Below the pieces are notes generated by a model. The model was not told where the DNA came from and did not search any database. It saw only the letters and a list, made by a program, of their open reading frames with translations. From positions 1 through 61,285 of the forward strand of contig JBBDQS010000008.1 in NCBI GenBank assembly GCA_040905805.1: 61,285 nt of DNA. The letters run 5' to 3'. The stretch comes from Egibacteraceae bacterium (lineage in GTDB: Bacteria > Actinomycetota > Nitriliruptoria > Euzebyales > Egibacteraceae). Positions 1 to 61,285 of this stretch are shown here, piece after piece. The translations under genes were made by a program, and so were the position numbers. The number at the start of each line of letters is the position of its first letter. Position 1 is the stretch's first letter.

Positions 1-2454
<2,454 letters not shown>

Positions 2455-2565
2455 GGAGCGACTCCTCTAGGTGTCTACCAGGTGTCTACGAATCGCCGTG
2501 TGCACTGCTCGCCGCCAGATCGCCGCCCCGAAAAGCCGTCCCGCACCCCGACCACGGGCACCGGT

Positions 2566-2589
2566 GGCCGACCTCACCCGAGGTCGGCC
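2566..2589 (-). terminator. GC-rich hairpin, likely terminator
   Basis: A perfect 10-bp stem (GGCCGACCTC and its complement) encloses a 4-base loop. It lies about 47 bp after the stop of the minus-strand gene at 2636-3802 and before the next gene start at 2454. No T-run follows, so this would be an I-shaped actinobacterial terminator at best. Confidence 0.45.
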
Positions 2590-2635
2590 GTGCTGTCCTG
2601 CGTTTGCCATGCCCCCGTGATCGGACGTGACGTCC

Positions 2636-3802
2636 CTACTGCGCCATCGCCGATCGCAGCCCGCTCAATCGCCGCCCGAGGACCGCGACCAATCCGAGAC
2701 TCGCCAGCACCACGATCGAGAGCGCCACCGCACCCGAGTCGAGCGCGCTCACCGCAGTGGACCCGACCGCGGGCACCGCGGTGCGGCCCGTGTCGACGAC
2801 GCCGACCGGGGAGCGGGAGGCCGCGGTGGCGTCCGTCGCTGCGTGTTCAGCCGCAGCGAAGCGCTCCCAGCCCGTGGGTGCCGCCGGCTGCGGGCTCGTG
2901 CCGGCGACGCCGGCCGTGCCCTGCGCGGACTCGACGGGGGACGTGGCCGCAGCCGCGGTGCGCTCCGCCGCAGCGAAGCGCTCCCGCGCGGTCGCCGCGG
3001 ACCCCGCCAGCGGCTCCTGACCGCTCACCGCTTGGCGCTCAGGCGTGCCAACCGCAGGCGGGGCGGCAGCCGCCGCGGCCCGCTCCGCCGCCGCAGGGGC
3101 GGGCTGTGCTGGGACACCGCCCGTGTCTGCGACCCCCGGCTGCGTGGGGACACCGGCCGCCGCGTCAGCGACCGCCGGCTGACCTGCGGTCGCCGGCTCG
3201 GCAGCCGAGGTCCCGGCACCGGTGGCCGACGACGGCGCCGGCTGGCTCGGCTCCCCGGCCGGGGCCGCAACCCCGGTCGAGCCACCTGCTGCATCCGCCG
3301 GTGCTGCCGACTGCGGGCTCACCTCCGCAGGTGCGCCGGACGGCTCGGACGAAGCAGCCGGCGCCAGCTGGCCTTGGGAGGCGGCGGCCACGACCTCGAA
3401 GGACTGGCGGCCCGGCGTGCCGTACACCGGGGTCTCGGTCTCCTCACCGGTCTCGGGATCAGTCGTCGACTGCGTCGCAACGATCACGTAATGCCCGGGT
3501 TCGACGTCAGGCACGGTGAAGTCAAACGCCACCGTGCCGTCCTCGCTCGCCTGGCCTGACCACAGCACCGCGCCGTCACGCCGGTCCCACCGCACCCGCA
3601 CGTCGCCCCCCGGCGACTGGCCGTGCGACGAGCGGAACCCCTTGCCGGTCCCCTCCATCACGGAACCCGGCGTCCCTGCCGACGATGCGAACTCCAACGT
3701 GGCGAACGCCGTGCACGCATACGCCGCCGCACCGGCCATCACCACCGCCGCGGCAACCCCCACCACAAGCAGCAATCCCCGACGCACAACCGCTTCGCCC
3801 AC
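2636..3802 (-). CDS. Exported, C-terminally membrane-anchored protein with Ala/Pro-rich stalk
   Basis: The 388-residue product is not a family I recognise. An N-terminal hydrophobic stretch (about residues 8-30) precedes a globular domain of ~120 residues with an Ig-like look (it describes a VRVRWDRRDG strand and a DFTVPDVEPGHYVIVA strand). A ~200-residue low-complexity Ala/Pro/Ser/Thr region follows. A C-terminal transmembrane segment (about ALSIVVLASLGLVAVLG) ends in a short basic tail. The order signal, domain, flexible stalk, anchor suggests a protein displayed through the cell wall. I chose GTG 3802 over ATG 3820 because GGAGGGGAG lies six bases before it. Two 15-bp direct repeats lie just upstream. 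Confidence 0.75.
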   Translation of the reverse strand: MGEAVVRRGLLLVVGVAAAVVMAGAAAYACTAFATLEFASSAGTPGSVMEGTGKGFRSSHGQSPGGDVRVRWDRRDGAVLWSGQASEDGTVAFDFTVPDVEPGHYVIVATQSTTDPETGEETETPVYGTPGRQSFEVVAAASQGQLAPAASSEPSGAPAEVSPQSAAPADAAGGSTGVAAPAGEPSQPAPSSATGAGTSAAEPATAGQPAVADAAAGVPTQPGVADTGGVPAQPAPAAAERAAAAAAPPAVGTPERQAVSGQEPLAGSAATARERFAAAERTAAAATSPVESAQGTAGVAGTSPQPAAPTGWERFAAAEHAATDATAASRSPVGVVDTGRTAVPAVGSTAVSALDSGAVALSIVVLASLGLVAVLGRRLSGLRSAMAQ

Positions 3803-3828
3803 GGCGCTCCCCTCCCACACTGCTCTGT

Positions 3829-3861
3829 TGTTGTGGCCTGCAGACGTGTTGTGACCTGCAG
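3829..3861. repeat. Two 15-bp direct repeats upstream of 3802 start
   Basis: TGTTGTGGCCTGCAG at 3829-3843 and TGTTGTGACCTGCAG at 3847-3861 differ at one base and are 18 bp apart. They lie 27-59 bp upstream of the GTG start at 3802, so they could be a regulator-binding site. No regulator can be named. Confidence 0.35.
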
Positions 3862-4045
3862 TTCGTGAGGGCGCACCGCGACCCGGTCCGCTCCTTCACA
3901 AGTCGTCAGCCTAGACCGGCGGCGGATCCTCGCAATACGTGCGTTTAGCACATAGGGGCGGGCACGCGGTGGACGACGCCCTCCACGACTGACCGGCGTG
4001 CCCTCGTCCGTTCGGGGAGGCCTTCGGCGGCGAGCCCGGTCAGAT

Positions 4046-4705
4046 TCAGAACAGGCGCAGCTCGTTCGACGCCCGGCCGCGCAGGGCGTCGTAGTCGACC
4101 TCGATCCAGCTGATGCCCCGCGCCTCGGCGAGTACGCGCGCTTGCGGCTTGATCTGCTGGGCGGCGAACACCCCCCGGACGGGGCGCAGCAGGGGGTCGC
4201 GCTCGAGGCGCTCGAGGTAGCGGACCAGCTGCTCGACGCCGTCGATCTCCCCGCGGCGCTTGATCTCTACCGCCACGGCGCCCCCGTCGGCGTCCCGGCA
4301 GAGCAGGTCCACCGGCCCGAGGTCCGTCGGGTACTCGCGACGCAGCAGGGTGAGGCCGTCCCCGAGGGCGTCCGGGTGGGCGGCGAGCAGCTCCTGCAGG
4401 TGCGCCTCGACGCCGTCCTTGGTCAGGCCCGGGTCCTCGCCCAGCTCGTAGGTGACGTCGCCCAGGACCTCCTCCAGCGCGATCGTCAGCGTCTCGCCCT
4501 TGGGGCTCGTCACCGTCCACACCCCCTCCTGCTCGACGAGGGTGTTGGGGGCGTTCATCCAGTTCAGCGGCTTGTAGGCCCCGCCGTCGGCGTGCACCGC
4601 CACGCAGCCGTCGGCCTTGACCATGATCAGCCTGACGGCCGCCGGCAGGTGCGCACTCAGGCGGCCGGCGTAGTCCACCGAGCAGCGGGCGATGACCAGG
4701 CGCAT
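4046..4705 (-). CDS. nucS: Endonuclease NucS
   Basis: NucS is the mismatch-specific endonuclease that provides non-canonical mismatch repair in actinobacteria and some archaea. The 219-residue product begins with the characteristic [20 protein letters not shown]. It carries the KPLNWM segment in the N-terminal DNA-binding half and a PD-(D/E)XK nuclease core in the C-terminal half (GPVDLLCRD followed by [11 protein letters not shown]). An upstream in-frame ATG at 4744 exists, but family alignment favours 4705. The product ends without the PCNA/beta-clamp tail being obvious beyond NELRLF. It is divergent from the plus-strand gene at 4871. Confidence 0.93.
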
Positions 4706-4870
4706 GATCACCGAGGCTACCGGAGGCCATCGGCACCCGACCATGAAGGTGTGTGGTCTGACGCACCGCCACGGTGCGCCAGACCCCGCACCTGCCGTCG
4801 CGGGATCGACTCATCCACAGGCAAGGTCTGGGCTCTGGACCGCGGCTGCGTGCGGTCGTCCACTGGGTGG

Positions 4871-5854
4871 ATGAGCAACTCGCCGCGCACCCGCCTGAAC
4901 GCCGTCATCGCCGACCAGCACCACCACTTCGCCACCGCGCAGGCCGCCGCCTGCGGGGTCAGCGCGCGCGTGGTCGCCCGCATGCACCGCACCGGCGAGA
5001 CGACGCGCGTGCACCGGGGCGTGTACCGCATGGCGAGCGCCCCGGTGACCTGGCGGGGGCGACTGATGGCGGCCCTCTTGGCGGCGGCCCCACCGATCAC
5101 CGCGCCCCGGGTCGTCGGTCCCCAGGACGCAGCGGTCGCCTCGCACGGGTGGGCCGCCAAGCTGCACGGCATCGAGCGCATCGACACCCCCGAGTCTCCA
5201 GAGGTGACCGTCGCGGTGCCCCACGCCCTGGCGATCCCGGAGGTCCGCGTGCACCGGACCCGCCGGTTGGAACGCTGCGACATCACGACGGTCGACGGCA
5301 TCCCGGTCACCAGCGGTGCACGCATGGCCGTGGATCTCGCCGCGGGCCTCGACGAGGCGAACGTGATGGCCCTCGCTGACGATCTCATCTGCCTGCGCGC
5401 CACGACCCGGCCGTGGCTGCACACGCGCGCGACGGCGCTGTGCGCCGGGCGTCGCCACGCCGACGTGCTCGTGCGGATCACCGCACCCGAGGCCGAAGGC
5501 GAGTTCTGGTCGTGGCTCGAGCGCACCTTCGACCAGACGGTGGTCCGGGCCTTCGACCTCCCGCCACCCGCCTACAACGTGCCCCTGCACGACCGTCGGG
5601 GCCGCATCGGCATCGCCGACGCCTGCTGGGAGGGTGCCGTCACGGTAGTCGTCGAGCTCGACGGACTGCGCTTCCACCAGCTGACCGGCCAGCGCGGCAA
5701 CGACCAGCGCAAGCACAACCGCTACGCCACCGCCGGGTACGTCCCGCTGCGCTTCGGCTATCGCGACGTGGTCCGCGAGCCCGATCACGTCGCCGCTGTC
5801 ATCGCCGAGGCCCTCGCCGGCGGCGGCCTGCAGACGGCGTCGGCCGGGCGCTGA
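4871..5854 (+). CDS. DUF559-type endonuclease-like protein with AbiEi-like N-terminus
   Basis: The 327-residue protein starts with an AbiEi-like winged-helix region (TAQAAACGVSARVVARMHRT, then RVHRGVYRMAS). It ends with a DUF559/Vsr-like nuclease-fold segment (VVVELDGLRFHQ, then NDQRKHNRYATAGYVPLRF). Actinobacteria often carry several such proteins and their role is not established; the AbiEi-like part suggests DNA binding. No strong ribosome site precedes ATG 4871, and the long frame continues upstream without coding character. Its neighbour is nucS on the other strand. Confidence 0.75.
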   Translation: MSNSPRTRLNAVIADQHHHFATAQAAACGVSARVVARMHRTGETTRVHRGVYRMASAPVTWRGRLMAALLAAAPPITAPRVVGPQDAAVASHGWAAKLHGIERIDTPESPEVTVAVPHALAIPEVRVHRTRRLERCDITTVDGIPVTSGARMAVDLAAGLDEANVMALADDLICLRATTRPWLHTRATALCAGRRHADVLVRITAPEAEGEFWSWLERTFDQTVVRAFDLPPPAYNVPLHDRRGRIGIADACWEGAVTVVVELDGLRFHQLTGQRGNDQRKHNRYATAGYVPLRFGYRDVVREPDHVAAVIAEALAGGGLQTASAGR

Positions 5855-5870
5855 GGGGTCCAGGGCACCG

Positions 5871-6671
5871 CTACGGTGCGCTCGACCCCTCACCCACGGC
5901 TGTGGGCCGGGCGTCCCTTGGTGTGCCCCCGTCGGGCTCGACGACCGCCGGGTCGCCGACGGCGACCACACCGGGTTCCAGCACGGTGGCGTACCAGCGG
6001 CTCCAGCCCGGGTGGCGGTCGTGGGACATGCGCATGAAGTCGCCGTCGACGAACCAGCGGGCGTTCTTCGCGCACGGGGTCGCCGGGAGGGACAGCTCGG
6101 CGAGCACGCCGCCGACGCGAAGCCGGGTGCCCGACCGCAGCGCCGCCCAGTCCAGGCCCGACAGGGCGAGGTTCTCGCCGGCGTTGCCCGCGGCGATGGG
6201 GTGGCCCTCGGCGTGCAGCTCCGCGATGACCTCCGCCGACCACAGGCACAGCGCCTGCCAGAGGCGACCGTGGAAGCGTCGGTCAGCCTGCCGATCGCCC
6301 TCGACGCCGTCGAGTCCGACCGCCGCCGCGGCCACCGGCAGCTTGGGCACCCCACCGCCCGAACGGTGGATGCCCGCCACCGCCCCCGCCGTCCGGACGG
6401 GGCCGACACCGAGGCGCACGAGCGTCCGGCCCGCCGCGCTGAGGTCCGCCAACGCGGCCTGCACGACTGCCAGCACGCCGTCGGGGTCGGCGCCACGCGC
6501 GTCGAGCAGCCGGGTGATGCTGGCCTCACGGATCGCGGCGACCGACGGCTCGCCCGGCGCCGGCGGGGACTCGACCAGATCCTGCGCGACCCCCTCGGTC
6601 AGCTGGTCCCACCAGGCGTCGAGCACCTGGAGGGTTCCGGCTACGTCGCTGCGCGTCCACTGGCTGCCCAT
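5871..6671 (-). CDS. MOSC-domain protein
   Basis: Residues ~95-250 of this 266-residue protein match the MOSC (molybdenum cofactor sulfurase C-terminal) pattern: GVPKLPV at the entry, GDRQADRRFHGR, AGNAGENLALSGLDW, and the conserved cysteine in LPATPCAKNARW. MOSC proteins such as YiiM bind molybdopterin and transfer sulfur or reduce N-hydroxylated compounds. The first ~90 residues (WTRSDVAGTLQVLDAWWDQL...) are an extra helical region that I do not recognise. ATG 6671 was chosen because residues encoded further upstream look non-coding. It converges on the plus-strand gene ending at 5854. Confidence 0.8.
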   Translation of the reverse strand: MGSQWTRSDVAGTLQVLDAWWDQLTEGVAQDLVESPPAPGEPSVAAIREASITRLLDARGADPDGVLAVVQAALADLSAAGRTLVRLGVGPVRTAGAVAGIHRSGGGVPKLPVAAAAVGLDGVEGDRQADRRFHGRLWQALCLWSAEVIAELHAEGHPIAAGNAGENLALSGLDWAALRSGTRLRVGGVLAELSLPATPCAKNARWFVDGDFMRMSHDRHPGWSRWYATVLEPGVVAVGDPAVVEPDGGTPRDARPTAVGEGSSAP

Positions 6672-6753
6672 GTACCCAGTCTCGCCCCGGCAGGCCCCCC
6701 TCGCCAGACCAGCGCGGCGGCGCCCTACCGTGTCGGGCCCCGGACACAGTGAA

Positions 6754-6782
6754 GGGCCCGGCGCTCTTGTCGCACCGGGCCC
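6754..6782. terminator. Inverted repeat downstream of clpC
   Basis: GGGCCCGG (6754-6761) and CCGGGCCC (6775-6782) form an 8-bp perfect stem with a 13-base loop. The repeat lies ~110 bp past the clpC stop codon on the minus strand. There is no poly-T tract, so termination is only a reasonable guess. Confidence 0.35.
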
Positions 6783-6889
6783 GCTGTCGGGTCTTGGCTC
6801 CACCCACCGGTCCCACCGGCTCTTGTCGCCGGCTGGTCCCGTCGTGGCGGGGAAGCCCTGTCGCAGATTCTACCCCGTCGGAGCCGTCT

Positions 6890-9184
<2,295 letters not shown>

Positions 9185-9217
9185 CTCACTGCCCCCTCGT
9201 CGGGTGCGCCTACCGCA

Positions 9218-9238
9218 ACTCTAGCATCGACCGATGCT
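9218..9238 (-). promoter_or_regulatory. clpC promoter -10 and palindromic operator
   Basis: On the minus strand TAGAGT (9223-9218) is a plausible -10 box, 34 bp before the clpC start. It abuts a palindrome with 7-bp arms and a 2-base centre (AGCATCGACCGATGCT, 9223-9238), which would lie in the -10/-35 spacer. A repressor site is likely, but it does not match a regulator I can name. Confidence 0.45.
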
Positions 9239-9319
9239 GCGGCTGCCTGAATCAGTCTTGCGGACTCCGGCAAACGTGCGGCGTCGACGAACCAATGTCG
9301 CCAGGGATGGGGACTGCCG

Positions 9320-9330
9320 CGCGAATCGCG
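9320..9330. promoter_or_regulatory. CGCGA-A-TCGCG palindrome upstream of clpC
   Basis: An 11-bp palindrome, CGCGAATCGCG, lies 136 bp upstream of the clpC start. ClgR-type activators of actinobacterial clp genes recognise CGC/GCG half-sites, so this is a candidate activator site. The match is short and may be chance in GC-rich DNA. Confidence 0.25.
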
Positions 9331-9444
9331 TACCGCAGAGCAAGGATAGCCTGCCCACCGGTGGCCGACAGGACCCGCCCGACCACTGCAGGCCCGCTGC
9401 CTGCGGTCAGACCCCGGGGCGCGGCGCCGGGCTGTGCTCGCGCG

Positions 9445-10392
9445 CTACGGCTCGCCGTCGATGGAGCGCGTCAGCGCGTTCAGGAGCCGGCCGACCTCGA
9501 CCTCCAGCCGTGCGCCCAGGGCGTTGGTCTCCGCCCTGTCCAGGGTCAGCAGGCAGCCGAGCAGCAGGTGCGCGGGGCGCACGAGCCCCCTGCCGTCGCC
9601 GGACACCCGCAGCGCCTCGACGCAGGCGTCGCGGGCCGGCACCGACAGCGACAGCGGTGGGGGCTCGCTCCCATCGGCGTCCGCCGGCGCGGCATCGCCC
9701 GGCGCGGTCCCACCGGCCACCTCCAGGGCGGCGGCGACCTGCGCGTCGCCCACCCGCAGGACACCCATGATGAGGTCGTCCACCTCGATCGCTGTGTGCT
9801 CCTCGACCGCAGCCGCCGCCCGGGCCAGGCCCAGGGCGCGCCATGTGGTGTCCGATCCGCTGGCCAGGACCCTCCAACCGGCGGCCTGCAGGGCCTGCCG
9901 ACCACTGGGCACGGGGGCGTCCTCGGCGGGGTCGACGCCGGCCGGCGAGGCACCGGTGTAGCCACTCAGGGTGGTCACGACCTCGGTGCGCACCTTCGGG
10001 GGGTCCGCGCCCAGCGTGGCCAGCACCTGCGCGGCCACGCCCTCGCCCTCGCGGGTCAGGCCCAGCAGGAGGTGCTCGGTGCCGATGTAGTCGTGGCCCA
10101 GGTTGGTGGCCTCGCGCAGCGACTGCTCCAGCGTCTTCTTGGCCCGCGGGCTGAAGGGGCGGTGCTCCGGCATGGGGCCGTCGCCCCGACCCACCGTCTC
10201 GTCGACGTGCTCGCGGACGGCCTCCAGGGAGATGCCGAGGGACTCGAGCGCCATCGCCGCCACACCCTCGCCCTCGTGGAGGATCCCGAGCAGCAGGTGC
10301 TCGGTGCCGATGTAGTCGTGGGTGAACATGCGGGCTTCGTCCTCAGCGAAGACCAGCACCCGCCGGGCTCGGTCGGTGAACCGCTCGAACAT
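9445..10392 (-). CDS. Clp N-domain protein without ATPase (paralogue A)
   Basis: The 315-residue protein starts like ClpC (MFERFTDRARRVLVFAEDEA) and has a complete two-repeat Clp_N domain over residues ~1-150 (DYIGTEHLLLGILHEGEGVA, then DYIGTEHLLLGLTREGEGVA, ending TLSGYTG). No Walker motif follows. The second half holds two degenerate repeats of the same plan (IEVDDLIMGVLRVGD..., RPAHLLLGCLLTLDRAE...), giving a probable 2+2 repeat architecture. Clp_N domains dock adaptors and substrates on ClpC, so a free Clp_N protein could act as adaptor, decoy or regulator; that is inference. It starts 29 bp after paralogue B ends and lies 260 bp upstream of clpC. Confidence 0.85.
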   Translation of the reverse strand: MFERFTDRARRVLVFAEDEARMFTHDYIGTEHLLLGILHEGEGVAAMALESLGISLEAVREHVDETVGRGDGPMPEHRPFSPRAKKTLEQSLREATNLGHDYIGTEHLLLGLTREGEGVAAQVLATLGADPPKVRTEVVTTLSGYTGASPAGVDPAEDAPVPSGRQALQAAGWRVLASGSDTTWRALGLARAAAAVEEHTAIEVDDLIMGVLRVGDAQVAAALEVAGGTAPGDAAPADADGSEPPPLSLSVPARDACVEALRVSGDGRGLVRPAHLLLGCLLTLDRAETNALGARLEVEVGRLLNALTRSIDGEP

Positions 10393-10420
10393 GACTACGC
10401 TCCGTTCCCGGGTGCGGGGC

Positions 10421-11455
10421 TCATGGCGCCGATGGGTCAGACCCCGGGCTCGCCGGACTCCCCGGGGAGCCGACCGCGTGGCGCAGCAGCGCCGGGCGCA
10501 GGGCGACGTCCTCGGCCCCGAGTCGCTCGGCGACGGCGGCCGCGCGCACCGGACCCAGCACCTCGAGCGCGGCGAGCAGCAGGTGCACCGGCCGGATGCC
10601 GGCGCCCTCCTCGGGGACCAGGCGCGCCGCCATGCTGCAGACGCGCCGGGCCTCACCGGACAGCGTCACCACGGCATCGCCACCGGACACGCCCTCCCGG
10701 TACCCGGGGACCAGGCGGCCAGGCGAGGGATTCTCGGCGCCGGCCTCGGCCAGCGCCGCGCCGACCTCGGGGTCGCCCACGGCCAGCACACCGACCACCA
10801 GGTCGATGCGGGCGATCTCGCCCCGCAGGGTGTCACCCGCGTGGCGGCGGGCCGCGGCCACCGCCCGCAAGGTGGCCGTCCCCGCCCAGGCCAGGAACTC
10901 CCAGCCTCCCGGGTCGCTCTCGTGGACGGTGTCGCGCTCGGCGCGGGCCCGCGCCCGGGCCCGCTCGACCCGTTCGCTCATCGGGTCCAGGCCGCCCCAG
11001 GAGCGCAGGCCCGAGGCCGGGGCCTCCTCGCCCGCCACGGCGACGGCCCGCTCCCGCACCGCGCCGAGGTCCACGCCCAGCGCCTGCAGGGCCCCGCAGG
11101 CGCGGCTGTCCTCGTCGCGCAGGAGGCCGAGCAGCAGGTGCTCGGTCCCGATGTGCTCGTGGCCGAGCCCCTGGGCCTCCCGGAAGGCCCCCTCGAGGGC
11201 GTGCTTGGCCGGGGTGGTGAAGGGGATGTGGCCGGCCGGCGGGTCCTCGCCGCGCCCGAGCATCTCCTCGATGTGGCTGCGGACGGCCTCCAGCGAGGTG
11301 AACGACACCAGCGCCTGGGACGCCGCACGCTCGCCGTCCACCAGCAGGCCCAGCAGCAGGTGCTCGGGCCCGATCGCGTCGTGGGCGAGCAGGCGCGCCT
11401 CCTCCTGGGCCTTGACGACGACCAGCCGGGCTGCGTCGGTGAACCGCTCGAACAT
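10421..11455 (-). CDS. Clp N-domain protein without ATPase (paralogue B)
   Basis: The 344-residue paralogue of the adjacent gene begins MFERFTDAARLVVVKAQEEA and has two Clp_N repeats in the first ~150 residues (DAIGPEHLLLGLLVDGERAA and EHIGTEHLLLGLLRDEDSRA). It is more diverged than paralogue A: the second repeat loses the EGEGVAAQ signature. Two degenerate repeats follow (IARIDLVVGVLAVGDPEVGA, IRPVHLLLAALEVLGPVRAA). No AAA+ motifs are present. ATG 11455 is preceded by GAGGAGG five bases upstream, which supports this start over longer frames. It is 51 bp downstream of lysS, so lysS, B and A are probably co-transcribed. Confidence 0.85.
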   Translation of the reverse strand: MFERFTDAARLVVVKAQEEARLLAHDAIGPEHLLLGLLVDGERAASQALVSFTSLEAVRSHIEEMLGRGEDPPAGHIPFTTPAKHALEGAFREAQGLGHEHIGTEHLLLGLLRDEDSRACGALQALGVDLGAVRERAVAVAGEEAPASGLRSWGGLDPMSERVERARARARAERDTVHESDPGGWEFLAWAGTATLRAVAAARRHAGDTLRGEIARIDLVVGVLAVGDPEVGAALAEAGAENPSPGRLVPGYREGVSGGDAVVTLSGEARRVCSMAARLVPEEGAGIRPVHLLLAALEVLGPVRAAAVAERLGAEDVALRPALLRHAVGSPGSPASPGSDPSAP

Positions 11456-11506
11456 GACACCTCCTCGTGGGGGGCGATCCTCGCACATGGGCGGGGGGCC
11501 GGCGGC

Positions 11507-13000
11507 CTACTCGGGTCTCAGGGTCGGGAACAGGATCACGTCGCGGATGGTCTGCACGTCGGCCAGGAGCATGACCAGGCGGTCGACCCCGACGCCGAGC
11601 CCGCCCATTGGGGGCATCCCGTACTCCATGGCCCGCAGGTAGTCCTCGTCGATGCCCATCGCCTCGAGGTCCCCCGCGTCCCTCGCGCGGGCCTGCGCCT
11701 GCAGACGGGCGCGCTGGTCGTCGGGGTCGGTGAGCTCGCTGAACGCGTTGGCCAGCTCCCGACCGGCGACGATCAGCTCGAAGCGCTCGGTCACCGCCTC
11801 GTCGTTGCGGTGGCGGCGCGCCAGCGGGGAGACCTCGACGGGGTAGTCGATGACGAAGGTGGGGTCCCACAGCGTGTGCTCGACGAGCTTCTCGTACAAC
11901 TCCAGCACGAGCTTGCCCGGGCCCCAGGCGCGCTCGGTCGGCACACCGTGGCCGGCGCACAGCGCCCGCAGGTCCTCGAGCGGCGTGTCGTAGGCGAGGT
12001 CGTCGCGCCCGGTGGCCGCGCGCACCAGGTCGAGCAGCGTGCGCCGCGGCCAGTCCCCCGCGAGGTCGATCGCCCGCCCGTCGTAGGAGAGCTGCTCGGC
12101 CCCGACCGCCTCGCGGGCCGCGCGTTGCAGCAGCGCCTGCGTGAGGTCCATGATCGCGTGGTAGTCGGCGTAGGCCTCGTAGGACTCGAGGATCGTGAAC
12201 TCGGGGTTGTGACGGGTGGACAGCCCCTCGTTGCGAAAGACCCGCCCGATCTCGTACACCCGCGCCATCCCGCCCACGACCAGGCGCTTGAGGTACAGCT
12301 CCGGGGCGACCCGCAGGTACAGGTCGAGGTCGAGCGCCTCGTGGTGGGTCACGAACGGCCGTGCGGTCGCCCCGCCGGGGATCGGCTGCAGGATCGGGGT
12401 CTCGACCTCGGTGTAGCCGCGCTCGTCGAGCTCGGCGCGCAGCGCCCGAACCACCGCCGAGCGGGCCGCGAACACGCGCCGGGCCTCGGCGTTGACGGCG
12501 AGGTCGACGTAGCGCTGGCGGAAGCGCGCCTCGGTGTCGGTCACCCCGTGCCACTTGTCGGGCAGGGGGCGCAACGCCTTGCCGAGCAGCGTCAGCTCGT
12601 CGGCCTTGACCGACAGCTCCCCGCGCTTGGTGGTGATCACCTGGCCGGTGGCGGCCAGCCAGTCACCGACGTCGAGCTGGTCGACGAAGGCCATGCCGTC
12701 GGTGCCGAGGGTGGACAGCTCGGCCATGACCTGCAGCTCGGCGTCGCCCTCGCGCAGCACCAGGAACGCGAGCTTGCCGTGGCCGCGGCGCAAGACCAGG
12801 CGGCCCGCCACAGCGACCGTCTCGCCGGTCTCCTGCGCCGGCTCGAGCCGGCCGTCGAAGCGGTCCCGGACGCCGGCCAGCGAGTCGGTGACCACCACGC
12901 CCACGGGATAGGGGTCGACACCCTGCGCTCGCAGCCGCTCGAGGGTGGCGTGGCGGTCGGCGATCAGGTCGTCGAGGCGGGTCTCGCGGTCGTCGGTCAT
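11507..13000 (-). CDS. lysS: Lysine--tRNA ligase (class II)
   Basis: Lysyl-tRNA synthetase charges tRNA-Lys in the cytoplasm. The 497-residue protein has the OB-fold anticodon-binding domain (residues ~60-150: [20 protein letters not shown]). The class II core shows motif 1 ([22 protein letters not shown]), motif 2 ([18 protein letters not shown]) and motif 3 ([14 protein letters not shown]). The start is ATG 13000, with no clear ribosome site. Its first 224 bp are duplicated at 15473-15696, so its present upstream DNA belongs to the inserted segment and not to the old operon. Two Clp N-domain genes and clpC follow; lysS-clpC proximity is common in actinobacteria. Confidence 0.96.
12777..13000. 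repeat. 224-bp direct repeat, copy 1 (within lysS)
   Basis: This stretch, the 5' end of lysS, recurs at 15473-15696 in the same orientation with three mismatches (221/224 identical) and a constant offset of 2696 bp. The repeats bracket the segment 13001-15472. Identity this high implies a recent event or ongoing gene conversion. Confidence 0.95.
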
Positions 13001-13200
13001 GGCTGCGCAGGCTAGCGCCAACAAAAGGATCTCCATCCAGGGGGTGCACCACCCCCGTGGTTGATGAACCGCCAGTCGACCTGCGGACCCGACCGACGTG
13101 CGGACGGGAGATCGCTCCGCCGACGTCTGGCCCGAACCCAACGGCAGCGCCCTACGCGCTGCGGCGCTCCACCGACGTTCGAGTCATCCGCGGCACGTGC

Positions 13201-13800
13201 TCAGCCTGTCGGGCACTCGCGTGCTGCGGACACCTCGTAGTCGGGCACGGGCCGTGCCGCTGCTTCCTCGGGGGTTGTCGCCGCCCCGTTCTCCTCGATG
13301 TCGGCGATCAACCAGTCCATCTCATCGATCTCGCGGCGCTGGGCCTCGCTGATCGCGACGGCCAACTCACACACGCGAACGTCGAGCAGTTCGGACCGTT
13401 CTGATCGCGTGATGGCCAACGAGTGGTGCGGGACCATGCCACGCATGAACGCGGTGTCCTGCACGGTCACCTGGCTACGGTCGAGCACCGCGCCGACGGC
13501 GAACAGCAGCAGGCTGGCGACCACGATGGCGATGTTCGCCTTCGTGTTCCTGTACATGTTGAGCATCCAGGCGAGCATGACCAGGCCCATGGTCCCGCCC
13601 ATGGTGATCGCCATGAAGACGCGGCTCTGGCTGAACCGGACGTGGCTGATCTCCCAGGAGGCCACGAACATGACGAAGTACATCACGACCATGGCCGTGA
13701 GGATCATCGCCCCGAACCGCAGGTACATGCCTGCACCATGAGAGCCGTGTCGACCGTTGCCTTGCTGTTCGTTGGAGTCCTCGTGCTTCTGGATTGCCAT
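13201..13800 (-). CDS. DUF305-type membrane protein
   Basis: The 199-residue protein has a His/Gln-rich soluble N-terminus (residues ~1-25). Three transmembrane helices follow (about 26-46 with LRFGAMILTAMVVMYFVMF, 55-75, 83-103). A DUF305-like C-terminal segment contains MRGMVPHHSLAITRSERSEL and cysteines that DUF305 proteins use in metal or redox binding. DUF305 proteins are often next to copper or heavy-metal genes; the role here is unknown. ATG 13800 has GGAAGGGG upstream. It is the last gene of the segment lying between the two lysS repeats. Confidence 0.8.
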   Translation of the reverse strand: MAIQKHEDSNEQQGNGRHGSHGAGMYLRFGAMILTAMVVMYFVMFVASWEISHVRFSQSRVFMAITMGGTMGLVMLAWMLNMYRNTKANIAIVVASLLLFAVGAVLDRSQVTVQDTAFMRGMVPHHSLAITRSERSELLDVRVCELAVAISEAQRREIDEMDWLIADIEENGAATTPEEAAARPVPDYEVSAARECPTG

Positions 13801-14004
13801 GTCGCCCCTTCCAGGAATGGACGTTTCGGTGTCCGGTCCGCGGCGTTGCGTCGTCGCTGTGCAGCAGCCGGACGCGCACGACGGCGCGCCTGGCACCGAT
13901 CACGTGAGGAGGACCACGCGTTCGGCGACCGGGTTCGGGGACGGTCTGGCTCCCCGGTCCCGGTCAGCGGGTATCAGGTGGGATCCCACTCGTCGAGCTG
14001 ACCG

Positions 14005-14373
14005 TTAGCGTGACGGTGGTTCTGCGTCGAACTCGCGGTAGTGGCGGGCGAGGTGGTCGTAGACGGCCGCGATCTCGTCCTCGGGCAGGTCGACACCGCC
14101 GCGTCCGCCGGTGATCACGTTCATGGCCGCGGCGACCCCGGACCAGACGACCTTGAGCTCCCCATCGACCAGCGCGTGGTGGGGCAGCTTGTAGGCGGTC
14201 TTGAGCTGGGGCGGGTCGTGTTCGTCGGCTGACTCGTCGTACCAGGCATGCGCGTTGGCGACGGCGTCCCAGCCGCCGTGCCCGATGATCCGGTCGAGCT
14301 CGTCGGTGCCGCTCCAGTCCCAGGCGCGGTCGCGGGGAGCGGTCGGGCTGGCGTGTAGTTCGGGTACCGCCAT
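14005..14373 (-). CDS. Small protein resembling a phage head-protease-associated domain
   Basis: The 122-residue protein reads WDWSGTDELDRII, then AHAWYDES, YKLPHHALVDGELKVVWSG and VDLPEDEIAAVYDHLARHY. From memory this matches the YKLPHH...VYNHLARHYREF domain found at the end of some actinophage prohead-protease or capsid-associated proteins, here alone and not fused. A domesticated phage fragment is the natural reading, but its function is unknown. ATG 14373 has GGAGG nine bases upstream. It lies inside the lysS-repeat-flanked segment. Confidence 0.7.
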   Translation of the reverse strand: MAVPELHASPTAPRDRAWDWSGTDELDRIIGHGGWDAVANAHAWYDESADEHDPPQLKTAYKLPHHALVDGELKVVWSGVAAAMNVITGGRGGVDLPEDEIAAVYDHLARHYREFDAEPPSR

Positions 14374-14778
14374 GATGGGGTTCCTCCACTATCGATCCTC
14401 TGTCGGGCCACGTTCGAGCCTGCCCGCCCGGGTTCCGGCTGAAGCGTGGGTTCGGCCTCGTCGCACGGCCGGGGGCTCGGCTGTCAAGGGCCATCTGAAC
14501 CTGCCCATGGGCAGGAGAACTGCCCGCTGGTGGCCATGGTTCCTGCCCGCTGGTGGCCATCGCAGCTGCCCACGGGTGGGCCCGGGCTGGGCGAGTCCGC
14601 CGGCGCTGAGCAGGTGCGGGTGCGGCGGACGCCCGGCGGCTGGTGGTGGGTGCAAGGGGGTGAGGGGGAGCGCGGCACGGGCATCCAGCGTGCGCGGGCG
14701 TGTGGGTGGCAGGTCGGCGGCGGTGATCAACGCGAGGACGAGCGCGTGCAGCTGGCGGTCACGGGGCCGCCAGCGGTC
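14374..14778. other. Gene-free stretch with palindrome and short direct repeats
   Basis: I see no gene here. It contains a perfect 16-bp palindrome (CCTGCCCATGGGCAGG, 14500-14515). An exact 18-bp direct repeat (CTGCCCGCTGGTGGCCAT) follows at 14520-14537 and 14543-14560, with a weaker further copy near 14566. The repeats lie ~130 bp upstream of the phage-type gene start and could be regulatory. Confidence 0.6.
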
Positions 14779-15081
14779 TCAGGCGTCACCCCGCAAGTGG
14801 GCGGCCTTGTCACCGATCGATCCCAGCAGCATCCCGAACGATCCCACGATGAAGAGCCACGTACCCACGACCTGGGTCGACCCCCACAAGAAGAGCACCG
14901 AACCCACGAAGAAGGCCACGTTTCCGGCCAGACCGAGCCGGGCGTGCAGCCAGTGGAACCGTTCGAACGTGTCGAGCAACTTCGTGCGAGCACCACGAGG
15001 AGCAGCCGAGCCGTCGTCCGCGCGGTTCTGACCGTGTGCGCGCGACGGGGTCGCATCGGCGTGCGGCTCCTTTCCGGTCAT
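14779..15081 (-). CDS. YrhK-like membrane protein
   Basis: The 100-residue protein has a charged N-terminal 35 residues, then FERFHWLHARLGLAGNVAFF, the signature of YrhK-like domains. Two transmembrane helices follow (about 50-68 and 72-90, VGTWLFIVGSFGMLLGSIGD). The function of YrhK proteins is unknown. AAAGGAGG seven bases before ATG 15081 is the strongest ribosome site nearby. It is part of the segment between the lysS repeats. Confidence 0.85.
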   Translation of the reverse strand: MTGKEPHADATPSRAHGQNRADDGSAAPRGARTKLLDTFERFHWLHARLGLAGNVAFFVGSVLFLWGSTQVVGTWLFIVGSFGMLLGSIGDKAAHLRGDA

Positions 15082-15472
15082 GCCGTCCTCCTTTGTAGGA
15101 TCAGGCCCCGTTCAGTTCAGTGTCTGCCACGGGTGTGGGGCGAGTGGTCCGGGGTGTGCATGCTCCAAGCAGCCGGTCCGACGAGGGAGTGCTCGTGGCG
15201 AGCGACGAACACGACTTTCAGGACGAGCTGCTCGAACATCTGGGGCAGTCGCTCCGATTCTCCGACGCCTACACGTGCAGGAGACAAAGCCGCGGGTCGT
15301 GGAGCTCCGCGAGGCGCTGACCGCGCCGGCAAGCCGGTCCCGCCCATCCGTCCACTCACGCGTTGCTGTTGCCACTTGGGCCTACCCATCAACACCTGCT
15401 GCCGAACTGAGCCGGAGATGACCCGAGCCATCCGTCCCTCCCCGTGGCCCGGCTGGCACCCGCGCACTATGC
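15082..15472. other. Gene-free stretch with a possible truncated plus-strand gene start
   Basis: No complete gene is visible. A plus-strand frame at 15189-15320 begins GTG after GAGGGAG and reads VLVASDEHDFQDELLEHLGQ before losing coding character. It could be the 5' stub of a gene cut by the rearrangement that made the adjacent lysS repeat, but this is weak. Confidence 0.35.
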
Positions 15473-15696
15473 CCGTGGCCGCGGCGCAAGACCAGGCGGC
15501 CCGCCACGGCGACCGTCTCGCCGGTCTCCTGGGCCGGCTCGAGCCGGCCGTCGAAGCGGTCCCGGACGCCGGCCAGCGAGTCGGTGACCACCACGCCCAC
15601 GGGATAGGGGTCGACACCCTGCGCTCGCAGCCGCTCGAGGGTGGCGTGGCGGTCGGCGATCAGGTCGTCGAGGCGGGTCTCACGGTCGTCGGTCAT
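15473..15696 (-). pseudogene. lysS: Duplicated 5' fragment of lysS
   Basis: The fragment starts with the lysS ATG at 15696 and keeps the first ~74 codons ([20 protein letters not shown]... to RRGHG), with three base differences from the intact gene 2696 bp away. Downstream the frame leaves lysS and stops at 15382. It lacks every catalytic motif, so it is not a second enzyme. The upstream DUF885 gene reads 17 nt into it, a normal operon overlap, which suggests this copy keeps the original lysS upstream context. Confidence 0.93.
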
Positions 15697-17242
15697 GACT
15701 TCGGGAGACTAGACGACCGCCCGGGAACGGCGACCGGGGGGCGTCCAGTGCCGTGTCCATGAGCCCCAGGGGCGGCGCGCCGAGCGCCAGCAGCGCCCGG
15801 TGGAAGCGCTGGAGGCCGTAGCCGGCGCCCCACCGCCGGCGGGCGTCGTCGCGCAGCTCGCGGATCGCGAGCTTGCCCCAGGTGTAGCGGCCGTAGGTGG
15901 GGTCGAAGGTGGCGCGGTTGGCCTCGGCCTGCGCGGAGGGCTCCGGCAGGTAGGCGTCGCGCTCGAAGGCGGCGGTCGCCTCCTCCATGCTCATGGCACC
16001 GGTGTGCACGCCGATCGACACGAGCAGCCTGGTGACGCGCAGGAGGGCCTTGCACGCGACCCCGACGGCGTAGCGCGGGTCGCCGTCGCGGAAGCCCTCC
16101 TCCACCAGCAGCTCCTCGGCGTAGTGCGCCCAGCCCTCGACGAACGCCGGGGAGTGCAGGGCCTTGCGCACGTCGCCGGGGGCCCGGCGCAGCGCCCGGC
16201 CGTGGGTGAAGTGGCCGGGCGCGACCTCGTGCGCGGTGGTGCTCGGCAGCCCCGTGTAGGTGAACGTGGCCAGCCAGCCCTCCTGGCGCTCGGGGGACCA
16301 GCTGGGGTCGGGCAGGGTGATCAGGTACCAGGAGGGTCCGTCGTCCTCGAACGGCGCCGCCCACGACAGCATCGCGGTGGCCCACCGGCGCGAGGCCGGG
16401 CTCGGCGCGACATGCACGATCCCGTCGGGCTCGTCCTCGACCAGGGCGGCGTCCGCGGTGAAGTGGAGGACCTCGTCGGTGAGCGCGCGGGCGGTGTCGA
16501 GGAGACCCTCGGCGTCGGGGTACCCGCTGTTCAGCCGCCGAACGGCCTCGGGGACGGGCACGCCCGGGCACGCCCGCCCGCACGCCTCGGCGAGCAGATC
16601 GGTGACGCGAGTGCGCTCTGCCTCCCCCTGGCGGTACAGCCGCTCCAGCGAGACGGTGGTGGCCTCGGGGGCGCCCAGCAACCGCTCGAGCGCGCGGGCG
16701 CCGAGGGCGGGGCTGGGGTCCCCGGAGCCGGCCGCCTCCTCGAGGTGGGCCACCAGCCGGCGGTGGGCCGGGATGGCGGCGGCATCCCCGGGCAGCTCGG
16801 GGTCCAGGACCTCGGCCAACCCCCGCACCGAGCCGAGCAGCGCCGCGGCCGTCGGCGCCGGGACCGCGTCGAGGGCGCGCAGGCCCGCGCCGATGGCGTC
16901 CGGCCATGCGGCCAGGTGCCGGCCGCGGGCGGCCACGCGCTCGGACTCGGGGGCGTAGTGGCGCGCGTAGACCGAGATATCGAGGTTGTCCAGGAGCAGG
17001 CGCGGGTTGCTGCGGTGCAGGGCCACCTCGTCGAACAGCACCCGCACGGAGTCCTCGAAGGCCGCCAGGTGGGCCTCGTCGTGGCGGCCTTCGAGGGCCG
17101 GCCCGCCGAGGCGGCCAAGGCCCGCCCGCACGCCCTCCGGGGAGAGGTCGGCCACGTGACCGTCGTACTGATGCAGCCCGGCCTGCTCACGGGCGGCGGG
17201 CACGAGCAGGTCGCAGACGGCGCGCAGTCGGGGGTCGATCAT
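15680..17242 (-). CDS. DUF885 family putative metallopeptidase
   Basis: The 520-residue protein belongs to the DUF885 family, which resembles thermolysin-like/M32 metallopeptidases. Around residue 340 it has the metal-binding HEVAPGHF (HExxxGH-type), followed by FVEGWAHYAEELLVEEG with the downstream glutamate. WGKLAIRELRD lies near the C-terminus. No signal peptide is seen, so it is probably cytosolic. ATG 17242 was chosen where family-like sequence begins (MIDPRLRAVCDLLV). Its 3' end overlaps the lysS fragment start by 17 nt. It follows coaX by 29 bp in the same direction. Confidence 0.88.
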   Translation of the reverse strand: MIDPRLRAVCDLLVPAAREQAGLHQYDGHVADLSPEGVRAGLGRLGGPALEGRHDEAHLAAFEDSVRVLFDEVALHRSNPRLLLDNLDISVYARHYAPESERVAARGRHLAAWPDAIGAGLRALDAVPAPTAAALLGSVRGLAEVLDPELPGDAAAIPAHRRLVAHLEEAAGSGDPSPALGARALERLLGAPEATTVSLERLYRQGEAERTRVTDLLAEACGRACPGVPVPEAVRRLNSGYPDAEGLLDTARALTDEVLHFTADAALVEDEPDGIVHVAPSPASRRWATAMLSWAAPFEDDGPSWYLITLPDPSWSPERQEGWLATFTYTGLPSTTAHEVAPGHFTHGRALRRAPGDVRKALHSPAFVEGWAHYAEELLVEEGFRDGDPRYAVGVACKALLRVTRLLVSIGVHTGAMSMEEATAAFERDAYLPEPSAQAEANRATFDPTYGRYTWGKLAIRELRDDARRRWGAGYGLQRFHRALLALGAPPLGLMDTALDAPRSPFPGGRLVSRSHDRRP

Positions 17243-17271
17243 CGGCGCGAGGGTACCCGCGCCACCACCGG

Positions 17272-18039
17272 TTACGTGTTGCGGTCCCAGATCATCCGCA
17301 GGCCCCGCAGGGTCAGCCACGGGTCGTGGTGGTCGATGGTGCGGCAAGCCCGCACGATCGGAGGGGCGAGGCCACCGGTGGCGATCACGACGGGTGCCGT
17401 CTCCATCTCGGTGGCGAGCTCCTCGACGATGCGGTCGACCGCGCCGGCGAACCCGTACACCGCGCCGACCCGCATGGCCTCGACCGTGCTGCGGCCGATC
17501 GCGCGGGTGGGTTCGACCAGCTCGATGCGGGGCAGCTGCGCGCCCTTGGTGGACAGCGCGGACATCGACGTGGCGATGCCCGGCGCGATGGCCCCGCCGA
17601 CGAACTCGCCCTTGCCGGTGTAGACGTCGAAGCTGGTGGCGGTGCCGAAGTCCACGACCACCCCCGGGCCCCCGTGCCGGGCGTAGGCCGCCAGGGCGTT
17701 GACCAGCCGGTCCGAGCCCACCTCGCGGGGGTTGTCGACGTCCAGGGCCATGCCCGTGCGCACGCCCGGTCCGACGAACACGGGCATGAAGTGGAAGTAC
17801 TTGTGGGTCATGACCCGCAGCATCTCGGTGACCACCGGAACGACCGAGCACACGATCACGCCGTGCACGTTCTTGGAGAACGACAGGTCCGCGAAGGACA
17901 TCAACCCGCCGAAGAGCAGCGCGAGCTCGTCGGGGGTGCGCTGCGCCTCGGTCGAGATGCGCCAGTGCTCGACCAGGTCCTCGCCGCTGAACACGCCGAT
18001 GACCGTCTGGGAGTTGCCCACGTCCACGGCGAGCAGCAC
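17272..18039 (-). CDS. coaX: Type III pantothenate kinase
   Basis: CoaX phosphorylates pantothenate in the first step of coenzyme A synthesis. The 255-residue product shows the ASKHA phosphate loop (LLAVDVGNSQTVIGVF at the N-terminus), the GSDRLVNALAA motif, and the adenosine/phosphate segment DFGTATSFDV...GGAIAPGI. The start is GTG 18039, two bases after the nadC stop. With panC and panD immediately upstream, the operon makes pantothenate and commits it to CoA. Confidence 0.95.
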   Translation of the reverse strand: MLLAVDVGNSQTVIGVFSGEDLVEHWRISTEAQRTPDELALLFGGLMSFADLSFSKNVHGVIVCSVVPVVTEMLRVMTHKYFHFMPVFVGPGVRTGMALDVDNPREVGSDRLVNALAAYARHGGPGVVVDFGTATSFDVYTGKGEFVGGAIAPGIATSMSALSTKGAQLPRIELVEPTRAIGRSTVEAMRVGAVYGFAGAVDRIVEELATEMETAPVVIATGGLAPPIVRACRTIDHHDPWLTLRGLRMIWDRNT

Positions 18040-18041
18040 CG

Positions 18042-18884
18042 CTACGCCCCGTCCAGGTCGAGGCCGATGTCCAGGGCCGCCGCGGAGTGGGTCAGCGCGC
18101 CGACCGCGACGGCGTCCACGCCCGTCTCGGCGACGGCGCGCACCGTGGCGAGGTCGATGGCGCCGCTGGCCTCCACGAAGATCGGCTGGGGCTCCCGCCG
18201 GGCGCGGGCCACGCCGCGGCGCAGGGCGTCCAGGGTGAAGTTGTCGAGCAGCACCGCCCGGGCGCCGGCGGCCAGCGCCCGGTCGAGCTGGTCGAGGTCG
18301 TCGACCTCGACCTGCACCGGGCGTCCCCGCGCACCGTCCAGCGCCGCTCTCGTGGCAGCGGCGACCCCGCCGGCGGCGGCGACGTGGTTGTCCTTGACGA
18401 GCAGGCCGTCGCCCAGGCTGCGGCGGTGGTTGACCCCGCCCCCCGCGGCCACGGCGGCCTTCTGGAGGCCACGCAGGCCCGGCAGGGTCTTGCGGGTGTC
18501 GCGCACGACGCACCCGGTGCCGGCCACCGCCGCCACGTACCGGGCGGTGGCGGTGGCCACCCCCGACAGGTGCGAGAGCAGGTTCAGGGCGGTGCGCTCG
18601 CCCGCGAGCACGGCCCGGGTCGGCCCGGCGACGGTGGCCAGGGTGGCGCCCGCCTCGACCAGGTCGCCGTCGCGCACCAGGGCCGTGAACCCGACGGCGC
18701 CGTCCACCGCGGCGAAGACGGCGTGGGCGGCGTCGAGGCCGGCGACCACGCCCGCGGCGCGGGCGACCAGGCGTGCGGTGGCGCCGGCGTCCGCGGGCAC
18801 GGTCGCGGCGGAGGTGGCATCCCCGCCTTCGCCGAGGTCCTCGGCCAGGGCGGTCGCGACGACCGCCTGCACCCCACCCGTCAT
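18042..18884 (-). CDS. nadC: Nicotinate-nucleotide pyrophosphorylase (carboxylating)
   Basis: NadC converts quinolinate and PRPP to nicotinate mononucleotide in de novo NAD synthesis. The 280-residue product carries the expected [20 protein letters not shown], the [20 protein letters not shown] segment, and the C-terminal [24 protein letters not shown] 18884 overlaps the panD stop as ATGA, indicating coupling. nadA and nadB are not in this window. Confidence 0.96.
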
Positions 18885-19282
18885 GAGGTGGACAGCACGT
18901 CCTCGATCCGGGTCGCCGCGGTCTCCGGCCGGCCCGGGATGGCCCGGTTGTCCTCGCCGCAGTACACGACGGTGGGGACGTGCGCGCGAGCCTCGGCGTC
19001 GGTGTAGGTGGCGTAGGAGATCACGATGACCGTGTCGCCAGGTGCCACGAGCCGGGCCGCCGCACCGTTCAGGCACAGCTCGCCCGAGCCGCGCTCCCCG
19101 GCGATGACGTAGGTCTCCAGGCGCGCGCCGTTGTCGATGTCGACGACTTGGACCTTCTCGTGGTCGAGGAGGTCGGCCGCCGCCATCAGGTCCGGGTCGA
19201 TGGTGATCGAGCCCATGTAGTGCAGGTCGGCTCCGGTCACCGTGGCCCGGTGCAGCTTGGACTTCATCAGGGTGCGCAGCAT
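18881..19282 (-). CDS. panD: Aspartate 1-decarboxylase
   Basis: PanD makes beta-alanine from aspartate for pantothenate synthesis. The 133-residue proenzyme contains the self-cleavage site Gly24-Ser25 in [10 protein letters not shown], where the pyruvoyl group forms, and the conserved N-terminal [16 protein letters not shown]. It is 18 bp after panC and overlaps nadC by 4 bp. Confidence 0.96.
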
Positions 19283-19300
19283 CGTGCTCCCTTTCCCGTG

Positions 19301-20176
19301 TCAGTCCGCCGGTCGTCGGGTGCCTGGTCTGGCTACTCGACTGTCGGGGGGATCCAACCGGATGGTGTCGATGAGGCGGGTCGTGCCCACGTGGGCGGCC
19401 ACGAGCGCCTGCGCCGGGCCCTCCACGACGCCCTCGAGCGGTTCGAGGGTCTCGGGGTCACCGACCTCCGCATAGTCGAGGCGGACACCGGGCGCAGCCT
19501 CCAGTGTACGGCGCAGGTCGCTACGCGCCCCGTCGGCGTCGCCACCCCATGTGGCGGCGACCGCGCGCAATGCCGCCGACAGCGCGCGGGCGGCCTGCCG
19601 CTGCCCCGGGGAGAGGTAGGCGTTGCGGCTGGACAGCGCGAGGCCGTCGGCTGCCCGCACGGTCGGGCACGCGACGACCACCACGGGCAGGCCCAGGTCC
19701 GCGACCAGGACGCGGATGATGGTGAGCTGCTGGTAGTCCTTCTCGCCGAAGTAGGCGCGGTCGGGGCCGGTGACGGCGAGCAGCTTGGTGACGATCGTGG
19801 CGACGCCGTCGAAGTGGCCTGGACGGCGGGCGCCCTCCAGACGGTCGCCGAGCTCGCCGACGCGCACGGTGACCACCGACGGCGCGAAGCCCGCCGGGCT
19901 GAGCACCAGGTCGGCGCCCAGGCGATCGAGCCGCGCGACGTCAGCGTCGAGGTCGCGGGGATAGGTGGCGAAGTCCTCGTCTGGTCCGAACTGCAGCGGG
20001 TTCACGAAGATGCTCACGACGGTGACGTCGCACTCGTCGGCTGCCCGGGCCACCAGCGCACCGTGACCGTCGTGCAGGGCGCCCATGGTGGGCACCAGCC
20101 CGATGGTCGCGCCGGCTCGCCGGTGCGGGGCCAGCGCGGCGCGCAGGGCCCCAGCGGTGCGCACCACCTCAGTCAC
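19301..20176 (-). CDS. panC: Pantothenate synthetase
   Basis: PanC condenses pantoate with beta-alanine using ATP. The 291-residue product has the HxGH-class PTMGALHDGH motif, NPLQFGPDEDFATYPRD, the FGEKDYQQL loop and LALSSRNAYLS. I place the start at GTG 20176 (VTEVVRTAGALRAAL), which overlaps the upstream stop by 8 bp; the ATG at 20242 would add 22 non-conserved residues. panB is not in this window. Confidence 0.94.
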   Translation of the reverse strand: MTEVVRTAGALRAALAPHRRAGATIGLVPTMGALHDGHGALVARAADECDVTVVSIFVNPLQFGPDEDFATYPRDLDADVARLDRLGADLVLSPAGFAPSVVTVRVGELGDRLEGARRPGHFDGVATIVTKLLAVTGPDRAYFGEKDYQQLTIIRVLVADLGLPVVVVACPTVRAADGLALSSRNAYLSPGQRQAARALSAALRAVAATWGGDADGARSDLRRTLEAAPGVRLDYAEVGDPETLEPLEGVVEGPAQALVAAHVGTTRLIDTIRLDPPDSRVARPGTRRPAD

Positions 20177-21050
20177 CGCCGCCCCCACGGCTGTCGGTGG
20201 CGTCGAGGACGCGTGCGACCGCGGCGGCGGCATCAGGGTCAAGGCCCGCCCGGCGGGCGTGGCGCAGCGCCAGGCGCGCCAGCTCCAGGTAGGCGTCGAC
20301 CGCCTCGGGCATCGCGGTGCGCAGCTCCTCCAGCTGGCTGGCCAGGGTGCCGGCGTCCCCGCGACGCACGGGGCCGGTCAGGGCCTCGGCGCCCCGCTGC
20401 GCGGCGTTGCCCGCGGCGGTGGTGGCCAGGGTCCCGAGGAAGGCGCTCGGGTCGCTCACGCCCGCGCCGAGCAGCAGGTCCCGGGCCAGGGTGACCACGC
20501 TGGAGGTGGCGTTCGCACCCACCACGAGGCCGGTGTGGTACAGGGTCCGGCTGCCGGCGGCCACGGTGACCGGGCTGCCCCGCAGGTCCGTGACGAGCAC
20601 GCGCGCCCAGCCGAGGTCGGCATCGTCGGCGGTGACCGCCCACGACACCCCCGCCAGGCTGTCGGCGCCGGCGTCGGGGTCGGGGAAGGTGTGGGCGGGG
20701 TGGCACGCGGCCACCCGGGCGCCCGCGACCCTCGCCGGGCGCAGCACCTCGACGTCGAAGCCGCCGGCGACGTGCACCCAGCGGCTGCCCTCGGCGACCC
20801 CGTCGTCGCGAGCCACCCCGCGCACCACGGCGGCCACCGCGTCGTCGGGCACGCACACGACCACCAGCTCGGCGGTGCGGGCCGCGGCAGCCGCCGCCAG
20901 GGGCACCGCGCCGGGCAGGCGCCGACAGAACGCGTCCAGCGCGTCCCGGCCTCGCCCGGCGACCGCCACGACGGGGTAGCCGGCCCGGTCCAGGGCAATG
21001 CCCAGCGCGGTACCCACGCGGCCCGGCCCGATGATCGCGGTGCGCCTCAC
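20169..21050 (-). CDS. Rossmann-like/DUF2520 NAD(P)-binding protein
   Basis: The 293-residue protein has an N-terminal dinucleotide-binding fold (RRTAIIGPGRVGTALGIALD) and a C-terminal DUF2520 helical domain (CHPAHTFPD, GLVVGANATSSVVTLARDLL). Such proteins sit in actinobacterial pan/fol operons. Their place in the operon suggests a reductase role in pantothenate synthesis, for example ketopantoate reduction, but that is not shown by the sequence. GTG 21050 overlaps the folK stop by 4 bp. Confidence 0.9.
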   Translation of the reverse strand: MRRTAIIGPGRVGTALGIALDRAGYPVVAVAGRGRDALDAFCRRLPGAVPLAAAAAARTAELVVVCVPDDAVAAVVRGVARDDGVAEGSRWVHVAGGFDVEVLRPARVAGARVAACHPAHTFPDPDAGADSLAGVSWAVTADDADLGWARVLVTDLRGSPVTVAAGSRTLYHTGLVVGANATSSVVTLARDLLLGAGVSDPSAFLGTLATTAAGNAAQRGAEALTGPVRRGDAGTLASQLEELRTAMPEAVDAYLELARLALRHARRAGLDPDAAAAVARVLDATDSRGGGGD

Positions 21051-21577
21051 GGGAGCCGTACCTGCGACCCGACCATGGTCACGCCCTCGATCGGGGCGAG
21101 CCTGGCCAGCGCGGCGGTCAACGAGGTCCCGTCCGGCAGGGCCTCGCCCGGGGCGACCTCGATGAGGGGCACCAGGGCGAACGCCCGCTCGACCAGCCGG
21201 GGATGGGGGATCTGCAGCCTGCGGGTCGCCACCGTGCGGGGGCCGTACAGGAGCACGTCCATGTCGATGGTGCGCGCCCCCCACCGCACCGTGCGGTCCC
21301 GGCCGAGCGCCGCCTCGATCACGTGGCAGAGATCCAGCAACCTGGCGGGGGAGCGCCGGGTGCCGACCCGGACGGCGACGTTGAGGTACTCCTCCTGCTC
21401 GGGGCCGCCCACGGGCGCGGTCTGGTAGACGCTCGACACCGCCTGCACACTGGTGCGCGCGTCGGCGTCCAGGCCGTCGACGGCTGCCTGCAGGTAGGTC
21501 AGCCGGTCACCGAGGTTGCTGCCGAGGCCCAGGTAGGCGACCTCCGCGTGACCGACCGGGGGGATGATCGCGCTCAT
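21047..21577 (-). CDS. folK: 2-amino-4-hydroxy-6-hydroxymethyldihydropteridine diphosphokinase
   Basis: HPPK transfers pyrophosphate from ATP to the pterin before dihydropteroate synthase. The 176-residue product shows AYLGLGSNLGDR, SSVYQTAPVGGPEQEEYLN, the catalytic RTIDMDVLLYG and IPHPRLVERAFALVPL. ATG 21577 overlaps the folB stop as ATGA. Confidence 0.96.
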   Translation of the reverse strand: MSAIIPPVGHAEVAYLGLGSNLGDRLTYLQAAVDGLDADARTSVQAVSSVYQTAPVGGPEQEEYLNVAVRVGTRRSPARLLDLCHVIEAALGRDRTVRWGARTIDMDVLLYGPRTVATRRLQIPHPRLVERAFALVPLIEVAPGEALPDGTSLTAALARLAPIEGVTMVGSQVRLP

Positions 21578-21933
21578 GGGGCGGTGCGGCGGATGACGAC
21601 CGCGACGGCATCCAGCTCCAGCGGGATGGCCACCTCCGGCTTGGCGACCCGCACCTCCACGGCCGTGACCCCCGCCTCGCGCAGCGCGAGGCCGGCCAGG
21701 TGCGAGGCCAGCCCTTCGATCAGCGTGAACCGGGTCCCGGCGACCTCCTCGGCCACCGCGCGTGCCAAGGCGTCGTAGTCTACGGTGTCGGCGAGCGCGT
21801 CGGAGGAGGCCGCGGCCGTCAGGTCGCACTCCAGCACGAGGTCGATGGCGAACATCTGCCCGCGTTGACGCTCCTCGGGGAAGACACCGTGGTGTCCGAA
21901 GACCTGGAGGCCGGAGATCTCGATGCGGTCCAT
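21574..21933 (-). CDS. folB: Dihydroneopterin aldolase
   Basis: FolB cleaves dihydroneopterin in folate synthesis. The 119-residue protein has the family opening MDRIEISGLQVFGHHGVFPE, the DYDALARAV segment and the lysine in VRVAKPEVAIP. It is separated from its partners folE and folP by the plus-strand cassette at 22.0-24.5 kb and is divergent from the J-domain gene, with a 90-bp shared intergenic region that must hold its promoter. Confidence 0.96.
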   Translation of the reverse strand: MDRIEISGLQVFGHHGVFPEERQRGQMFAIDLVLECDLTAAASSDALADTVDYDALARAVAEEVAGTRFTLIEGLASHLAGLALREAGVTAVEVRVAKPEVAIPLELDAVAVVIRRTAP

Positions 21934-22023
21934 GGCCGTGCGCAGGATAGCGCCGGGGTGTGCTCCATCGCCCGACTGGGTAGGTGGATGTCATGCAGCG
22001 CCTGCCACCGCCGCGAGGTGGAC

Positions 22024-22311
22024 ATGACCCCGGAGACGGCTCGTTCCCTGTTGCATGTGCCCCCCACCGCATCCTCCGCCGAGGTCGAACAGGCCTTCCG
22101 TCTCCTGGCTCCCGGGAGACATCCCGACCGAGGCGGCGACGCGGAGGACTTCCGCCTGCTGCTGCAGGCGAGAGCGGTCCTCCACGCTCGCCGATCCAAG
22201 GGCCCGCACACACCGCTGACCGTCGTCCATCGAGGACCGTGGTGGCAGCGTCTGCTCCGCGCGCTGCACCGATCCCTCGGGCGGAGCTCATCGGTCCCCA
22301 GGGTCAGATGA
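22024..22311 (+). CDS. Small J-domain (DnaJ-like) protein
   Basis: The 95-residue protein has a short J-domain: LLHVPPTASSAEVEQAFRLL, the HPD tripeptide in GRHPDRGGD, then FRLLLQARAVL. A basic 30-residue tail follows, with WWQRLLRALHRSLG. J-domains stimulate Hsp70 ATPases through HPD. GAGGTGG precedes ATG 22024. As first gene of the Asp23 cassette it may link DnaK to that system; this is inference. Confidence 0.75.
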   Translation: MTPETARSLLHVPPTASSAEVEQAFRLLAPGRHPDRGGDAEDFRLLLQARAVLHARRSKGPHTPLTVVHRGPWWQRLLRALHRSLGRSSSVPRVR

Positions 22312-22351
22312 TCGTCATGGCGCCGACCAGCCGAGAAGAGAGGGGAACGCC

Positions 22352-22531
22352 GTGACCACTGCTCGGTTCGGCACGCTCGTGGGCCTTGCCATCGGCGCGG
22401 TCTGGGTGTTCGCAGGCTTCACGAGCGCACTGCTCGTGGCTGCCCTGGCCGCGGTCGGCTTCGTCGTCGCCTTGATGATCGAAGGGCGCGTCGACGTCAC
22501 CGAGTATCTCGGGCACCGCCACGACGAATGA
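22352..22531 (+). CDS. Small DUF2273-like membrane protein
   Basis: A 59-residue product starts at GTG 22352 behind AGAGGGG. Two hydrophobic stretches (VGLAIGAVWVFAGFTSALLV, then AALAAVGFVVALMIEG) are followed by a short charged tail. Small two-helix DUF2273 proteins commonly sit beside Asp23 genes in actinobacteria and firmicutes, which fits the neighbours. Confidence 0.75.
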   Translation: MTTARFGTLVGLAIGAVWVFAGFTSALLVAALAAVGFVVALMIEGRVDVTEYLGHRHDE

Positions 22532-22564
22532 CCGCAGCGCACACCGGATGAAAGGAAGCACACC

Positions 22565-23026
22565 ATGACCGATACCGACACCCCCCAGCGGTCGTCACCG
22601 TCACCGGCCAGGTCGCGCGGCGGCTCCGTCGCGCAGCTGGAGACCGAGCGCGGCGCCACCTCCATCGACGACTCGGTGGTGGCGAAGATCGCCGCCCTCG
22701 CCGCCCGGGAGATCGACGGCGTGGCGGCCTTGGGCGGGAGCCTGTCCGGCGCGCTCGGCGATGTCGTCGGGCGCATCCGCGGCTCCGAGCATCGCACCTC
22801 CGGCGTGGGCGTGGAGGTCGGCAGTCGCCAGGCGGCGGTGGACATCAACTGCCAGATGGAGTACCCCGCGTCCATCCACGAGGTCGCGGAGAGCGTCCGC
22901 CAGAACGTGATCGACCGCATCGAGTCCATGACGGGGCTCGAGGTCGTGGAGGTCAACATCGCCGTCAACGACCTGGTGTTCCCCGGGGGGGACGACGGCG
23001 AGAGCGCCGACACACGCGTCGAGTAG
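22565..23026 (+). CDS. Asp23/Gls24 family envelope stress protein
   Basis: The 153-residue protein has the Asp23 core (TSIDDSVVAKIAALAAREID, VDINCQMEYPASIHEVAESV, VIDRIESMTGLEVVEVNIAV) between a polar N-terminus and an acidic tail. Asp23 of Staphylococcus aureus is a membrane-associated protein of the alkaline and cell-wall stress response, held by AmaP. AAAGGAAG precedes ATG 22565. The next gene is a diverged relative. Confidence 0.92.
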   Translation: MTDTDTPQRSSPSPARSRGGSVAQLETERGATSIDDSVVAKIAALAAREIDGVAALGGSLSGALGDVVGRIRGSEHRTSGVGVEVGSRQAAVDINCQMEYPASIHEVAESVRQNVIDRIESMTGLEVVEVNIAVNDLVFPGGDDGESADTRVE

Positions 23027-23035
23027 CGCGACCCC

Positions 23036-23431
23036 ATGGGTGAGGCTGTGGTCTCCTCCGTCGCCGTGGCGCGCATCGCTGCCGCGGCCGCGCGGGAGGT
23101 CCCCCATGTGCTGGCACTCGATGGGGGAGCTCGCGGCGAGATCGCCACCTACGGGCCCCAAGGGCCGGTGCGGGGCGTGCGCGTCGACCGGTCCGCGACA
23201 CCCCGCGTGCGCGTCCGCACGGTCATGAGGTTCGGGGAGAGGCTGGGGGAGGTCGCCGAGGAGGTCCGTCGCAGGGTTCGCGAGGAGCTGGCCGCGCAGG
23301 TGCCGGCCTTCGCCGATGCGATCGTTGACGTGCACGTGGCCGATGTCCGGGAGGATGTCCGGGAACCCGACGAGGATCCCACGCCGTCGGCGCCTCCCGG
23401 GGACCCCCGGCCCGGGCCCGAGCGGTCATGA
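23036..23431 (+). CDS. Diverged Asp23-like protein
   Basis: The 131-residue protein follows the Asp23 plan (SSVAVARIAAAAAREVPHVL, then a beta-rich centre, then VRRRVREELAAQVPAFADAI with VDVHVADV). An acidic, proline-rich tail follows. It lies 9 bp after the first Asp23 gene and overlaps the next gene by 4 bp. A pairing of two Asp23 proteins, one canonical and one short, is common in actinobacteria. Confidence 0.8.
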   Translation: MGEAVVSSVAVARIAAAAAREVPHVLALDGGARGEIATYGPQGPVRGVRVDRSATPRVRVRTVMRFGERLGEVAEEVRRRVREELAAQVPAFADAIVDVHVADVREDVREPDEDPTPSAPPGDPRPGPERS

Positions 23432-23967
23432 ACGCCCTCAACCGGCTCCTCGGGCTCCTGGTCGGGCTGACGCTACTGGGCGCTGCCCTGCTGCTGGTGG
23501 TGGAGACCGTGCTCTCCTTCCTCCAGCGCCCGGCCTGGCTGGTCCCCCTCGACCAGTGGGCGACCGAGCTCTCGAGCCTCTCGTGGCAGAACCGCACCCT
23601 GATGGTGGTGGCGGCCCTGTGCGTCGTGGCCGGGGTCGGGCTCGTCACCCTGCAGCTGTGGCCCGCCCGGCCCGCCGCGCTCCGCCTGATCGAGCAGCGG
23701 GTGAACCGTTTGGCGGCCCTGGACGGGCGCGGCCTGGAGGAGCTGCTGCGCCGCACGGCGGTGGACGACGGCGACGTGCAAGGGGCGGCGGTGCGGGTCT
23801 CCCGACGAAAGGCCCGGGTGGAAGGCAGCGTGCCCCGGGACGCCCAGGTCTCGGCGGTGAGGGCGCGCACCCGCGAGCGGGTCCAGGCGTGCGTGCGCGA
23901 GCTACGCCTCGAACGCCCGTTGAAGGTGGTCGTGCGCCTGCGGCGCAGCAAGGTGCGCGTCCGGTGA
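23428..23967 (+). CDS. AmaP-like membrane protein
   Basis: The 179-residue protein has two transmembrane helices (about residues 7-27, LLGLLVGLTLLGAALLLVV, and 57-77, RTLMVVAALCVVAGVGLVTL). A soluble domain with Asp23/DUF6286 character follows (VQGAAVRVSRRKARVEGSVP, RVQACVRELRLERPLKVVVR). AmaP-type proteins tether Asp23 to the membrane. ATG 23428 overlaps the previous stop as ATGA. Confidence 0.8.
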   Translation: MNALNRLLGLLVGLTLLGAALLLVVETVLSFLQRPAWLVPLDQWATELSSLSWQNRTLMVVAALCVVAGVGLVTLQLWPARPAALRLIEQRVNRLAALDGRGLEELLRRTAVDDGDVQGAAVRVSRRKARVEGSVPRDAQVSAVRARTRERVQACVRELRLERPLKVVVRLRRSKVRVR

Positions 23968-24530
23968 GCCGGAGGCCCAACCGCATCGTGCTGGCGCTCC
24001 TGGGGCTCGTGCTGGTCGCCGGGGGCGTCCTCGTCCTCCTGGCCGCCTACGGCATCCTCCCGGTGGCCGAGCCGGGCGCCCTGTACGACGACCTGGCCGC
24101 AGCGGCCGAGGCCAACCCCGAGCCGTGGGCCGGCGGCGTCGTCCTCGGCGGGCTCCTCGCCGCGGCGCTCGGGGCCTGGCTGGTGCGACGCCAGCTCAGG
24201 GGCCGCCGTGGCGGTCGGCTCGGCACGGTGACCCTGGCCCGCGAGGCGCGCGGTCGCACCACCGTTGAGGCTGCGTCGGTCGCGCGTGCCGCCGCAGCGG
24301 ACCTGCGCCGCGGGCCGGGGGTGGTGAGCAGCAACGTGCGCATGGTCACGTACGGCTCGCGGCCCCGGCTGCTCGTCGCGCTCGCCATCGACACCGACAC
24401 CGACCCGCGTGCCGCCCTGGGCGTCGCCGAGGAGGTGTATGCGCGCGTCCGCGAACTGCTGGGCGCCCCGGACCTGCACGTGGACACCGTCGTCAGACCC
24501 ACCGCGGAGCTCGGCGACCGCGTCCGGTGA
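23964..24530 (+). CDS. Second AmaP-like/DUF6286 membrane protein
   Basis: The 188-residue protein repeats the architecture of its neighbour: helices at about 8-28 (IVLALLGLVLVAGGVLVLL) and 55-75, then a soluble domain (TVEAASVARAAAADLRRGPG, RLLVALAIDTDTDPRAALGV, LLGAPDLHVDTVVR). GTG 23964 overlaps the previous stop by 4 bp. It ends the cassette; a 61-bp tandem repeat lies between it and the converging csaA-like gene. Confidence 0.8.
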   Translation: MSRRPNRIVLALLGLVLVAGGVLVLLAAYGILPVAEPGALYDDLAAAAEANPEPWAGGVVLGGLLAAALGAWLVRRQLRGRRGGRLGTVTLAREARGRTTVEAASVARAAAADLRRGPGVVSSNVRMVTYGSRPRLLVALAIDTDTDPRAALGVAEEVYARVRELLGAPDLHVDTVVRPTAELGDRVR

Positions 24531-24552
24531 GCGAGGGACCGGGGATCCCCAT

Positions 24553-24674
24553 GGAGGTGGTGGTCTGGCCGGGCCACACACCCGGGGCAGCCGCCGGGCC
24601 ACACGACCACCGTGGAGGTGGTGGTCTGGCCGGGCCACACACCCGGGGAAGCCGCCGGGCCACACGACCACCGT
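24553..24674. repeat. Two 61-bp tandem repeats between convergent genes
   Basis: Copies at 24553-24613 and 24614-24674 differ at one base. Each unit holds a GGTGGTGGTCTGGCC arm and a complementary GGCCACACGACCACC arm, so it can fold into a strong hairpin. The convergent position suggests a bidirectional terminator. Confidence 0.8.
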
Positions 24675-24687
24675 GCGGTGAGGGGGA

Positions 24688-25053
24688 TCAGGCCACGGGT
24701 GCGCCCGGGGCCACGTCGTCCTCGAGCGCGAGCAGGCGCACGGTCCCGTCCGCATCGAGCGCGCCGAGCACCAGGAACTCGCTGGTGAACCCCGCGATGC
24801 GCTTGCGGCCGAGGTTGATCGCGCCGACCACCAGCCGCCCCATGAGGTCCTCCTCGGTGTAGTTGGTCACCTGCGCGCTGGTGTGGAGGGTGCCGACGAC
24901 CGGGCCGAAGTCCACGCTGAGCTTCCACGCCGGCTTGCGCGCCTCGGGGAAGGGCGCGACCGCCGTCACCCGGCCGACCCGCAGGTCCAGGGCGTCAAAG
25001 CCCTCGGCGCCGACGTCGTCCTTGCGGGGCAGCACAGCGGGGTCGTCGGTCAC
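24688..25053 (-). CDS. CsaA/tRNA-binding-domain protein
   Basis: The 121-residue protein has the OB-fold EMAPII/CsaA pattern: ALDLRVGRVTAVAPFPEARK, then LSVDFGPVVGTLHTSAQVTN, then GRLVVGAINLGRKRIAGFTS. CsaA binds tRNA and peptides and has been proposed as a secretion chaperone in Bacillus. GTG 25053 overlaps the folP stop by 4 bp, so it is the last gene before the inserted cassette. Confidence 0.85.
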   Translation of the reverse strand: MTDDPAVLPRKDDVGAEGFDALDLRVGRVTAVAPFPEARKPAWKLSVDFGPVVGTLHTSAQVTNYTEEDLMGRLVVGAINLGRKRIAGFTSEFLVLGALDADGTVRLLALEDDVAPGAPVA

Positions 25054-26183
25054 TCGCCCTCCCTCCAGTCGTCGGTCCGCCGGCTGAGGGCCTGCGCCAC
25101 ACGCGTGAGCCGGGCGGTGGGTCCCACGTCGTGCGCCCGGATCACGGCCACCCCGGCGTCGACGGCGACCGCCGCGCTGGCGAGGCTGCCCTCCAGGCGC
25201 CCAGCGGTGTCGGCTTCGCCGAGCAGGACGCCCAGGAAGCTCTTGCGGCTGGCGCCGATGACCACCGGCCGACCCAGGCCACGGAACTGGCGCAGGGCCC
25301 GCAGCAACGCCACGTTGTGCTCGGGGCGTTTGGCGAACCCCAGGCCGGGGTCGACCAGGATGCGCCCCGTGAGGATCCCCGCCTCGGCGCACCGGCGCAG
25401 GCCCTCGGCGAGGAACTCGTAGACCTCGGCGACCACGTCGTCGTACACGGCCAGCGAGCGCATGTCCTTGGGCCGTCCGCGGGCGTGCATGAGCACGTAG
25501 GCCGCACCGGTGTCGGCGACCACGTCCAGCAGGGCCGGGTCGCTCGCCCCCGACACGTCGTTGACGATCGCCGCCCCCGCGTCCAGCGCCGCCCGGGCGA
25601 CCGTGCGCTTGGTCGTGTCGATGCTGATCACCGCGCGCCCGTGCAGGGCCTCCACCACCGGGATGACCCGACGCAGCTCGTCCGCCTCGGAGACGGGGTC
25701 GGCCCCGGGCCGCGTCGACTCCCCGCCGACGTCGAGGAGGTCGGCGCCCTCGTCGAGCAGGTGCAGCGCGTGGCCGACCGCGGTCTGCGGGTGCGGCTTC
25801 CTGCCACCGTAGGTCAGCCCGCCGTCGGAGAAGGAGTCCGGGGTCACGTTGACCACGCCCATGACCAGCGGATGCGCACCGGTCGGCAACGGCCGGTCGG
25901 CGAGCGGCACCTCGGGTGCCGGCCCGAGCCAGGCCGCGACGGCCTCTCGCAGGGAGCGGTCCAGCGCCCGGGCCTCCTCGGCCTCCAGGCTGCGCCCCGC
26001 GGCACGCGCGAGCGCCTCGACGGTGGTGGTGGCGTGCAACCGCCCGTCGATGTCCTCCACCGTGGCGCCCGACGACGACCAGGTGCTGCGCAACCGCACC
26101 GGGTCGCTCACCCCGCTGACGACCACGCGGATGTGCGCGGCGGGCCCGAGCGCGGCCTCGACCACCCGGACCAGCGGGGTCAT
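25050..26183 (-). CDS. folP: Dihydropteroate synthase with N-terminal extension
   Basis: DHPS joins the pterin pyrophosphate to p-aminobenzoate and is the sulfonamide target. Residues ~110-377 hold the TIM-barrel signatures VMGVVNVTPDSFSDGG, DLLDVGGESTRPGA, ISIDTTKRTVARAALDAGA, ILVDPGLGFAKRPEHN and VVIGASRKSFLG. The 377-residue length exceeds the usual ~280 because of a ~105-residue N-terminal region (VRVVEAALGPAAHIRVVVSG...). I do not recognise this region in bacterial DHPS. ATG 26183 overlaps the folE stop as ATGA, so the extension is likely translated. Confidence 0.94.
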   Translation of the reverse strand: MTPLVRVVEAALGPAAHIRVVVSGVSDPVRLRSTWSSSGATVEDIDGRLHATTTVEALARAAGRSLEAEEARALDRSLREAVAAWLGPAPEVPLADRPLPTGAHPLVMGVVNVTPDSFSDGGLTYGGRKPHPQTAVGHALHLLDEGADLLDVGGESTRPGADPVSEADELRRVIPVVEALHGRAVISIDTTKRTVARAALDAGAAIVNDVSGASDPALLDVVADTGAAYVLMHARGRPKDMRSLAVYDDVVAEVYEFLAEGLRRCAEAGILTGRILVDPGLGFAKRPEHNVALLRALRQFRGLGRPVVIGASRKSFLGVLLGEADTAGRLEGSLASAAVAVDAGVAVIRAHDVGPTARLTRVAQALSRRTDDWREGE

Positions 26184-26851
26184 CGCCCGCGTCCCATGGC
26201 CACCAGCTGCATGACCTCGGTCCTGGTCCTCGGATCGTCGCGCATGGCACCGCGCACCGCGCTCGTCACGGTCACGGCACCGGGCTTGCGGACCCCCCGC
26301 ATGGTCATGCAGGTGTGCTCCGCCTCGATCAGCACGAGCACGCCCCGCGGCTCCAGCGCGGTCTCGATGACGTCCGCGATGGTGGTGCACAGGCGTTCCT
26401 GCAAGCTGGGGCGCTTGGCGACGAGGTCCACCAGGCGGGCAAGCTTGCTGATGCCGGTGATCTGGCCGCGGGTGTTCGGCAGGTACCCGACGTGGGCCGT
26501 GCCGAGGAACGGCACGAGATGGTGCTCGCACATGCTGGCGAAGGGGATGTCGCGCACGATCACGATCTCGTCGTGGCCCTCCTCGAAGACCACGTCGAGC
26601 ACCCGGGCGGGGTCGATGAGCAGCCCCGCGAAGATCTCGTCGCACATGCGGGCGACCCGATCGGGGGTGTCCCGGGTCTCCTCGGCCTCTGCGTCCAGAC
26701 CGAGGCCCTCCAGCAGCAGCCGGACGCCCGCGCGGATCTTCTCGTGGTCGAACGACCCGTCCGGCTCGAGCCCGGTCGCGGCCCGGATGCGGGCGTCAGC
26801 GTCGAGCGTCGCGGGACGCCGGACCCCGGCGCCCGCCGCCGAGTCGGTCAT
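26180..26851 (-). CDS. folE: GTP cyclohydrolase I
   Basis: FolE opens GTP to dihydroneopterin triphosphate, the first folate step. The 223-residue enzyme has the zinc site MCEHHLVPFLGTAHVGYLPN, GISKLARLVDLVAKRPSLQE and the C-terminal EAEHTCMTMRGVRKPG. It starts 12 bp after ftsH and overlaps folP by 4 bp. Confidence 0.97.
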   Translation of the reverse strand: MTDSAAGAGVRRPATLDADARIRAATGLEPDGSFDHEKIRAGVRLLLEGLGLDAEAEETRDTPDRVARMCDEIFAGLLIDPARVLDVVFEEGHDEIVIVRDIPFASMCEHHLVPFLGTAHVGYLPNTRGQITGISKLARLVDLVAKRPSLQERLCTTIADVIETALEPRGVLVLIEAEHTCMTMRGVRKPGAVTVTSAVRGAMRDDPRTRTEVMQLVAMGRGR

Positions 26852-26863
26852 CGATCCGCCCCG

Positions 26864-28846
26864 TCAGTCGCGGGGAGTCGCAGGGGGATCGTCCCGTCGG
26901 GCACGAGCGGCTCGCGCCAGCGCCGCGGGCTGCGCGGCGCGCCGCAGCTGGCTCATCACCGAGGTGCCGGAGACCGGTTGCCCGTTGCCGTTCATGAGCG
27001 GTTCGATCTTGCGCGAGGGCCGCTTGGTGACCTTGGCGAGGATCACGGCGAGCTCGTCGCGCTCGACGGTCTCGCGCTCCATCAACGCGTCGGCCAGCTC
27101 CTCCAGCACCACCCGGTTGTCGACGAGCACCTCCAGGGCCTCGTCGTGCGCCTCGTCGATCAGCGCCCGGATCTCGTGGTCGATCTCGCTGGCCACCTCC
27201 GCGGAGTAGTCCGGCGCGTGCCCGAACTCCTTGCCCAGGAACGGCTGCGAGTCCTTCTGCCCGAAGGTCATGGGCCCGAGCGTCGCGCTCATGCCGTACT
27301 GGGTGACCATGTTCTTCGCCGTCGCGGTCGCGCGGGAGATGTCGTCGGCCGCCCCGGTGGTGAAGTCGCCGATGGTGAGCTCCTCGGCCACACGGCCGCC
27401 GAGCATCATCGCGAGCTGGTCGATGAGCTCGCCGCGTGCCACCAGGTACTTGTCCTCGGTGGGCAGGGTCAAGGTCCACCCGAGTGCCTGGCCCCGGGGG
27501 ATGATCGACACCTTGTGGACGGGGTCCGCGTGGGGCAGGGCGTGGCCCACGATGGTGTGGCCGCCCTCGTGGTAGGCGATGATGCGCTTCTCGGTCTCGC
27601 CCATCAGGCGGGTCTTGCGCTCGGGGCCGGCGATGACCCGGTCGATCGCGTCCTCCATGGCCTCCATGGTGATGTCCGCGCGGTCCTGGCGGGTGGAGAT
27701 CAGCGCGGCCTCGTTGATCAGGTTGGCGAGGTCGGCGCCGGTGAAGCCCGGCGTGCGGCGCGCGATGACCGACAGGTCGGCGTCGTCGGCCATCGGCTTG
27801 CCGCGGGCGTGGACCTCCAGGATCGCCTTGCGACCGACCAGGTCGGGGCGGTCCACGACGATCTGGCGGTCGAAGCGTCCCGGACGCAGCAGCGCCGGGT
27901 CGAGGATGTCGGGCCGGTTGGTGGCGGCCACCAGGATGATGCCGGTCGTGACGTCGAAGCCGTCCATCTCCACGAGCAGCTGGTTCAGTGTCTGCTCGCG
28001 CTCGTCGTGCCCGCCGCCCATGCCGGCACCGCGGTGGCGGCCGACGGCGTCGATCTCGTCCATGAAGATGATCGCCGGCGCGGCCGCCTTGGCCTGCTCG
28101 AACAGGTCGCGCACCCGGCTGGCCCCGACCCCGACGAACATCTCGACGAAGTCGGACCCGGAGATGGAGAAGAACGGTGCGCCGGCCTCGCCGGCCACGG
28201 CGCGCGCCAGCAGGGTCTTGCCCGTCCCGGGAGGCCCGAACAGCAGGACGCCCTTCGGGATCTTGGCGCCCATCGCCTGGAACTTCGCGGGGTTCGCGAG
28301 GAAGTCCTTGATCTCCCGCAGCTCCTCGACGGCCTCGTCGGATCCGGCCACGTCGGCGAAGGTGACCTTGGGCGCATCCTTCGAGATGGCCTTCGCCTTG
28401 GACTTGCCGAAGCTCATCACGCCCCGGCCACCGCCCGACATCTGGGTCATCAGGAAGAAGAACAACCCGAAGATCAGCAGGAACGGCAGCAGGGAGAACA
28501 GGAACTGCAGGAAGATGTTCCCGGCCTGGTTGTCCACCGTGCGCTCGGCGAGCGTGCCCTCCTGCCGTGCGACGTCGAGCGCCGCGCCGAGCCGCTCGCC
28601 GTCGACCTCGATGTTGTAGGAGGTCTCGAAGGGCTCGTCGCCGTCGTCCAACGTGCCCTCGAGGCGTCCGTCACGCGCGAAGTCCTCCAGCGTGGCGACT
28701 TCCCCCGCCTCGAGGTGGTTCATGAACTCGTCGAACCGCAGCGGTTCCTCTTCGTCACCGCCGCGCATGGACAGCACGACCGCTGCCGCGATCACCACCG
28801 GCAGGATCCAGACATAAGGGCTTCGCACGAAGCGTCGCGCTTTCAT
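26864..28846 (-). CDS. ftsH: ATP-dependent zinc metalloprotease FtsH
   Basis: FtsH is the membrane-bound AAA+ protease for membrane and regulatory proteins. The 660-residue protein has transmembrane helices at ~11-27 and ~111-133 around a periplasmic-side domain. The AAA+ module has Walker A GPPGTGKT at 204-211, Walker [12 protein letters not shown] and the SRH region [19 protein letters not shown]. The zinc-protease site is HEGGH ([18 protein letters not shown] is commoner). A Gly/Arg/Ala-rich tail ends it. It heads the fol operon. A second, partial ftsH is at the right edge. Confidence 0.97.
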
Positions 28847-28852
28847 GCTTTC

Positions 28853-28858
28853 ACTGTA
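28853..28858 (-). promoter_or_regulatory. Candidate -10 box of ftsH, giving a leaderless start
   Basis: TACAGT on the minus strand ends six bases before the ftsH ATG, so transcription would start at or next to the start codon. No purine-rich ribosome site precedes that ATG, in keeping with a leaderless mRNA. No good -35 hexamer is visible. Confidence 0.4.
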
Positions 28859-28915
28859 GCACCGGGTCCGGAACCCCGACCGGCCGATCGGCCGCCCCGG
28901 GGGTCAGGGCCCATA

Positions 28916-28990
28916 GCAGTCGCTGCGCGACCGCCCCACCCGGCACCGCAGAGAAACGCCTCAGCAAGCTCCGGCGATGCACGTCTCTAG
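28916..28990. repeat. 75-bp diverged direct repeat, copy 1
   Basis: This aligns without gaps to 29473-29547 with about 63 of 75 bases identical. Both copies contain GTCGCTGCGCGAC (a small hairpin) and a CTCCGGCGAT segment. The pair brackets the iterated-site array upstream of ftsH. Confidence 0.75.
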
Positions 28991-29125
28991 GGGCCGGAGT
29001 CGGAGATCCGTTGGCGGTGTCGGACCCGGTGTTGTGGGCCGCCGCTGGCGCACCTGGCGGTCGGGATCGGCCCGCACCACCGGCTGTCGGCGTCGTGTGG
29101 CGCGCCGAGAGGCGGTGTGCGCCAC

Positions 29126-29318
29126 CGCGGACACGTCGCCGTGCTGACTCACGCCAACGCGGACACTTCCTCTGACACAACGGACAAAACCTGCAAGAGT
29201 TTGTGCCTATTTATCATCTTCTGCACCTTCTCGGCAGCGGCGAAGTGTCCGTGTGACGGGCACGCACACCGGCGAAGTGTCCGCGTTGCGCCCGTACACG
29301 TGCGGCGACGTGTCCGTG
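29126..29318. repeat. Five iterated 15-bp sites around an AT-rich core
   Basis: The consensus GGCGAMGTGTCCGYG occurs at 29239-29253, 29271-29285 and 29304-29318 in forward orientation. In reverse it occurs at 29126-29140 (exact) and 29158-29172 (three mismatches at one end). Start-to-start spacing within each set is 32-33 bp, about three helical turns. Between the sets, 29173-29238 is unusually AT-rich for this genome. The geometry is that of a cooperative protein-binding array, such as a replication/partition site or paired operators around a promoter. Confidence 0.8.
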
Positions 29319-29472
29319 CGATCCTGACGATCCTGACGGGTCCACCCGTCGGCCCCCGGGGCGGCCCGGGGGCCGTCACGACCAGACACTGCCCGTCCAC
29401 CCAGACGCGTGCGCATGGTCTGCGCCCCCATTCTGCGGCAGCCTGCCGGATTGAGGACTCAGCGCCCCCATG

Positions 29473-29547
29473 GCGGTCGCTGCGCGACCGCCACACCCTG
29501 CACAGCGGAGAATCGCCTCCGCACGCTCCGGCGATTCACGTCTCAGG
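29473..29547. repeat. 75-bp diverged direct repeat, copy 2
   Basis: This is the better-structured copy. GCGGTCG and CGACCGC form a 7-bp stem with a 5-base loop, and GAATCGCC and GGCGATTC form an 8-bp stem with a 12-base loop. It ends 18 bp past the hpt stop codon, so on the minus strand it may also terminate hpt transcription. Confidence 0.75.
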
Positions 29548-29564
29548 ACACTAGGACTAGTCAG

Positions 29565-30146
29565 CTAGGGGCCGGCGTGGACGTCGTGCCGGAGGGTCCC
29601 GACATAGGGCAGGTTGCGGTAGCGCTCAGCGTAGTCCAGGCCGTACCCGACGACGAAGACGTCGGGGACCTCGAACCCGCGGTAGCGGATGGGCACGTCG
29701 ATGCGGGCCGTCCCCGGCTTGGTGAGCAGGGCCATGACCTCCAAGGACGCCGGACCGCGCGAGCGCAGGTTGCGGATCAGGTAGTCGAGCGTCAACCCCG
29801 AGTCCACGATGTCCTCGACGAGGATCACGTGGCGATCGGCGATGTCGAGGTCCAGATCCTTCAGGATGCGCACGACCCCCGAGGTCTGCGTCGCCGACCC
29901 GTAGCTCGATACGGCCATGAAGTCGAACTCCACGGGGATCTGCACGTACCGCGCGAAATCCGCCATCAGGACGAAGGCGCCCTTCAGCACCCCGACCAGG
30001 AGCACGTCCCGGCCGGCGTAGTCCCGGTCGACCTCGACGGCGAGGTCGACCAGACGGGCATGGATCTGCTCCGACGTGATCAGGACCCGGTCGACGTCGG
30101 CGTCCTGCGGCACGACGCTCGGTGAGGTCACGCGCTGCTCGTCCAC
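29565..30146 (-). CDS. hpt: Hypoxanthine phosphoribosyltransferase
   Basis: Hpt salvages hypoxanthine and guanine with PRPP. The 193-residue protein shows LVGVLKGAFVLMADFARYV, the flexible-loop SSYG, the PRPP motif VILVEDIVDSGLTLDYL, and the C-terminal VFVVGYGLDYAERYRNLPYV. I chose GTG 30146 as the start (VDEQRVTSPS). The usual order tilS-hpt-ftsH is kept, but 466 bp and 718 bp of non-coding DNA separate the three genes. Confidence 0.95.
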   Translation of the reverse strand: MDEQRVTSPSVVPQDADVDRVLITSEQIHARLVDLAVEVDRDYAGRDVLLVGVLKGAFVLMADFARYVQIPVEFDFMAVSSYGSATQTSGVVRILKDLDLDIADRHVILVEDIVDSGLTLDYLIRNLRSRGPASLEVMALLTKPGTARIDVPIRYRGFEVPDVFVVGYGLDYAERYRNLPYVGTLRHDVHAGP

Positions 30147-30612
30147 GCCGGGAGCGTAGCCGACCGGGCGTACATCGCAGATGGCATGCGGCCCGTCGGG
30201 GCGCAGCCGGGGCGCGGTCGGGGCCGCCGCAGCGCTGACCTCCAGACTGCCGAACAGCGCTCGCGCTGAACGGGCGACTGCCACGCGGGCTTACCGGATG
30301 GCGCTCGCCACCGCCGTCTTGGCCGACATCGCCTCGGTCGGCAGGTGGCAGTACCCGGGCTCCTCCGCGAGCCCCTGCCGCGCCAGCACAGCGGTGTGGA
30401 TGACGGTCCCGGTGCCGGCGGACGAGCCCGACAGCAGGGCCAGGGCCGGGGCCACCGCGTCGAGCACGGGGCCTGAGCAGGCCACCGAACCCATCCCGGC
30501 CCTCCGGCTCACCAGCGCCGGCGGCGCCCACGAGGACCGGAGCGATGAACTGGCCCCCGCACAGCCGGGGTGGCGCCCCGCCGAGCGGCTCCATCCGCTT
30601 CGCTCCCCGCCG
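30147..30612. other. Gene-free stretch between tilS and hpt
   Basis: Several overlapping frames are open, as expected at this GC content. One on the minus strand (ending at 30291, with LDAVAPALALLSGSSAGTGT) looks mildly protein-like, but it has no recognisable family or ribosome site. It could be a decayed gene. The hpt promoter must lie here. Confidence 0.4.
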
Positions 30613-32166
30613 TCATCGGGCAGCGGCGAGCCACAGCCTGACTGCCTCCCTGCCGCGCGAGGAGGCTGCCGCCGGGTGCGGGACATCGAGGCCGGGCACC
30701 CAGACGACCAGATCGCCAGAGCCGGCGACGACCGGGACGAGGTCGCGCAGGGCCCGCGGCACACCGGCGTCGCTCAGGGCGTCGGTCAGGCGGGCGGAGC
30801 CGATCCGGTCGCCGCTGCGGCGGCTGCGCACCACCAGGGCCGCATCGGCAGGCACGACGGCCCACGGGGCGCGGGCGGTCCCCGGGGGGCCGACAGCCAA
30901 CGGCGTGGGGGTTGTCCTGTCTCTGTTCGTGGCGCGGGCCAGACCTGGCTCGTCGCGCCAGGGGACGAGGTCACTGCGCACGGCAAGGCCCAACTCGGGC
31001 AACACCACCTGCCCGGGCACTCGTAGCGGGCGGGCCGGCAGCGCCGGAAGGCCCGGTGGCACCGCCGCAAGCCACCCACCACCGCACGTCACCCATACCC
31101 CGCCGGGAGCGTGCAGCGCAGCACCCGGCCCCAGCGCGAGGATGGCCTCCACGCTCGAGGCGGACGCCGACCCGCTCGATGCGGGCCCCTCCACGCCCGT
31201 GTGCACGCCGCGCAGCAGTAGTCGGACGACCCTGGTGGCCAGGCCTCGGGGCAGCGTCGCGAGATCAGCGGTCGGCACCGCCCGGGCTGGGCCCCACGCC
31301 ACGACCGACCGCCGAGCCATGTCCGCGGCCAGTTCGTCGAGGGTGTCGGCGTCCTCGCGGGCCAGATCGGCAAGGCGCGTCAGCGCACCGACGGGGTCGC
31401 CCGTCCCTCCGCTCAGGGCAGCCACGGCGGGCAGCAGGTCGTGGCGTACTCGGGCCCGACGCTGCCGGGGGTCGCGGTTGGTGGGGTCCATGACCGCGCG
31501 CAGACCCTCCCCCGTCACGAAGGCGTGCACGTCGTCGCGGCGCAGCCGCAGGAGCGGTCGGACCACGCGCACACCGTGCGCGCCCTCCGTGTCGTGCTCG
31601 CTGGGACGGGACACGGCCATGCCCCCAAGGCCCCGCAGCCCGGTCCCCCGGGCGATGTTGAGCAGCACCGTCTCGGCCTGGTCGTCGGCGGTGTGCCCCA
31701 CGACCAGGGCGCGCGCCTGGACAGCCGCGGCGATGCGCGACAGGGCGGCGTAGCGGGCCTCGCGGGCTGCGGCCTCCACCCCGCGCCCGGTCGACCGGAC
31801 CTGCACGGACCGCTGGTGGTAGGCCAGCCCGAGGGCTGCGGCGTGCGCCGCAGCCACCTCGGCGTCGGCGGCGTCGTCACGCAGCCCATGGCGGATGTGG
31901 GCCACGCACGCCACCAGGTCGGGACGGGCTTCGGTGACCAGGAACGCCAGCGCGGTCGAATCCGGACCGCCCGACACGGCCAGCACGACCGGGGCGCGCG
32001 GCGCCACGACAGCGTCCAGGACGGCGCGCACCTCGGCGAGCACCGCGTCGCGGCCCTGGCCCGGTCGCAGCGCCCCGATCAGGACTGTCTCGCCCCAGGG
32101 ACCGCGAACGGCGGCCGGCGGGTCACGAGGCGGCGGCGATCCGCCCCGCCCAGCGGTCCGGGTCAT
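30613..32166 (-). CDS. tilS: tRNA(Ile)-lysidine synthase
   Basis: TilS modifies C34 of the tRNA-Ile that reads AUA. The 517-residue protein has the PP-loop [11 protein letters not shown] (about residues 66-76), [34 protein letters not shown] and [21 protein letters not shown]-terminal substrate-binding region includes [11 protein letters not shown]. The start is uncertain: ATG 32166 overlaps the upstream gene by 44 bp, and no closer start codon precedes the conserved core. Confidence 0.93.
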
Positions 32167-33238
32167 CGAGCTCGACGTCGGTCGGGATGTGGTCGGGATC
32201 CTCCCACACGCGGTTGAACGCGTCCCGGCCGTGGCGCTCGGCGACCGCCAGGATGAAGGTCTCGCCGACGCGGTACTGCTGGGCCTTCATGGACAGCCCC
32301 AGGGCCTTGCGCATCGCCTGGTCCATGGCCTTCGACCGGCGTCGGTTCAGCAGGTCGCGCACCCGCGAGGGGTCAAGGCCGTTGCCGTCGCGCTCGGAGG
32401 CCACCTCGGCACCCCAGTCCATCACGACGTTGCCGTGGCCCTCCAACAGCGACATCAGCGCCTGCGCACGCTTGATGACCGCGGACTGCTCCTCGGACAG
32501 CACCACCTCGAGCAGCACCTGGGGGTCGCTCAACCGCGACGGGTTGCGCAGGAGGTCCCCGAGCTTGCTGACCGACTCCTTGACCCGGTCGGGGTCCAAG
32601 CGGGTCTCCGCGAGGTAGGTGTCAAGCAGGCCACGCAGGTGCGGTCGCAGCCACGGCACGGCCTCGAACTGCAGGCGGTGGGCGATCTCGTGCAGGCACA
32701 GCCCGAGACGGAACTCCTCGGCGGTCACATCGCTGCCGGGCAGCATCGAGCGCTCGATCTCCAGCAGGTTCGGGCCCACGAGCGTGAGCCGTCCCGGCGT
32801 CCGCCCGCCGGGCAGGAAGACCTCGTACTGGCCGAGCACACGGGTCGACAGGTACCCGAACACGATCCCGAGCTGCAGCCCGAGGGCTTTGCGAGTGGTG
32901 GCGCGGGCCACGTCGCTGCGGGCCATCAGCTGGTCGGCGAGCGGATCGGTCAGCTCGGCGATGCTCTCGATGTTCGCCTGGATCCAGGCCCGTCGCCCGA
33001 CCACGCGCACGTCGGCGGGCGGCAGGTCGGCGCCCAGGCCGGTGGCCGTGCGGGCCAGGCCGTCGGCGCGACGCACGGTGCGGGTGAGCTCACCGCGCAG
33101 ATGGTCGACGTCGTCGCGGGTCAGCGCAGCGCCCCCGCCACCCTTGTCCGCCGGCCGTGCGGCGACCAGCCAGGCGACGCGGCTGGCGAGAGCCCAGTCG
33201 GCGAGCGGCTCGATCGGGCTGGTCGGCTCGACAGCCAC
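32123..33238 (-). CDS. Zinc-dependent metalloprotease (F420-biosynthesis-associated family)
   Basis: The 371-residue protein matches the actinobacterial family annotated as zinc-dependent metalloprotease or coenzyme F420 biosynthesis-associated protein. Near residue 190 it has the zincin motif [17 protein letters not shown]. Other family landmarks are [30 protein letters not shown] and [10 protein letters not shown]. In actinobacteria it is regularly next to tilS-hpt-ftsH. GTG 33238 was chosen because the frame upstream belongs to the preceding gene's region. Confidence 0.9.
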
Positions 33239-33239
33239 G

Positions 33240-33542
33240 CTACTGGCGCTTCTTCGCTTTGCGCTCCTCGGAGAACCGCGGCTGCCACAGCAGGTACAGG
33301 CCGAGCACCCCGATGACCGCCACGCCGGCGAGGAGCAGCAGGGGGTAGAGGAGTCCGGCGAAGACGGTGGGCTGCTCGTAGGGCTCGGGGCGGAACTCCA
33401 GCGACGTCTCCGTCCCGCTACCGACCTCCTCGTAACTCGGCAGCTCCTCACTCTCGCCCCCGGCCTCGACCGCCATCGCCGGCGCGGCGACCGCGCACGC
33501 CAGCAACACCATCATGAGCACGGCCACCAGGCGCTTGGACAT
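33240..33542 (-). CDS. Small exported membrane protein
   Basis: The 100-residue product has a signal peptide ([20 protein letters not shown]), an acidic exposed segment ([20 protein letters not shown]), one transmembrane helix (about [20 protein letters not shown]) and a basic C-terminal tail. GGAGGG precedes ATG 33542, and its stop is one base before the metalloprotease start, so the two are coupled. The function is not recognised. Confidence 0.8.
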
Positions 33543-33724
33543 CGCCACCCTCCGTCGCGGACTTGTGATCTGACCAGCGGGAATCGCGGACGAGTGTACC
33601 CGAGGCGGCGCATCGCTCCGCACGGCGCCCCGGGGTGCCGCGACCATAAAGGCTCGGCGCCACCTTCGAGCCCACGCTACCCTCAACGGGTCCCGATGTG
33701 CCCACCGACACCAGGAGCGCAGCC

Positions 33725-34243
33725 ATGCCAGCAGGGCGTCGCCGCCTGATCGGCCTGGTATCGGTCGCGGGTGTGGCCCAGGCCTTCGTGCTCGTCGGCC
33801 TCCTGCACCGCCGGTCTGACGAGCTCGGTCACGCGCACGAGGCCGCGTACATCGACCCCGTCGCCCACTGGCTGCGCGACTCCGTGCTGTACGCCCCTGC
33901 CGGGGTGGTGGTGCTGCTGGTCGCCACCCTGCTCACCCGCCGCCTCGCGAACCGGTGGCTGCGCACGACCGACGGCGTCGGGGCGGCGATGCTGTGGGCC
34001 GGGCTCGGCGCCGCGATGTACGCGGTGGTCAGCGTGCCCGCGGCCATGGTCCACGGCGCGCTCTTCTCGTCCACGGTGGTGACCCCGCTGCTGTCGGCGG
34101 TGCAGGGCGCGATCGTCACCCTGCGCTACTCCTTCGGCCTGCTGATCGCCTGCGCCATGCTGCTCGGGCTGCCGTGGACGCGCCACCGTCGGGCGGCCCG
34201 CGCGCCGACGACCTCCCGTTCGCCCGTGTCCACACCGACGTAG
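33725..34243 (+). CDS. Four-helix membrane protein upstream of multicopper oxidase
   Basis: The 172-residue protein has four hydrophobic helices (about 10-28, 54-74, 89-110 and 130-150) and a polar loop rich in His and Asp (RRSDELGHAHEAAYIDP) facing outside by the positive-inside rule. GGAG precedes ATG 33725. It ends 9 bp before the multicopper oxidase and is probably in the same transcript. I do not recognise the family. Histidines in the loop could bind metal. Confidence 0.75.
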   Translation: MPAGRRRLIGLVSVAGVAQAFVLVGLLHRRSDELGHAHEAAYIDPVAHWLRDSVLYAPAGVVVLLVATLLTRRLANRWLRTTDGVGAAMLWAGLGAAMYAVVSVPAAMVHGALFSSTVVTPLLSAVQGAIVTLRYSFGLLIACAMLLGLPWTRHRRAARAPTTSRSPVSTPT

Positions 34244-34252
34244 GAGAGCACC

Positions 34253-36208
34253 GTGCTGACCAGACGACAGCTGCTGCAGATGGGCCTCGTGGGCGGCGCC
34301 GCCGTGCTGCTCCCGTGGGAGCGGGCCATCGTGGCCCTGGCCCAGAGCCCGTCGACGACGCCGTTCGCGGTCGACCTGCCGATCCCGGCGGTGAAGTCGC
34401 CGACCTCGACCGACGACACGACCGACTACTACGAGGTCGTGATGCAGCACGCCGAGGTCGAGATCCTGCCCGGCGTGCTCACGCCCGTGTGGGCCTACGA
34501 CGGGCTCTACCCGGGTCCGACCATCAAGGCCCGCAGGGACCGCACGGTGGTGGTGACCCAGGTCAACGAGCTCGACGTGGACGCGAGCGTCCACAACCAC
34601 GGCGCCCACGTGCGACCCGAGGACGACGGTCACCCCGTCGACCTCATCCCGCCGGGCGGGCAGAAGGTCTACACCTATCCCAACCTCCAGCGCGCGGCGA
34701 GCCTCTGGTACCACGACCACGTGATGCACGTGACGTCGCGCAACGTCTACATGGGACTCGCAGCCTTCTACCTGATCGGCGACGAGGTCGAGGACGCGCT
34801 CGACCTGCCGACCGGCGAGTACGACATCCCCATCGTCATCCAGGACCGCAGCTTCGAGGAGGACGGGACGCTGCGGTTCGTCGACAGCATCAACAGCGTG
34901 CTCGGCAACACGATCGTGGTGAACGGCAAGCCCTGGCCGCGCCTGGAGGTCGCCAACCGCAAGTACCGGCTGCGCTTCCTGAACGGCTCGAACACCCGCG
35001 ACTACGAGCTGGCCCTGGACTCCGGCGACGACCTCGTGCAGATCGGCACCGACGGCGGCCTCATGCCCGAGCCGAACCGGGCGTCGAGCATCATGCTGTC
35101 ACCCGCCGAGCGGGTCGAGATCGTGATCGATTTCGCCGACGTGCCGGTCGGCGACTCGGTCGTGCTGAAGAACCTGATCGGCAACCCCAACATCGGGTTG
35201 GACGACATCATGCGCTTCGACGTCGTGCGCTCGGAGGACGATCCCGTCGGTGCGGTGCCGCCCACGCTGCGGCCCGTGCCGGAGCGCGGCCCGGCGCGCG
35301 TCACCCGGGACTTCGACATGGACTTCAGCGACGAGCTCGGACTGTGGGTGATCAACGGGCAGCCCTTCGACGAAGACCGCATCGACGTGCGCCCGCAGCT
35401 CGACGTCCCCGAGATCTGGCGGGTCCACAACAGCGCGGGGGCGCCCCACCCGTTCCACATCCACCAGGGGATGTTCCAGGTCGTGGACCGCGACGGGGAG
35501 CCGCCCCTGCCCGCCGAGATCGGCATGAAGGACACCGTGCAGGTGAACCCCGGCGAGACGGTGAGCTTCCACACGGTCCTCACGCGCTACACGGGGGTCT
35601 ACGTCTACCACTGCCACAACCTGGCCCACGAGGACCACGACATGATGGCCCAGATGGAGATCGTGCCCGCAGACATACCGGAGTTCTCCGACATCGCCGG
35701 GCACACCCACGAGGAGGCGATCCTGGCCGTCGCCACCGCGGGCATCACCACCGGGTTCCCCGACGGCACGTTCCGGCCCCAGGACCCGGTGACACGCGGC
35801 CAGATGGCCGCGTTCCTCCAGCGGGCGCTGGAGCTGCCGTCCGGCGCCGGCGGCGGGCAGTTCTCCGACGTGGGCGGCCACACCCACGAGGAGGCGATCG
35901 CGGCCGTCGCCGCCGCGGAGATCGCCGCCGGCTTCCCCGACGGCACCTACCGGCCCCAGCAGCCGGTCAGCCGCGACCAGATGGCCTCCTTCCTCCAGCG
36001 GGCGCTGGACCTGCCGCCGGGCGGACCCCACCCGTTCACCGACGTGGCCGGCAACCCCCACGAACCGGCGATCGCCGCGGTCGCCCAGGAGGGGATCGCG
36101 TCCGGCTTCCCCGACGGCACCTACCGCCCGCGCCAGCAGGTCACCCGCGGGCAGATGGCGGCGTTCCTGGCCCGGGCCCTGGACATGGACACGCCGACCC
36201 CGGCGTGA
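34253..36208 (+). CDS. Multicopper oxidase with three C-terminal SLH domains
   Basis: The 651-residue protein starts with a Tat-type signal (MLTRRQLLQMGLVGGAAVLL). The oxidase part (~50-470) has all copper-ligand motifs: HNHGAH, LWYHDHVMHVT, HPFHIHQGMFQV and VYHCHNLAHEDHDMM. From ~480, three S-layer-homology repeats follow (ITTGFPDGTFRPQDPVTRGQ, IAAGFPDGTYRPQQPVSRDQ, IASGFPDGTYRPRQQVTRGQ). SLH repeats bind pyruvylated wall polymers, so the enzyme should sit on the cell surface. Substrate (metal, phenol or other) cannot be told. GTG 34253 follows GGAG. Confidence 0.93.
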   Translation: MLTRRQLLQMGLVGGAAVLLPWERAIVALAQSPSTTPFAVDLPIPAVKSPTSTDDTTDYYEVVMQHAEVEILPGVLTPVWAYDGLYPGPTIKARRDRTVVVTQVNELDVDASVHNHGAHVRPEDDGHPVDLIPPGGQKVYTYPNLQRAASLWYHDHVMHVTSRNVYMGLAAFYLIGDEVEDALDLPTGEYDIPIVIQDRSFEEDGTLRFVDSINSVLGNTIVVNGKPWPRLEVANRKYRLRFLNGSNTRDYELALDSGDDLVQIGTDGGLMPEPNRASSIMLSPAERVEIVIDFADVPVGDSVVLKNLIGNPNIGLDDIMRFDVVRSEDDPVGAVPPTLRPVPERGPARVTRDFDMDFSDELGLWVINGQPFDEDRIDVRPQLDVPEIWRVHNSAGAPHPFHIHQGMFQVVDRDGEPPLPAEIGMKDTVQVNPGETVSFHTVLTRYTGVYVYHCHNLAHEDHDMMAQMEIVPADIPEFSDIAGHTHEEAILAVATAGITTGFPDGTFRPQDPVTRGQMAAFLQRALELPSGAGGGQFSDVGGHTHEEAIAAVAAAEIAAGFPDGTYRPQQPVSRDQMASFLQRALDLPPGGPHPFTDVAGNPHEPAIAAVAQEGIASGFPDGTYRPRQQVTRGQMAAFLARALDMDTPTPA

Positions 36209-36227
36209 CCGTGACACCGCTGCCGCG

Positions 36228-37304
36228 CTACGAGGAGACGGCCTGGCGCCGAAGGGCCGCGTAGCCGGGCTTGATGACCTCGTCGATCAGCCGCAGGCGG
36301 TCGTCGAACGGCCAGAAGGCGCTCTTCATCGCGTTCAGGGTCAGCCACTCCACCTCGGACAGGCCGAAGCCGAACGCCTCGATCAGCCGGGCGAACTCGC
36401 CGGTGAGGGTGACGTCGGAGACCAGCCGGTTGTCGGTGTTCACCGTGACGCGGAACCGCAGCCGCCGCAGCAGGTCGATGGGATGCACGGCCAGGGACGC
36501 CACCGCGCCGGTGTGCACGTTGGACGTCGGGCACATCTCCAGGGGGATCCGGCGGTCCCGGACGAACTGCGCGAGCCGGCCGAGGCGCACGCCGTCGTCA
36601 TCGGTGGTGATGTCTTCGACGATGCGCACGCCATGGCCGAGCCGCTGGGCGCCGCACCACTGCAGCGCCTCCCAGATCGACGGCAGGCCGAAGCTCTCGC
36701 CCGCGTGGATGGTGAAGTGGAAGTTGGCCCGGGCGATCAGCTGGAACGCGTCGAGGTGGCGGGTCGGCGGGTAGCCGGCCTCGGCGCCGGCGATGTCGAA
36801 GCCGACGACCCCGCCCTCGCGGTGGCGGACCGCCAGCTCGGCGATCTCCGACGAGCGCGCCGCGGTCCGCATCGCCGTGCAGATCAGGCCCAGGGTGATC
36901 CCGAAGTCCCGGCTGCCCCGGGCCAGCCCGTCGAGGACCGCCTCGACCACCCCGTCGAGGTCCAACCCCTCCTCCAGGTGCAGCTCGGGAGCGAAGCGCA
37001 GCTCGGCGTAGGCGACCCCGTCGGCGGCGAGGTCCTCGGCGGCCTCGTAGGCCACCCGGGCGAGGGTCTCCTGGCTCTGCAACACGGCTGTGGTGTGGGC
37101 GAACGCCTCCAGGTAGCGCTCGAGGCTGCCGCGTTCGGCCTGCCGGCGAAACCAGGTCGCCAGCTCGGCCGGGTCGTCGGTCGGCAGCCGGTGGTCGCCA
37201 CGCTGCTCGGCCATCTCGAGCAGCGTGGCGGGGCGCAGGCCGCCGTCGAGATGGTCGTGGAGCAGGACCTTCGGGGCGGCGCGGAGCTGGTCGGCCGTGA
37301 TCAT
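36228..37304 (-). CDS. add: Adenosine deaminase
   Basis: Adenosine deaminase converts adenosine to inosine in purine salvage. The 358-residue TIM-barrel protein has the first metal pair in [17 protein letters not shown], the third His in [32 protein letters not shown] and the final ligand in [11 protein letters not shown]. The usual SLDDP is replaced by VNTDNRLVS, as in many actinobacterial members. It converges on the multicopper oxidase with a 19-bp gap. Confidence 0.94.
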
Positions 37305-37356
37305 CGCCGCCGACCATACCCACGCGCGCGCCCGCGGGTCACCGTGCGGCCCAGCG

Positions 37357-38727
37357 CTAGCTGCGGTGCGTGGCGCCGGTGCGCCGTGGGGCGGAGCCCT
37401 TGTGGCGACCGGAGGTCCCGTTGGGGCCCGGGCGCCCGTTGCCACCCGACGAGCGGCCCTTGCCCTGCGGGCGTCCCTGCGACTGCGGGCGGCCCTTCGA
37501 GCGGGGCTTGCCCGACCGCACCGGCGCCGCGTGGGGGGCCTCGCCCCGTCGGGAACCACCCTCGCCGCTCAGCTGCGCCACGGCGAAGGGGTCGACGTGC
37601 TGGTGGATCGCCAGTGCCCGCTGCAGGCCCTTGACGTCGCCGATCTTGTCCGGCCCGACCAACGTCACGACCAGGCCGTCGTTGCCGGCCCGCCCGGTGC
37701 GTCCCGAGCGGTGGACGTAGTCCTTGTCGGTGGCGGGCGGGTCGTAGTGCACGACCACGCCGACGTTGTCCACGTGGATGCCACGGGCGGCGACGTCGGT
37801 GGCGATCAGCGCGGACACCCGGCCGCTGGTGAAGTCCGACAGCGCGCGCTCGCGCTGGTTCTGCGACCGGTTGCCGTGGATGGCGGCGGAGCGCACACCC
37901 TGGCGGTTGAGCTGCTTGGCCACCCGGTCCGCGGCGTGCTTGGTGCGCGTGAAGACGATCGCGGGCGCGGCGGCCTCGATCACCTCACGGGTGAGGGCCG
38001 TGCGGTCGGTCGACGCGGCATGCCAGAAGAAGTGGCGGACGTCACCGCTGGACTCGATGGTCTCGGTGAGCTCATGGCGGGCCGGGTCGCGCTGGTAGCG
38101 GCGGATCAGCACGTCCACGTCACCGTCGAGGGTGGCGGAGAACAGCAGCGTCTGGCGATCCGTGGCCGTCTGGTCGAGCAGGCGCTTGACCTCGGGCAGG
38201 AAGCCCATGTCGGCCATGCGGTCGGCCTCGTCGATGACGACGAAGCCCACCTCGGACAGGTCGGCGTCGCGCCGGCGGACGAGGTCGGCCAGGCGGCCGG
38301 GGCAGGCGATGGCGATGTCGACACCGCGGCGCAGGCAGCGCTGGTCACGGCTGATCGTGGTGCCGCCGTAGAACGTGGCGACCGTGCGGCCCTGCGCTGC
38401 CGCCAGGGGCGCGAGCACCTCGGCCACCTGCGAGGCGAGCTCGCGGGTGGGGACCAGGACCAGCGCGCGCGGCTTGCGCGGGCTGCCCTTGTGGGCGCTG
38501 ACCGCCAGCGGGATGCAGAAGGCGAGGGTCTTGCCGGATCCGGTCGGGGCGCGACCGCACATGTCGCGGCCGGCCATCGCCTCGGCGATGGTCGCGGCCT
38601 GGATGGGGAACGGCGCGGTCACGCCGCTGCGGGCGAGCGCGTCGACGAGCGGGCGCGGGACGCCGAGCTCGGTGAAGGTGGTTGTCAAGATGATCTGCTC
38701 CTGCCCGGATGAAGTCCGGGCGGTCAT
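37357..38727 (-). CDS. DEAD-box RNA helicase (RhlE-like)
   Basis: The 456-residue protein has the ordered helicase motifs: Q-motif ([11 protein letters not shown]...PFPIQAATI), I (APTGSGKT), Ia ([10 protein letters not shown]), II ([12 protein letters not shown], a DEAD variant), III (FSATL), IV ([10 protein letters not shown]), V ([10 protein letters not shown]) and VI ([12 protein letters not shown]). A C-terminal tail of ~70 residues rich in Gly, Arg, Ser and Lys should bind RNA. I prefer ATG 38727 because upstream residues look non-coding; the frame stays open to 38961. Such helicases help ribosome assembly and cold adaptation. Confidence 0.9.
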
Positions 38728-38994
38728 GTGCGCGCAAGCATCGGGTGCGTGCGCGAGCACGCAGCATGCAGTGCTGGTCGCACTGCAGGGGCTTCGTGCG
38801 TGGGCGAACACGCCCGAAGATGAGGATGCGGTGGTGCTGGGGTTGTGCCCGCTCATCACGTCCGGCGCCTTAGCGGTTCGCTCGCCTTGTCGACGAGCTC
38901 GTGCGGCGCGCGTGTTCCGAATGGCGTTACCGCTATCCGTGGTCACAGTGTAGTCGTTCACGCGCCGGGCGCACGCCAGGTGGCCCGGTGGTGT
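38728..38994 (-). promoter_or_regulatory. Probable long leader and promoter of the DEAD-box gene
   Basis: No gene is visible. On the minus strand TACACT at 38952-38947 is a possible -10 box, which would leave a ~210-base leader before ATG 38727. The leader contains repeated GCGTGCGCGAGCACG-like inverted repeats near 38745-38765. Long structured leaders are known for cold-shock DEAD-box genes; the promoter call is weak. Confidence 0.3.
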
Positions 38995-40617
38995 CTAGTC
39001 GGGGGGGCTCAACTGCAGCCAGTTGTAGAAGGCTGCCTGATCGCCCTCGAAGGAGTAGCGGGCCCGGTCGACCGTGGGGAACTGCGTGGCGGTAGCGTCC
39101 AGCTGGGACAGCAGCACCAGGCTGCCGGCCGCCGTCGATGCGTTCGGGATGATCTCCGAGAAGTCGTCGAAGTCGACGTAGGCGGTGCGGTCCGAGACGG
39201 AGACGATGCGGACCATCCCGGCGGTGTCCTCGGAGAACCAGCTCCAGTAGTCGTGCGCGCGCTCCGCAGCGGTGGGACCCTCCAGCAGCGCGTCCATCGT
39301 GGCGCGCAGGACGCCCGCGACCGGCACCGTCCGCGGGAGGGGGAAGACCTCGCCGGTCTGGTCGCTGTCCGGGCCGCTGAAGAAGACCGAGACCTCCACG
39401 TCGCCGCCCAGCCAGCCAAGGAGGCGCACCGCAAAGCTCGCCGTCTGGTCGCGGCGCACCGAGGCCCCGGGACGGTAGGAGCCGTCCAGGTAGCCGGCGG
39501 CCAGGCCATGCTGCGCGGCACCGTTGACGTTGGCGAAGTGGGCGTTGCCCGGCGGCACGTCGCTGAACGCCTCCTGGTCGCTGGCCAGATCGGTGTCGGC
39601 GGCGTACTCAGCGGCCCGCAGCAGCATGGAGGCCATCTGGTCACGGCGGACCGGGAACGACGGCCCGAACGCCCCGTCGTCCAGGTGGCCGGGGCCGCCC
39701 TGCACGATGCCGGCGGCGGCCAGCCGGCGCACCGCCTCGTCGTGGGCGGAGCCCGCGGGCACGTCGGTGAAGCCCTCACCGGGCGGTGGCAGATCGACGC
39801 CGCCGGCCTCCAGCGCGCGGAAGACGAACGCGGCCATCTGGTCACGGCGCACCGAAAGGACCGGGCGGTAGGTGTTGTCGGCGTACCCGGTGACGATGCT
39901 GTGGGCGGTCGCGCAGTCCACGTTCAGCCGGTGCGCCGTGGAGATCTGCTGACGATCGGCGAAGGGGGCGGACTCCAGGTCGGCGTTGGTGATGAGTGGG
40001 CACGACCATCCGTCCGAGGACACCGGGCCGGCAAAGGCGCCCTCACCCTCGATGTGCTCGCCCGCGGGCAGGCGGTCCTGGCGCAGCGCCGCCAGGTCCT
40101 CGGGGTCCTCGGGGTTGGTATCGTACTGCGCGAAGCCGGCGAACGTGATGGCGGCGGGCAGGTCCAGGCAGCGCGGGTCGAACGCGGCGCGGTACCACTG
40201 GCCGTCGAAGTCCAGGTCCCCATCACAGACCGGCGTGGCGTCGTCGAAGTGGGTGGCCACCACCCGCAGGTCCCCGTCCACGGAGTGCACCGACAGCTGG
40301 CCGGCGGGGAACCCGTGGGTCTCGGCGAAGGTGTTGAACACCCAGGCGATCTGGGTGTTGCCCGCCCAGCCGGGATCGGTGGCCGGGTCGGTGGGCTCGG
40401 CCACGCGCAGCGCGAACGCCAGTTCGCTCTCGGTGTACTCCGCGCACACCTCGAGGATCTGGACCTGGGGCGCGGTATCAGCGGGGGGGTCGGCCTCCAC
40501 GCACAGCTCGTGGCCGGTGGCAAGGGCGTGTGGACTGCCCGCCAGGCTGAGCGCACCTGCCAGCGCGAGCACGACCGCGACGACGAGGATCCGGGCAACG
40601 GGGCGGTGGACGGACAT
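38995..40617 (-). CDS. Secreted SLH-domain protein with C-terminal GerMN-like domain
   Basis: The 540-residue protein has a signal peptide (MSVHRPVARILVVAVVLALAG...HALA). A ~180-residue unrecognised beta-rich domain follows (TQIAWVFNTFAETHGFPAGQ, a solute-binding look). Three SLH repeats span ~230-420 (VTGYADNTYRPVLSVRRDQM, VQGGPGHLDDGAFGPSFPVR, AAGYLDGSYRPGASVRRDQT). A GerMN-like domain closes it (VEVSVFFSGPD, VLRATMDALLEGPTAAERA, DRTAYVDFDDFSE). GerMN domains bind in spore and cell-envelope settings. It is likely a surface-layer component. Confidence 0.85.
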   Translation of the reverse strand: MSVHRPVARILVVAVVLALAGALSLAGSPHALATGHELCVEADPPADTAPQVQILEVCAEYTESELAFALRVAEPTDPATDPGWAGNTQIAWVFNTFAETHGFPAGQLSVHSVDGDLRVVATHFDDATPVCDGDLDFDGQWYRAAFDPRCLDLPAAITFAGFAQYDTNPEDPEDLAALRQDRLPAGEHIEGEGAFAGPVSSDGWSCPLITNADLESAPFADRQQISTAHRLNVDCATAHSIVTGYADNTYRPVLSVRRDQMAAFVFRALEAGGVDLPPPGEGFTDVPAGSAHDEAVRRLAAAGIVQGGPGHLDDGAFGPSFPVRRDQMASMLLRAAEYAADTDLASDQEAFSDVPPGNAHFANVNGAAQHGLAAGYLDGSYRPGASVRRDQTASFAVRLLGWLGGDVEVSVFFSGPDSDQTGEVFPLPRTVPVAGVLRATMDALLEGPTAAERAHDYWSWFSEDTAGMVRIVSVSDRTAYVDFDDFSEIIPNASTAAGSLVLLSQLDATATQFPTVDRARYSFEGDQAAFYNWLQLSPPD

Positions 40618-40693
40618 CGTGGTGCCACTCTCCTCGGCAATCGGCGGCGAACATCCTCATGGGTAGGACGCGCGAGCGGCCCCGCGGGTTTAC

Positions 40694-41728
40694 TCAGTCG
40701 ATCAGCCAGACCCGCCGCAGGGCCCACGTCGTCGCCGTGCCCCGCGCCGCGCGCGGAGGCCCGGGCTCCCGCGCGTCGACGAACCCCAGAGGGGTGTCGA
40801 GGCGGTAGTCGGTGTGGGTGCCGCGGTACCACATCTGGTCGACCGTGGCCGGCAGTGGACCGCCGAGCGCCACCCAGTCGGGTCGCACGAGCGCCCGGCC
40901 ACCGGCCGTGCCGGCGCCCGGCACGGTCACCGGCTCGCCGGCGACGTGCAGCCGGACCTGCCCGTCACCGGCGGGCTGCGTGCCGCCGTCGAGCAGGGAG
41001 GCCGGGCCGGTGAGCTGCGCGGCCCACAGGTCCGCGGGCTGCTCGTAGATCTCCCGGGGGCCACCGCTCTGCACGACGCGCCCGGTGCGCAGCAGGACCA
41101 CCCGGTCGGCCACGGCGAGGGCCTCGCCCGCGTCGTGGGTGGCGTACACCGCCGCGGCCCCGAGGGCGCGGCGGCGGTCGCTCATCTCCTCCTGCAGCGT
41201 GGCCCGCAGGGCGGTGTCGAGGTGCGCGGTCGGCTCGTCGAAGAGGTACACCGACGCCTCGCGGGCCAGGGCGCGCGCGAGGCCGACCCGCTGCTGCTGG
41301 CCCCCGGACAGCTCGGCGGGCCGACGCTCCGCGAGCTCCGCGATGCCCATGCGCTCGAGCATGAGGCGGGCCTGCCGGCGGGCGTCGCGCGCGCGCGCCC
41401 CGCGGCGCCGCAACGGGTAGGCCACGGTGTCCACCGCGGTCATGTGCGGCCAGAGCGCGTAGTGCTGGAACACCACGCCGACCTGGCGACGCTCCGGCGG
41501 CAGCGACCGGGCGGGGGTCGCGACCGCCTGGCCGGCCACGTCCACCTCCCCGCGCGTCGGCGACACGAACCCGGCGACGAGGTGCAGCAGCGTCGACTTG
41601 CCCGCACCCGAGGGGCCGAGCAGCGCGACGGCCTCGCCCGGCTCGACGAGGAGGTCCACCCCGTCCAGGGCGAGCACGCGGCCGTAGGCCACCGCCACGT
41701 CGCGGCATGCCACTGCGGGGCCGGTCAC
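40694..41728 (-). CDS. ABC transporter ATP-binding protein (ferric-iron type)
   Basis: The 344-residue ATPase has Walker A LLGPSGAGKST, Q-loop VFQHYALWPHMT, signature LSGGQQQRVGLARAL, Walker B VYLFDEPTAHLD and the switch His in VYATHDAGEA. A C-terminal TOBE-like region (VRPDWVALGG...) follows. It starts 4 bp after the permease and completes the importer encoded at 40.7-44.3 kb. Confidence 0.93.
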   Translation of the reverse strand: MTGPAVACRDVAVAYGRVLALDGVDLLVEPGEAVALLGPSGAGKSTLLHLVAGFVSPTRGEVDVAGQAVATPARSLPPERRQVGVVFQHYALWPHMTAVDTVAYPLRRRGARARDARRQARLMLERMGIAELAERRPAELSGGQQQRVGLARALAREASVYLFDEPTAHLDTALRATLQEEMSDRRRALGAAAVYATHDAGEALAVADRVVLLRTGRVVQSGGPREIYEQPADLWAAQLTGPASLLDGGTQPAGDGQVRLHVAGEPVTVPGAGTAGGRALVRPDWVALGGPLPATVDQMWYRGTHTDYRLDTPLGFVDAREPGPPRAARGTATTWALRRVWLID

Positions 41729-41732
41729 CGGA

Positions 41733-43352
41733 TCACTCGAATCCCGTCGGGCGTGCCCGTCCGCGCTGCAGGAGCATGGCGGGGCCGGCTACGGCCAGCA
41801 CCGCTGCAGTGAGCAGCACCGCCAGCGCGGAGGTGGCGAGCACGTCGCCCAGCTGGTTCAGGTTCAGGATCACGACCGCGAGCGTCTGCGCCCCGGGGCC
41901 GTAGAGCAAGGCCGACATGGTCAGCTCGTGGAGGGCGAAGACGAAGACCAGCAGCCCACCGGCCGCGATCGCGGGGCGCAGCAGGGGCAGCGTCACCGTC
42001 CGGGCCGCCGCCGCTCGTCGCGCGCCGCTGGCGTGGGCGGCGCGCATGAGGTCGGGGGGGATGCCGTCCAGACCCGCCGCCAGCGAGCGGTGCCCGATCG
42101 CCCAGAACTTCGCGAGGTAGGCGACGAGGATCAGCGCCAGCGTGTCGCGCAGCCGCGCCCCGTGGGCCAGCAGGACGGCGACGGCCAGCGCCGAGCCCGG
42201 CAGCGCGAAGGTGAGCACGGCGGCGGTGCCCAGCGGCCGGCTCCACCGCTGGCGGGCGACGACGGCGAGCAGGCCCCCGAGCGCCAGCGTGCCCACCGCG
42301 GCGCCGACCGCGAGCTGCAGGCTGTTGGCGGCGGCCTGCCGGGCGGGTCCGGCGAGCACCGCGGCGAAGTTCGCCAGGGTCCAGTTGCCGGGCGTCGGCG
42401 CGACCCCGACCGCCGGTGACAGGGCGATCAGCACCAGGGCGAGCAGCGGTAGCAACACCGCCACCGCGAGGTAGGCCCAGATCGCCAGCGCCGGCAGCCA
42501 CGGCCGGGGGCCCGCGATCGCGCCGCCGGCGGGGCTGCCGGTCCGCACTGCGCGGAACCGCAAGCCGACGGCCAGGTCCGTGAACCCGACGACCACGAAG
42601 GCGACGACCACCAGCAGGGAGGACAGGAGCAGCACGCGCCCGAACGCCACCGGGTCGGCCGACAGCACGAGGTCTTGGTAGATGCGGGTCGTCACCGTCG
42701 AGAACCCCGCTGGGCGACCGAGGACCGCCGGCACGCCGAAGGCGTTGGCGGCACCCACGAAGACCAGCGCCCCCGCGGCGACCAGGGCGGGGCGCAGCAG
42801 AGCCAGCGTCGTGGTGCGAAACGCCGTCCACGCGCTCGCCCCGCTGGCTCTGGCCGCGCGCTCCAGGTCCGGCTCGGCCCGCACGTTGAGCGCCGCGGCG
42901 ATGATCGCGTAAGCCAGCGGCATGACGTTGACCGTGACCACCGCCACTACCCCGGCGGCGCCGTAGATGCCCGGCACCGCGACGCCCGTCAGCTGTTCGG
43001 AGAGGCCGGCCGTGCCGTACGCCCGCCCCCAGCTGAGCGCCGATACGTACGGGGGCACGAGCAGCGGCAGGACCAACCCCAGGCGCAGCCAGCGTCGGCC
43101 CGGCGCCGCGCTGCGCTCGGTGACCCAGGCGGCGGCGGTCGCCGCCGTCAGGGCGAGCACCACCACCACGGCCGAGGTCCACAGGGTGTTGACCAGCGGC
43201 CGGGCGAGTGCGCCCCCGGTCAGCCCGGCCATGGCCTGGGGGCCGTCGGCCAGCGCAGCGGCGAACAGCTCCCCCAGCGGGAAGACGACCAGGGCGGCGA
43301 GGGCCCCGAGGGCGACCAGCCCCGCCAGGGGCTTGGTGAGCCGCTCAGCCAC
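41733..43352 (-). CDS. ABC transporter permease, double-length (ferric-iron type)
   Basis: The 539-residue membrane protein has about 12 helices and two permease modules, as in FbpB-type iron permeases. Each half has an EAA-loop (RAARASGASAWTAFRTTTLA and MRAAHASGARRAAAARTVTL) that contacts the ATPase. ATG 43352 overlaps the binding-protein stop by 8 bp. Confidence 0.92.
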   Translation of the reverse strand: MAERLTKPLAGLVALGALAALVVFPLGELFAAALADGPQAMAGLTGGALARPLVNTLWTSAVVVVLALTAATAAAWVTERSAAPGRRWLRLGLVLPLLVPPYVSALSWGRAYGTAGLSEQLTGVAVPGIYGAAGVVAVVTVNVMPLAYAIIAAALNVRAEPDLERAARASGASAWTAFRTTTLALLRPALVAAGALVFVGAANAFGVPAVLGRPAGFSTVTTRIYQDLVLSADPVAFGRVLLLSSLLVVVAFVVVGFTDLAVGLRFRAVRTGSPAGGAIAGPRPWLPALAIWAYLAVAVLLPLLALVLIALSPAVGVAPTPGNWTLANFAAVLAGPARQAAANSLQLAVGAAVGTLALGGLLAVVARQRWSRPLGTAAVLTFALPGSALAVAVLLAHGARLRDTLALILVAYLAKFWAIGHRSLAAGLDGIPPDLMRAAHASGARRAAAARTVTLPLLRPAIAAGGLLVFVFALHELTMSALLYGPGAQTLAVVILNLNQLGDVLATSALAVLLTAAVLAVAGPAMLLQRGRARPTGFE

Positions 43353-44337
43353 CGAACGCCGAGCGCCACTCCTCCAGCAGGGCCTCGCGCTGCGCGAAGG
43401 TCTCGTCGTAGTCCGGGGCGATGGCCGGCTCGGTCTGGTGCTCCCACTCGACGTCGTCGCGGACCGGCTGCCAGCCGGTCCCGGCGATCGCCGCCTGCCC
43501 GTCCTGGCTGAGCACGAAGTCCACGAACGCCTCGCCGGTGTCGCGGGCCGCCGCCTCGCCGAGCACCGCGATCGGGCTCATGACCTGGATCGCCCCGGGC
43601 TCGGGCCACACGAGCTCCACGGGCGAGCCGTCCTCGATGGCGTCGCGCACCAGCTTGTCCAGCAGCATGCCGGCGGCGTACCGACCGTCGGCCACACCCG
43701 CCAGCACCTCGCCCGGCGCCTGCAGCTGCGTCGTGCCGTTGTCGGCCAGGGCCCGGAAGAACTCGGTGCCGAGCTGCTCCGCCTGCGCGAAGTAGCCCAG
43801 GGCGACCTGGCCGGAGCCCGCGAAGCCCGGGTCGAACACGGCGACCTGGTCGGCCAGCTCCGGGTCGGCCAGGTCCTGCCAGCTCGTCGGAGCCGGGGCG
43901 TGGTCCTCGCGGTGCGCGATGACGATGTTGAGCACCCGCGTGCCCCAGTAGGTGTCGGCGCGCATCGCCTCGGGCAGCGCGTCGGCCTCCGCCGGCTCGA
44001 AGGGGTGCAGCAGGCCCTGCGCCTCGTACGCCAGCATCGATGGCGGGTCGGTCATCCAGAACACGTCCGCCCGGATCTGCCCCTCCCGCTGCTCGGCGGC
44101 GACGCGGGCGTTGAACTCCGCTGTCGGGGCGCGGAACACCTCGACGTCGACGTCGGACACCGCCGACCAGGCGTCCACCACGGCGGCGACGGTGTCCTCG
44201 GTGACCGTGGTGTACAGCCGCAGCGCCTCGGTCGCGCCGTCGTCAGGCCCGTCGCCGGGCGTGCCCGCGTCCGTGCCGCAGGCGGCCAGCGCGAGCGCGA
44301 GCGCGACCAGCAATCCCGTCACCATCCGTGTCCGCAT
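43345..44337 (-). CDS. ABC transporter substrate-binding lipoprotein (ferric-iron type)
   Basis: The 330-residue lipoprotein has a lipobox LAAC with Cys20. The bilobed-receptor pattern runs LRLYTTVTEDTVAAVVDAWS, ADVFWMTDPPSMLAYEAQGL, FDPGFAGSGQVALGYFAQAE and a C-terminal YDETFAQREALLEEWRSAFG, as in class 6 iron or phosphonate receptors. With the double permease and ATPase it forms a three-gene importer. Iron is likely but not proven. Confidence 0.9.
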   Translation of the reverse strand: MRTRMVTGLLVALALALAACGTDAGTPGDGPDDGATEALRLYTTVTEDTVAAVVDAWSAVSDVDVEVFRAPTAEFNARVAAEQREGQIRADVFWMTDPPSMLAYEAQGLLHPFEPAEADALPEAMRADTYWGTRVLNIVIAHREDHAPAPTSWQDLADPELADQVAVFDPGFAGSGQVALGYFAQAEQLGTEFFRALADNGTTQLQAPGEVLAGVADGRYAAGMLLDKLVRDAIEDGSPVELVWPEPGAIQVMSPIAVLGEAAARDTGEAFVDFVLSQDGQAAIAGTGWQPVRDDVEWEHQTEPAIAPDYDETFAQREALLEEWRSAFGG

Positions 44338-44346
44338 CAGTGCTCC

Positions 44347-45156
44347 TCAGCTGAGCGCCGCACCCGGTCCGGAATGGGTGACGCGCTCGTTGGTGATCGT
44401 CAGCTGCCGTGCGGTGAAGCGTCGCAGGTCCCTGAGCTGGCGTGGCGACAGCCGGTCGCAGACCCAGTCCCAGTGCAGCGCCACCCAGTCGCCGGGGGTT
44501 AGGTCGCCGACGAGGCCGAGCCCGTCGAGCGCCTGGGTGGCCGTCTCGGTCGTCGGGGCCCCGAGCCCCAGGCGCAGGCCGTCCCACGTCAGCGGACGCG
44601 ACGACACCACGACGTGCTGGCCGTGCACCTCCACCACCCGGCCCCAGCGGATGCGGCACCGGTCGAGGATGCGCAGCGGCTCACCGCGCTCGGTCTGGCC
44701 GAGCAGGCCCACCCACGGGTACACGCCGAAGACGTGGAAGCTGTGGTGGCACACCGAGCCTTCTGGGACGCCCTGGGCCAGGAACCCCCACTGCTTGCCG
44801 GCCTTCCCGCGGAACCGGTCCTCGATCGTGCGCCCGAAGTCGGCGGTGGACACGTGATCGAGCAGGCTGTTGCCGATCCAGTAGGCCTCCACGACGCGGT
44901 AGTCGAACGGATCGGCGATGCCCGCGGCGCCGGCCAGCAGGGTCAGGTACGGCCACGGGCCGGTGAACGACCGGGCCAGCTCCGCGAGCCCGCCGTCGGT
45001 GACCCCCGCCGCTCGGTACTCGAGCATGGCGCGGTGGTCTGGAGGCCCGCAGAACCCCCGCTCGTTCGGCGGGTAGGCGTAGCGGGCGAACAGCTGCAGG
45101 CCGTCGTGCTGCCGGTATCCGCCAGCCGCGGTCGGGGGGCTGGTCGCCTGGCTCAT
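44347..45156 (-). CDS. Conserved protein of unknown function (DUF6390-like)
   Basis: The 269-residue protein reads like the DUF6390 family (GLQLFARYAYPPNERGFCGP, FDYRVVEAYWIGNSLLDHVS, HHSFHVFGVYPWVGLLGQTE, WVALHWDWVCDRLSPRQLRD). The many conserved His, Trp and Tyr residues suggest an enzyme or haem/metal binder. AGGAGG precedes ATG 45156. It ends 9 bp before the iron-type binding protein and is probably co-transcribed with it. The family name is from memory. Confidence 0.7.
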   Translation of the reverse strand: MSQATSPPTAAGGYRQHDGLQLFARYAYPPNERGFCGPPDHRAMLEYRAAGVTDGGLAELARSFTGPWPYLTLLAGAAGIADPFDYRVVEAYWIGNSLLDHVSTADFGRTIEDRFRGKAGKQWGFLAQGVPEGSVCHHSFHVFGVYPWVGLLGQTERGEPLRILDRCRIRWGRVVEVHGQHVVVSSRPLTWDGLRLGLGAPTTETATQALDGLGLVGDLTPGDWVALHWDWVCDRLSPRQLRDLRRFTARQLTITNERVTHSGPGAALS

Positions 45157-45227
45157 TCCGGTCCTCCTCGGGAGGCTGGGTCGCGGGGTTTCCCCTCCAG
45201 TCTCGCGTGCATCCGGGGCCGGTGCCG

Positions 45228-46142
45228 TCAGTGGTCCGCCACGGGGTCATCGACGGGCGGGCCCTCGTCGTCGAGGTCGATGAAGTTGGTGACCTCCTCC
45301 TCGGGGGGCGGGGTGATCGCGGTCTCGACGCCGAAGTCGAAGAGCTCGACGGTGATCGTCGCCCTGCTGGGCGCCTGGAGGCGCGAGGGCTGCTCGACGG
45401 GCGCCGCATCGTCGGCGGGCTCAGGCGCGAGCGCATCGACGGTGTGGCGCATCTGACGCAGGAGCCCGTCGTCACCGATCCAGACGGTGATCACCAGCTC
45501 CTCGGCGTCGAGCTCCAGCAGGCGCTCCCGGGTCGACGCCTGCCGCTCCTGCGGGACCTGCGCGACCAGCCGTTCGAGGTCGAGCACGCCGGCGTAGCGG
45601 GTCGCCTCCCCGCCGCGGATCTCCTCGCGCCGGACCATGGAGACGGCGTCGATCGCCGGACCGAGGATCGCCAGCCGCTCGGCGGGGTTGCGCCCGCGCG
45701 GCTGGCCGATGCCGAAGAGGCCGACGTCCACGGCACCGCTCGGTCCACCGTCGTACTGGGAACGGACCCAGGCGGTCGGGGACTCCAGGTCCGAGCGCGT
45801 GTAGTAGACGTCGCCGTCCATGATCGTGGTGGCGGTGATCTCTTCGTCGGCCGTGAACCCCGTCGTGGGGTCGCCCATGTCGAAGCGCGCGCGGTCACCG
45901 GCGAAGTCGATCACGCCCTCGCTGGCGGTGATGAACGACGTGCCCCCCTCGCGCAGCACCAGGGTGGTCTCCACCCGGGCGCTGCCGGCGAGCCGGGTCC
46001 GCTCGGCGGCCTGCGTGATCACCCCCGGGTCGGCCGGCGTCGCCGGCTGGGCGTCGACCGCCCCGGGCCGCTGCGGCTCGTCGGTCCCGCAGCCCACGCC
46101 CCAAAGGGCCACCAGGACGAGCACGATCACCGAACGCCGCAT
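45228..46142 (-). CDS. LppX/LprG-like lipoprotein
   Basis: The 304-residue product has a lipobox (VALWGVGC) followed by a ~230-residue domain. The pattern is like the LppX_LprAFG family that carries lipids across the actinobacterial envelope (RLAGSARVETTLVLREGGTS, VDVGLFGIGQ, ERLLELDAEELVITVWIGDD). An acidic tail rich in Pro and Glu ends it. ATG 46142 was preferred over longer frames because the lipobox then lies at the right distance. It is divergent from the gene at 46290. Confidence 0.78.
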   Translation of the reverse strand: MRRSVIVLVLVALWGVGCGTDEPQRPGAVDAQPATPADPGVITQAAERTRLAGSARVETTLVLREGGTSFITASEGVIDFAGDRARFDMGDPTTGFTADEEITATTIMDGDVYYTRSDLESPTAWVRSQYDGGPSGAVDVGLFGIGQPRGRNPAERLAILGPAIDAVSMVRREEIRGGEATRYAGVLDLERLVAQVPQERQASTRERLLELDAEELVITVWIGDDGLLRQMRHTVDALAPEPADDAAPVEQPSRLQAPSRATITVELFDFGVETAITPPPEEEVTNFIDLDDEGPPVDDPVADH

Positions 46143-46289
46143 GAGACCTATCCTTGGGGAGATGCCTCCAGCGTACCAACGGGACCCTCCTGCGGATCCT
46201 CCTGCACTGGGGGATCGACCAATCCGCTGAGCCGCCCGGGGGCGAACCCACACCGTCCGTCACCCTGTCGCGTTGGAGGGAGCTGCCAC

Positions 46290-46727
46290 ATGGCCATCGA
46301 CCACCAGAGCGTCGGCGAGGACGGTGCGACGACCGACCCGGTCGGCCTGGCCAGGTACCTGGCGGCCAGCGACCAGTTCCACCGCGACACCTTCCTCGGC
46401 CGCGTCCTGCATCCGGGGACCCTGTCGTTTCGGGAGCGCGTCCCCGAGCACAGCATCCACATCCTGATCACCGGCAGCCAGGTCGCGATGCACGTCGACC
46501 GCTACGCGCCCCTGACGCTCACCCAGGGCGGCAGCCGGTACTCGTTCTGGCGGGCGGGAGCCCACAACCTCGCGCACCTGGCGGAGGACTTCCTGCGCCT
46601 GCTGACCGGCCGGCGCGGCGAGCACCGCTGCGTGCTGCGCTGCCAACGGGTGGACACCGGCGACGGCCGGCTCGACGCGATGCTCGTCGGGTCGGCGGCC
46701 ACGCCCTGCGACATCCGTGCCGCCTGA
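46290..46727 (+). CDS. Hypothetical protein, partner of the acyltransferase-like gene
   Basis: The 145-residue soluble protein has no domain I recognise. Notable are a central hydrophobic strand (IHILITGSQVAMHVDRY) and a helix with HNLAHLAEDFLRLLTG. GGAGGGAG precedes ATG 46290. The next gene starts within its last codons, so the two are co-translated and probably work together. Confidence 0.7.
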   Translation: MAIDHQSVGEDGATTDPVGLARYLAASDQFHRDTFLGRVLHPGTLSFRERVPEHSIHILITGSQVAMHVDRYAPLTLTQGGSRYSFWRAGAHNLAHLAEDFLRLLTGRRGEHRCVLRCQRVDTGDGRLDAMLVGSAATPCDIRAA

Positions 46728-48075
46728 CCCCGCGATGGTGACGGTCTCGCCGGCCGCGTCCGGCGAGACCTGGCGTGTGCCGTTCAACGTCGTGGACGAG
46801 GTGGTCCACCTGCTCGACGCCGAGGCGGCTCCCTGGAGCGTCCAGCTCGAAGCCCGCGTCACGCGCAGCCTGGACGCGTCCCGCCTTCGCGCCGCCATGG
46901 ACGTCGCGTTGCGCCGCCACCCGATGGCCCGCGCCCGCAAGGCCGCGTCGCGCCTGCGGCATCACCGGGACACCTGGGAGATCCCACCGGTGCCCGACCT
47001 GGATCCCCTGCGGGTCGTCGACTGCCCCGACGACGCGTCGCTGGACGCGGTCCGGGCGCGCCTGCAGAGCATGGCCGTCCCGCTGGTCGAGTCCCCACCA
47101 CTGCGCGCGGTGCTCGCCCGGCACCCTGCCGGCGACGTGCTGATGCTCAACGTCAACCACGCGGCCTCGGACGGGTTCGGCGCGGTGCGCTTCCTGCGGT
47201 CGGTCGCCCGCGCCTATACCGGAACGGCCGATCCCCTGCCCGACCTCGACCTCCTCGACCACCGCGACCTCGTCGCACGGCTGCGGGCACCCGACGCCTC
47301 CACCCGCGCCCGGCGCGTGCTCGCCGTGGCGGAGAAGCTGCGCGACCTGGTCTCGCCGCCCGCGCGAGTGGCCCCCGTGCAGGCCCGCGACGCGGCCGGC
47401 TACGGCTTCCACCACCTCCGCCTCGGGCTCGGCGAGACCCGACGGCTCGTCGGCCTCGACCACCCGGGCAGCGTGAACGACGTCCTCCTGGCCGCGCTGC
47501 ACCTGACGATCGCCGACTGGAACCGCCGCCATGGCGCACGCCCGCGACGGGTGACCGTGATGGTGCCCTCGAACCTGCGCCTGCCCGCCTGGCGGGAGGA
47601 GTCGGTGGGCAACTTCTCGCTGCCCGCCCGGATCTCGTCGAGCTCGCGCGATCGACGCACCCCCGCCGATGCGCTGGCCGCCGTCACCAGGCAGACCGCC
47701 CGCAAGAAGCGCAGCGGCATGGGCACCGGGCTGATCGAGCTGCTGGCCGGGTCACATCTCCTGCCCCTCTGGGGCAAGCACACCCTGGTCGCACTCCTCC
47801 CGCTGGCGGGCGACCGGCTCGTCGACACCGCCATCCTGTCCAACCTCGGCCGTCTCGACGACCCACCGTGGTTCGGCGACGACGCGGGGGAGACGGTCGA
47901 GGTCTGGTTCTCCGCGCCGGCGCGGATGCCGCTGGGGTTGTCCATCGGTGCGGTGAGCGTCGCGGGCTGCCTGCACCTGGTCTTCCGCTATCGCCACCGC
48001 GCCCTCGACCGCGACGCCGCTGCCGGGTTCGCCGCTGGCTACCGCGAGCACCTGCAGACGGTGGCCGCGTCGTAG
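46717..48075 (+). CDS. Condensation-domain/acyltransferase-like protein
   Basis: The 452-residue protein follows the condensation/wax-ester-synthase/PapA fold. The catalytic HHxxxDG motif appears as NHAASDGFG near residue 148. Other landmarks are VNDVLLAALHLTIADWNRRH, RVTVMVPSNLRLPAW (the DFGWG-side region) and ILSNLGRLDDPPWFG. The first His of HHxxxDG is Asn, as in some WS/DGAT members; the catalytic His is kept. It should transfer an acyl group to an alcohol or amine; substrates are unknown. GTG 46717 overlaps the previous gene; ATG 46735 is an alternative. Confidence 0.8.
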   Translation: MPPDPAMVTVSPAASGETWRVPFNVVDEVVHLLDAEAAPWSVQLEARVTRSLDASRLRAAMDVALRRHPMARARKAASRLRHHRDTWEIPPVPDLDPLRVVDCPDDASLDAVRARLQSMAVPLVESPPLRAVLARHPAGDVLMLNVNHAASDGFGAVRFLRSVARAYTGTADPLPDLDLLDHRDLVARLRAPDASTRARRVLAVAEKLRDLVSPPARVAPVQARDAAGYGFHHLRLGLGETRRLVGLDHPGSVNDVLLAALHLTIADWNRRHGARPRRVTVMVPSNLRLPAWREESVGNFSLPARISSSSRDRRTPADALAAVTRQTARKKRSGMGTGLIELLAGSHLLPLWGKHTLVALLPLAGDRLVDTAILSNLGRLDDPPWFGDDAGETVEVWFSAPARMPLGLSIGAVSVAGCLHLVFRYRHRALDRDAAAGFAAGYREHLQTVAAS

Positions 48076-48157
48076 CACCGCAGTCGTTCGGTAGGCTGCC
48101 CGCCAAAGCGTGCCGGACGGGACGGTGCTGACCAGCACGGAGAGGAGTGGGACGTCC

Positions 48158-48469
48158 ATGGAGGACGCAGACGCGCGGGTGTGCTCGTTGTGCGGGAAGG
48201 CGCAGGAGCAGGTCCGCAAGCTCATCGCGGGACCCGGCGTGCACATGTGCGACGAGTGCGTCGCGTTCGGCACCGAGTTCCTCGCCGAGGGGGCGGAGGA
48301 ACACGGCAGCGAGCCGGGCGAGCCGGCGGCGTGCTCCTTCTGCGGGACGGCGACGCCCGCCGGGGCGGCGGTCGCGAGCCCCGATGGCGTGCTCGTCTGC
48401 AAGCAGTGCGTCGACCTCGGCCAGAAGATCATCGACGAGGCGTTCGCCGAGCCGCCGAGCGGACCTTAG
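48158..48469 (+). CDS. Double ClpX-type C4 zinc-finger protein
   Basis: The 103-residue protein contains two ClpX zinc-binding domains: [20 protein letters not shown] with MCDECV (about residues 8-36), and [20 protein letters not shown] with VCKQCV (about 62-88). There is no AAA+ domain. In ClpX this domain dimerises and docks adaptors and substrates such as SspB, so a free copy could modulate ClpX or other partners. GAGGAGTGG precedes ATG 48158. The stop is 49 bp before a toxin-antitoxin pair. Confidence 0.85.
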
Positions 48470-48493
48470 CCGGGGCGGCCCCGCGAACCGCTC

Positions 48494-48512
48494 GTAGCAC
48501 CTGTGCTACACT
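48494..48512 (+). promoter_or_regulatory. Operator and -10 box of a Phd/PIN toxin-antitoxin pair
   Basis: GTAGCAC-CT-GTGCTAC (48494-48509) is a palindrome with 7-bp arms. It overlaps TACACT (48507-48512), a good -10 box only six bases before ATG 48519, so the mRNA may be leaderless. Phd/YefM antitoxins usually repress their own promoters through such sites. Confidence 0.6.
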
Positions 48513-48518
48513 CCGTCT

Positions 48519-48770
48519 ATGACGAGAACGATCACCCAGCGCGAGCTGCGCAACAACAGTGGCCAGATCATGCGCGCCCTCGACCGCGGCGAGGAGTTCA
48601 TCGTCACCCGCAACGGCATCCCCGTGGGTGAGCTCCGACCGGTGCGACGCCGCTTCGTCGATCAGGCGGTGATCCACAAGGCCTTCGGGAGTGCCGCCCC
48701 GATCGATCCGGAGCAGTTCCGCACCGACGTGGACGCCGTCGTGAACCAGGACGTCGAGCCGCGCGCTTGA
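48519..48770 (+). CDS. Phd/YefM-type antitoxin
   Basis: The 83-residue protein has the Phd/YefM N-terminal DNA-binding fold: ITQRELRNNSGQIMRALDRG, then EEFIVTRNGIPVGELRPV. A C-terminal toxin-binding region (AFGSAAPIDPEQFRTDVDAV) follows. The stop overlaps the toxin start, the usual coupling for type II pairs. Confidence 0.9.
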   Translation: MTRTITQRELRNNSGQIMRALDRGEEFIVTRNGIPVGELRPVRRRFVDQAVIHKAFGSAAPIDPEQFRTDVDAVVNQDVEPRA

Positions 48771-49195
48771 ACACCCCCGAGGCTCCGTCACGAACGGTCG
48801 AGCGCGGGCTGCTGGACACCTCCGTCGTGATCGACCTCGACCAGATAGATCCGCAACAGTTGCCCCGGGAAGCGGGTATCGCCGCCCTGACACTGGCAGA
48901 GCTAGCAGCCGGCCCGCATGCCACCGACGACACGGCTGAACGCGCCCGCCGCCAGGAGCGGCTCCAGCGGGCTGAAGCCACCTTCGACCCGCTACCGTTC
49001 GATGACGAGGCAGCGCGCGCCTACGGGCGGATCTACGCCGCCACACGAGCGAGCAAGCGCAAGCCACGCGGCCCCCGGGCAGTCGACCTCTTGATCGCCG
49101 CGGTGGCGCTCGCCAACGATCTCCCGTTGTTCACTCGCAACCCCGCCGACTTCGCACACCTTGAAGAAGCCGGCCTGCAAGTGCGTCCCATATGA
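48767..49195 (+). CDS. PIN-domain (VapC-type) toxin
   Basis: The 142-residue PIN ribonuclease shows its acidic site in GLLDTSVVIDLD (first Asp), ALTLAELAAG (Glu), AVDLLIAAVALANDLPLFTR (third Asp), and TRNPADFAHL. The TTG start at 48767 overlaps the antitoxin stop by 4 bp. VapC toxins cleave tRNA or rRNA; the target here is unknown. Confidence 0.9.
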   Translation: MNTPEAPSRTVERGLLDTSVVIDLDQIDPQQLPREAGIAALTLAELAAGPHATDDTAERARRQERLQRAEATFDPLPFDDEAARAYGRIYAATRASKRKPRGPRAVDLLIAAVALANDLPLFTRNPADFAHLEEAGLQVRPI

Positions 49196-49667
49196 ATGCT
49201 GCGCTCAGCAACCGCACCGGTCCAGCTGGGTCCGACCACCTTCCTGAGATCGCCCGGACTCCAACCCTTGCCGGGTTGGGTTGAACATCCGAGTGCGCTC
49301 AGCATGCGCAAGCTCGGGCAGCGACTCGGGGTCGAGGCGATGTCGCTGTACAACCATGTGGCCAACAAGGACGACCTCCTGGACGGGATGATCGATGTCG
49401 TGTTCAGCGAGATCGACCTGCCCGCCAGCGATGCCGGCTGGCGCACGGCCATGCGCCAGCGGGCGGCCCCGGTGCGCGAGGCACTCGCGCGACACCCCTG
49501 GGCGACCGGGCTGATGGAGCTACGGACAACGCCCGGGCCGACGAGCCTGCGCCACCACGAGGCGGTGCTGGACAGCCTGCGCGAAGCGGGCTTCTCGATC
49601 GAGGACGCCACCCACGCCTACTGGCTCCTGGACAGCTACATCTACGGGTTCGCGATCCAGGAGGCGC
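49192..49667 (+). pseudogene. TetR-family regulator remnant
   Basis: Two frames together give a TetR regulator. ATG 49192 gives [10 protein letters not shown]...[15 protein letters not shown] and a stop. Then, in another frame from ~49285, [20 protein letters not shown] (HTH helix) and [13 protein letters not shown], on to the ligand domain ending at [11 protein letters not shown] frameshift lies near 49270-49290 and the 3' end is cut off at ~49667, where it meets a PIN remnant of the opposite strand. It cannot encode a functional TetR protein. Confidence 0.8.
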
Positions 49668-49977
49668 GCCATGCCGCGCCAGCGGCACCCAGTAGTCATC
49701 GGAGGGATCGTCCACGACGACGGCAGGGACGGTCTCCGGATCTGAGAAGACCTCAGCGAAATGCGCCAGTTGCTCGGCGAGTTCTCCAGCGTCGGCGACG
49801 CTGAACCAACGCCGGACCCGCTCGTCACCGGCACGTTGCACGAAGCGCTCGAGCACACGTGGCGAAACGATCAGCGTGGTGCGGCGAGTCACCACCACCC
49901 GAACCGACCGGTCACTCGTCCCACCGGGGCGCGATCAACGCCGACAGCAACACGTTGGGGTCGATGACGGCCCGCAA
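49668..49977 (-). pseudogene. PIN-family toxin remnant
   Basis: The TTG start at 49977 gives LRAVIDPNVLLSALIAPRWD with a stop at 49912. The rest of the PIN protein continues in another frame ([47 protein letters not shown]) and ends abruptly at ~49668. It has lost reading frame and C-terminus, while its antitoxin gene just upstream (49980-50186) is intact. Confidence 0.78.
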
Positions 49978-49979
49978 CG

Positions 49980-50186
49980 CTAGCGCCCGTAAACGATCTC
50001 CGCCGCCTCCGCTTCGGACAGCGGCTCGGGGTTGCGGGCCTGGACCTGGTCGAGCCTTTCGAGAAACAGGTTACGAGCCAGCCGGTCGTTGACCCACTGC
50101 TCTGGGTCCACACCTTCTGCGGCCGCAGCTCGTTCGACCCTGGCCGCCACCTGCTCGTTGAGTCGCACTGTCCGTGTTCCGCTCAT
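49980..50186 (-). CDS. Antitoxin, orphaned by decay of its PIN toxin
   Basis: The 68-residue protein has a ribbon-helix-helix-like start (TVRLNEQVAARVERAAAAEG) and a C-terminal toxin-binding helix (RNPEPLSEAEAAEIVYGR). It has GGAGGCG before ATG 50186 and a TACGCT -10-like box. Its toxin partner downstream is broken, so it is now an orphan. Confidence 0.8.
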   Translation of the reverse strand: MSGTRTVRLNEQVAARVERAAAAEGVDPEQWVNDRLARNLFLERLDQVQARNPEPLSEAEAAEIVYGR

Positions 50187-50303
50187 CGCCTCCAGCGTAC
50201 CCCCCCCTGCGGTCCTACCTACCCGGCGAGGTCCGCACTCGTCCCCACGCGCGAGGGCGATCAGACCGTAGTCGGCTGTGCCTTCAGGTGGGCTAACGCT
50301 GAG

Positions 50304-50696
50304 TCAGGGTTCGAGGCGTTGTATCGAGGAGACCCGGCCGATGCGCTGATCGAATGACGCCACGACGCCGACACCGGAGGCTTCAGCCGAGCCCACCAGA
50401 TAGGCGTCGGCGAAGTCGAGCCGTTCGACTTCGTACAACTCGATCGTGCGCAACAGCAGCGCGTCGTCGACGGTCATGACCGCAGGGAAGGCAATAACGG
50501 AACGGGCGAGTTCCGCCACGCGCTGGCGCTCCACTTCATAGTAGGACTCTAGGACGTAGACCATCTCGGCCAAGACCAAGTCGACCAGCAACAGCTGGTC
50601 GGCTTCCGCAAGGAAGCGGGTCGCCCGAGCGGCGAGCTCGGGCGGGTCCCAAGTCAGGTGGCGAACCAGGATGTTGGTGTCGACGAAGGCGGTCAC
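50304..50696 (-). CDS. PIN-domain (VapC-type) toxin
   Basis: The 130-residue PIN protein has acidic residues in AFVDTNILVRHL, LVDLVLAEMVYVLES, RLDFADAYLVGSAEA and VASFDQRIGRV. It overlaps its antitoxin stop by 4 bp (ATGA). Confidence 0.92.
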   Translation of the reverse strand: MTAFVDTNILVRHLTWDPPELAARATRFLAEADQLLLVDLVLAEMVYVLESYYEVERQRVAELARSVIAFPAVMTVDDALLLRTIELYEVERLDFADAYLVGSAEASGVGVVASFDQRIGRVSSIQRLEP

Positions 50697-50941
50697 GACT
50701 CGGATGCCGCGCGGGCACGCCGAGTCTCCCGGCGCACCTGGTCCCAGGGTGTCCCGCGCTTGGCCGCCGGCACGTGCACCGTCCCCGCAACCGTGAGCAG
50801 GTCGGGGGTCTTGGCCAGCACCGCCCGCTCGCCTTCGATTCTGAACACCACCCGGTCGCCCGGAGCGAGCCCGAGATGGTCGCGCAACGCCTTGGGCAGT
50901 GTGACCTGTCCCTTCGAGGTAACCGTTGCCCGGACGTCCAT
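50693..50941 (-). CDS. AbrB/MazE-type antitoxin
   Basis: The 82-residue protein has the swapped-hairpin AbrB fold: ATVTSKGQVTLPKALRDHLG, then LAPGDRVVFRIEGERAVLA. A tail with GTPWDQVRRETRRARA binds the toxin. AAGGAGG lies six bases before ATG 50941. Interleaved inverted repeats just upstream are likely its operator. Confidence 0.92.
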   Translation of the reverse strand: MDVRATVTSKGQVTLPKALRDHLGLAPGDRVVFRIEGERAVLAKTPDLLTVAGTVHVPAAKRGTPWDQVRRETRRARAASES

Positions 50942-50949
50942 CCCTTCCT

Positions 50950-50976
50950 CCTTACTATATCCTCCAAGTAAGGATA
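50950..50976 (-). promoter_or_regulatory. Operator/promoter of the AbrB-PIN pair
   Basis: TATCCT (50958-50963) pairs with AGGATA (50971-50976), and CTTAC pairs with GTAAG around the same centre. On the minus strand TATAGT (50959-50954) lies close to the ribosome site. AbrB-type antitoxins bind such AT-rich inverted repeats. Confidence 0.45.
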
Positions 50977-51090
50977 GCATCGGGTTGTCGCAGTGCCATG
51001 GCAACGAGCGACAGCTCCCGTTCGATCTAACCCGGCGAGGACCGCGTTGGCGCGGTCGTGGACAGGGCAGCGTCTCAGGCCGGGCCCCAA

Positions 51091-51118
51091 GCATGTACAA
51101 TGCCCGGGAGGGGAGATG
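51091..51118 (+). promoter_or_regulatory. -10 box and repeat upstream of a Phd-type antitoxin
   Basis: TACAAT at 51096-51101 is a good -10 box inside GCATGTACAATGC, and ATGTACA recurs 19 bp on. The antitoxin starts at GTG 51134, after AGGAGG. A self-repression site is likely. Confidence 0.45.
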
Positions 51119-51133
51119 TACAGGAGGTCGGTG

Positions 51134-51409
51134 GTGTCCGAGGTCGGGGTTGCGGAGCTGCGCCGGGATCTCAAGCGCTGGGTCGAACGGGTTCAGGCCG
51201 GCGATGAGGTCATCATCACCGATCGCGGCAATCCAGTGGCGCGCCTAGTGGGAGCCGGGGTGCCTTCAGTGCTAGAGCGGCTCACCGTAGAGGGGCGGAT
51301 TAGTCGCCCGGTACAGGAGCGACCATCCGCACGTGGCTTGCGACGCATCGGGTCGCAGGGCGCGGTGTCGGGGTATGTCTCCAGCGAGCGTGAGGCTCGC
51401 CGAGCGTGA
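51134..51409 (+). CDS. Phd/YefM-type antitoxin
   Basis: The 91-residue protein has the Phd/YefM core (SEVGVAELRRDLKRWVERVQ, then GDEVIITDRGNPVARLV) and a basic toxin-binding tail. GTG 51134 is seven bases after AGGAGG; the ATG at 51116 is a weaker choice. It overlaps the toxin start by 4 bp. Confidence 0.9.
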   Translation: MSEVGVAELRRDLKRWVERVQAGDEVIITDRGNPVARLVGAGVPSVLERLTVEGRISRPVQERPSARGLRRIGSQGAVSGYVSSEREARRA

Positions 51410-51831
51410 TCGCGTACTTCGACGCCAGCGCGCTAGTCAAGTTGATGATCGAGGAACCGGGCAGTAACGACGCCGCCGCGCTGTGGGACGGCGCGGACGC
51501 GGTGCTGTCGAGCCGGGTTGCAAACGCTGAGGTGCGGGCGGCCCTCGCTGACGCGCAGCGCGCGGCACGGTTGACCACCGAGCAGCATGAGGAGGCCAAG
51601 CGGCTCTGGGACGGTCTGTCTGCAGCCTTGCGACTCGTGGAGCTGTCCGAAGGTGTGTCTCAGCATGCGGGCGATCTGGCCGAGAGGTACGCGCTGAGCG
51701 GCTTCGACGCGGTCCATCTCGCCAGCGCCCTTCTCGTGGACGGCGATGGATTGGTCGTTGCGACATGGGACACTCGCCTGGCTGCCGCGACCGTCGCGGT
51801 GGGCGTTCCCACGCTTCCGGATCGGCGTTGA
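51406..51831 (+). CDS. PIN-domain (VapC-type) toxin
   Basis: The 141-residue PIN protein has YFDASALVKLMIEE (first Asp), SSRVANAEVRAALADAQ (Glu), LSGFDAVHLASALLV (third Asp) and VATWDTRLAAA. This class (Asp-Ala-Ser-Ala) commonly pairs with Phd antitoxins. GTG 51406 overlaps the antitoxin stop. Confidence 0.92.
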   Translation: MIAYFDASALVKLMIEEPGSNDAAALWDGADAVLSSRVANAEVRAALADAQRAARLTTEQHEEAKRLWDGLSAALRLVELSEGVSQHAGDLAERYALSGFDAVHLASALLVDGDGLVVATWDTRLAAATVAVGVPTLPDRR

Positions 51832-51941
51832 GGGGCGCGCGGCGCGATAGGACCAGCTCCTCCTCATGGACAGCCCCAGTCCGTACATCGAGTGCGGCAG
51901 AACCCGGCAAGGGCTGAAGTCGACAAAGGCTCCGCGGGACG

Positions 51942-52176
51942 TTATGCCGTGCTGTACGACGCTGGTCGCAGCACGATATTCGAGGCGTGCATCGCGATGC
52001 GGCGCAGGACGGCCAGGAGCTCCGGATTGATGTCCTTGATCGCTTCGCCGATCTCGATGAAGCGAACGGCGTCGAAGATGAGACCGTCGTCGAGGCTGCC
52101 CCGCCGCAGGTGGGACGCGATCGCGTCAGGCCGACGCGACGATGTCCGCGAGCCGCTCGTCGTTGCGTCGGCTCAT
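51942..52176 (-). pseudogene. HepT-like (DUF86) toxin remnant
   Basis: From ATG 52176 the frame reads MSRRNDERLADIVASA and stops. One base shifted, DAIASHLRRGSLDDGLIFDA and VRFIEIGEAIKDINPELLAV follow, which is the start of a HepT/DUF86 protein. The conserved C-terminal RxxxxH motif (…RDxLAHxY) is absent because homology ends after ~80 residues. It is frameshifted and truncated. Its ATG overlaps the stop of the CBS-containing gene. Confidence 0.75.
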
Positions 52177-52577
52177 AGGGGAATCGCTTCGGCGAGGACC
52201 TCGGCACCGGCCTTCGGAGCGCCGCCTCTCGGGCGAGCAGATCGCTCCGTGAGAACTCCGACGAGGGCTCCCTGGTCATCGACCACCGGCGCACCACCGA
52301 TCTGCTCGCGCAGCAACAGTAGGCAGGCCACGTGCAGCGGTGTGTCCTCGGGCAGTGCGATCAGGTCCGGCGTCATGAGGTCGCGCACCCGCAGCCCCCA
52401 GCGAGGGACGCGGCCATGTCCCGGTCGGGACCGCCCGGCTGAGCTGAGCTCGCCCGCCCGCAGAACCCGGTGAGCGGTCACCCGGGTGGCGTCCCGGACG
52501 CCGAGCGGAGGCTCGTGCACTTTTGTGGCTCGCCTCGGCGTGACACATCCCGACGTCGAGCGCCGGCGCGACCACAT
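52173..52577 (-). CDS. Single CBS-domain protein fragment
   Basis: Residues ~65-115 are a clear CBS motif (RVRDLMTPDLIALPEDTPLH, VACLLLLREQIGGAPVVDDQ, GALVGVLTERS). The region before is not protein-like, so a start at GTG 52388 (71 residues) is possible. After LTERS the sequence turns into RPRGGAPKAGAEVLAEAIPL, which may be the tail of a different protein fused by deletion. Its stop overlaps the HepT remnant start, where a nucleotidyltransferase antitoxin would be expected. Probably a degraded gene. Confidence 0.5.
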   Translation of the reverse strand: MWSRRRSTSGCVTPRRATKVHEPPLGVRDATRVTAHRVLRAGELSSAGRSRPGHGRVPRWGLRVRDLMTPDLIALPEDTPLHVACLLLLREQIGGAPVVDDQGALVGVLTERSARPRGGAPKAGAEVLAEAIPL

Positions 52578-52633
52578 CGATTCCTGCCCGTAACACGCCG
52601 GTACCCTCGCGGGAACGTGCCGCGCGCATCCTC

Positions 52634-54400
52634 ATGGCCATGCACAACCATCTGCCCGTGCGCTCACCGCCGGCCCCCGCCGCGCCCGCGGAGGCCTCGT
52701 GCGGTCCCGGCGGCGGTTGTGGGGACGCACCCGCCCCGGACGCGACCGTGCGCACGTTGATCGACGAGTTCCTCGCCGCGGAGGCCGGCACGGCCGTGCA
52801 GCGCTTCTCGCGGCGCCACGACGCCGAGCAGGCCGCCGAGGCTGCCGCGGCTGCCGGCGCGCCGCCGGCGCAGGCCCGCTGGTACCGCGACCTGCTGCCG
52901 GCCACCCCGCCGGGCCCTGGGCAGCAGTACGCCTTCGAGGTCGACCTCGACGCGTGCTCGGGCTGCAAGGCGTGCGTCGTGGCCTGCACCAACCTCAACG
53001 GCCTGCCCGAGGGCGTGTCGTTTCGCTCCACCGGCACCCTGGTCGGCGCCGGCGGCGACGCGCCGGCGGTGCTGCGCACCGTCACCACGGCGTGCCATCA
53101 CTGCGCCGACCCGGGCTGCCTGAACGGCTGCCCCGCCAACGCCTACGAGAAGGATGCGCTCACCGGTGTGGTCCGCCACCTCGCCGACCAGTGCATCGGC
53201 TGCCGCTACTGCACACTGATGTGTCCCTACGAGGTGCCGCGCTACGACGCCGAGGCCGGCATCGTGCGCAAGTGCGACCTGTGCCAGGACCGGCTCGCCG
53301 ACGGCGAGGCGCCCGCGTGCGTGCAGGCGTGCCCGACCGAGGCGATCGCCATCCGGGTGGTCGACCTCGACGACGTCGACGCGGCCGCCGACGAGCCGTG
53401 GCCGTTTGCCTCCCCCGCGCCGGCCACCACCCGACCGGCGACGCGCTACCGCAGCAGCGAGGACCTGCGCAACGGGGTGAGCGCGGTCGACACCGGCGCC
53501 CTGTCCCCGGCCGGTGCCCACCCGCCGTTGTCGGTCATGCTCGTGCTCACCCAGTTCGCCGTCGGCACCCTCGCGGTCCTCGTGCTCGGCGGCGGGCTGC
53601 TGCCACACCTCCACCAGCTCGCCGCGGTTCCCGCCGCCGTCGCTGCGCTCGGCACCGCGGTCACCGGCCTCGCCGCCAGCGTGGGCCACCTCGGCCGTCC
53701 AAGCCAGGCGTGGCGGGCCGTGCTCGGCGTCGGCCACTCGTGGCTGTCGCGGGAGATCGTCGCGTTCGGCGCCTTCGCCCCCGCCGCGGCCGTCTACAGC
53801 GCCGGCCTCGCCGGCGTCGCGCCGCTCGACCGGGCGGTCGGGTGGCTCGGCCCGGTGGCTGTGGCGCTCGGGCTGGCCGGCGTGGGGACCTCCGTCATGG
53901 TGTACGCCGTCACCGCGCGCCGCTGGTGGTCCCTGCCGCGGGTGGCTGCCCGCTTCGCCGCCACGACCGCGCTGGGTGGCCTCGCCACCACCCTGGCGGT
54001 GGCGACCGTGACCGGTGCGGTGACCGGCACGAGCGCCGCCCCCGTCGTCCCGCCGCTGGCGGTCCCGCTGACCGTCGTGGCGGTGCTCGTCGGTCTCGCC
54101 GAGCTCGGGTTGCTGCGCCACCGGCACGGCCCGCCCAGCGACGAGCTGGCCCGCACCGCCCGCCTCCTCACCCGCCAGCTCGGCACCCTGTGCGTGCTGC
54201 GCACCGCCACCCTCGCCGTCGGGGCGGTGCTCGCGCCGTGGCTGGCGCTGCGGATGCTCACCGTCGCGCGCACCTCCCCCACGGCCGCCGCGGTGACCGC
54301 GGTGGTCGGCCTCCTCGCCCTGCTCGTCGCCGAGCTGTGCGAGCGCTGGCGTTTCTTCACCGCCAGCGCCCCCGACCGCATGCCCGGCAGGCTGCCGTGA
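52634..54400 (+). CDS. Fused Fe-S (DmsB-like) and membrane-anchor (DmsC-like) subunit
   Basis: The 588-residue protein joins two subunits that are usually separate. Residues ~98-245 form a ferredoxin-type electron-transfer subunit with four cysteine clusters (CSGCKACVVAC at 108-118, CHHCADPGCLNGCP, CIGCRYCTLMCP, CDLC...CVQACP). Residues ~295-575 form an anchor with about eight helices (LVLTQFAVGTLAVLVLGGGL..., VGLLALLVAELCERWRFF) like DmsC. It would pass electrons from quinol to the catalytic subunit encoded next, whose GTG overlaps its stop. A His/Cys-rich N-terminus (residues 1-30) is unusual. Confidence 0.9.
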   Translation: MAMHNHLPVRSPPAPAAPAEASCGPGGGCGDAPAPDATVRTLIDEFLAAEAGTAVQRFSRRHDAEQAAEAAAAAGAPPAQARWYRDLLPATPPGPGQQYAFEVDLDACSGCKACVVACTNLNGLPEGVSFRSTGTLVGAGGDAPAVLRTVTTACHHCADPGCLNGCPANAYEKDALTGVVRHLADQCIGCRYCTLMCPYEVPRYDAEAGIVRKCDLCQDRLADGEAPACVQACPTEAIAIRVVDLDDVDAAADEPWPFASPAPATTRPATRYRSSEDLRNGVSAVDTGALSPAGAHPPLSVMLVLTQFAVGTLAVLVLGGGLLPHLHQLAAVPAAVAALGTAVTGLAASVGHLGRPSQAWRAVLGVGHSWLSREIVAFGAFAPAAAVYSAGLAGVAPLDRAVGWLGPVAVALGLAGVGTSVMVYAVTARRWWSLPRVAARFAATTALGGLATTLAVATVTGAVTGTSAAPVVPPLAVPLTVVAVLVGLAELGLLRHRHGPPSDELARTARLLTRQLGTLCVLRTATLAVGAVLAPWLALRMLTVARTSPTAAAVTAVVGLLALLVAELCERWRFFTASAPDRMPGRLP

Positions 54401-56619
54401 GCGCCGACGACCCGGTGCACCAGTTCCTGCGCCGCCACGACGGCCCACGGACACGCGAGCTTCGACGCGCGCCGGGTGGCTTCGACCTCGGGCAGGTGCC
54501 CGCCGGCCGGGTCCCCGACGCGGTCGTACGCAGCATCTGCGGGTACTGCTCGACCGGCTGCTGCCTCGACGTGCACCTGCAGGACGGCCAGGCGGTCGGG
54601 CTGACGCCCACCACCGCCTACCCGGTCAACCACGGCACGGCCTGCCCGAAGGGCTGGGAGGCGCTCGCGCCGCTGCGCGCCGACGACCGGGCCACCACCC
54701 CCCTCGTCCGCGACCGGCGGGGCCGTCTGGCCCCCACCGACTGGGGCGGCGCCCTGGAGCGCTTCGTCGACGGGATGGCCAGCATCCAGCGCCGCCACGG
54801 CCGCGGGGCGGTCGCGTTCCTGTCCACCGGGCAGATCCCCACCGAGGAGATGGCGCTGCTCGGCGCGGTCGCCAAGTTCGGCATGGGCATCGTCCACGGC
54901 GACGGCAACACCCGCCAGTGCATGGCCACCGCGGTGACCGCCTACAAGGAGTCGTTCGGGGCCGACGCGCCGCCCTACACCTACGCCGACCTCGCCGCCT
55001 CCGACGTCGTCGTCCTGATCGGCTCCAACCTCGCGGTCGCCCACCCGATCCTGTGGGAGCGCCTGCAGGCCAACCCCCACGACCCCGCGGTCGTCGTCGT
55101 CGACCCGCGCCGCACCGAAACCGCCGCGGGCGCCACCCAGCACCTCGCCCTGCGGCCCAAGTCCGACCTCGCGCTGCTCTACGGGCTCGGTCACCTGCTC
55201 CTGGCCCGCGACGCCGTCGACCACGCCTTCGTCGCGGCGCACACGCGCGGCTTCGAGGCCTACGCAGCCCACGTCGCCGCGTACCCGCCCGAGCGGGTCG
55301 CCGCGCTCACCGGTCTGCCGGTCGACCAGCTCGAGCACTGCGCCGACACGATCGCGGCCGGCCGCGCCGTGTCGCTGTGGTGGACGATGGGCGTCAACCA
55401 GTCCCACGAAGGCACCCGCACCGCCCAGGCGGTCATCGACCTCGCGTTGCTCACCGGCAACATCGGCCGTCCTGGCACCGGCGCGAACTCCATCACCGGG
55501 CAGTGCAACGCCATGGGTTCGCGGCTGTTCTCCAACACCACGAACCTGCTCGGCGGGCACGACTTCACCGACCCCGCCCACCGCGCCGAGGTCGCGCGCA
55601 TCCTCGACCTCGACGCAGGCCTGATCCCCACCGAGGCGAGCCTGCCCTACCACCGCATCATCGAGGGCATCGCCACGGGCACCATCCGCGGCCTGTGGGT
55701 GATCGCGACGAACACAGCGCACTCGTGGATCGGCCAGCGCGACGTGCACGACCTGCTCGACCGGCTCGACTTCCTCGTCGTGCAGGACATGTACGCCACG
55801 ACCGAGACCGCCCGCCGCGCCGACCTCGTCCTACCCGCCGCCGGGTGGGGAGAGAAGGAGGGCACGTTCATCAACTCCGAGCGGCGCATCGGGCGGGTCC
55901 GCAAGGTGTCACGCGCGCCCGGGCTGGCCCTGTCCGACTTCGCGATCGTGCGGCTGCTCGCCGAGGCGTGGGGCTGCGGCGAGCTGTTCGCCGCCTGGGA
56001 CTGTCCCGAGGCCGTCTTCGGGCTGCTCCAGGACCTCTCGCGGGGTCGGTTCTTCGACTTCTCCGGCATCGGCGGCTACGACGACCTTGACGAGCAGGGC
56101 GGCATCCAGTGGCCCCAGCCCATCCCCGGCGCCCGCCCCGAGCGCGAGCGGCGATTGTTCGCCGACGGCGTCTTCCACACTCCCGACGGGCGGGCGCGCT
56201 TCGTCGTCGACGACCCGCGGCCGCCGGCGGAGACGGTACGGCCGGCGCGCCCGCTCGTGCTGCTGACCGGGCGCGGCTCGTCGGCGGAGTGGCACACCGG
56301 CACGCGCACGTCGAAGTCGCCCGGACTGCGCCGGCTGACCCCCGGCGAGCCCTACGTCGAGCTGGCGCCCGCTGACGCCGCCGCGCGTGGCATCGAACCC
56401 CACGACCGGGTGGAGGTGGCCTCCGAGCGTGGCCGGATGCAGGCGCGCGCGTTCGTCACACCGACGATCGCCGCGGGCCAGGTGTTCCTGTCGATGCACC
56501 ACGCCGACACGAACCAGCTGACGATGCCGAGCTTCGACCCCTACTCCCACCAGCCCTCCTACAAGCACGCCACCGTCGAGGTCCGCCGCCTCCGCTCCGT
56601 CTCCCGGCAGGCCCGTTGA
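54397..56619 (+). CDS. Molybdopterin oxidoreductase, nitrate-reductase-like catalytic subunit
   Basis: The 740-residue protein has the N-terminal 4Fe-4S site (Cys48, Cys51, Cys55, Cys83 in ICGYCSTGC...ACPKGWE) and the molybdopterin domains. Cys175 in GNTRQCMATAVTAYKESFG is the probable Mo ligand, which is typical of nitrate reductases of the Nas/Nap group, not the Ser of DmsA. SNLAVAHPILWERL, GQCNAMGSRLFSN and the C-terminal SMHHADTNQLTMPSFDPYSH also follow assimilatory nitrate reductases. No Tat signal is visible, so it faces the cytoplasm. The narK remnant directly downstream supports nitrate as substrate. Confidence 0.9.
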   Translation: MSADDPVHQFLRRHDGPRTRELRRAPGGFDLGQVPAGRVPDAVVRSICGYCSTGCCLDVHLQDGQAVGLTPTTAYPVNHGTACPKGWEALAPLRADDRATTPLVRDRRGRLAPTDWGGALERFVDGMASIQRRHGRGAVAFLSTGQIPTEEMALLGAVAKFGMGIVHGDGNTRQCMATAVTAYKESFGADAPPYTYADLAASDVVVLIGSNLAVAHPILWERLQANPHDPAVVVVDPRRTETAAGATQHLALRPKSDLALLYGLGHLLLARDAVDHAFVAAHTRGFEAYAAHVAAYPPERVAALTGLPVDQLEHCADTIAAGRAVSLWWTMGVNQSHEGTRTAQAVIDLALLTGNIGRPGTGANSITGQCNAMGSRLFSNTTNLLGGHDFTDPAHRAEVARILDLDAGLIPTEASLPYHRIIEGIATGTIRGLWVIATNTAHSWIGQRDVHDLLDRLDFLVVQDMYATTETARRADLVLPAAGWGEKEGTFINSERRIGRVRKVSRAPGLALSDFAIVRLLAEAWGCGELFAAWDCPEAVFGLLQDLSRGRFFDFSGIGGYDDLDEQGGIQWPQPIPGARPERERRLFADGVFHTPDGRARFVVDDPRPPAETVRPARPLVLLTGRGSSAEWHTGTRTSKSPGLRRLTPGEPYVELAPADAAARGIEPHDRVEVASERGRMQARAFVTPTIAAGQVFLSMHHADTNQLTMPSFDPYSHQPSYKHATVEVRRLRSVSRQAR

Positions 56620-56840
56620 TGCCCCGTACCGCCGCCGGCGGGCGACTCGCCGCACTGTGGTCGTTCTCCGGGCGCGCCCGCGTCCTACACCTGACCTGGC
56701 TCGCGCTCTCCTCACGTTCGTGGTGTGGTTCAACTTCGCGCCGTTCGCCTCCACGATCGGGCGCCAGCTCGGTCTCGACCGCACGCAGCTGACGACGCTC
56801 GCCCTGTGCATCGTCGCCCTGACGGTGCCGGCGCGAGCAA
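56619..56840 (+). pseudogene. narK: NarK nitrate/nitrite transporter remnant
   Basis: ATG 56619 overlaps the catalytic-subunit stop. The first frame reads LWSFSGRARVLHLTWLAL. A one-base shift then continues LLTFVVWFNFAPFASTIGRQ and LGLDRTQLTTLALCIVALTV until ~56840. This is the first helix region of NarK-type MFS transporters. About 90% of the gene is missing and a toxin-antitoxin pair follows. Confidence 0.8.
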
Positions 56841-56937
56841 CCTCCACGACCGCGTTGGCCATGGCTGCTGGGCCAGGACGCTGCCGCGGCTCGGTCCTGC
56901 TCCGAGCCACGCCGGCGGGCCCCGGCGGCAGCGATCG

Positions 56938-57333
56938 TCACTGCAGAAGGCGAATTCGGCAGCGAGGCCCAGGGGCGCGGGCGAGCCGAGCGTCACCGGT
57001 CAGCAGTTCGCAGCTCAAGACCTCGGCAAGCGCGATGTAGGTAGCGTCGTATGCCGTGACGTTGGCGCGTAGCTCGTAGCCCCCCCTCAACAGGGGAAGC
57101 GTCGGGTAACGCGCCAGCTCGATGGCTTCGAGATCGTCAATGGCCTCGGCAAAGCGCGTGTCGGAGACCGTGCCGTTGATCCACCGCTTGCGCAGCACGG
57201 CGAGTGTCTCCACGTCCACCAGATCCGGCGCGGCAAGCTCTCCGGCAAGGCCGACCTCGCGCCGCGCCCGCTGACCGTCGAGGTCGTCGTCGCCGATCAC
57301 GTTGGCCAAGACCGACGCGTCGACCACGATCAC
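56938..57333 (-). CDS. PIN-domain (VapC-type) toxin
   Basis: The 131-residue PIN protein shows VVDASVLANVIGDD, APDLVDVETLAVLRKR, VTAYDATYIALAEVL and LLTGDARLARAPG, with all acidic positions kept. ATG 57333 overlaps the antitoxin stop by 4 bp. Confidence 0.92.
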   Translation of the reverse strand: MIVVDASVLANVIGDDDLDGQRARREVGLAGELAAPDLVDVETLAVLRKRWINGTVSDTRFAEAIDDLEAIELARYPTLPLLRGGYELRANVTAYDATYIALAEVLSCELLTGDARLARAPGPRCRIRLLQ

Positions 57334-57560
57334 CGACGCGACCGCTCCTCGGCGAGGTCATCGACGGCCTGCTGGAGCCCGACCTCACCGCCGCGGTGCT
57401 GCTCGATGCGCTGCAGGACGTCCTCGAGCGTGGGCTTCTCGGCGAGGCGCTTCAGCTCGGTCGCCAGGTACTGCTGCAGCGACTGTCCACGCTGCTTGGC
57501 CCGTCGCTGTAGTTCTGCGTGGACGTCCTCCGGCAGGTCTCGTACAAGAACGGTTGGCAT
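57330..57560 (-). CDS. FitA/VapB-type antitoxin
   Basis: The 76-residue protein has a ribbon-helix-helix start (PTVLVRDLPEDVHAELQRRA, KQRGQSLQQYLATELKRLAE) and a C-terminal toxin-binding helix (VGLQQAVDDLAEERS). A CATAAT -10-like box lies eleven bases before ATG 57560, followed upstream by the palindrome TGCTAGCA (57571-57578). Confidence 0.9.
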   Translation of the reverse strand: MPTVLVRDLPEDVHAELQRRAKQRGQSLQQYLATELKRLAEKPTLEDVLQRIEQHRGGEVGLQQAVDDLAEERSRR

Positions 57561-57661
57561 GCTTTCATTATGCTAGCACCCGGCACCGGAGGCAAGAGGG
57601 CCGAGACGGGGGCGGCGATTGTGCTACGTTGGCCACATCGTGTTCTGAGGAGGACAGGCGC

Positions 57662-58084
57662 ATGGCCACACGACACGTCACAGTCCGACTCGACGCCGAC
57701 GTGGTCGGTCGCCTCGATGCGCGCAGCCAGAGCACGGAACGCAAGCGGCCCGAGCTGATCACGCGCTACGTCGACGAGGGCATGCGCATGGAGGACCACC
57801 CGGGCATCGTGTTCCGCTCCGGGCCCGCCGGACGGCGCGCGGGGTTGGCCGCGGGACCCGACGTCTGGGAGGTCATGCGCGTGGTGCGCAACGTCGAGGG
57901 CAGCGGCGAGGCCGCCGTCACCGAGGCAGCCGAGTGGCTCAGCCTTGCGCGCGAGCAGATCGACAGCGCGGTGCGCTACTACAGCGAATACCCCGACGAG
58001 GTCGACCGCTGGATCGACCGCGTCGACGAGGAAGCCCGCCGAGCGCAACAGATCTGGCAGCGCCGCCAGGACGCCCTGGCGTGA
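57662..58084 (+). CDS. DUF433-like antitoxin
   Basis: The 140-residue protein has an RHH-like beginning (ATRHVTVRLDADVVGRLDAR) and then the DUF433-type helical domain (EDHPGIVFRSGPAGRRAGLA, GPDVWEVMRVVRNVEGSGEA). DUF433 genes pair with DUF5615 toxins in type II systems. GAGGAGG precedes ATG 57662. GTGA overlap joins it to the toxin. Confidence 0.85.
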   Translation: MATRHVTVRLDADVVGRLDARSQSTERKRPELITRYVDEGMRMEDHPGIVFRSGPAGRRAGLAAGPDVWEVMRVVRNVEGSGEAAVTEAAEWLSLAREQIDSAVRYYSEYPDEVDRWIDRVDEEARRAQQIWQRRQDALA

Positions 58085-58452
58085 AGTTGCTGATCGACGA
58101 GCTGTGGCCCGCCACACTCGCCGAGGAACTGCGCCGCCGAGGTCACGACGCCGTTGCCGTCACAGAACGGCCGGGCCTCGCGCACCGCAGGGACGACGTG
58201 ATTTTCGACCATGCCGGCAAGGAAGGACGGGTGGTGTTTACCGAGAACGTCCCCGACTTCGTCCCGCTCGCGGCCGGCGTGCTGTCCACCGGTGGCACGT
58301 TCCCCGGGCTGCTCCTCACCTCGAACGCCGCGTGGCCGCGAGGCAACCCCAGGACGCTGGGGCGGGTCGTCCGCGCTCTGGACGCGTTCCTGTCCGCACA
58401 CCCGTCCGACACCGCACTCCAGGGGTGCATCGAGTGGCTCTCCCAGGTGTGA
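58081..58452 (+). CDS. DUF5615 PIN-like toxin
   Basis: The 123-residue protein follows the DUF5615/Mut7-C-like PIN fold: KLLIDELWPATLAEELRRRG, HDAVAVTERPGLAHRRDDVI, then EGRVVFTENVPDFVPLA. DUF433-DUF5615 pairs are an established toxin-antitoxin type. The start is GTG 58081. Confidence 0.88.
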   Translation: MKLLIDELWPATLAEELRRRGHDAVAVTERPGLAHRRDDVIFDHAGKEGRVVFTENVPDFVPLAAGVLSTGGTFPGLLLTSNAAWPRGNPRTLGRVVRALDAFLSAHPSDTALQGCIEWLSQV

Positions 58453-58601
58453 CCCGGACGCTTTCTGGGCGGCCTCCCACCAGCGAGGGATACAGGGTCG
58501 GCCTGGCTCCCGTTGATGCGGTAGCTGGTTACCTTGACCACGCCTGCAGCCCTGGGGGCCAAGATGCTGCGGCGGTCCGACCATGCGTGCCGCTCGGTCG
58601 A

Positions 58602-60167
58602 TCACGGGGCCGGGCGGCGGCGGGAGGTGGCGGTGCGTGCGAGCAGCGCCAGGCCGGCGAGCAGCAGCGCGACGCTGGCGCCCAGCAGCAGACGCCGCGG
58701 GCTGGTGGCGGGCATCGCGGCGGTGGCGTGGGCGAGGTCTTGTTTGTTGGAGGCTTGGGTGCCGGTGCGGGTGTCGGCCCACACGGCGTGGGCGGTGCGG
58801 TCGGTGGCGACCAGGCCCAGGCGGCTGCCGAGGTCGGGTAGGTCGCGTTCGCTGCCCAAGCCGACGCGCGAGTCAAACGCCCGGTCGGACAGGCGCACGC
58901 TGGGGGTGAAGGAGGCGCCGTGGTCGTGGGAGGACTGCAACGACACTTCGTTCATGATGTTGGCGGGGTCGGCGCGCCGGTCGTAGTAGATGACGTCCAG
59001 GCGCCCGCCGGGGGCCACGGCCAGGGCGGGCAGGTACTGGTCGGTGGCGTCTTCGGCGCCCAGGTCGGGCACCCGCACCGGGTCGGCGAACGTGGCGCCG
59101 GCGTCGTGCGAGGTCCACACCCACACGTCGGCGTCGCCGGCGCGGGCGTCGTGGAAGCCGGCGTAGACCCGGCCGCCGTCCACCACCAGCGACGGTGACG
59201 GCGGGAAGAACGCCACGACCCGCCCGGTGGGCACCAGCGCGTCGTCGACGAGCGTGTCGGTCCAGGTGGCGCCACCGTCGCTGGAGCGGGCCAGCAGCAG
59301 ACGCCACGGGCCGGGGTAGGCGGGGCCTCCCCGCCCCTCGTGGCCGCCGTGGTAGTCCAGGCGGTCATCGCCCACGTCCAGGTAGAGGGTGTAGACGGTG
59401 CCGTCGTCGCCGACCACGCTCGTGGGGGCCAGCACCCGCCGGTGGGGGTCGGTGACGGCCACCGGGTCGGTCCAGGTGGCGCCGGCGTCGTCGGAGCGCG
59501 CGACCCGCACGGGGTTGGCGGTGCCGGGGAACCCAAGCGGGCCGACCTCGCCGGCGTGCACCCACGACAGGTACAGCCGGGCGGGCTCGGCGGGGTCGGC
59601 GGCCAGGCGCAGCTGGAAGGCGCCCGGGCCGGTCACCTGCACGGGCTCGCCGAAGCTCACCCCGCCGTCGGCGTCGGCCGAGGTGGCGACCCACGCGGCG
59701 TTGGGGGTGTTGCCCCGCCCGGCCAGGGTGACAAACGACACGTGCAACGTGCCGTCGGCGGCGAACGCGGCGTCGGGCGCGAAGCAGCGTTCGGGGCGCT
59801 CCTCGCCGGCGGGGAACGGGATCTGGGATGCGGCCCACGTCTGGCCGGCGTCGGTCGAGGTGTGCAGCGCGCACGAAAAGCTCGGCGTGTCGATCCGGTT
59901 GACCACGACGAGTCGGTCGGCGTCGGTGGGGTCGGCGACCAGCGTCGGGGAGTTGTGCGCGGTGATGTCCAGCGGGTCGGCGGCGCCGGCGTTGACCGGC
60001 GTGTTCGCCTCGACCACCCGCGGTGCGGTGCCCAGCGACATCCCGACCAGTCCCAGGCCTGCGCCGAGGGCGAGCAGCGCGGCCGCCAGCAGGCCCGCCA
60101 GCCACCGCCGCCCCGGATCGGACGCCCGCTCGGGCGCGGCGGTCGGGGTGGCCGCGGAGGCGGTCAC
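58602..60167 (-). CDS. Membrane-anchored sialidase-like (Asp-box) protein
   Basis: The 521-residue protein has an N-terminal helix (about 23-45, WLAGLLAAALLALGAGLGLV). A sialidase-type propeller has five Asp-boxes (STDAGQTW, SDDAGATW, SSDGGATW, SHDAGATF, SHDHGASF). A C-terminal helix (LLLGASVALLLAGLALL) with a basic tail ends it, so the propeller should be exposed outside. GTG 60167 overlaps the stop of the FtsH-like gene, so the pair is co-translated. It is a distant relative of the truncated protein at 50-2454 but lacks wall-binding repeats. Confidence 0.88.
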   Translation of the reverse strand: MTASAATPTAAPERASDPGRRWLAGLLAAALLALGAGLGLVGMSLGTAPRVVEANTPVNAGAADPLDITAHNSPTLVADPTDADRLVVVNRIDTPSFSCALHTSTDAGQTWAASQIPFPAGEERPERCFAPDAAFAADGTLHVSFVTLAGRGNTPNAAWVATSADADGGVSFGEPVQVTGPGAFQLRLAADPAEPARLYLSWVHAGEVGPLGFPGTANPVRVARSDDAGATWTDPVAVTDPHRRVLAPTSVVGDDGTVYTLYLDVGDDRLDYHGGHEGRGGPAYPGPWRLLLARSSDGGATWTDTLVDDALVPTGRVVAFFPPSPSLVVDGGRVYAGFHDARAGDADVWVWTSHDAGATFADPVRVPDLGAEDATDQYLPALAVAPGGRLDVIYYDRRADPANIMNEVSLQSSHDHGASFTPSVRLSDRAFDSRVGLGSERDLPDLGSRLGLVATDRTAHAVWADTRTGTQASNKQDLAHATAAMPATSPRRLLLGASVALLLAGLALLARTATSRRRPAP

Positions 60168-61234
60168 GCCACACGCCCAGCGCCCGGCGCGGCGGGCTGC
60201 GCCACCGCCCCGGTGGTCGCCGCCGCCGCCTCGGTGGCCGCCGCCGCCTCGGTGGTCGCCGCCGCCGGCTCGGCGGGTGGGGACGCGACCACGGCGGGTG
60301 GGGCGGGCAGCGGGTCACCGGCGACCAGCGCCTCAAGCTGGCCGGCGGTCAGGGTCTCGCGTTCCAACAGCGCCGCAACGATGCGGTCAAGGACCGCCCG
60401 CGATCCGGTCACGACTGCGTGGGCGCGCTCGTAGGCGTCGGTGTCGACCAGCCGGCGGACCTCGGCGTCGACCGCCTGGGCGACGGCCTGCGAGCCGGCG
60501 TCGGGGCGGTAGGCGACTCGGCCCAGCGCGGGGCTCATGCCCAGCTCGCAGACCATCCGCCGGGCGATGGCGGTGACCGCGGCCAGGTCGCTGGCCGAGC
60601 CGGTGGTCGCGTCGCCGAACACGACCTCCTCGGCGACCAGCCCGCCCAGACCCACCGCCATGCGGTCGAGCAGCTGCTCGCGGGACACCAGCACCCGGTC
60701 GTGGGCGTCCACGGTCGTGCAGTGACCCAGCGCCCCGCCGCGCGCGACGATCGACAGCTTGTGGGGCGGGTCCGCGCCGGGCAGCACCGCCGCGACCAGC
60801 GCGTGGCCGGCCTCGTGGTAGGCCACGATCCGCCGTTCGTCCTCGGACAGGATCACTCCCCGCGACGCCACCCCCAGGCGGGTCCGGTCGATGCCCTCCT
60901 CGACCATGTCCATGGCGACCTCGGCCCGGCCGGCGCGGGCGGCCAGCAGCGCCGCCTCGTTCAGGACGTTGGCGAGGTCCGCGCCGGAGAAGCCCCGGGT
61001 CAACCCGGCGACGGCGTCGAGGTCGACGTCTGCGGCCAGCGGCTTGCCCGCGGCGTGCAACGCCAGGATCGCCCGGCGCCCCGCCCGGTCGGGCAGGCTC
61101 ACCGCGACGTGGCGGTCGAAGCGCCCCGGGCGGGTCAGCGCGGCGTCGAGCAGGTCAGGGCGGTTGGTGGCGGCCATGACCGTCACCGCGGACGCGGCGT
61201 CGAACCCGTCGAGCTCGGTCAGGATCTGGTTGAG
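60164..61234 (-). CDS. Second FtsH-like zinc metalloprotease, 5' truncated
   Basis: About 356 codons of an FtsH remain. They cover the AAA+ end (LNQILTELDGF, MAATNRPDLLDAALTRPGRF), the zinc site YHEAGHALVAAVLPGADPPH, RMAVGLGGLVAEEVVFGDAT and an Ala/Pro-rich tail. Homology stops sharply at 61234, where LNQ should be preceded by the EREQT region. It is distinct from the ftsH at 26.9-28.8 kb (HEAGH instead of HEGGH). GTGA overlap couples it to the sialidase-like gene, so the two probably act on the same envelope process. Confidence 0.9.
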   Translation of the reverse strand, partial: LNQILTELDGFDAASAVTVMAATNRPDLLDAALTRPGRFDRHVAVSLPDRAGRRAILALHAAGKPLAADVDLDAVAGLTRGFSGADLANVLNEAALLAARAGRAEVAMDMVEEGIDRTRLGVASRGVILSEDERRIVAYHEAGHALVAAVLPGADPPHKLSIVARGGALGHCTTVDAHDRVLVSREQLLDRMAVGLGGLVAEEVVFGDATTGSASDLAAVTAIARRMVCELGMSPALGRVAYRPDAGSQAVAQAVDAEVRRLVDTDAYERAHAVVTGSRAVLDRIVAALLERETLTAGQLEALVAGDPLPAPPAVVASPPAEPAAATTEAAAATEAAAATTGAVAQPAAPGAGRVA

Positions 61235-61285
61235 AACGTGTTTTGGAAGGGGTCATCTGGCCGTTGCGGGCTGCCACGGGCGACG
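61235..61285. other. Non-ftsH sequence at right contig edge
   Basis: The last 51 bp do not encode the expected upstream part of FtsH in any frame. The switch is abrupt, as at the end of an inserted element or a chimeric contig. The stretch is too short to identify. Confidence 0.55.

Follow-up and report, generated by a model that had tools for sequence, protein, structure and literature searches.

A multicopper oxidase that ends in three SLH domains raises the question of what a wall-bound copper oxidase oxidises in place. To our knowledge, bacterial laccases have mostly been studied as free or spore-coat enzymes. The gene lies in the window, i.e. the whole stretch of 61,285 nucleotides that was analysed, in a genome (G000) of 3.6 Mb in 166 contigs. 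It is directly preceded by the gene of a small membrane protein. On balance, we lean towards reading this pair as a cell-surface copper oxidase, namely a wall-tethered CotA-like laccase with a membrane partner that handles copper. Domains, copper ligands, gene order and the census of anchors are computed results; export, attachment to the wall, oxidase activity and a copper function of the partner are inferred. The pair is composed as follows.

33725-34243, plus strand: four-helix membrane protein, 172 aa, directly upstream of the oxidase (helix prediction, alignment)
34253-36208, plus strand: multicopper oxidase with three SLH domains, 651 aa (open reading frame and Pfam)
34253-34342, plus strand: signal peptide read as twin-arginine type, residues 1-30 (TRRQLLQ ... 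ALA; sequence)
34592-34600, plus strand: copper ligands H114 and H116 (HNH; sequence and alignment)
34712-34720, plus strand: copper ligands H154 and H156 (HDH; sequence and alignment)
35447-35464, plus strand: copper ligands H399, H402 and H404 (HPFHIH; sequence and alignment)
35609-35644, plus strand: copper ligands H453, C454, H455, H459 and M464 (HCHNLAHEDHDM; sequence and alignment)
35681-35809, plus strand: SLH domain 1, motif VTRGQ (Pfam, genome SLH search)
35861-35986, plus strand: SLH domain 2, motif VSRDQ (Pfam, genome SLH search)
36032-36160, plus strand: SLH domain 3, motif VTRGQ (Pfam, genome SLH search)

The oxidase is encoded by a single open reading frame with a GTG start codon. 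The Pfam families Cu-oxidase_3, Cu-oxidase_2 and Cu-oxidase were matched with 90, 83 and 31 bits, all above the curated cut-offs. The SLH family was matched with 148 bits over three stretches, each over its cut-off. These domain matches are far beyond chance. Hardly any spacer separates the two parts: the oxidase match extends to residue 472, and the first SLH match begins at residue 478. The N-terminus (MLTRRQLLQMGLVGG...AIVALA) reads by eye as twin-arginine type under the usual motif rule. In the closest relative found (locus L071) the corresponding signal motif is TRRQFLQ. The oxidase would leave the cell by the Tat route. A foreign origin of the gene pair was considered and set aside, since its GC and GC3 contents resemble those of the flanking genes.

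All 12 type 1 and trinuclear copper ligands are present, and all are invariant in the 17 aligned sequences, a selection of our own that includes the window sequence. D125 and E460 are likewise invariant (17/17). By our own reading they correspond to D116 and E498 of CotA, acid residues near the trinuclear site. An AlphaFold model of the oxidase reached a pLDDT of at least 90 at 400 of the 651 residues. Residues 476-581 and 583-651 of the SLH region fell below 50, and this part of the model was not usable, because no other row of the alignment carried SLH domains. When the model was submitted to Foldseek, the CotA laccase ranked first, with TM scores of 0.83 by target and 0.65 by query and 36% identity. 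Once exported, the oxidase would accordingly be expected to adopt a CotA-like fold holding a type 1 copper and a trinuclear copper cluster. The three-cupredoxin fold, the copper ligands and the acid residues near the trinuclear site are shared with the Bacillus enzyme. The Tat-type signal and the SLH trimer set the window protein apart from CotA, which sits in the spore coat and has no SLH domains.

Three other identities were considered among the NCBIfam models. The best one, CueO, gave 253 bits against a cut-off of 525. The PhsA o-aminophenol oxidase equivalog gave 219 bits (cut-off 950) and FtsP (SufI) 183 bits (cut-off 581). FtsP has lost its copper ligands, which are kept here. With all three scores far under the cut-offs, these identities were rejected and the protein was filed as a CotA/laccase-like multicopper oxidase. 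Copper tolerance through a CueO-like enzyme that oxidises Cu(I) on the cell surface is nevertheless a possible, if doubtful, reading. CueO, the copper efflux oxidase of E. coli, is the best model, shares the Tat-type signal and is itself a multicopper oxidase. Some relatives of the window oxidase also lie beside copper genes: DUF1775, CopC and CopD genes precede an oxidase pair in G243, and a CopD gene precedes the oxidase in G262 and G114. On the other hand, the score is less than half of the cut-off, the Met-rich insert was not seen by eye, and the window neighbours scanned include no copper gene. CueO is a free periplasmic enzyme, whereas the window oxidase bears a wall anchor. We therefore keep to a laccase-like oxidase.

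In order to place the SLH domains in context, the wall proteins of the genome have to be considered. At E ≤ 0.001 it contains 67 SLH matches, the best three of which are those of the oxidase, beside 36 CWB2 matches (E 0.001). SLH use is also found close to the oxidase gene, outside the gene pair:

38995-40617, minus strand: nearby SLH protein with a Germane domain (Pfam)

The genome has one polysaccharide pyruvyl transferase gene (C127:17545-18612), whose product scored 196 bits against CsaB (TIGR03609), just under the cut-off of 213. The same contig holds a UDP-GlcNAc 2-epimerase-like gene (below its cut-off), an L,D-transpeptidase-like gene, two SpoIID/LytB proteins with SLH matches and two more SLH proteins. 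The region L095:6720-18612 of this contig is likely an SLH and wall-polymer island. The 67 SLH matches, together with a CsaB-like gene beside SLH wall proteins, make SLH anchoring plausible, and the oxidase is probably anchored to the wall. The SLH trimer would hold it there via a glycopolymer, pyruvylated if it resembles the known ones. The first-pass annotation had described a Tat-exported oxidase with complete copper ligands and three C-terminal SLH repeats, displayed on the wall. The ligands and repeats are confirmed by the alignment and by Pfam, and the proposed export and display agree with the signal, as read by eye, and with the wall genes of the genome.

The best comparison for the anchor is provided by SpaA and SlhA of Paenibacillus alvei (Firmicutes), which, like the window protein, carry three SLH domains and occur with a CsaB-type gene (PMC6081394; PMC6030368), for which the window genome has the CsaB-like candidate. 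In the window protein the cargo is a multicopper oxidase and the phylum is another one. According to PMC11464976, the SLH ligand in P. alvei is pyruvylated ManNAc, with UDP-ManNAc supplied by the epimerase MnaA. For SpaA, PMC6081394 names SLH-Arg43, Gly29 and Trp13 as contributors to ligand binding. By eye, Arg43 and Gly29 were found in all three window repeats and Trp13 in none. A pattern-based sample of 20 distinct repeats of the genome, covering 30 of the 67 match loci (loci L027-L056), L095 and the window, gave the same picture for Trp13: it was absent from 20/20, and each carries a His one place later. This replacement indicates that the genome has an SLH style of its own. With SLH-Trp13 missing, the repeats may bind a wall ligand other than the known one.

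The first-pass annotation had suggested that the fusion be sought in other genomes. Across the 66 genomes of the class (that of the window included), a search with the window oxidase at E 1e-30 returned 11 matches in nine genomes, window included. As judged from tails and Pfam, SLH domains occur in the window protein only. Three CWB2 repeats are carried by each of four matches (G048, G028, G029 and G024:C21), and neither SLH nor CWB2 is found in the other six (G007, two in G015, G054, G035 and G024:C9). Oxidase matches at E 1e-60 were obtained in 37 of the 396 genomes of the phylum. SLH was again seen by inspection in the window alone among 61 distinct oxidase tails, long tails being seen in part. 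These tails are a subset of the oxidase matches, and the pattern gave none for L087, L091, L130, L132, L141, L145 and others. No further case of the fusion thus emerged from the 11 class matches and the 61 tails. Chromosomes outside the phylum were covered by one pattern-based scan. A threshold of E 1e-20 left 645 of 72,556 plasmid records, none with a single place covering more than 80% of the query; at E 1e-5 one record had such a place. A Paenibacillus match to a query spanning the oxidase/SLH junction was discarded, being annotated as a 420-aa SLH protein. A partial literature search gave no description of the oxidase-SLH combination in the passages seen, where the terms occur apart. As a separate observation, the oxidase relatives L122 and L123 have C-terminal extensions of about 290 aa, that of L122 being of the chitobiase-C-terminal and Fn3-associated type.

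The anchors of the relatives were compared with those of their genomes in a census of 18 genomes (E 0.001). The four genomes with a CWB2-bearing oxidase (G024, G028, G029 and G048) showed zero SLH matches and at least 155-160 CWB2 matches. The closest relative found, L071 in G423, is 59-60% identical to the window oxidase, is listed under Actinomycetota and has no anchor. On the strength of this closest named relative, the window is assigned to an actinobacterium. Its genome (2.2 Mb, completeness not given) showed neither SLH nor CWB2 matches. The anchor of the oxidase mostly follows that of the genome; G015, with 155 CWB2 matches, and G054, with 52 SLH matches, speak against a strict rule, since no anchor was seen on the oxidases from these two genomes. 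A quick tree with 63 rows paired the window protein with L071 (SH-aLRT 99), with G048 next (88), and placed the three other CWB2 rows elsewhere. An independent origin of two CWB2 groups was not adopted, as a tree holding the four rows together was not rejected (p-AU 0.88). Three changes of anchor state are counted on the drawn tree, or two if the CWB2 rows form one clade. The four relatives resemble the CWB2 wall proteins of Clostridioides difficile in their three repeats, the number required for anchoring there according to PMC4973711. The window oxidase differs in carrying SLH itself and not CWB2. An anchor of its own, and a different anchor on some relatives, suggest that the oxidase acts on something just outside the cell. 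An oxidase with its own wall anchor, whose relatives bear the other anchor of their genomes, would mean that the surface location is under selection. Such a protein would also offer a natural scaffold for displayed oxidases.

As to the substrate, the nearby transporter genes had been taken as a lead.

40694-44337, minus strand: ABC importer with a binding protein of SBP_bac_6/11 type (Pfam)

The importer called iron-type in the first-pass annotation is indeed there, 4.5 kb from the oxidase gene, on the opposite strand and with three other genes between. Its iron type did not hold up as well: no feature identifies it as specific for iron, although some matches have iron labels. The 330-aa binding protein gave 11 PDB matches (up to 47 bits), of which five, the best two among them, are labelled as iron proteins. 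The others carry aminoethylphosphonate, pyridoxal phosphate, putrescine or unspecified labels. The best NCBIfam models were 2-aminoethylphosphonate ones, far below cut-off. In FbpA-type Fe(III) importers a tandem tyrosine serves as iron ligand, and no tandem tyrosine (YY) occurs in the sequence of this binding protein. The importer is not conserved beside L071, where the ABC genes are by eye of molybdate type. The mixed weak matches, the missing YY and the genes near L071 leave the iron link of the importer weak.

These data bear on a surface ferroxidase, in which the wall-bound oxidase would produce Fe(III) from Fe(II) for import by the nearby transporter. Multicopper oxidases include ferroxidases, and the type of the importer, its distance and the iron labels on its best matches fit such a role. 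Its strand, the intervening genes, the 2-aminoethylphosphonate models, the lack of YY and the molybdate-type genes of the closest relative argue against it. The ferroxidase role raised in the first-pass annotation is thus possible and not favoured; the importer lends it little support and we consider it unlikely. Mn(II) is also oxidised by some multicopper oxidases. A surface enzyme of this type would cover the cell in Mn oxide, and display on the wall would suit such mineral deposition. No Mn-specific match was obtained for the oxidase or for the neighbour proteins scanned, however, and this role is judged still more improbable. For a laccase-like enzyme on the wall, it is envisaged that single electrons would be drawn from a reduced extracellular substrate and passed to O2, which would yield water. 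As candidate substrates, we place small phenols and other organics, or Cu(I), ahead of both Fe(II) and Mn(II).

A different lead came from the neighbours of the relatives. Genes for cupredoxin proteins with CWB2 stretches adjoin the CWB2 oxidase in three of the four CWB2 genomes: G048, which has two, G029 and G024. The cupredoxin match of G029 lies just below the cut-off (25.8 against 27). These genes are found at L110:1736-2593 and 5090-7234 (minus strand), L112:6315-8561 (plus strand) and L113:5545-7950 (plus strand), and three of the four proteins also contain a CHRD domain. In G028, the scanned neighbour of the oxidase is a CWB2 protein without cupredoxin, and a pattern scan, which had missed one of four known cupredoxins, detected none. 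Beside a haloarchaeal relative, the divergent neighbour gene is annotated as plastocyanin/azurin type. The cupredoxin-CWB2 proteins are possible wall-bound electron donors. The window oxidase might, by extension, be the end of an electron chain in the wall, leading from a wall-anchored cupredoxin via the wall-anchored oxidase to O2. The adjacent genes in three of four genomes and the haloarchaeal neighbour speak for it. However, the same pattern, with its one miss among four cupredoxins found by Pfam, gave no cupredoxin within the window, the neighbouring cupredoxins have one or two CWB2 stretches where the oxidases have three, and adjacency is no proof of electron transfer. We hold this chain to be rather unlikely. 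Taken together, the copper and cupredoxin neighbours point to traffic of copper and electrons on the outer side of the membrane, but none of them proves a substrate.

The other member of the gene pair is the membrane protein. The stop codon of its gene overlaps GGAGAG, which is likely to be the site where ribosomes bind for the oxidase. Four membrane helices are predicted for the protein, which contains six His; no Pfam family was found for it. Arg-rich stretches precede helix 1, follow helix 4 and lie between helices 2 and 3. By eye, they suggest that both ends are inside, so that H28, H48 and H110 would face outside. The structural model was poor (pLDDT 65), and no fold matched it at E 0.001. 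Within the class, one of 66 genomes, that of the window, was found to have the partner, which was absent from the four CWB2 genomes. No homologues were detected among viral contigs. At L071, a 53% identical protein (its start masked) is encoded right before the oxidase.

The link between the oxidase and a small His-containing membrane protein, made in the first-pass annotation, is borne out by this second adjacent pair. Two further genomes may add to it, where a membrane region and the oxidase share one open frame (G410, L134; G102, L137). In the frame of L137, positions 211 to 245 contain no start codon; for L134, translation of a separate oxidase could begin at the GTG at 203. The fused regions of L134 and L137 are related to one another (hhalign, 97%). 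In the same comparison the window/L071 partner pair matched the L134/L137 pair at 32% (E 0.0005), L134 alone at 20% and L137 alone at 0.8%, the last being no better than the four control sets, each below 1%. Shuffling gave z values of 2.0-3.8 for the partner against L134 and L137, with some shuffles scoring higher and controls reaching 2.0. The fused regions are thus possibly related to the window partner. The four-row partner alignment shows no variation at H28, H48 and H110. On the copper oxidase reading of the pair, these three His would lie together on the outer face and serve, most likely, in copper loading or Cu(I) hand-over. Each part of this system is known; what makes it interesting is how the parts are combined, together with an anchor that mostly agrees with that of the genome and possible fusions of the partner.

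A wider interpretation would be a class-wide, wall-localised copper redox module, in which one oxidase lineage, with exchangeable tethers and with either the partner or wall cupredoxins, delivers electrons from outside the membrane to O2 in the wall. It would be tethered in the wall by an SLH or a CWB2 trimer, or at the membrane by a four-helix domain fused to it. This joint reading, tethers included, is put forward as speculative and is rather unlikely at present.

When the profile of the four-row partner alignment was searched in the 396 genomes, three of its own rows and four weak matches (E 1e-4 to 0.007) were returned. A weak match downstream of a Geodermatophilus oxidase was dismissed because it reads by eye as a signal peptidase. 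The DUF6220 proteins (L138, L139) and the membrane proteins of L057, L058, L154 and L155 could likewise not be tied to the partner (four control sets, hhalign below 1% each, shuffle z up to 2.0). Of the four weak profile matches, the two that were fetched belong to proteins about 2090 aa long in which an oxidase motif also occurs. Weak Pfam oxidase domains were obtained for the one protein scanned, and the matches had not been selected on that basis. These proteins (L154:9331-15603, plus strand, and L155:1679-7954, minus strand) have 7-8 predicted membrane helices and copper genes nearby, and it is the L154 protein in which the weak oxidase domains were seen.
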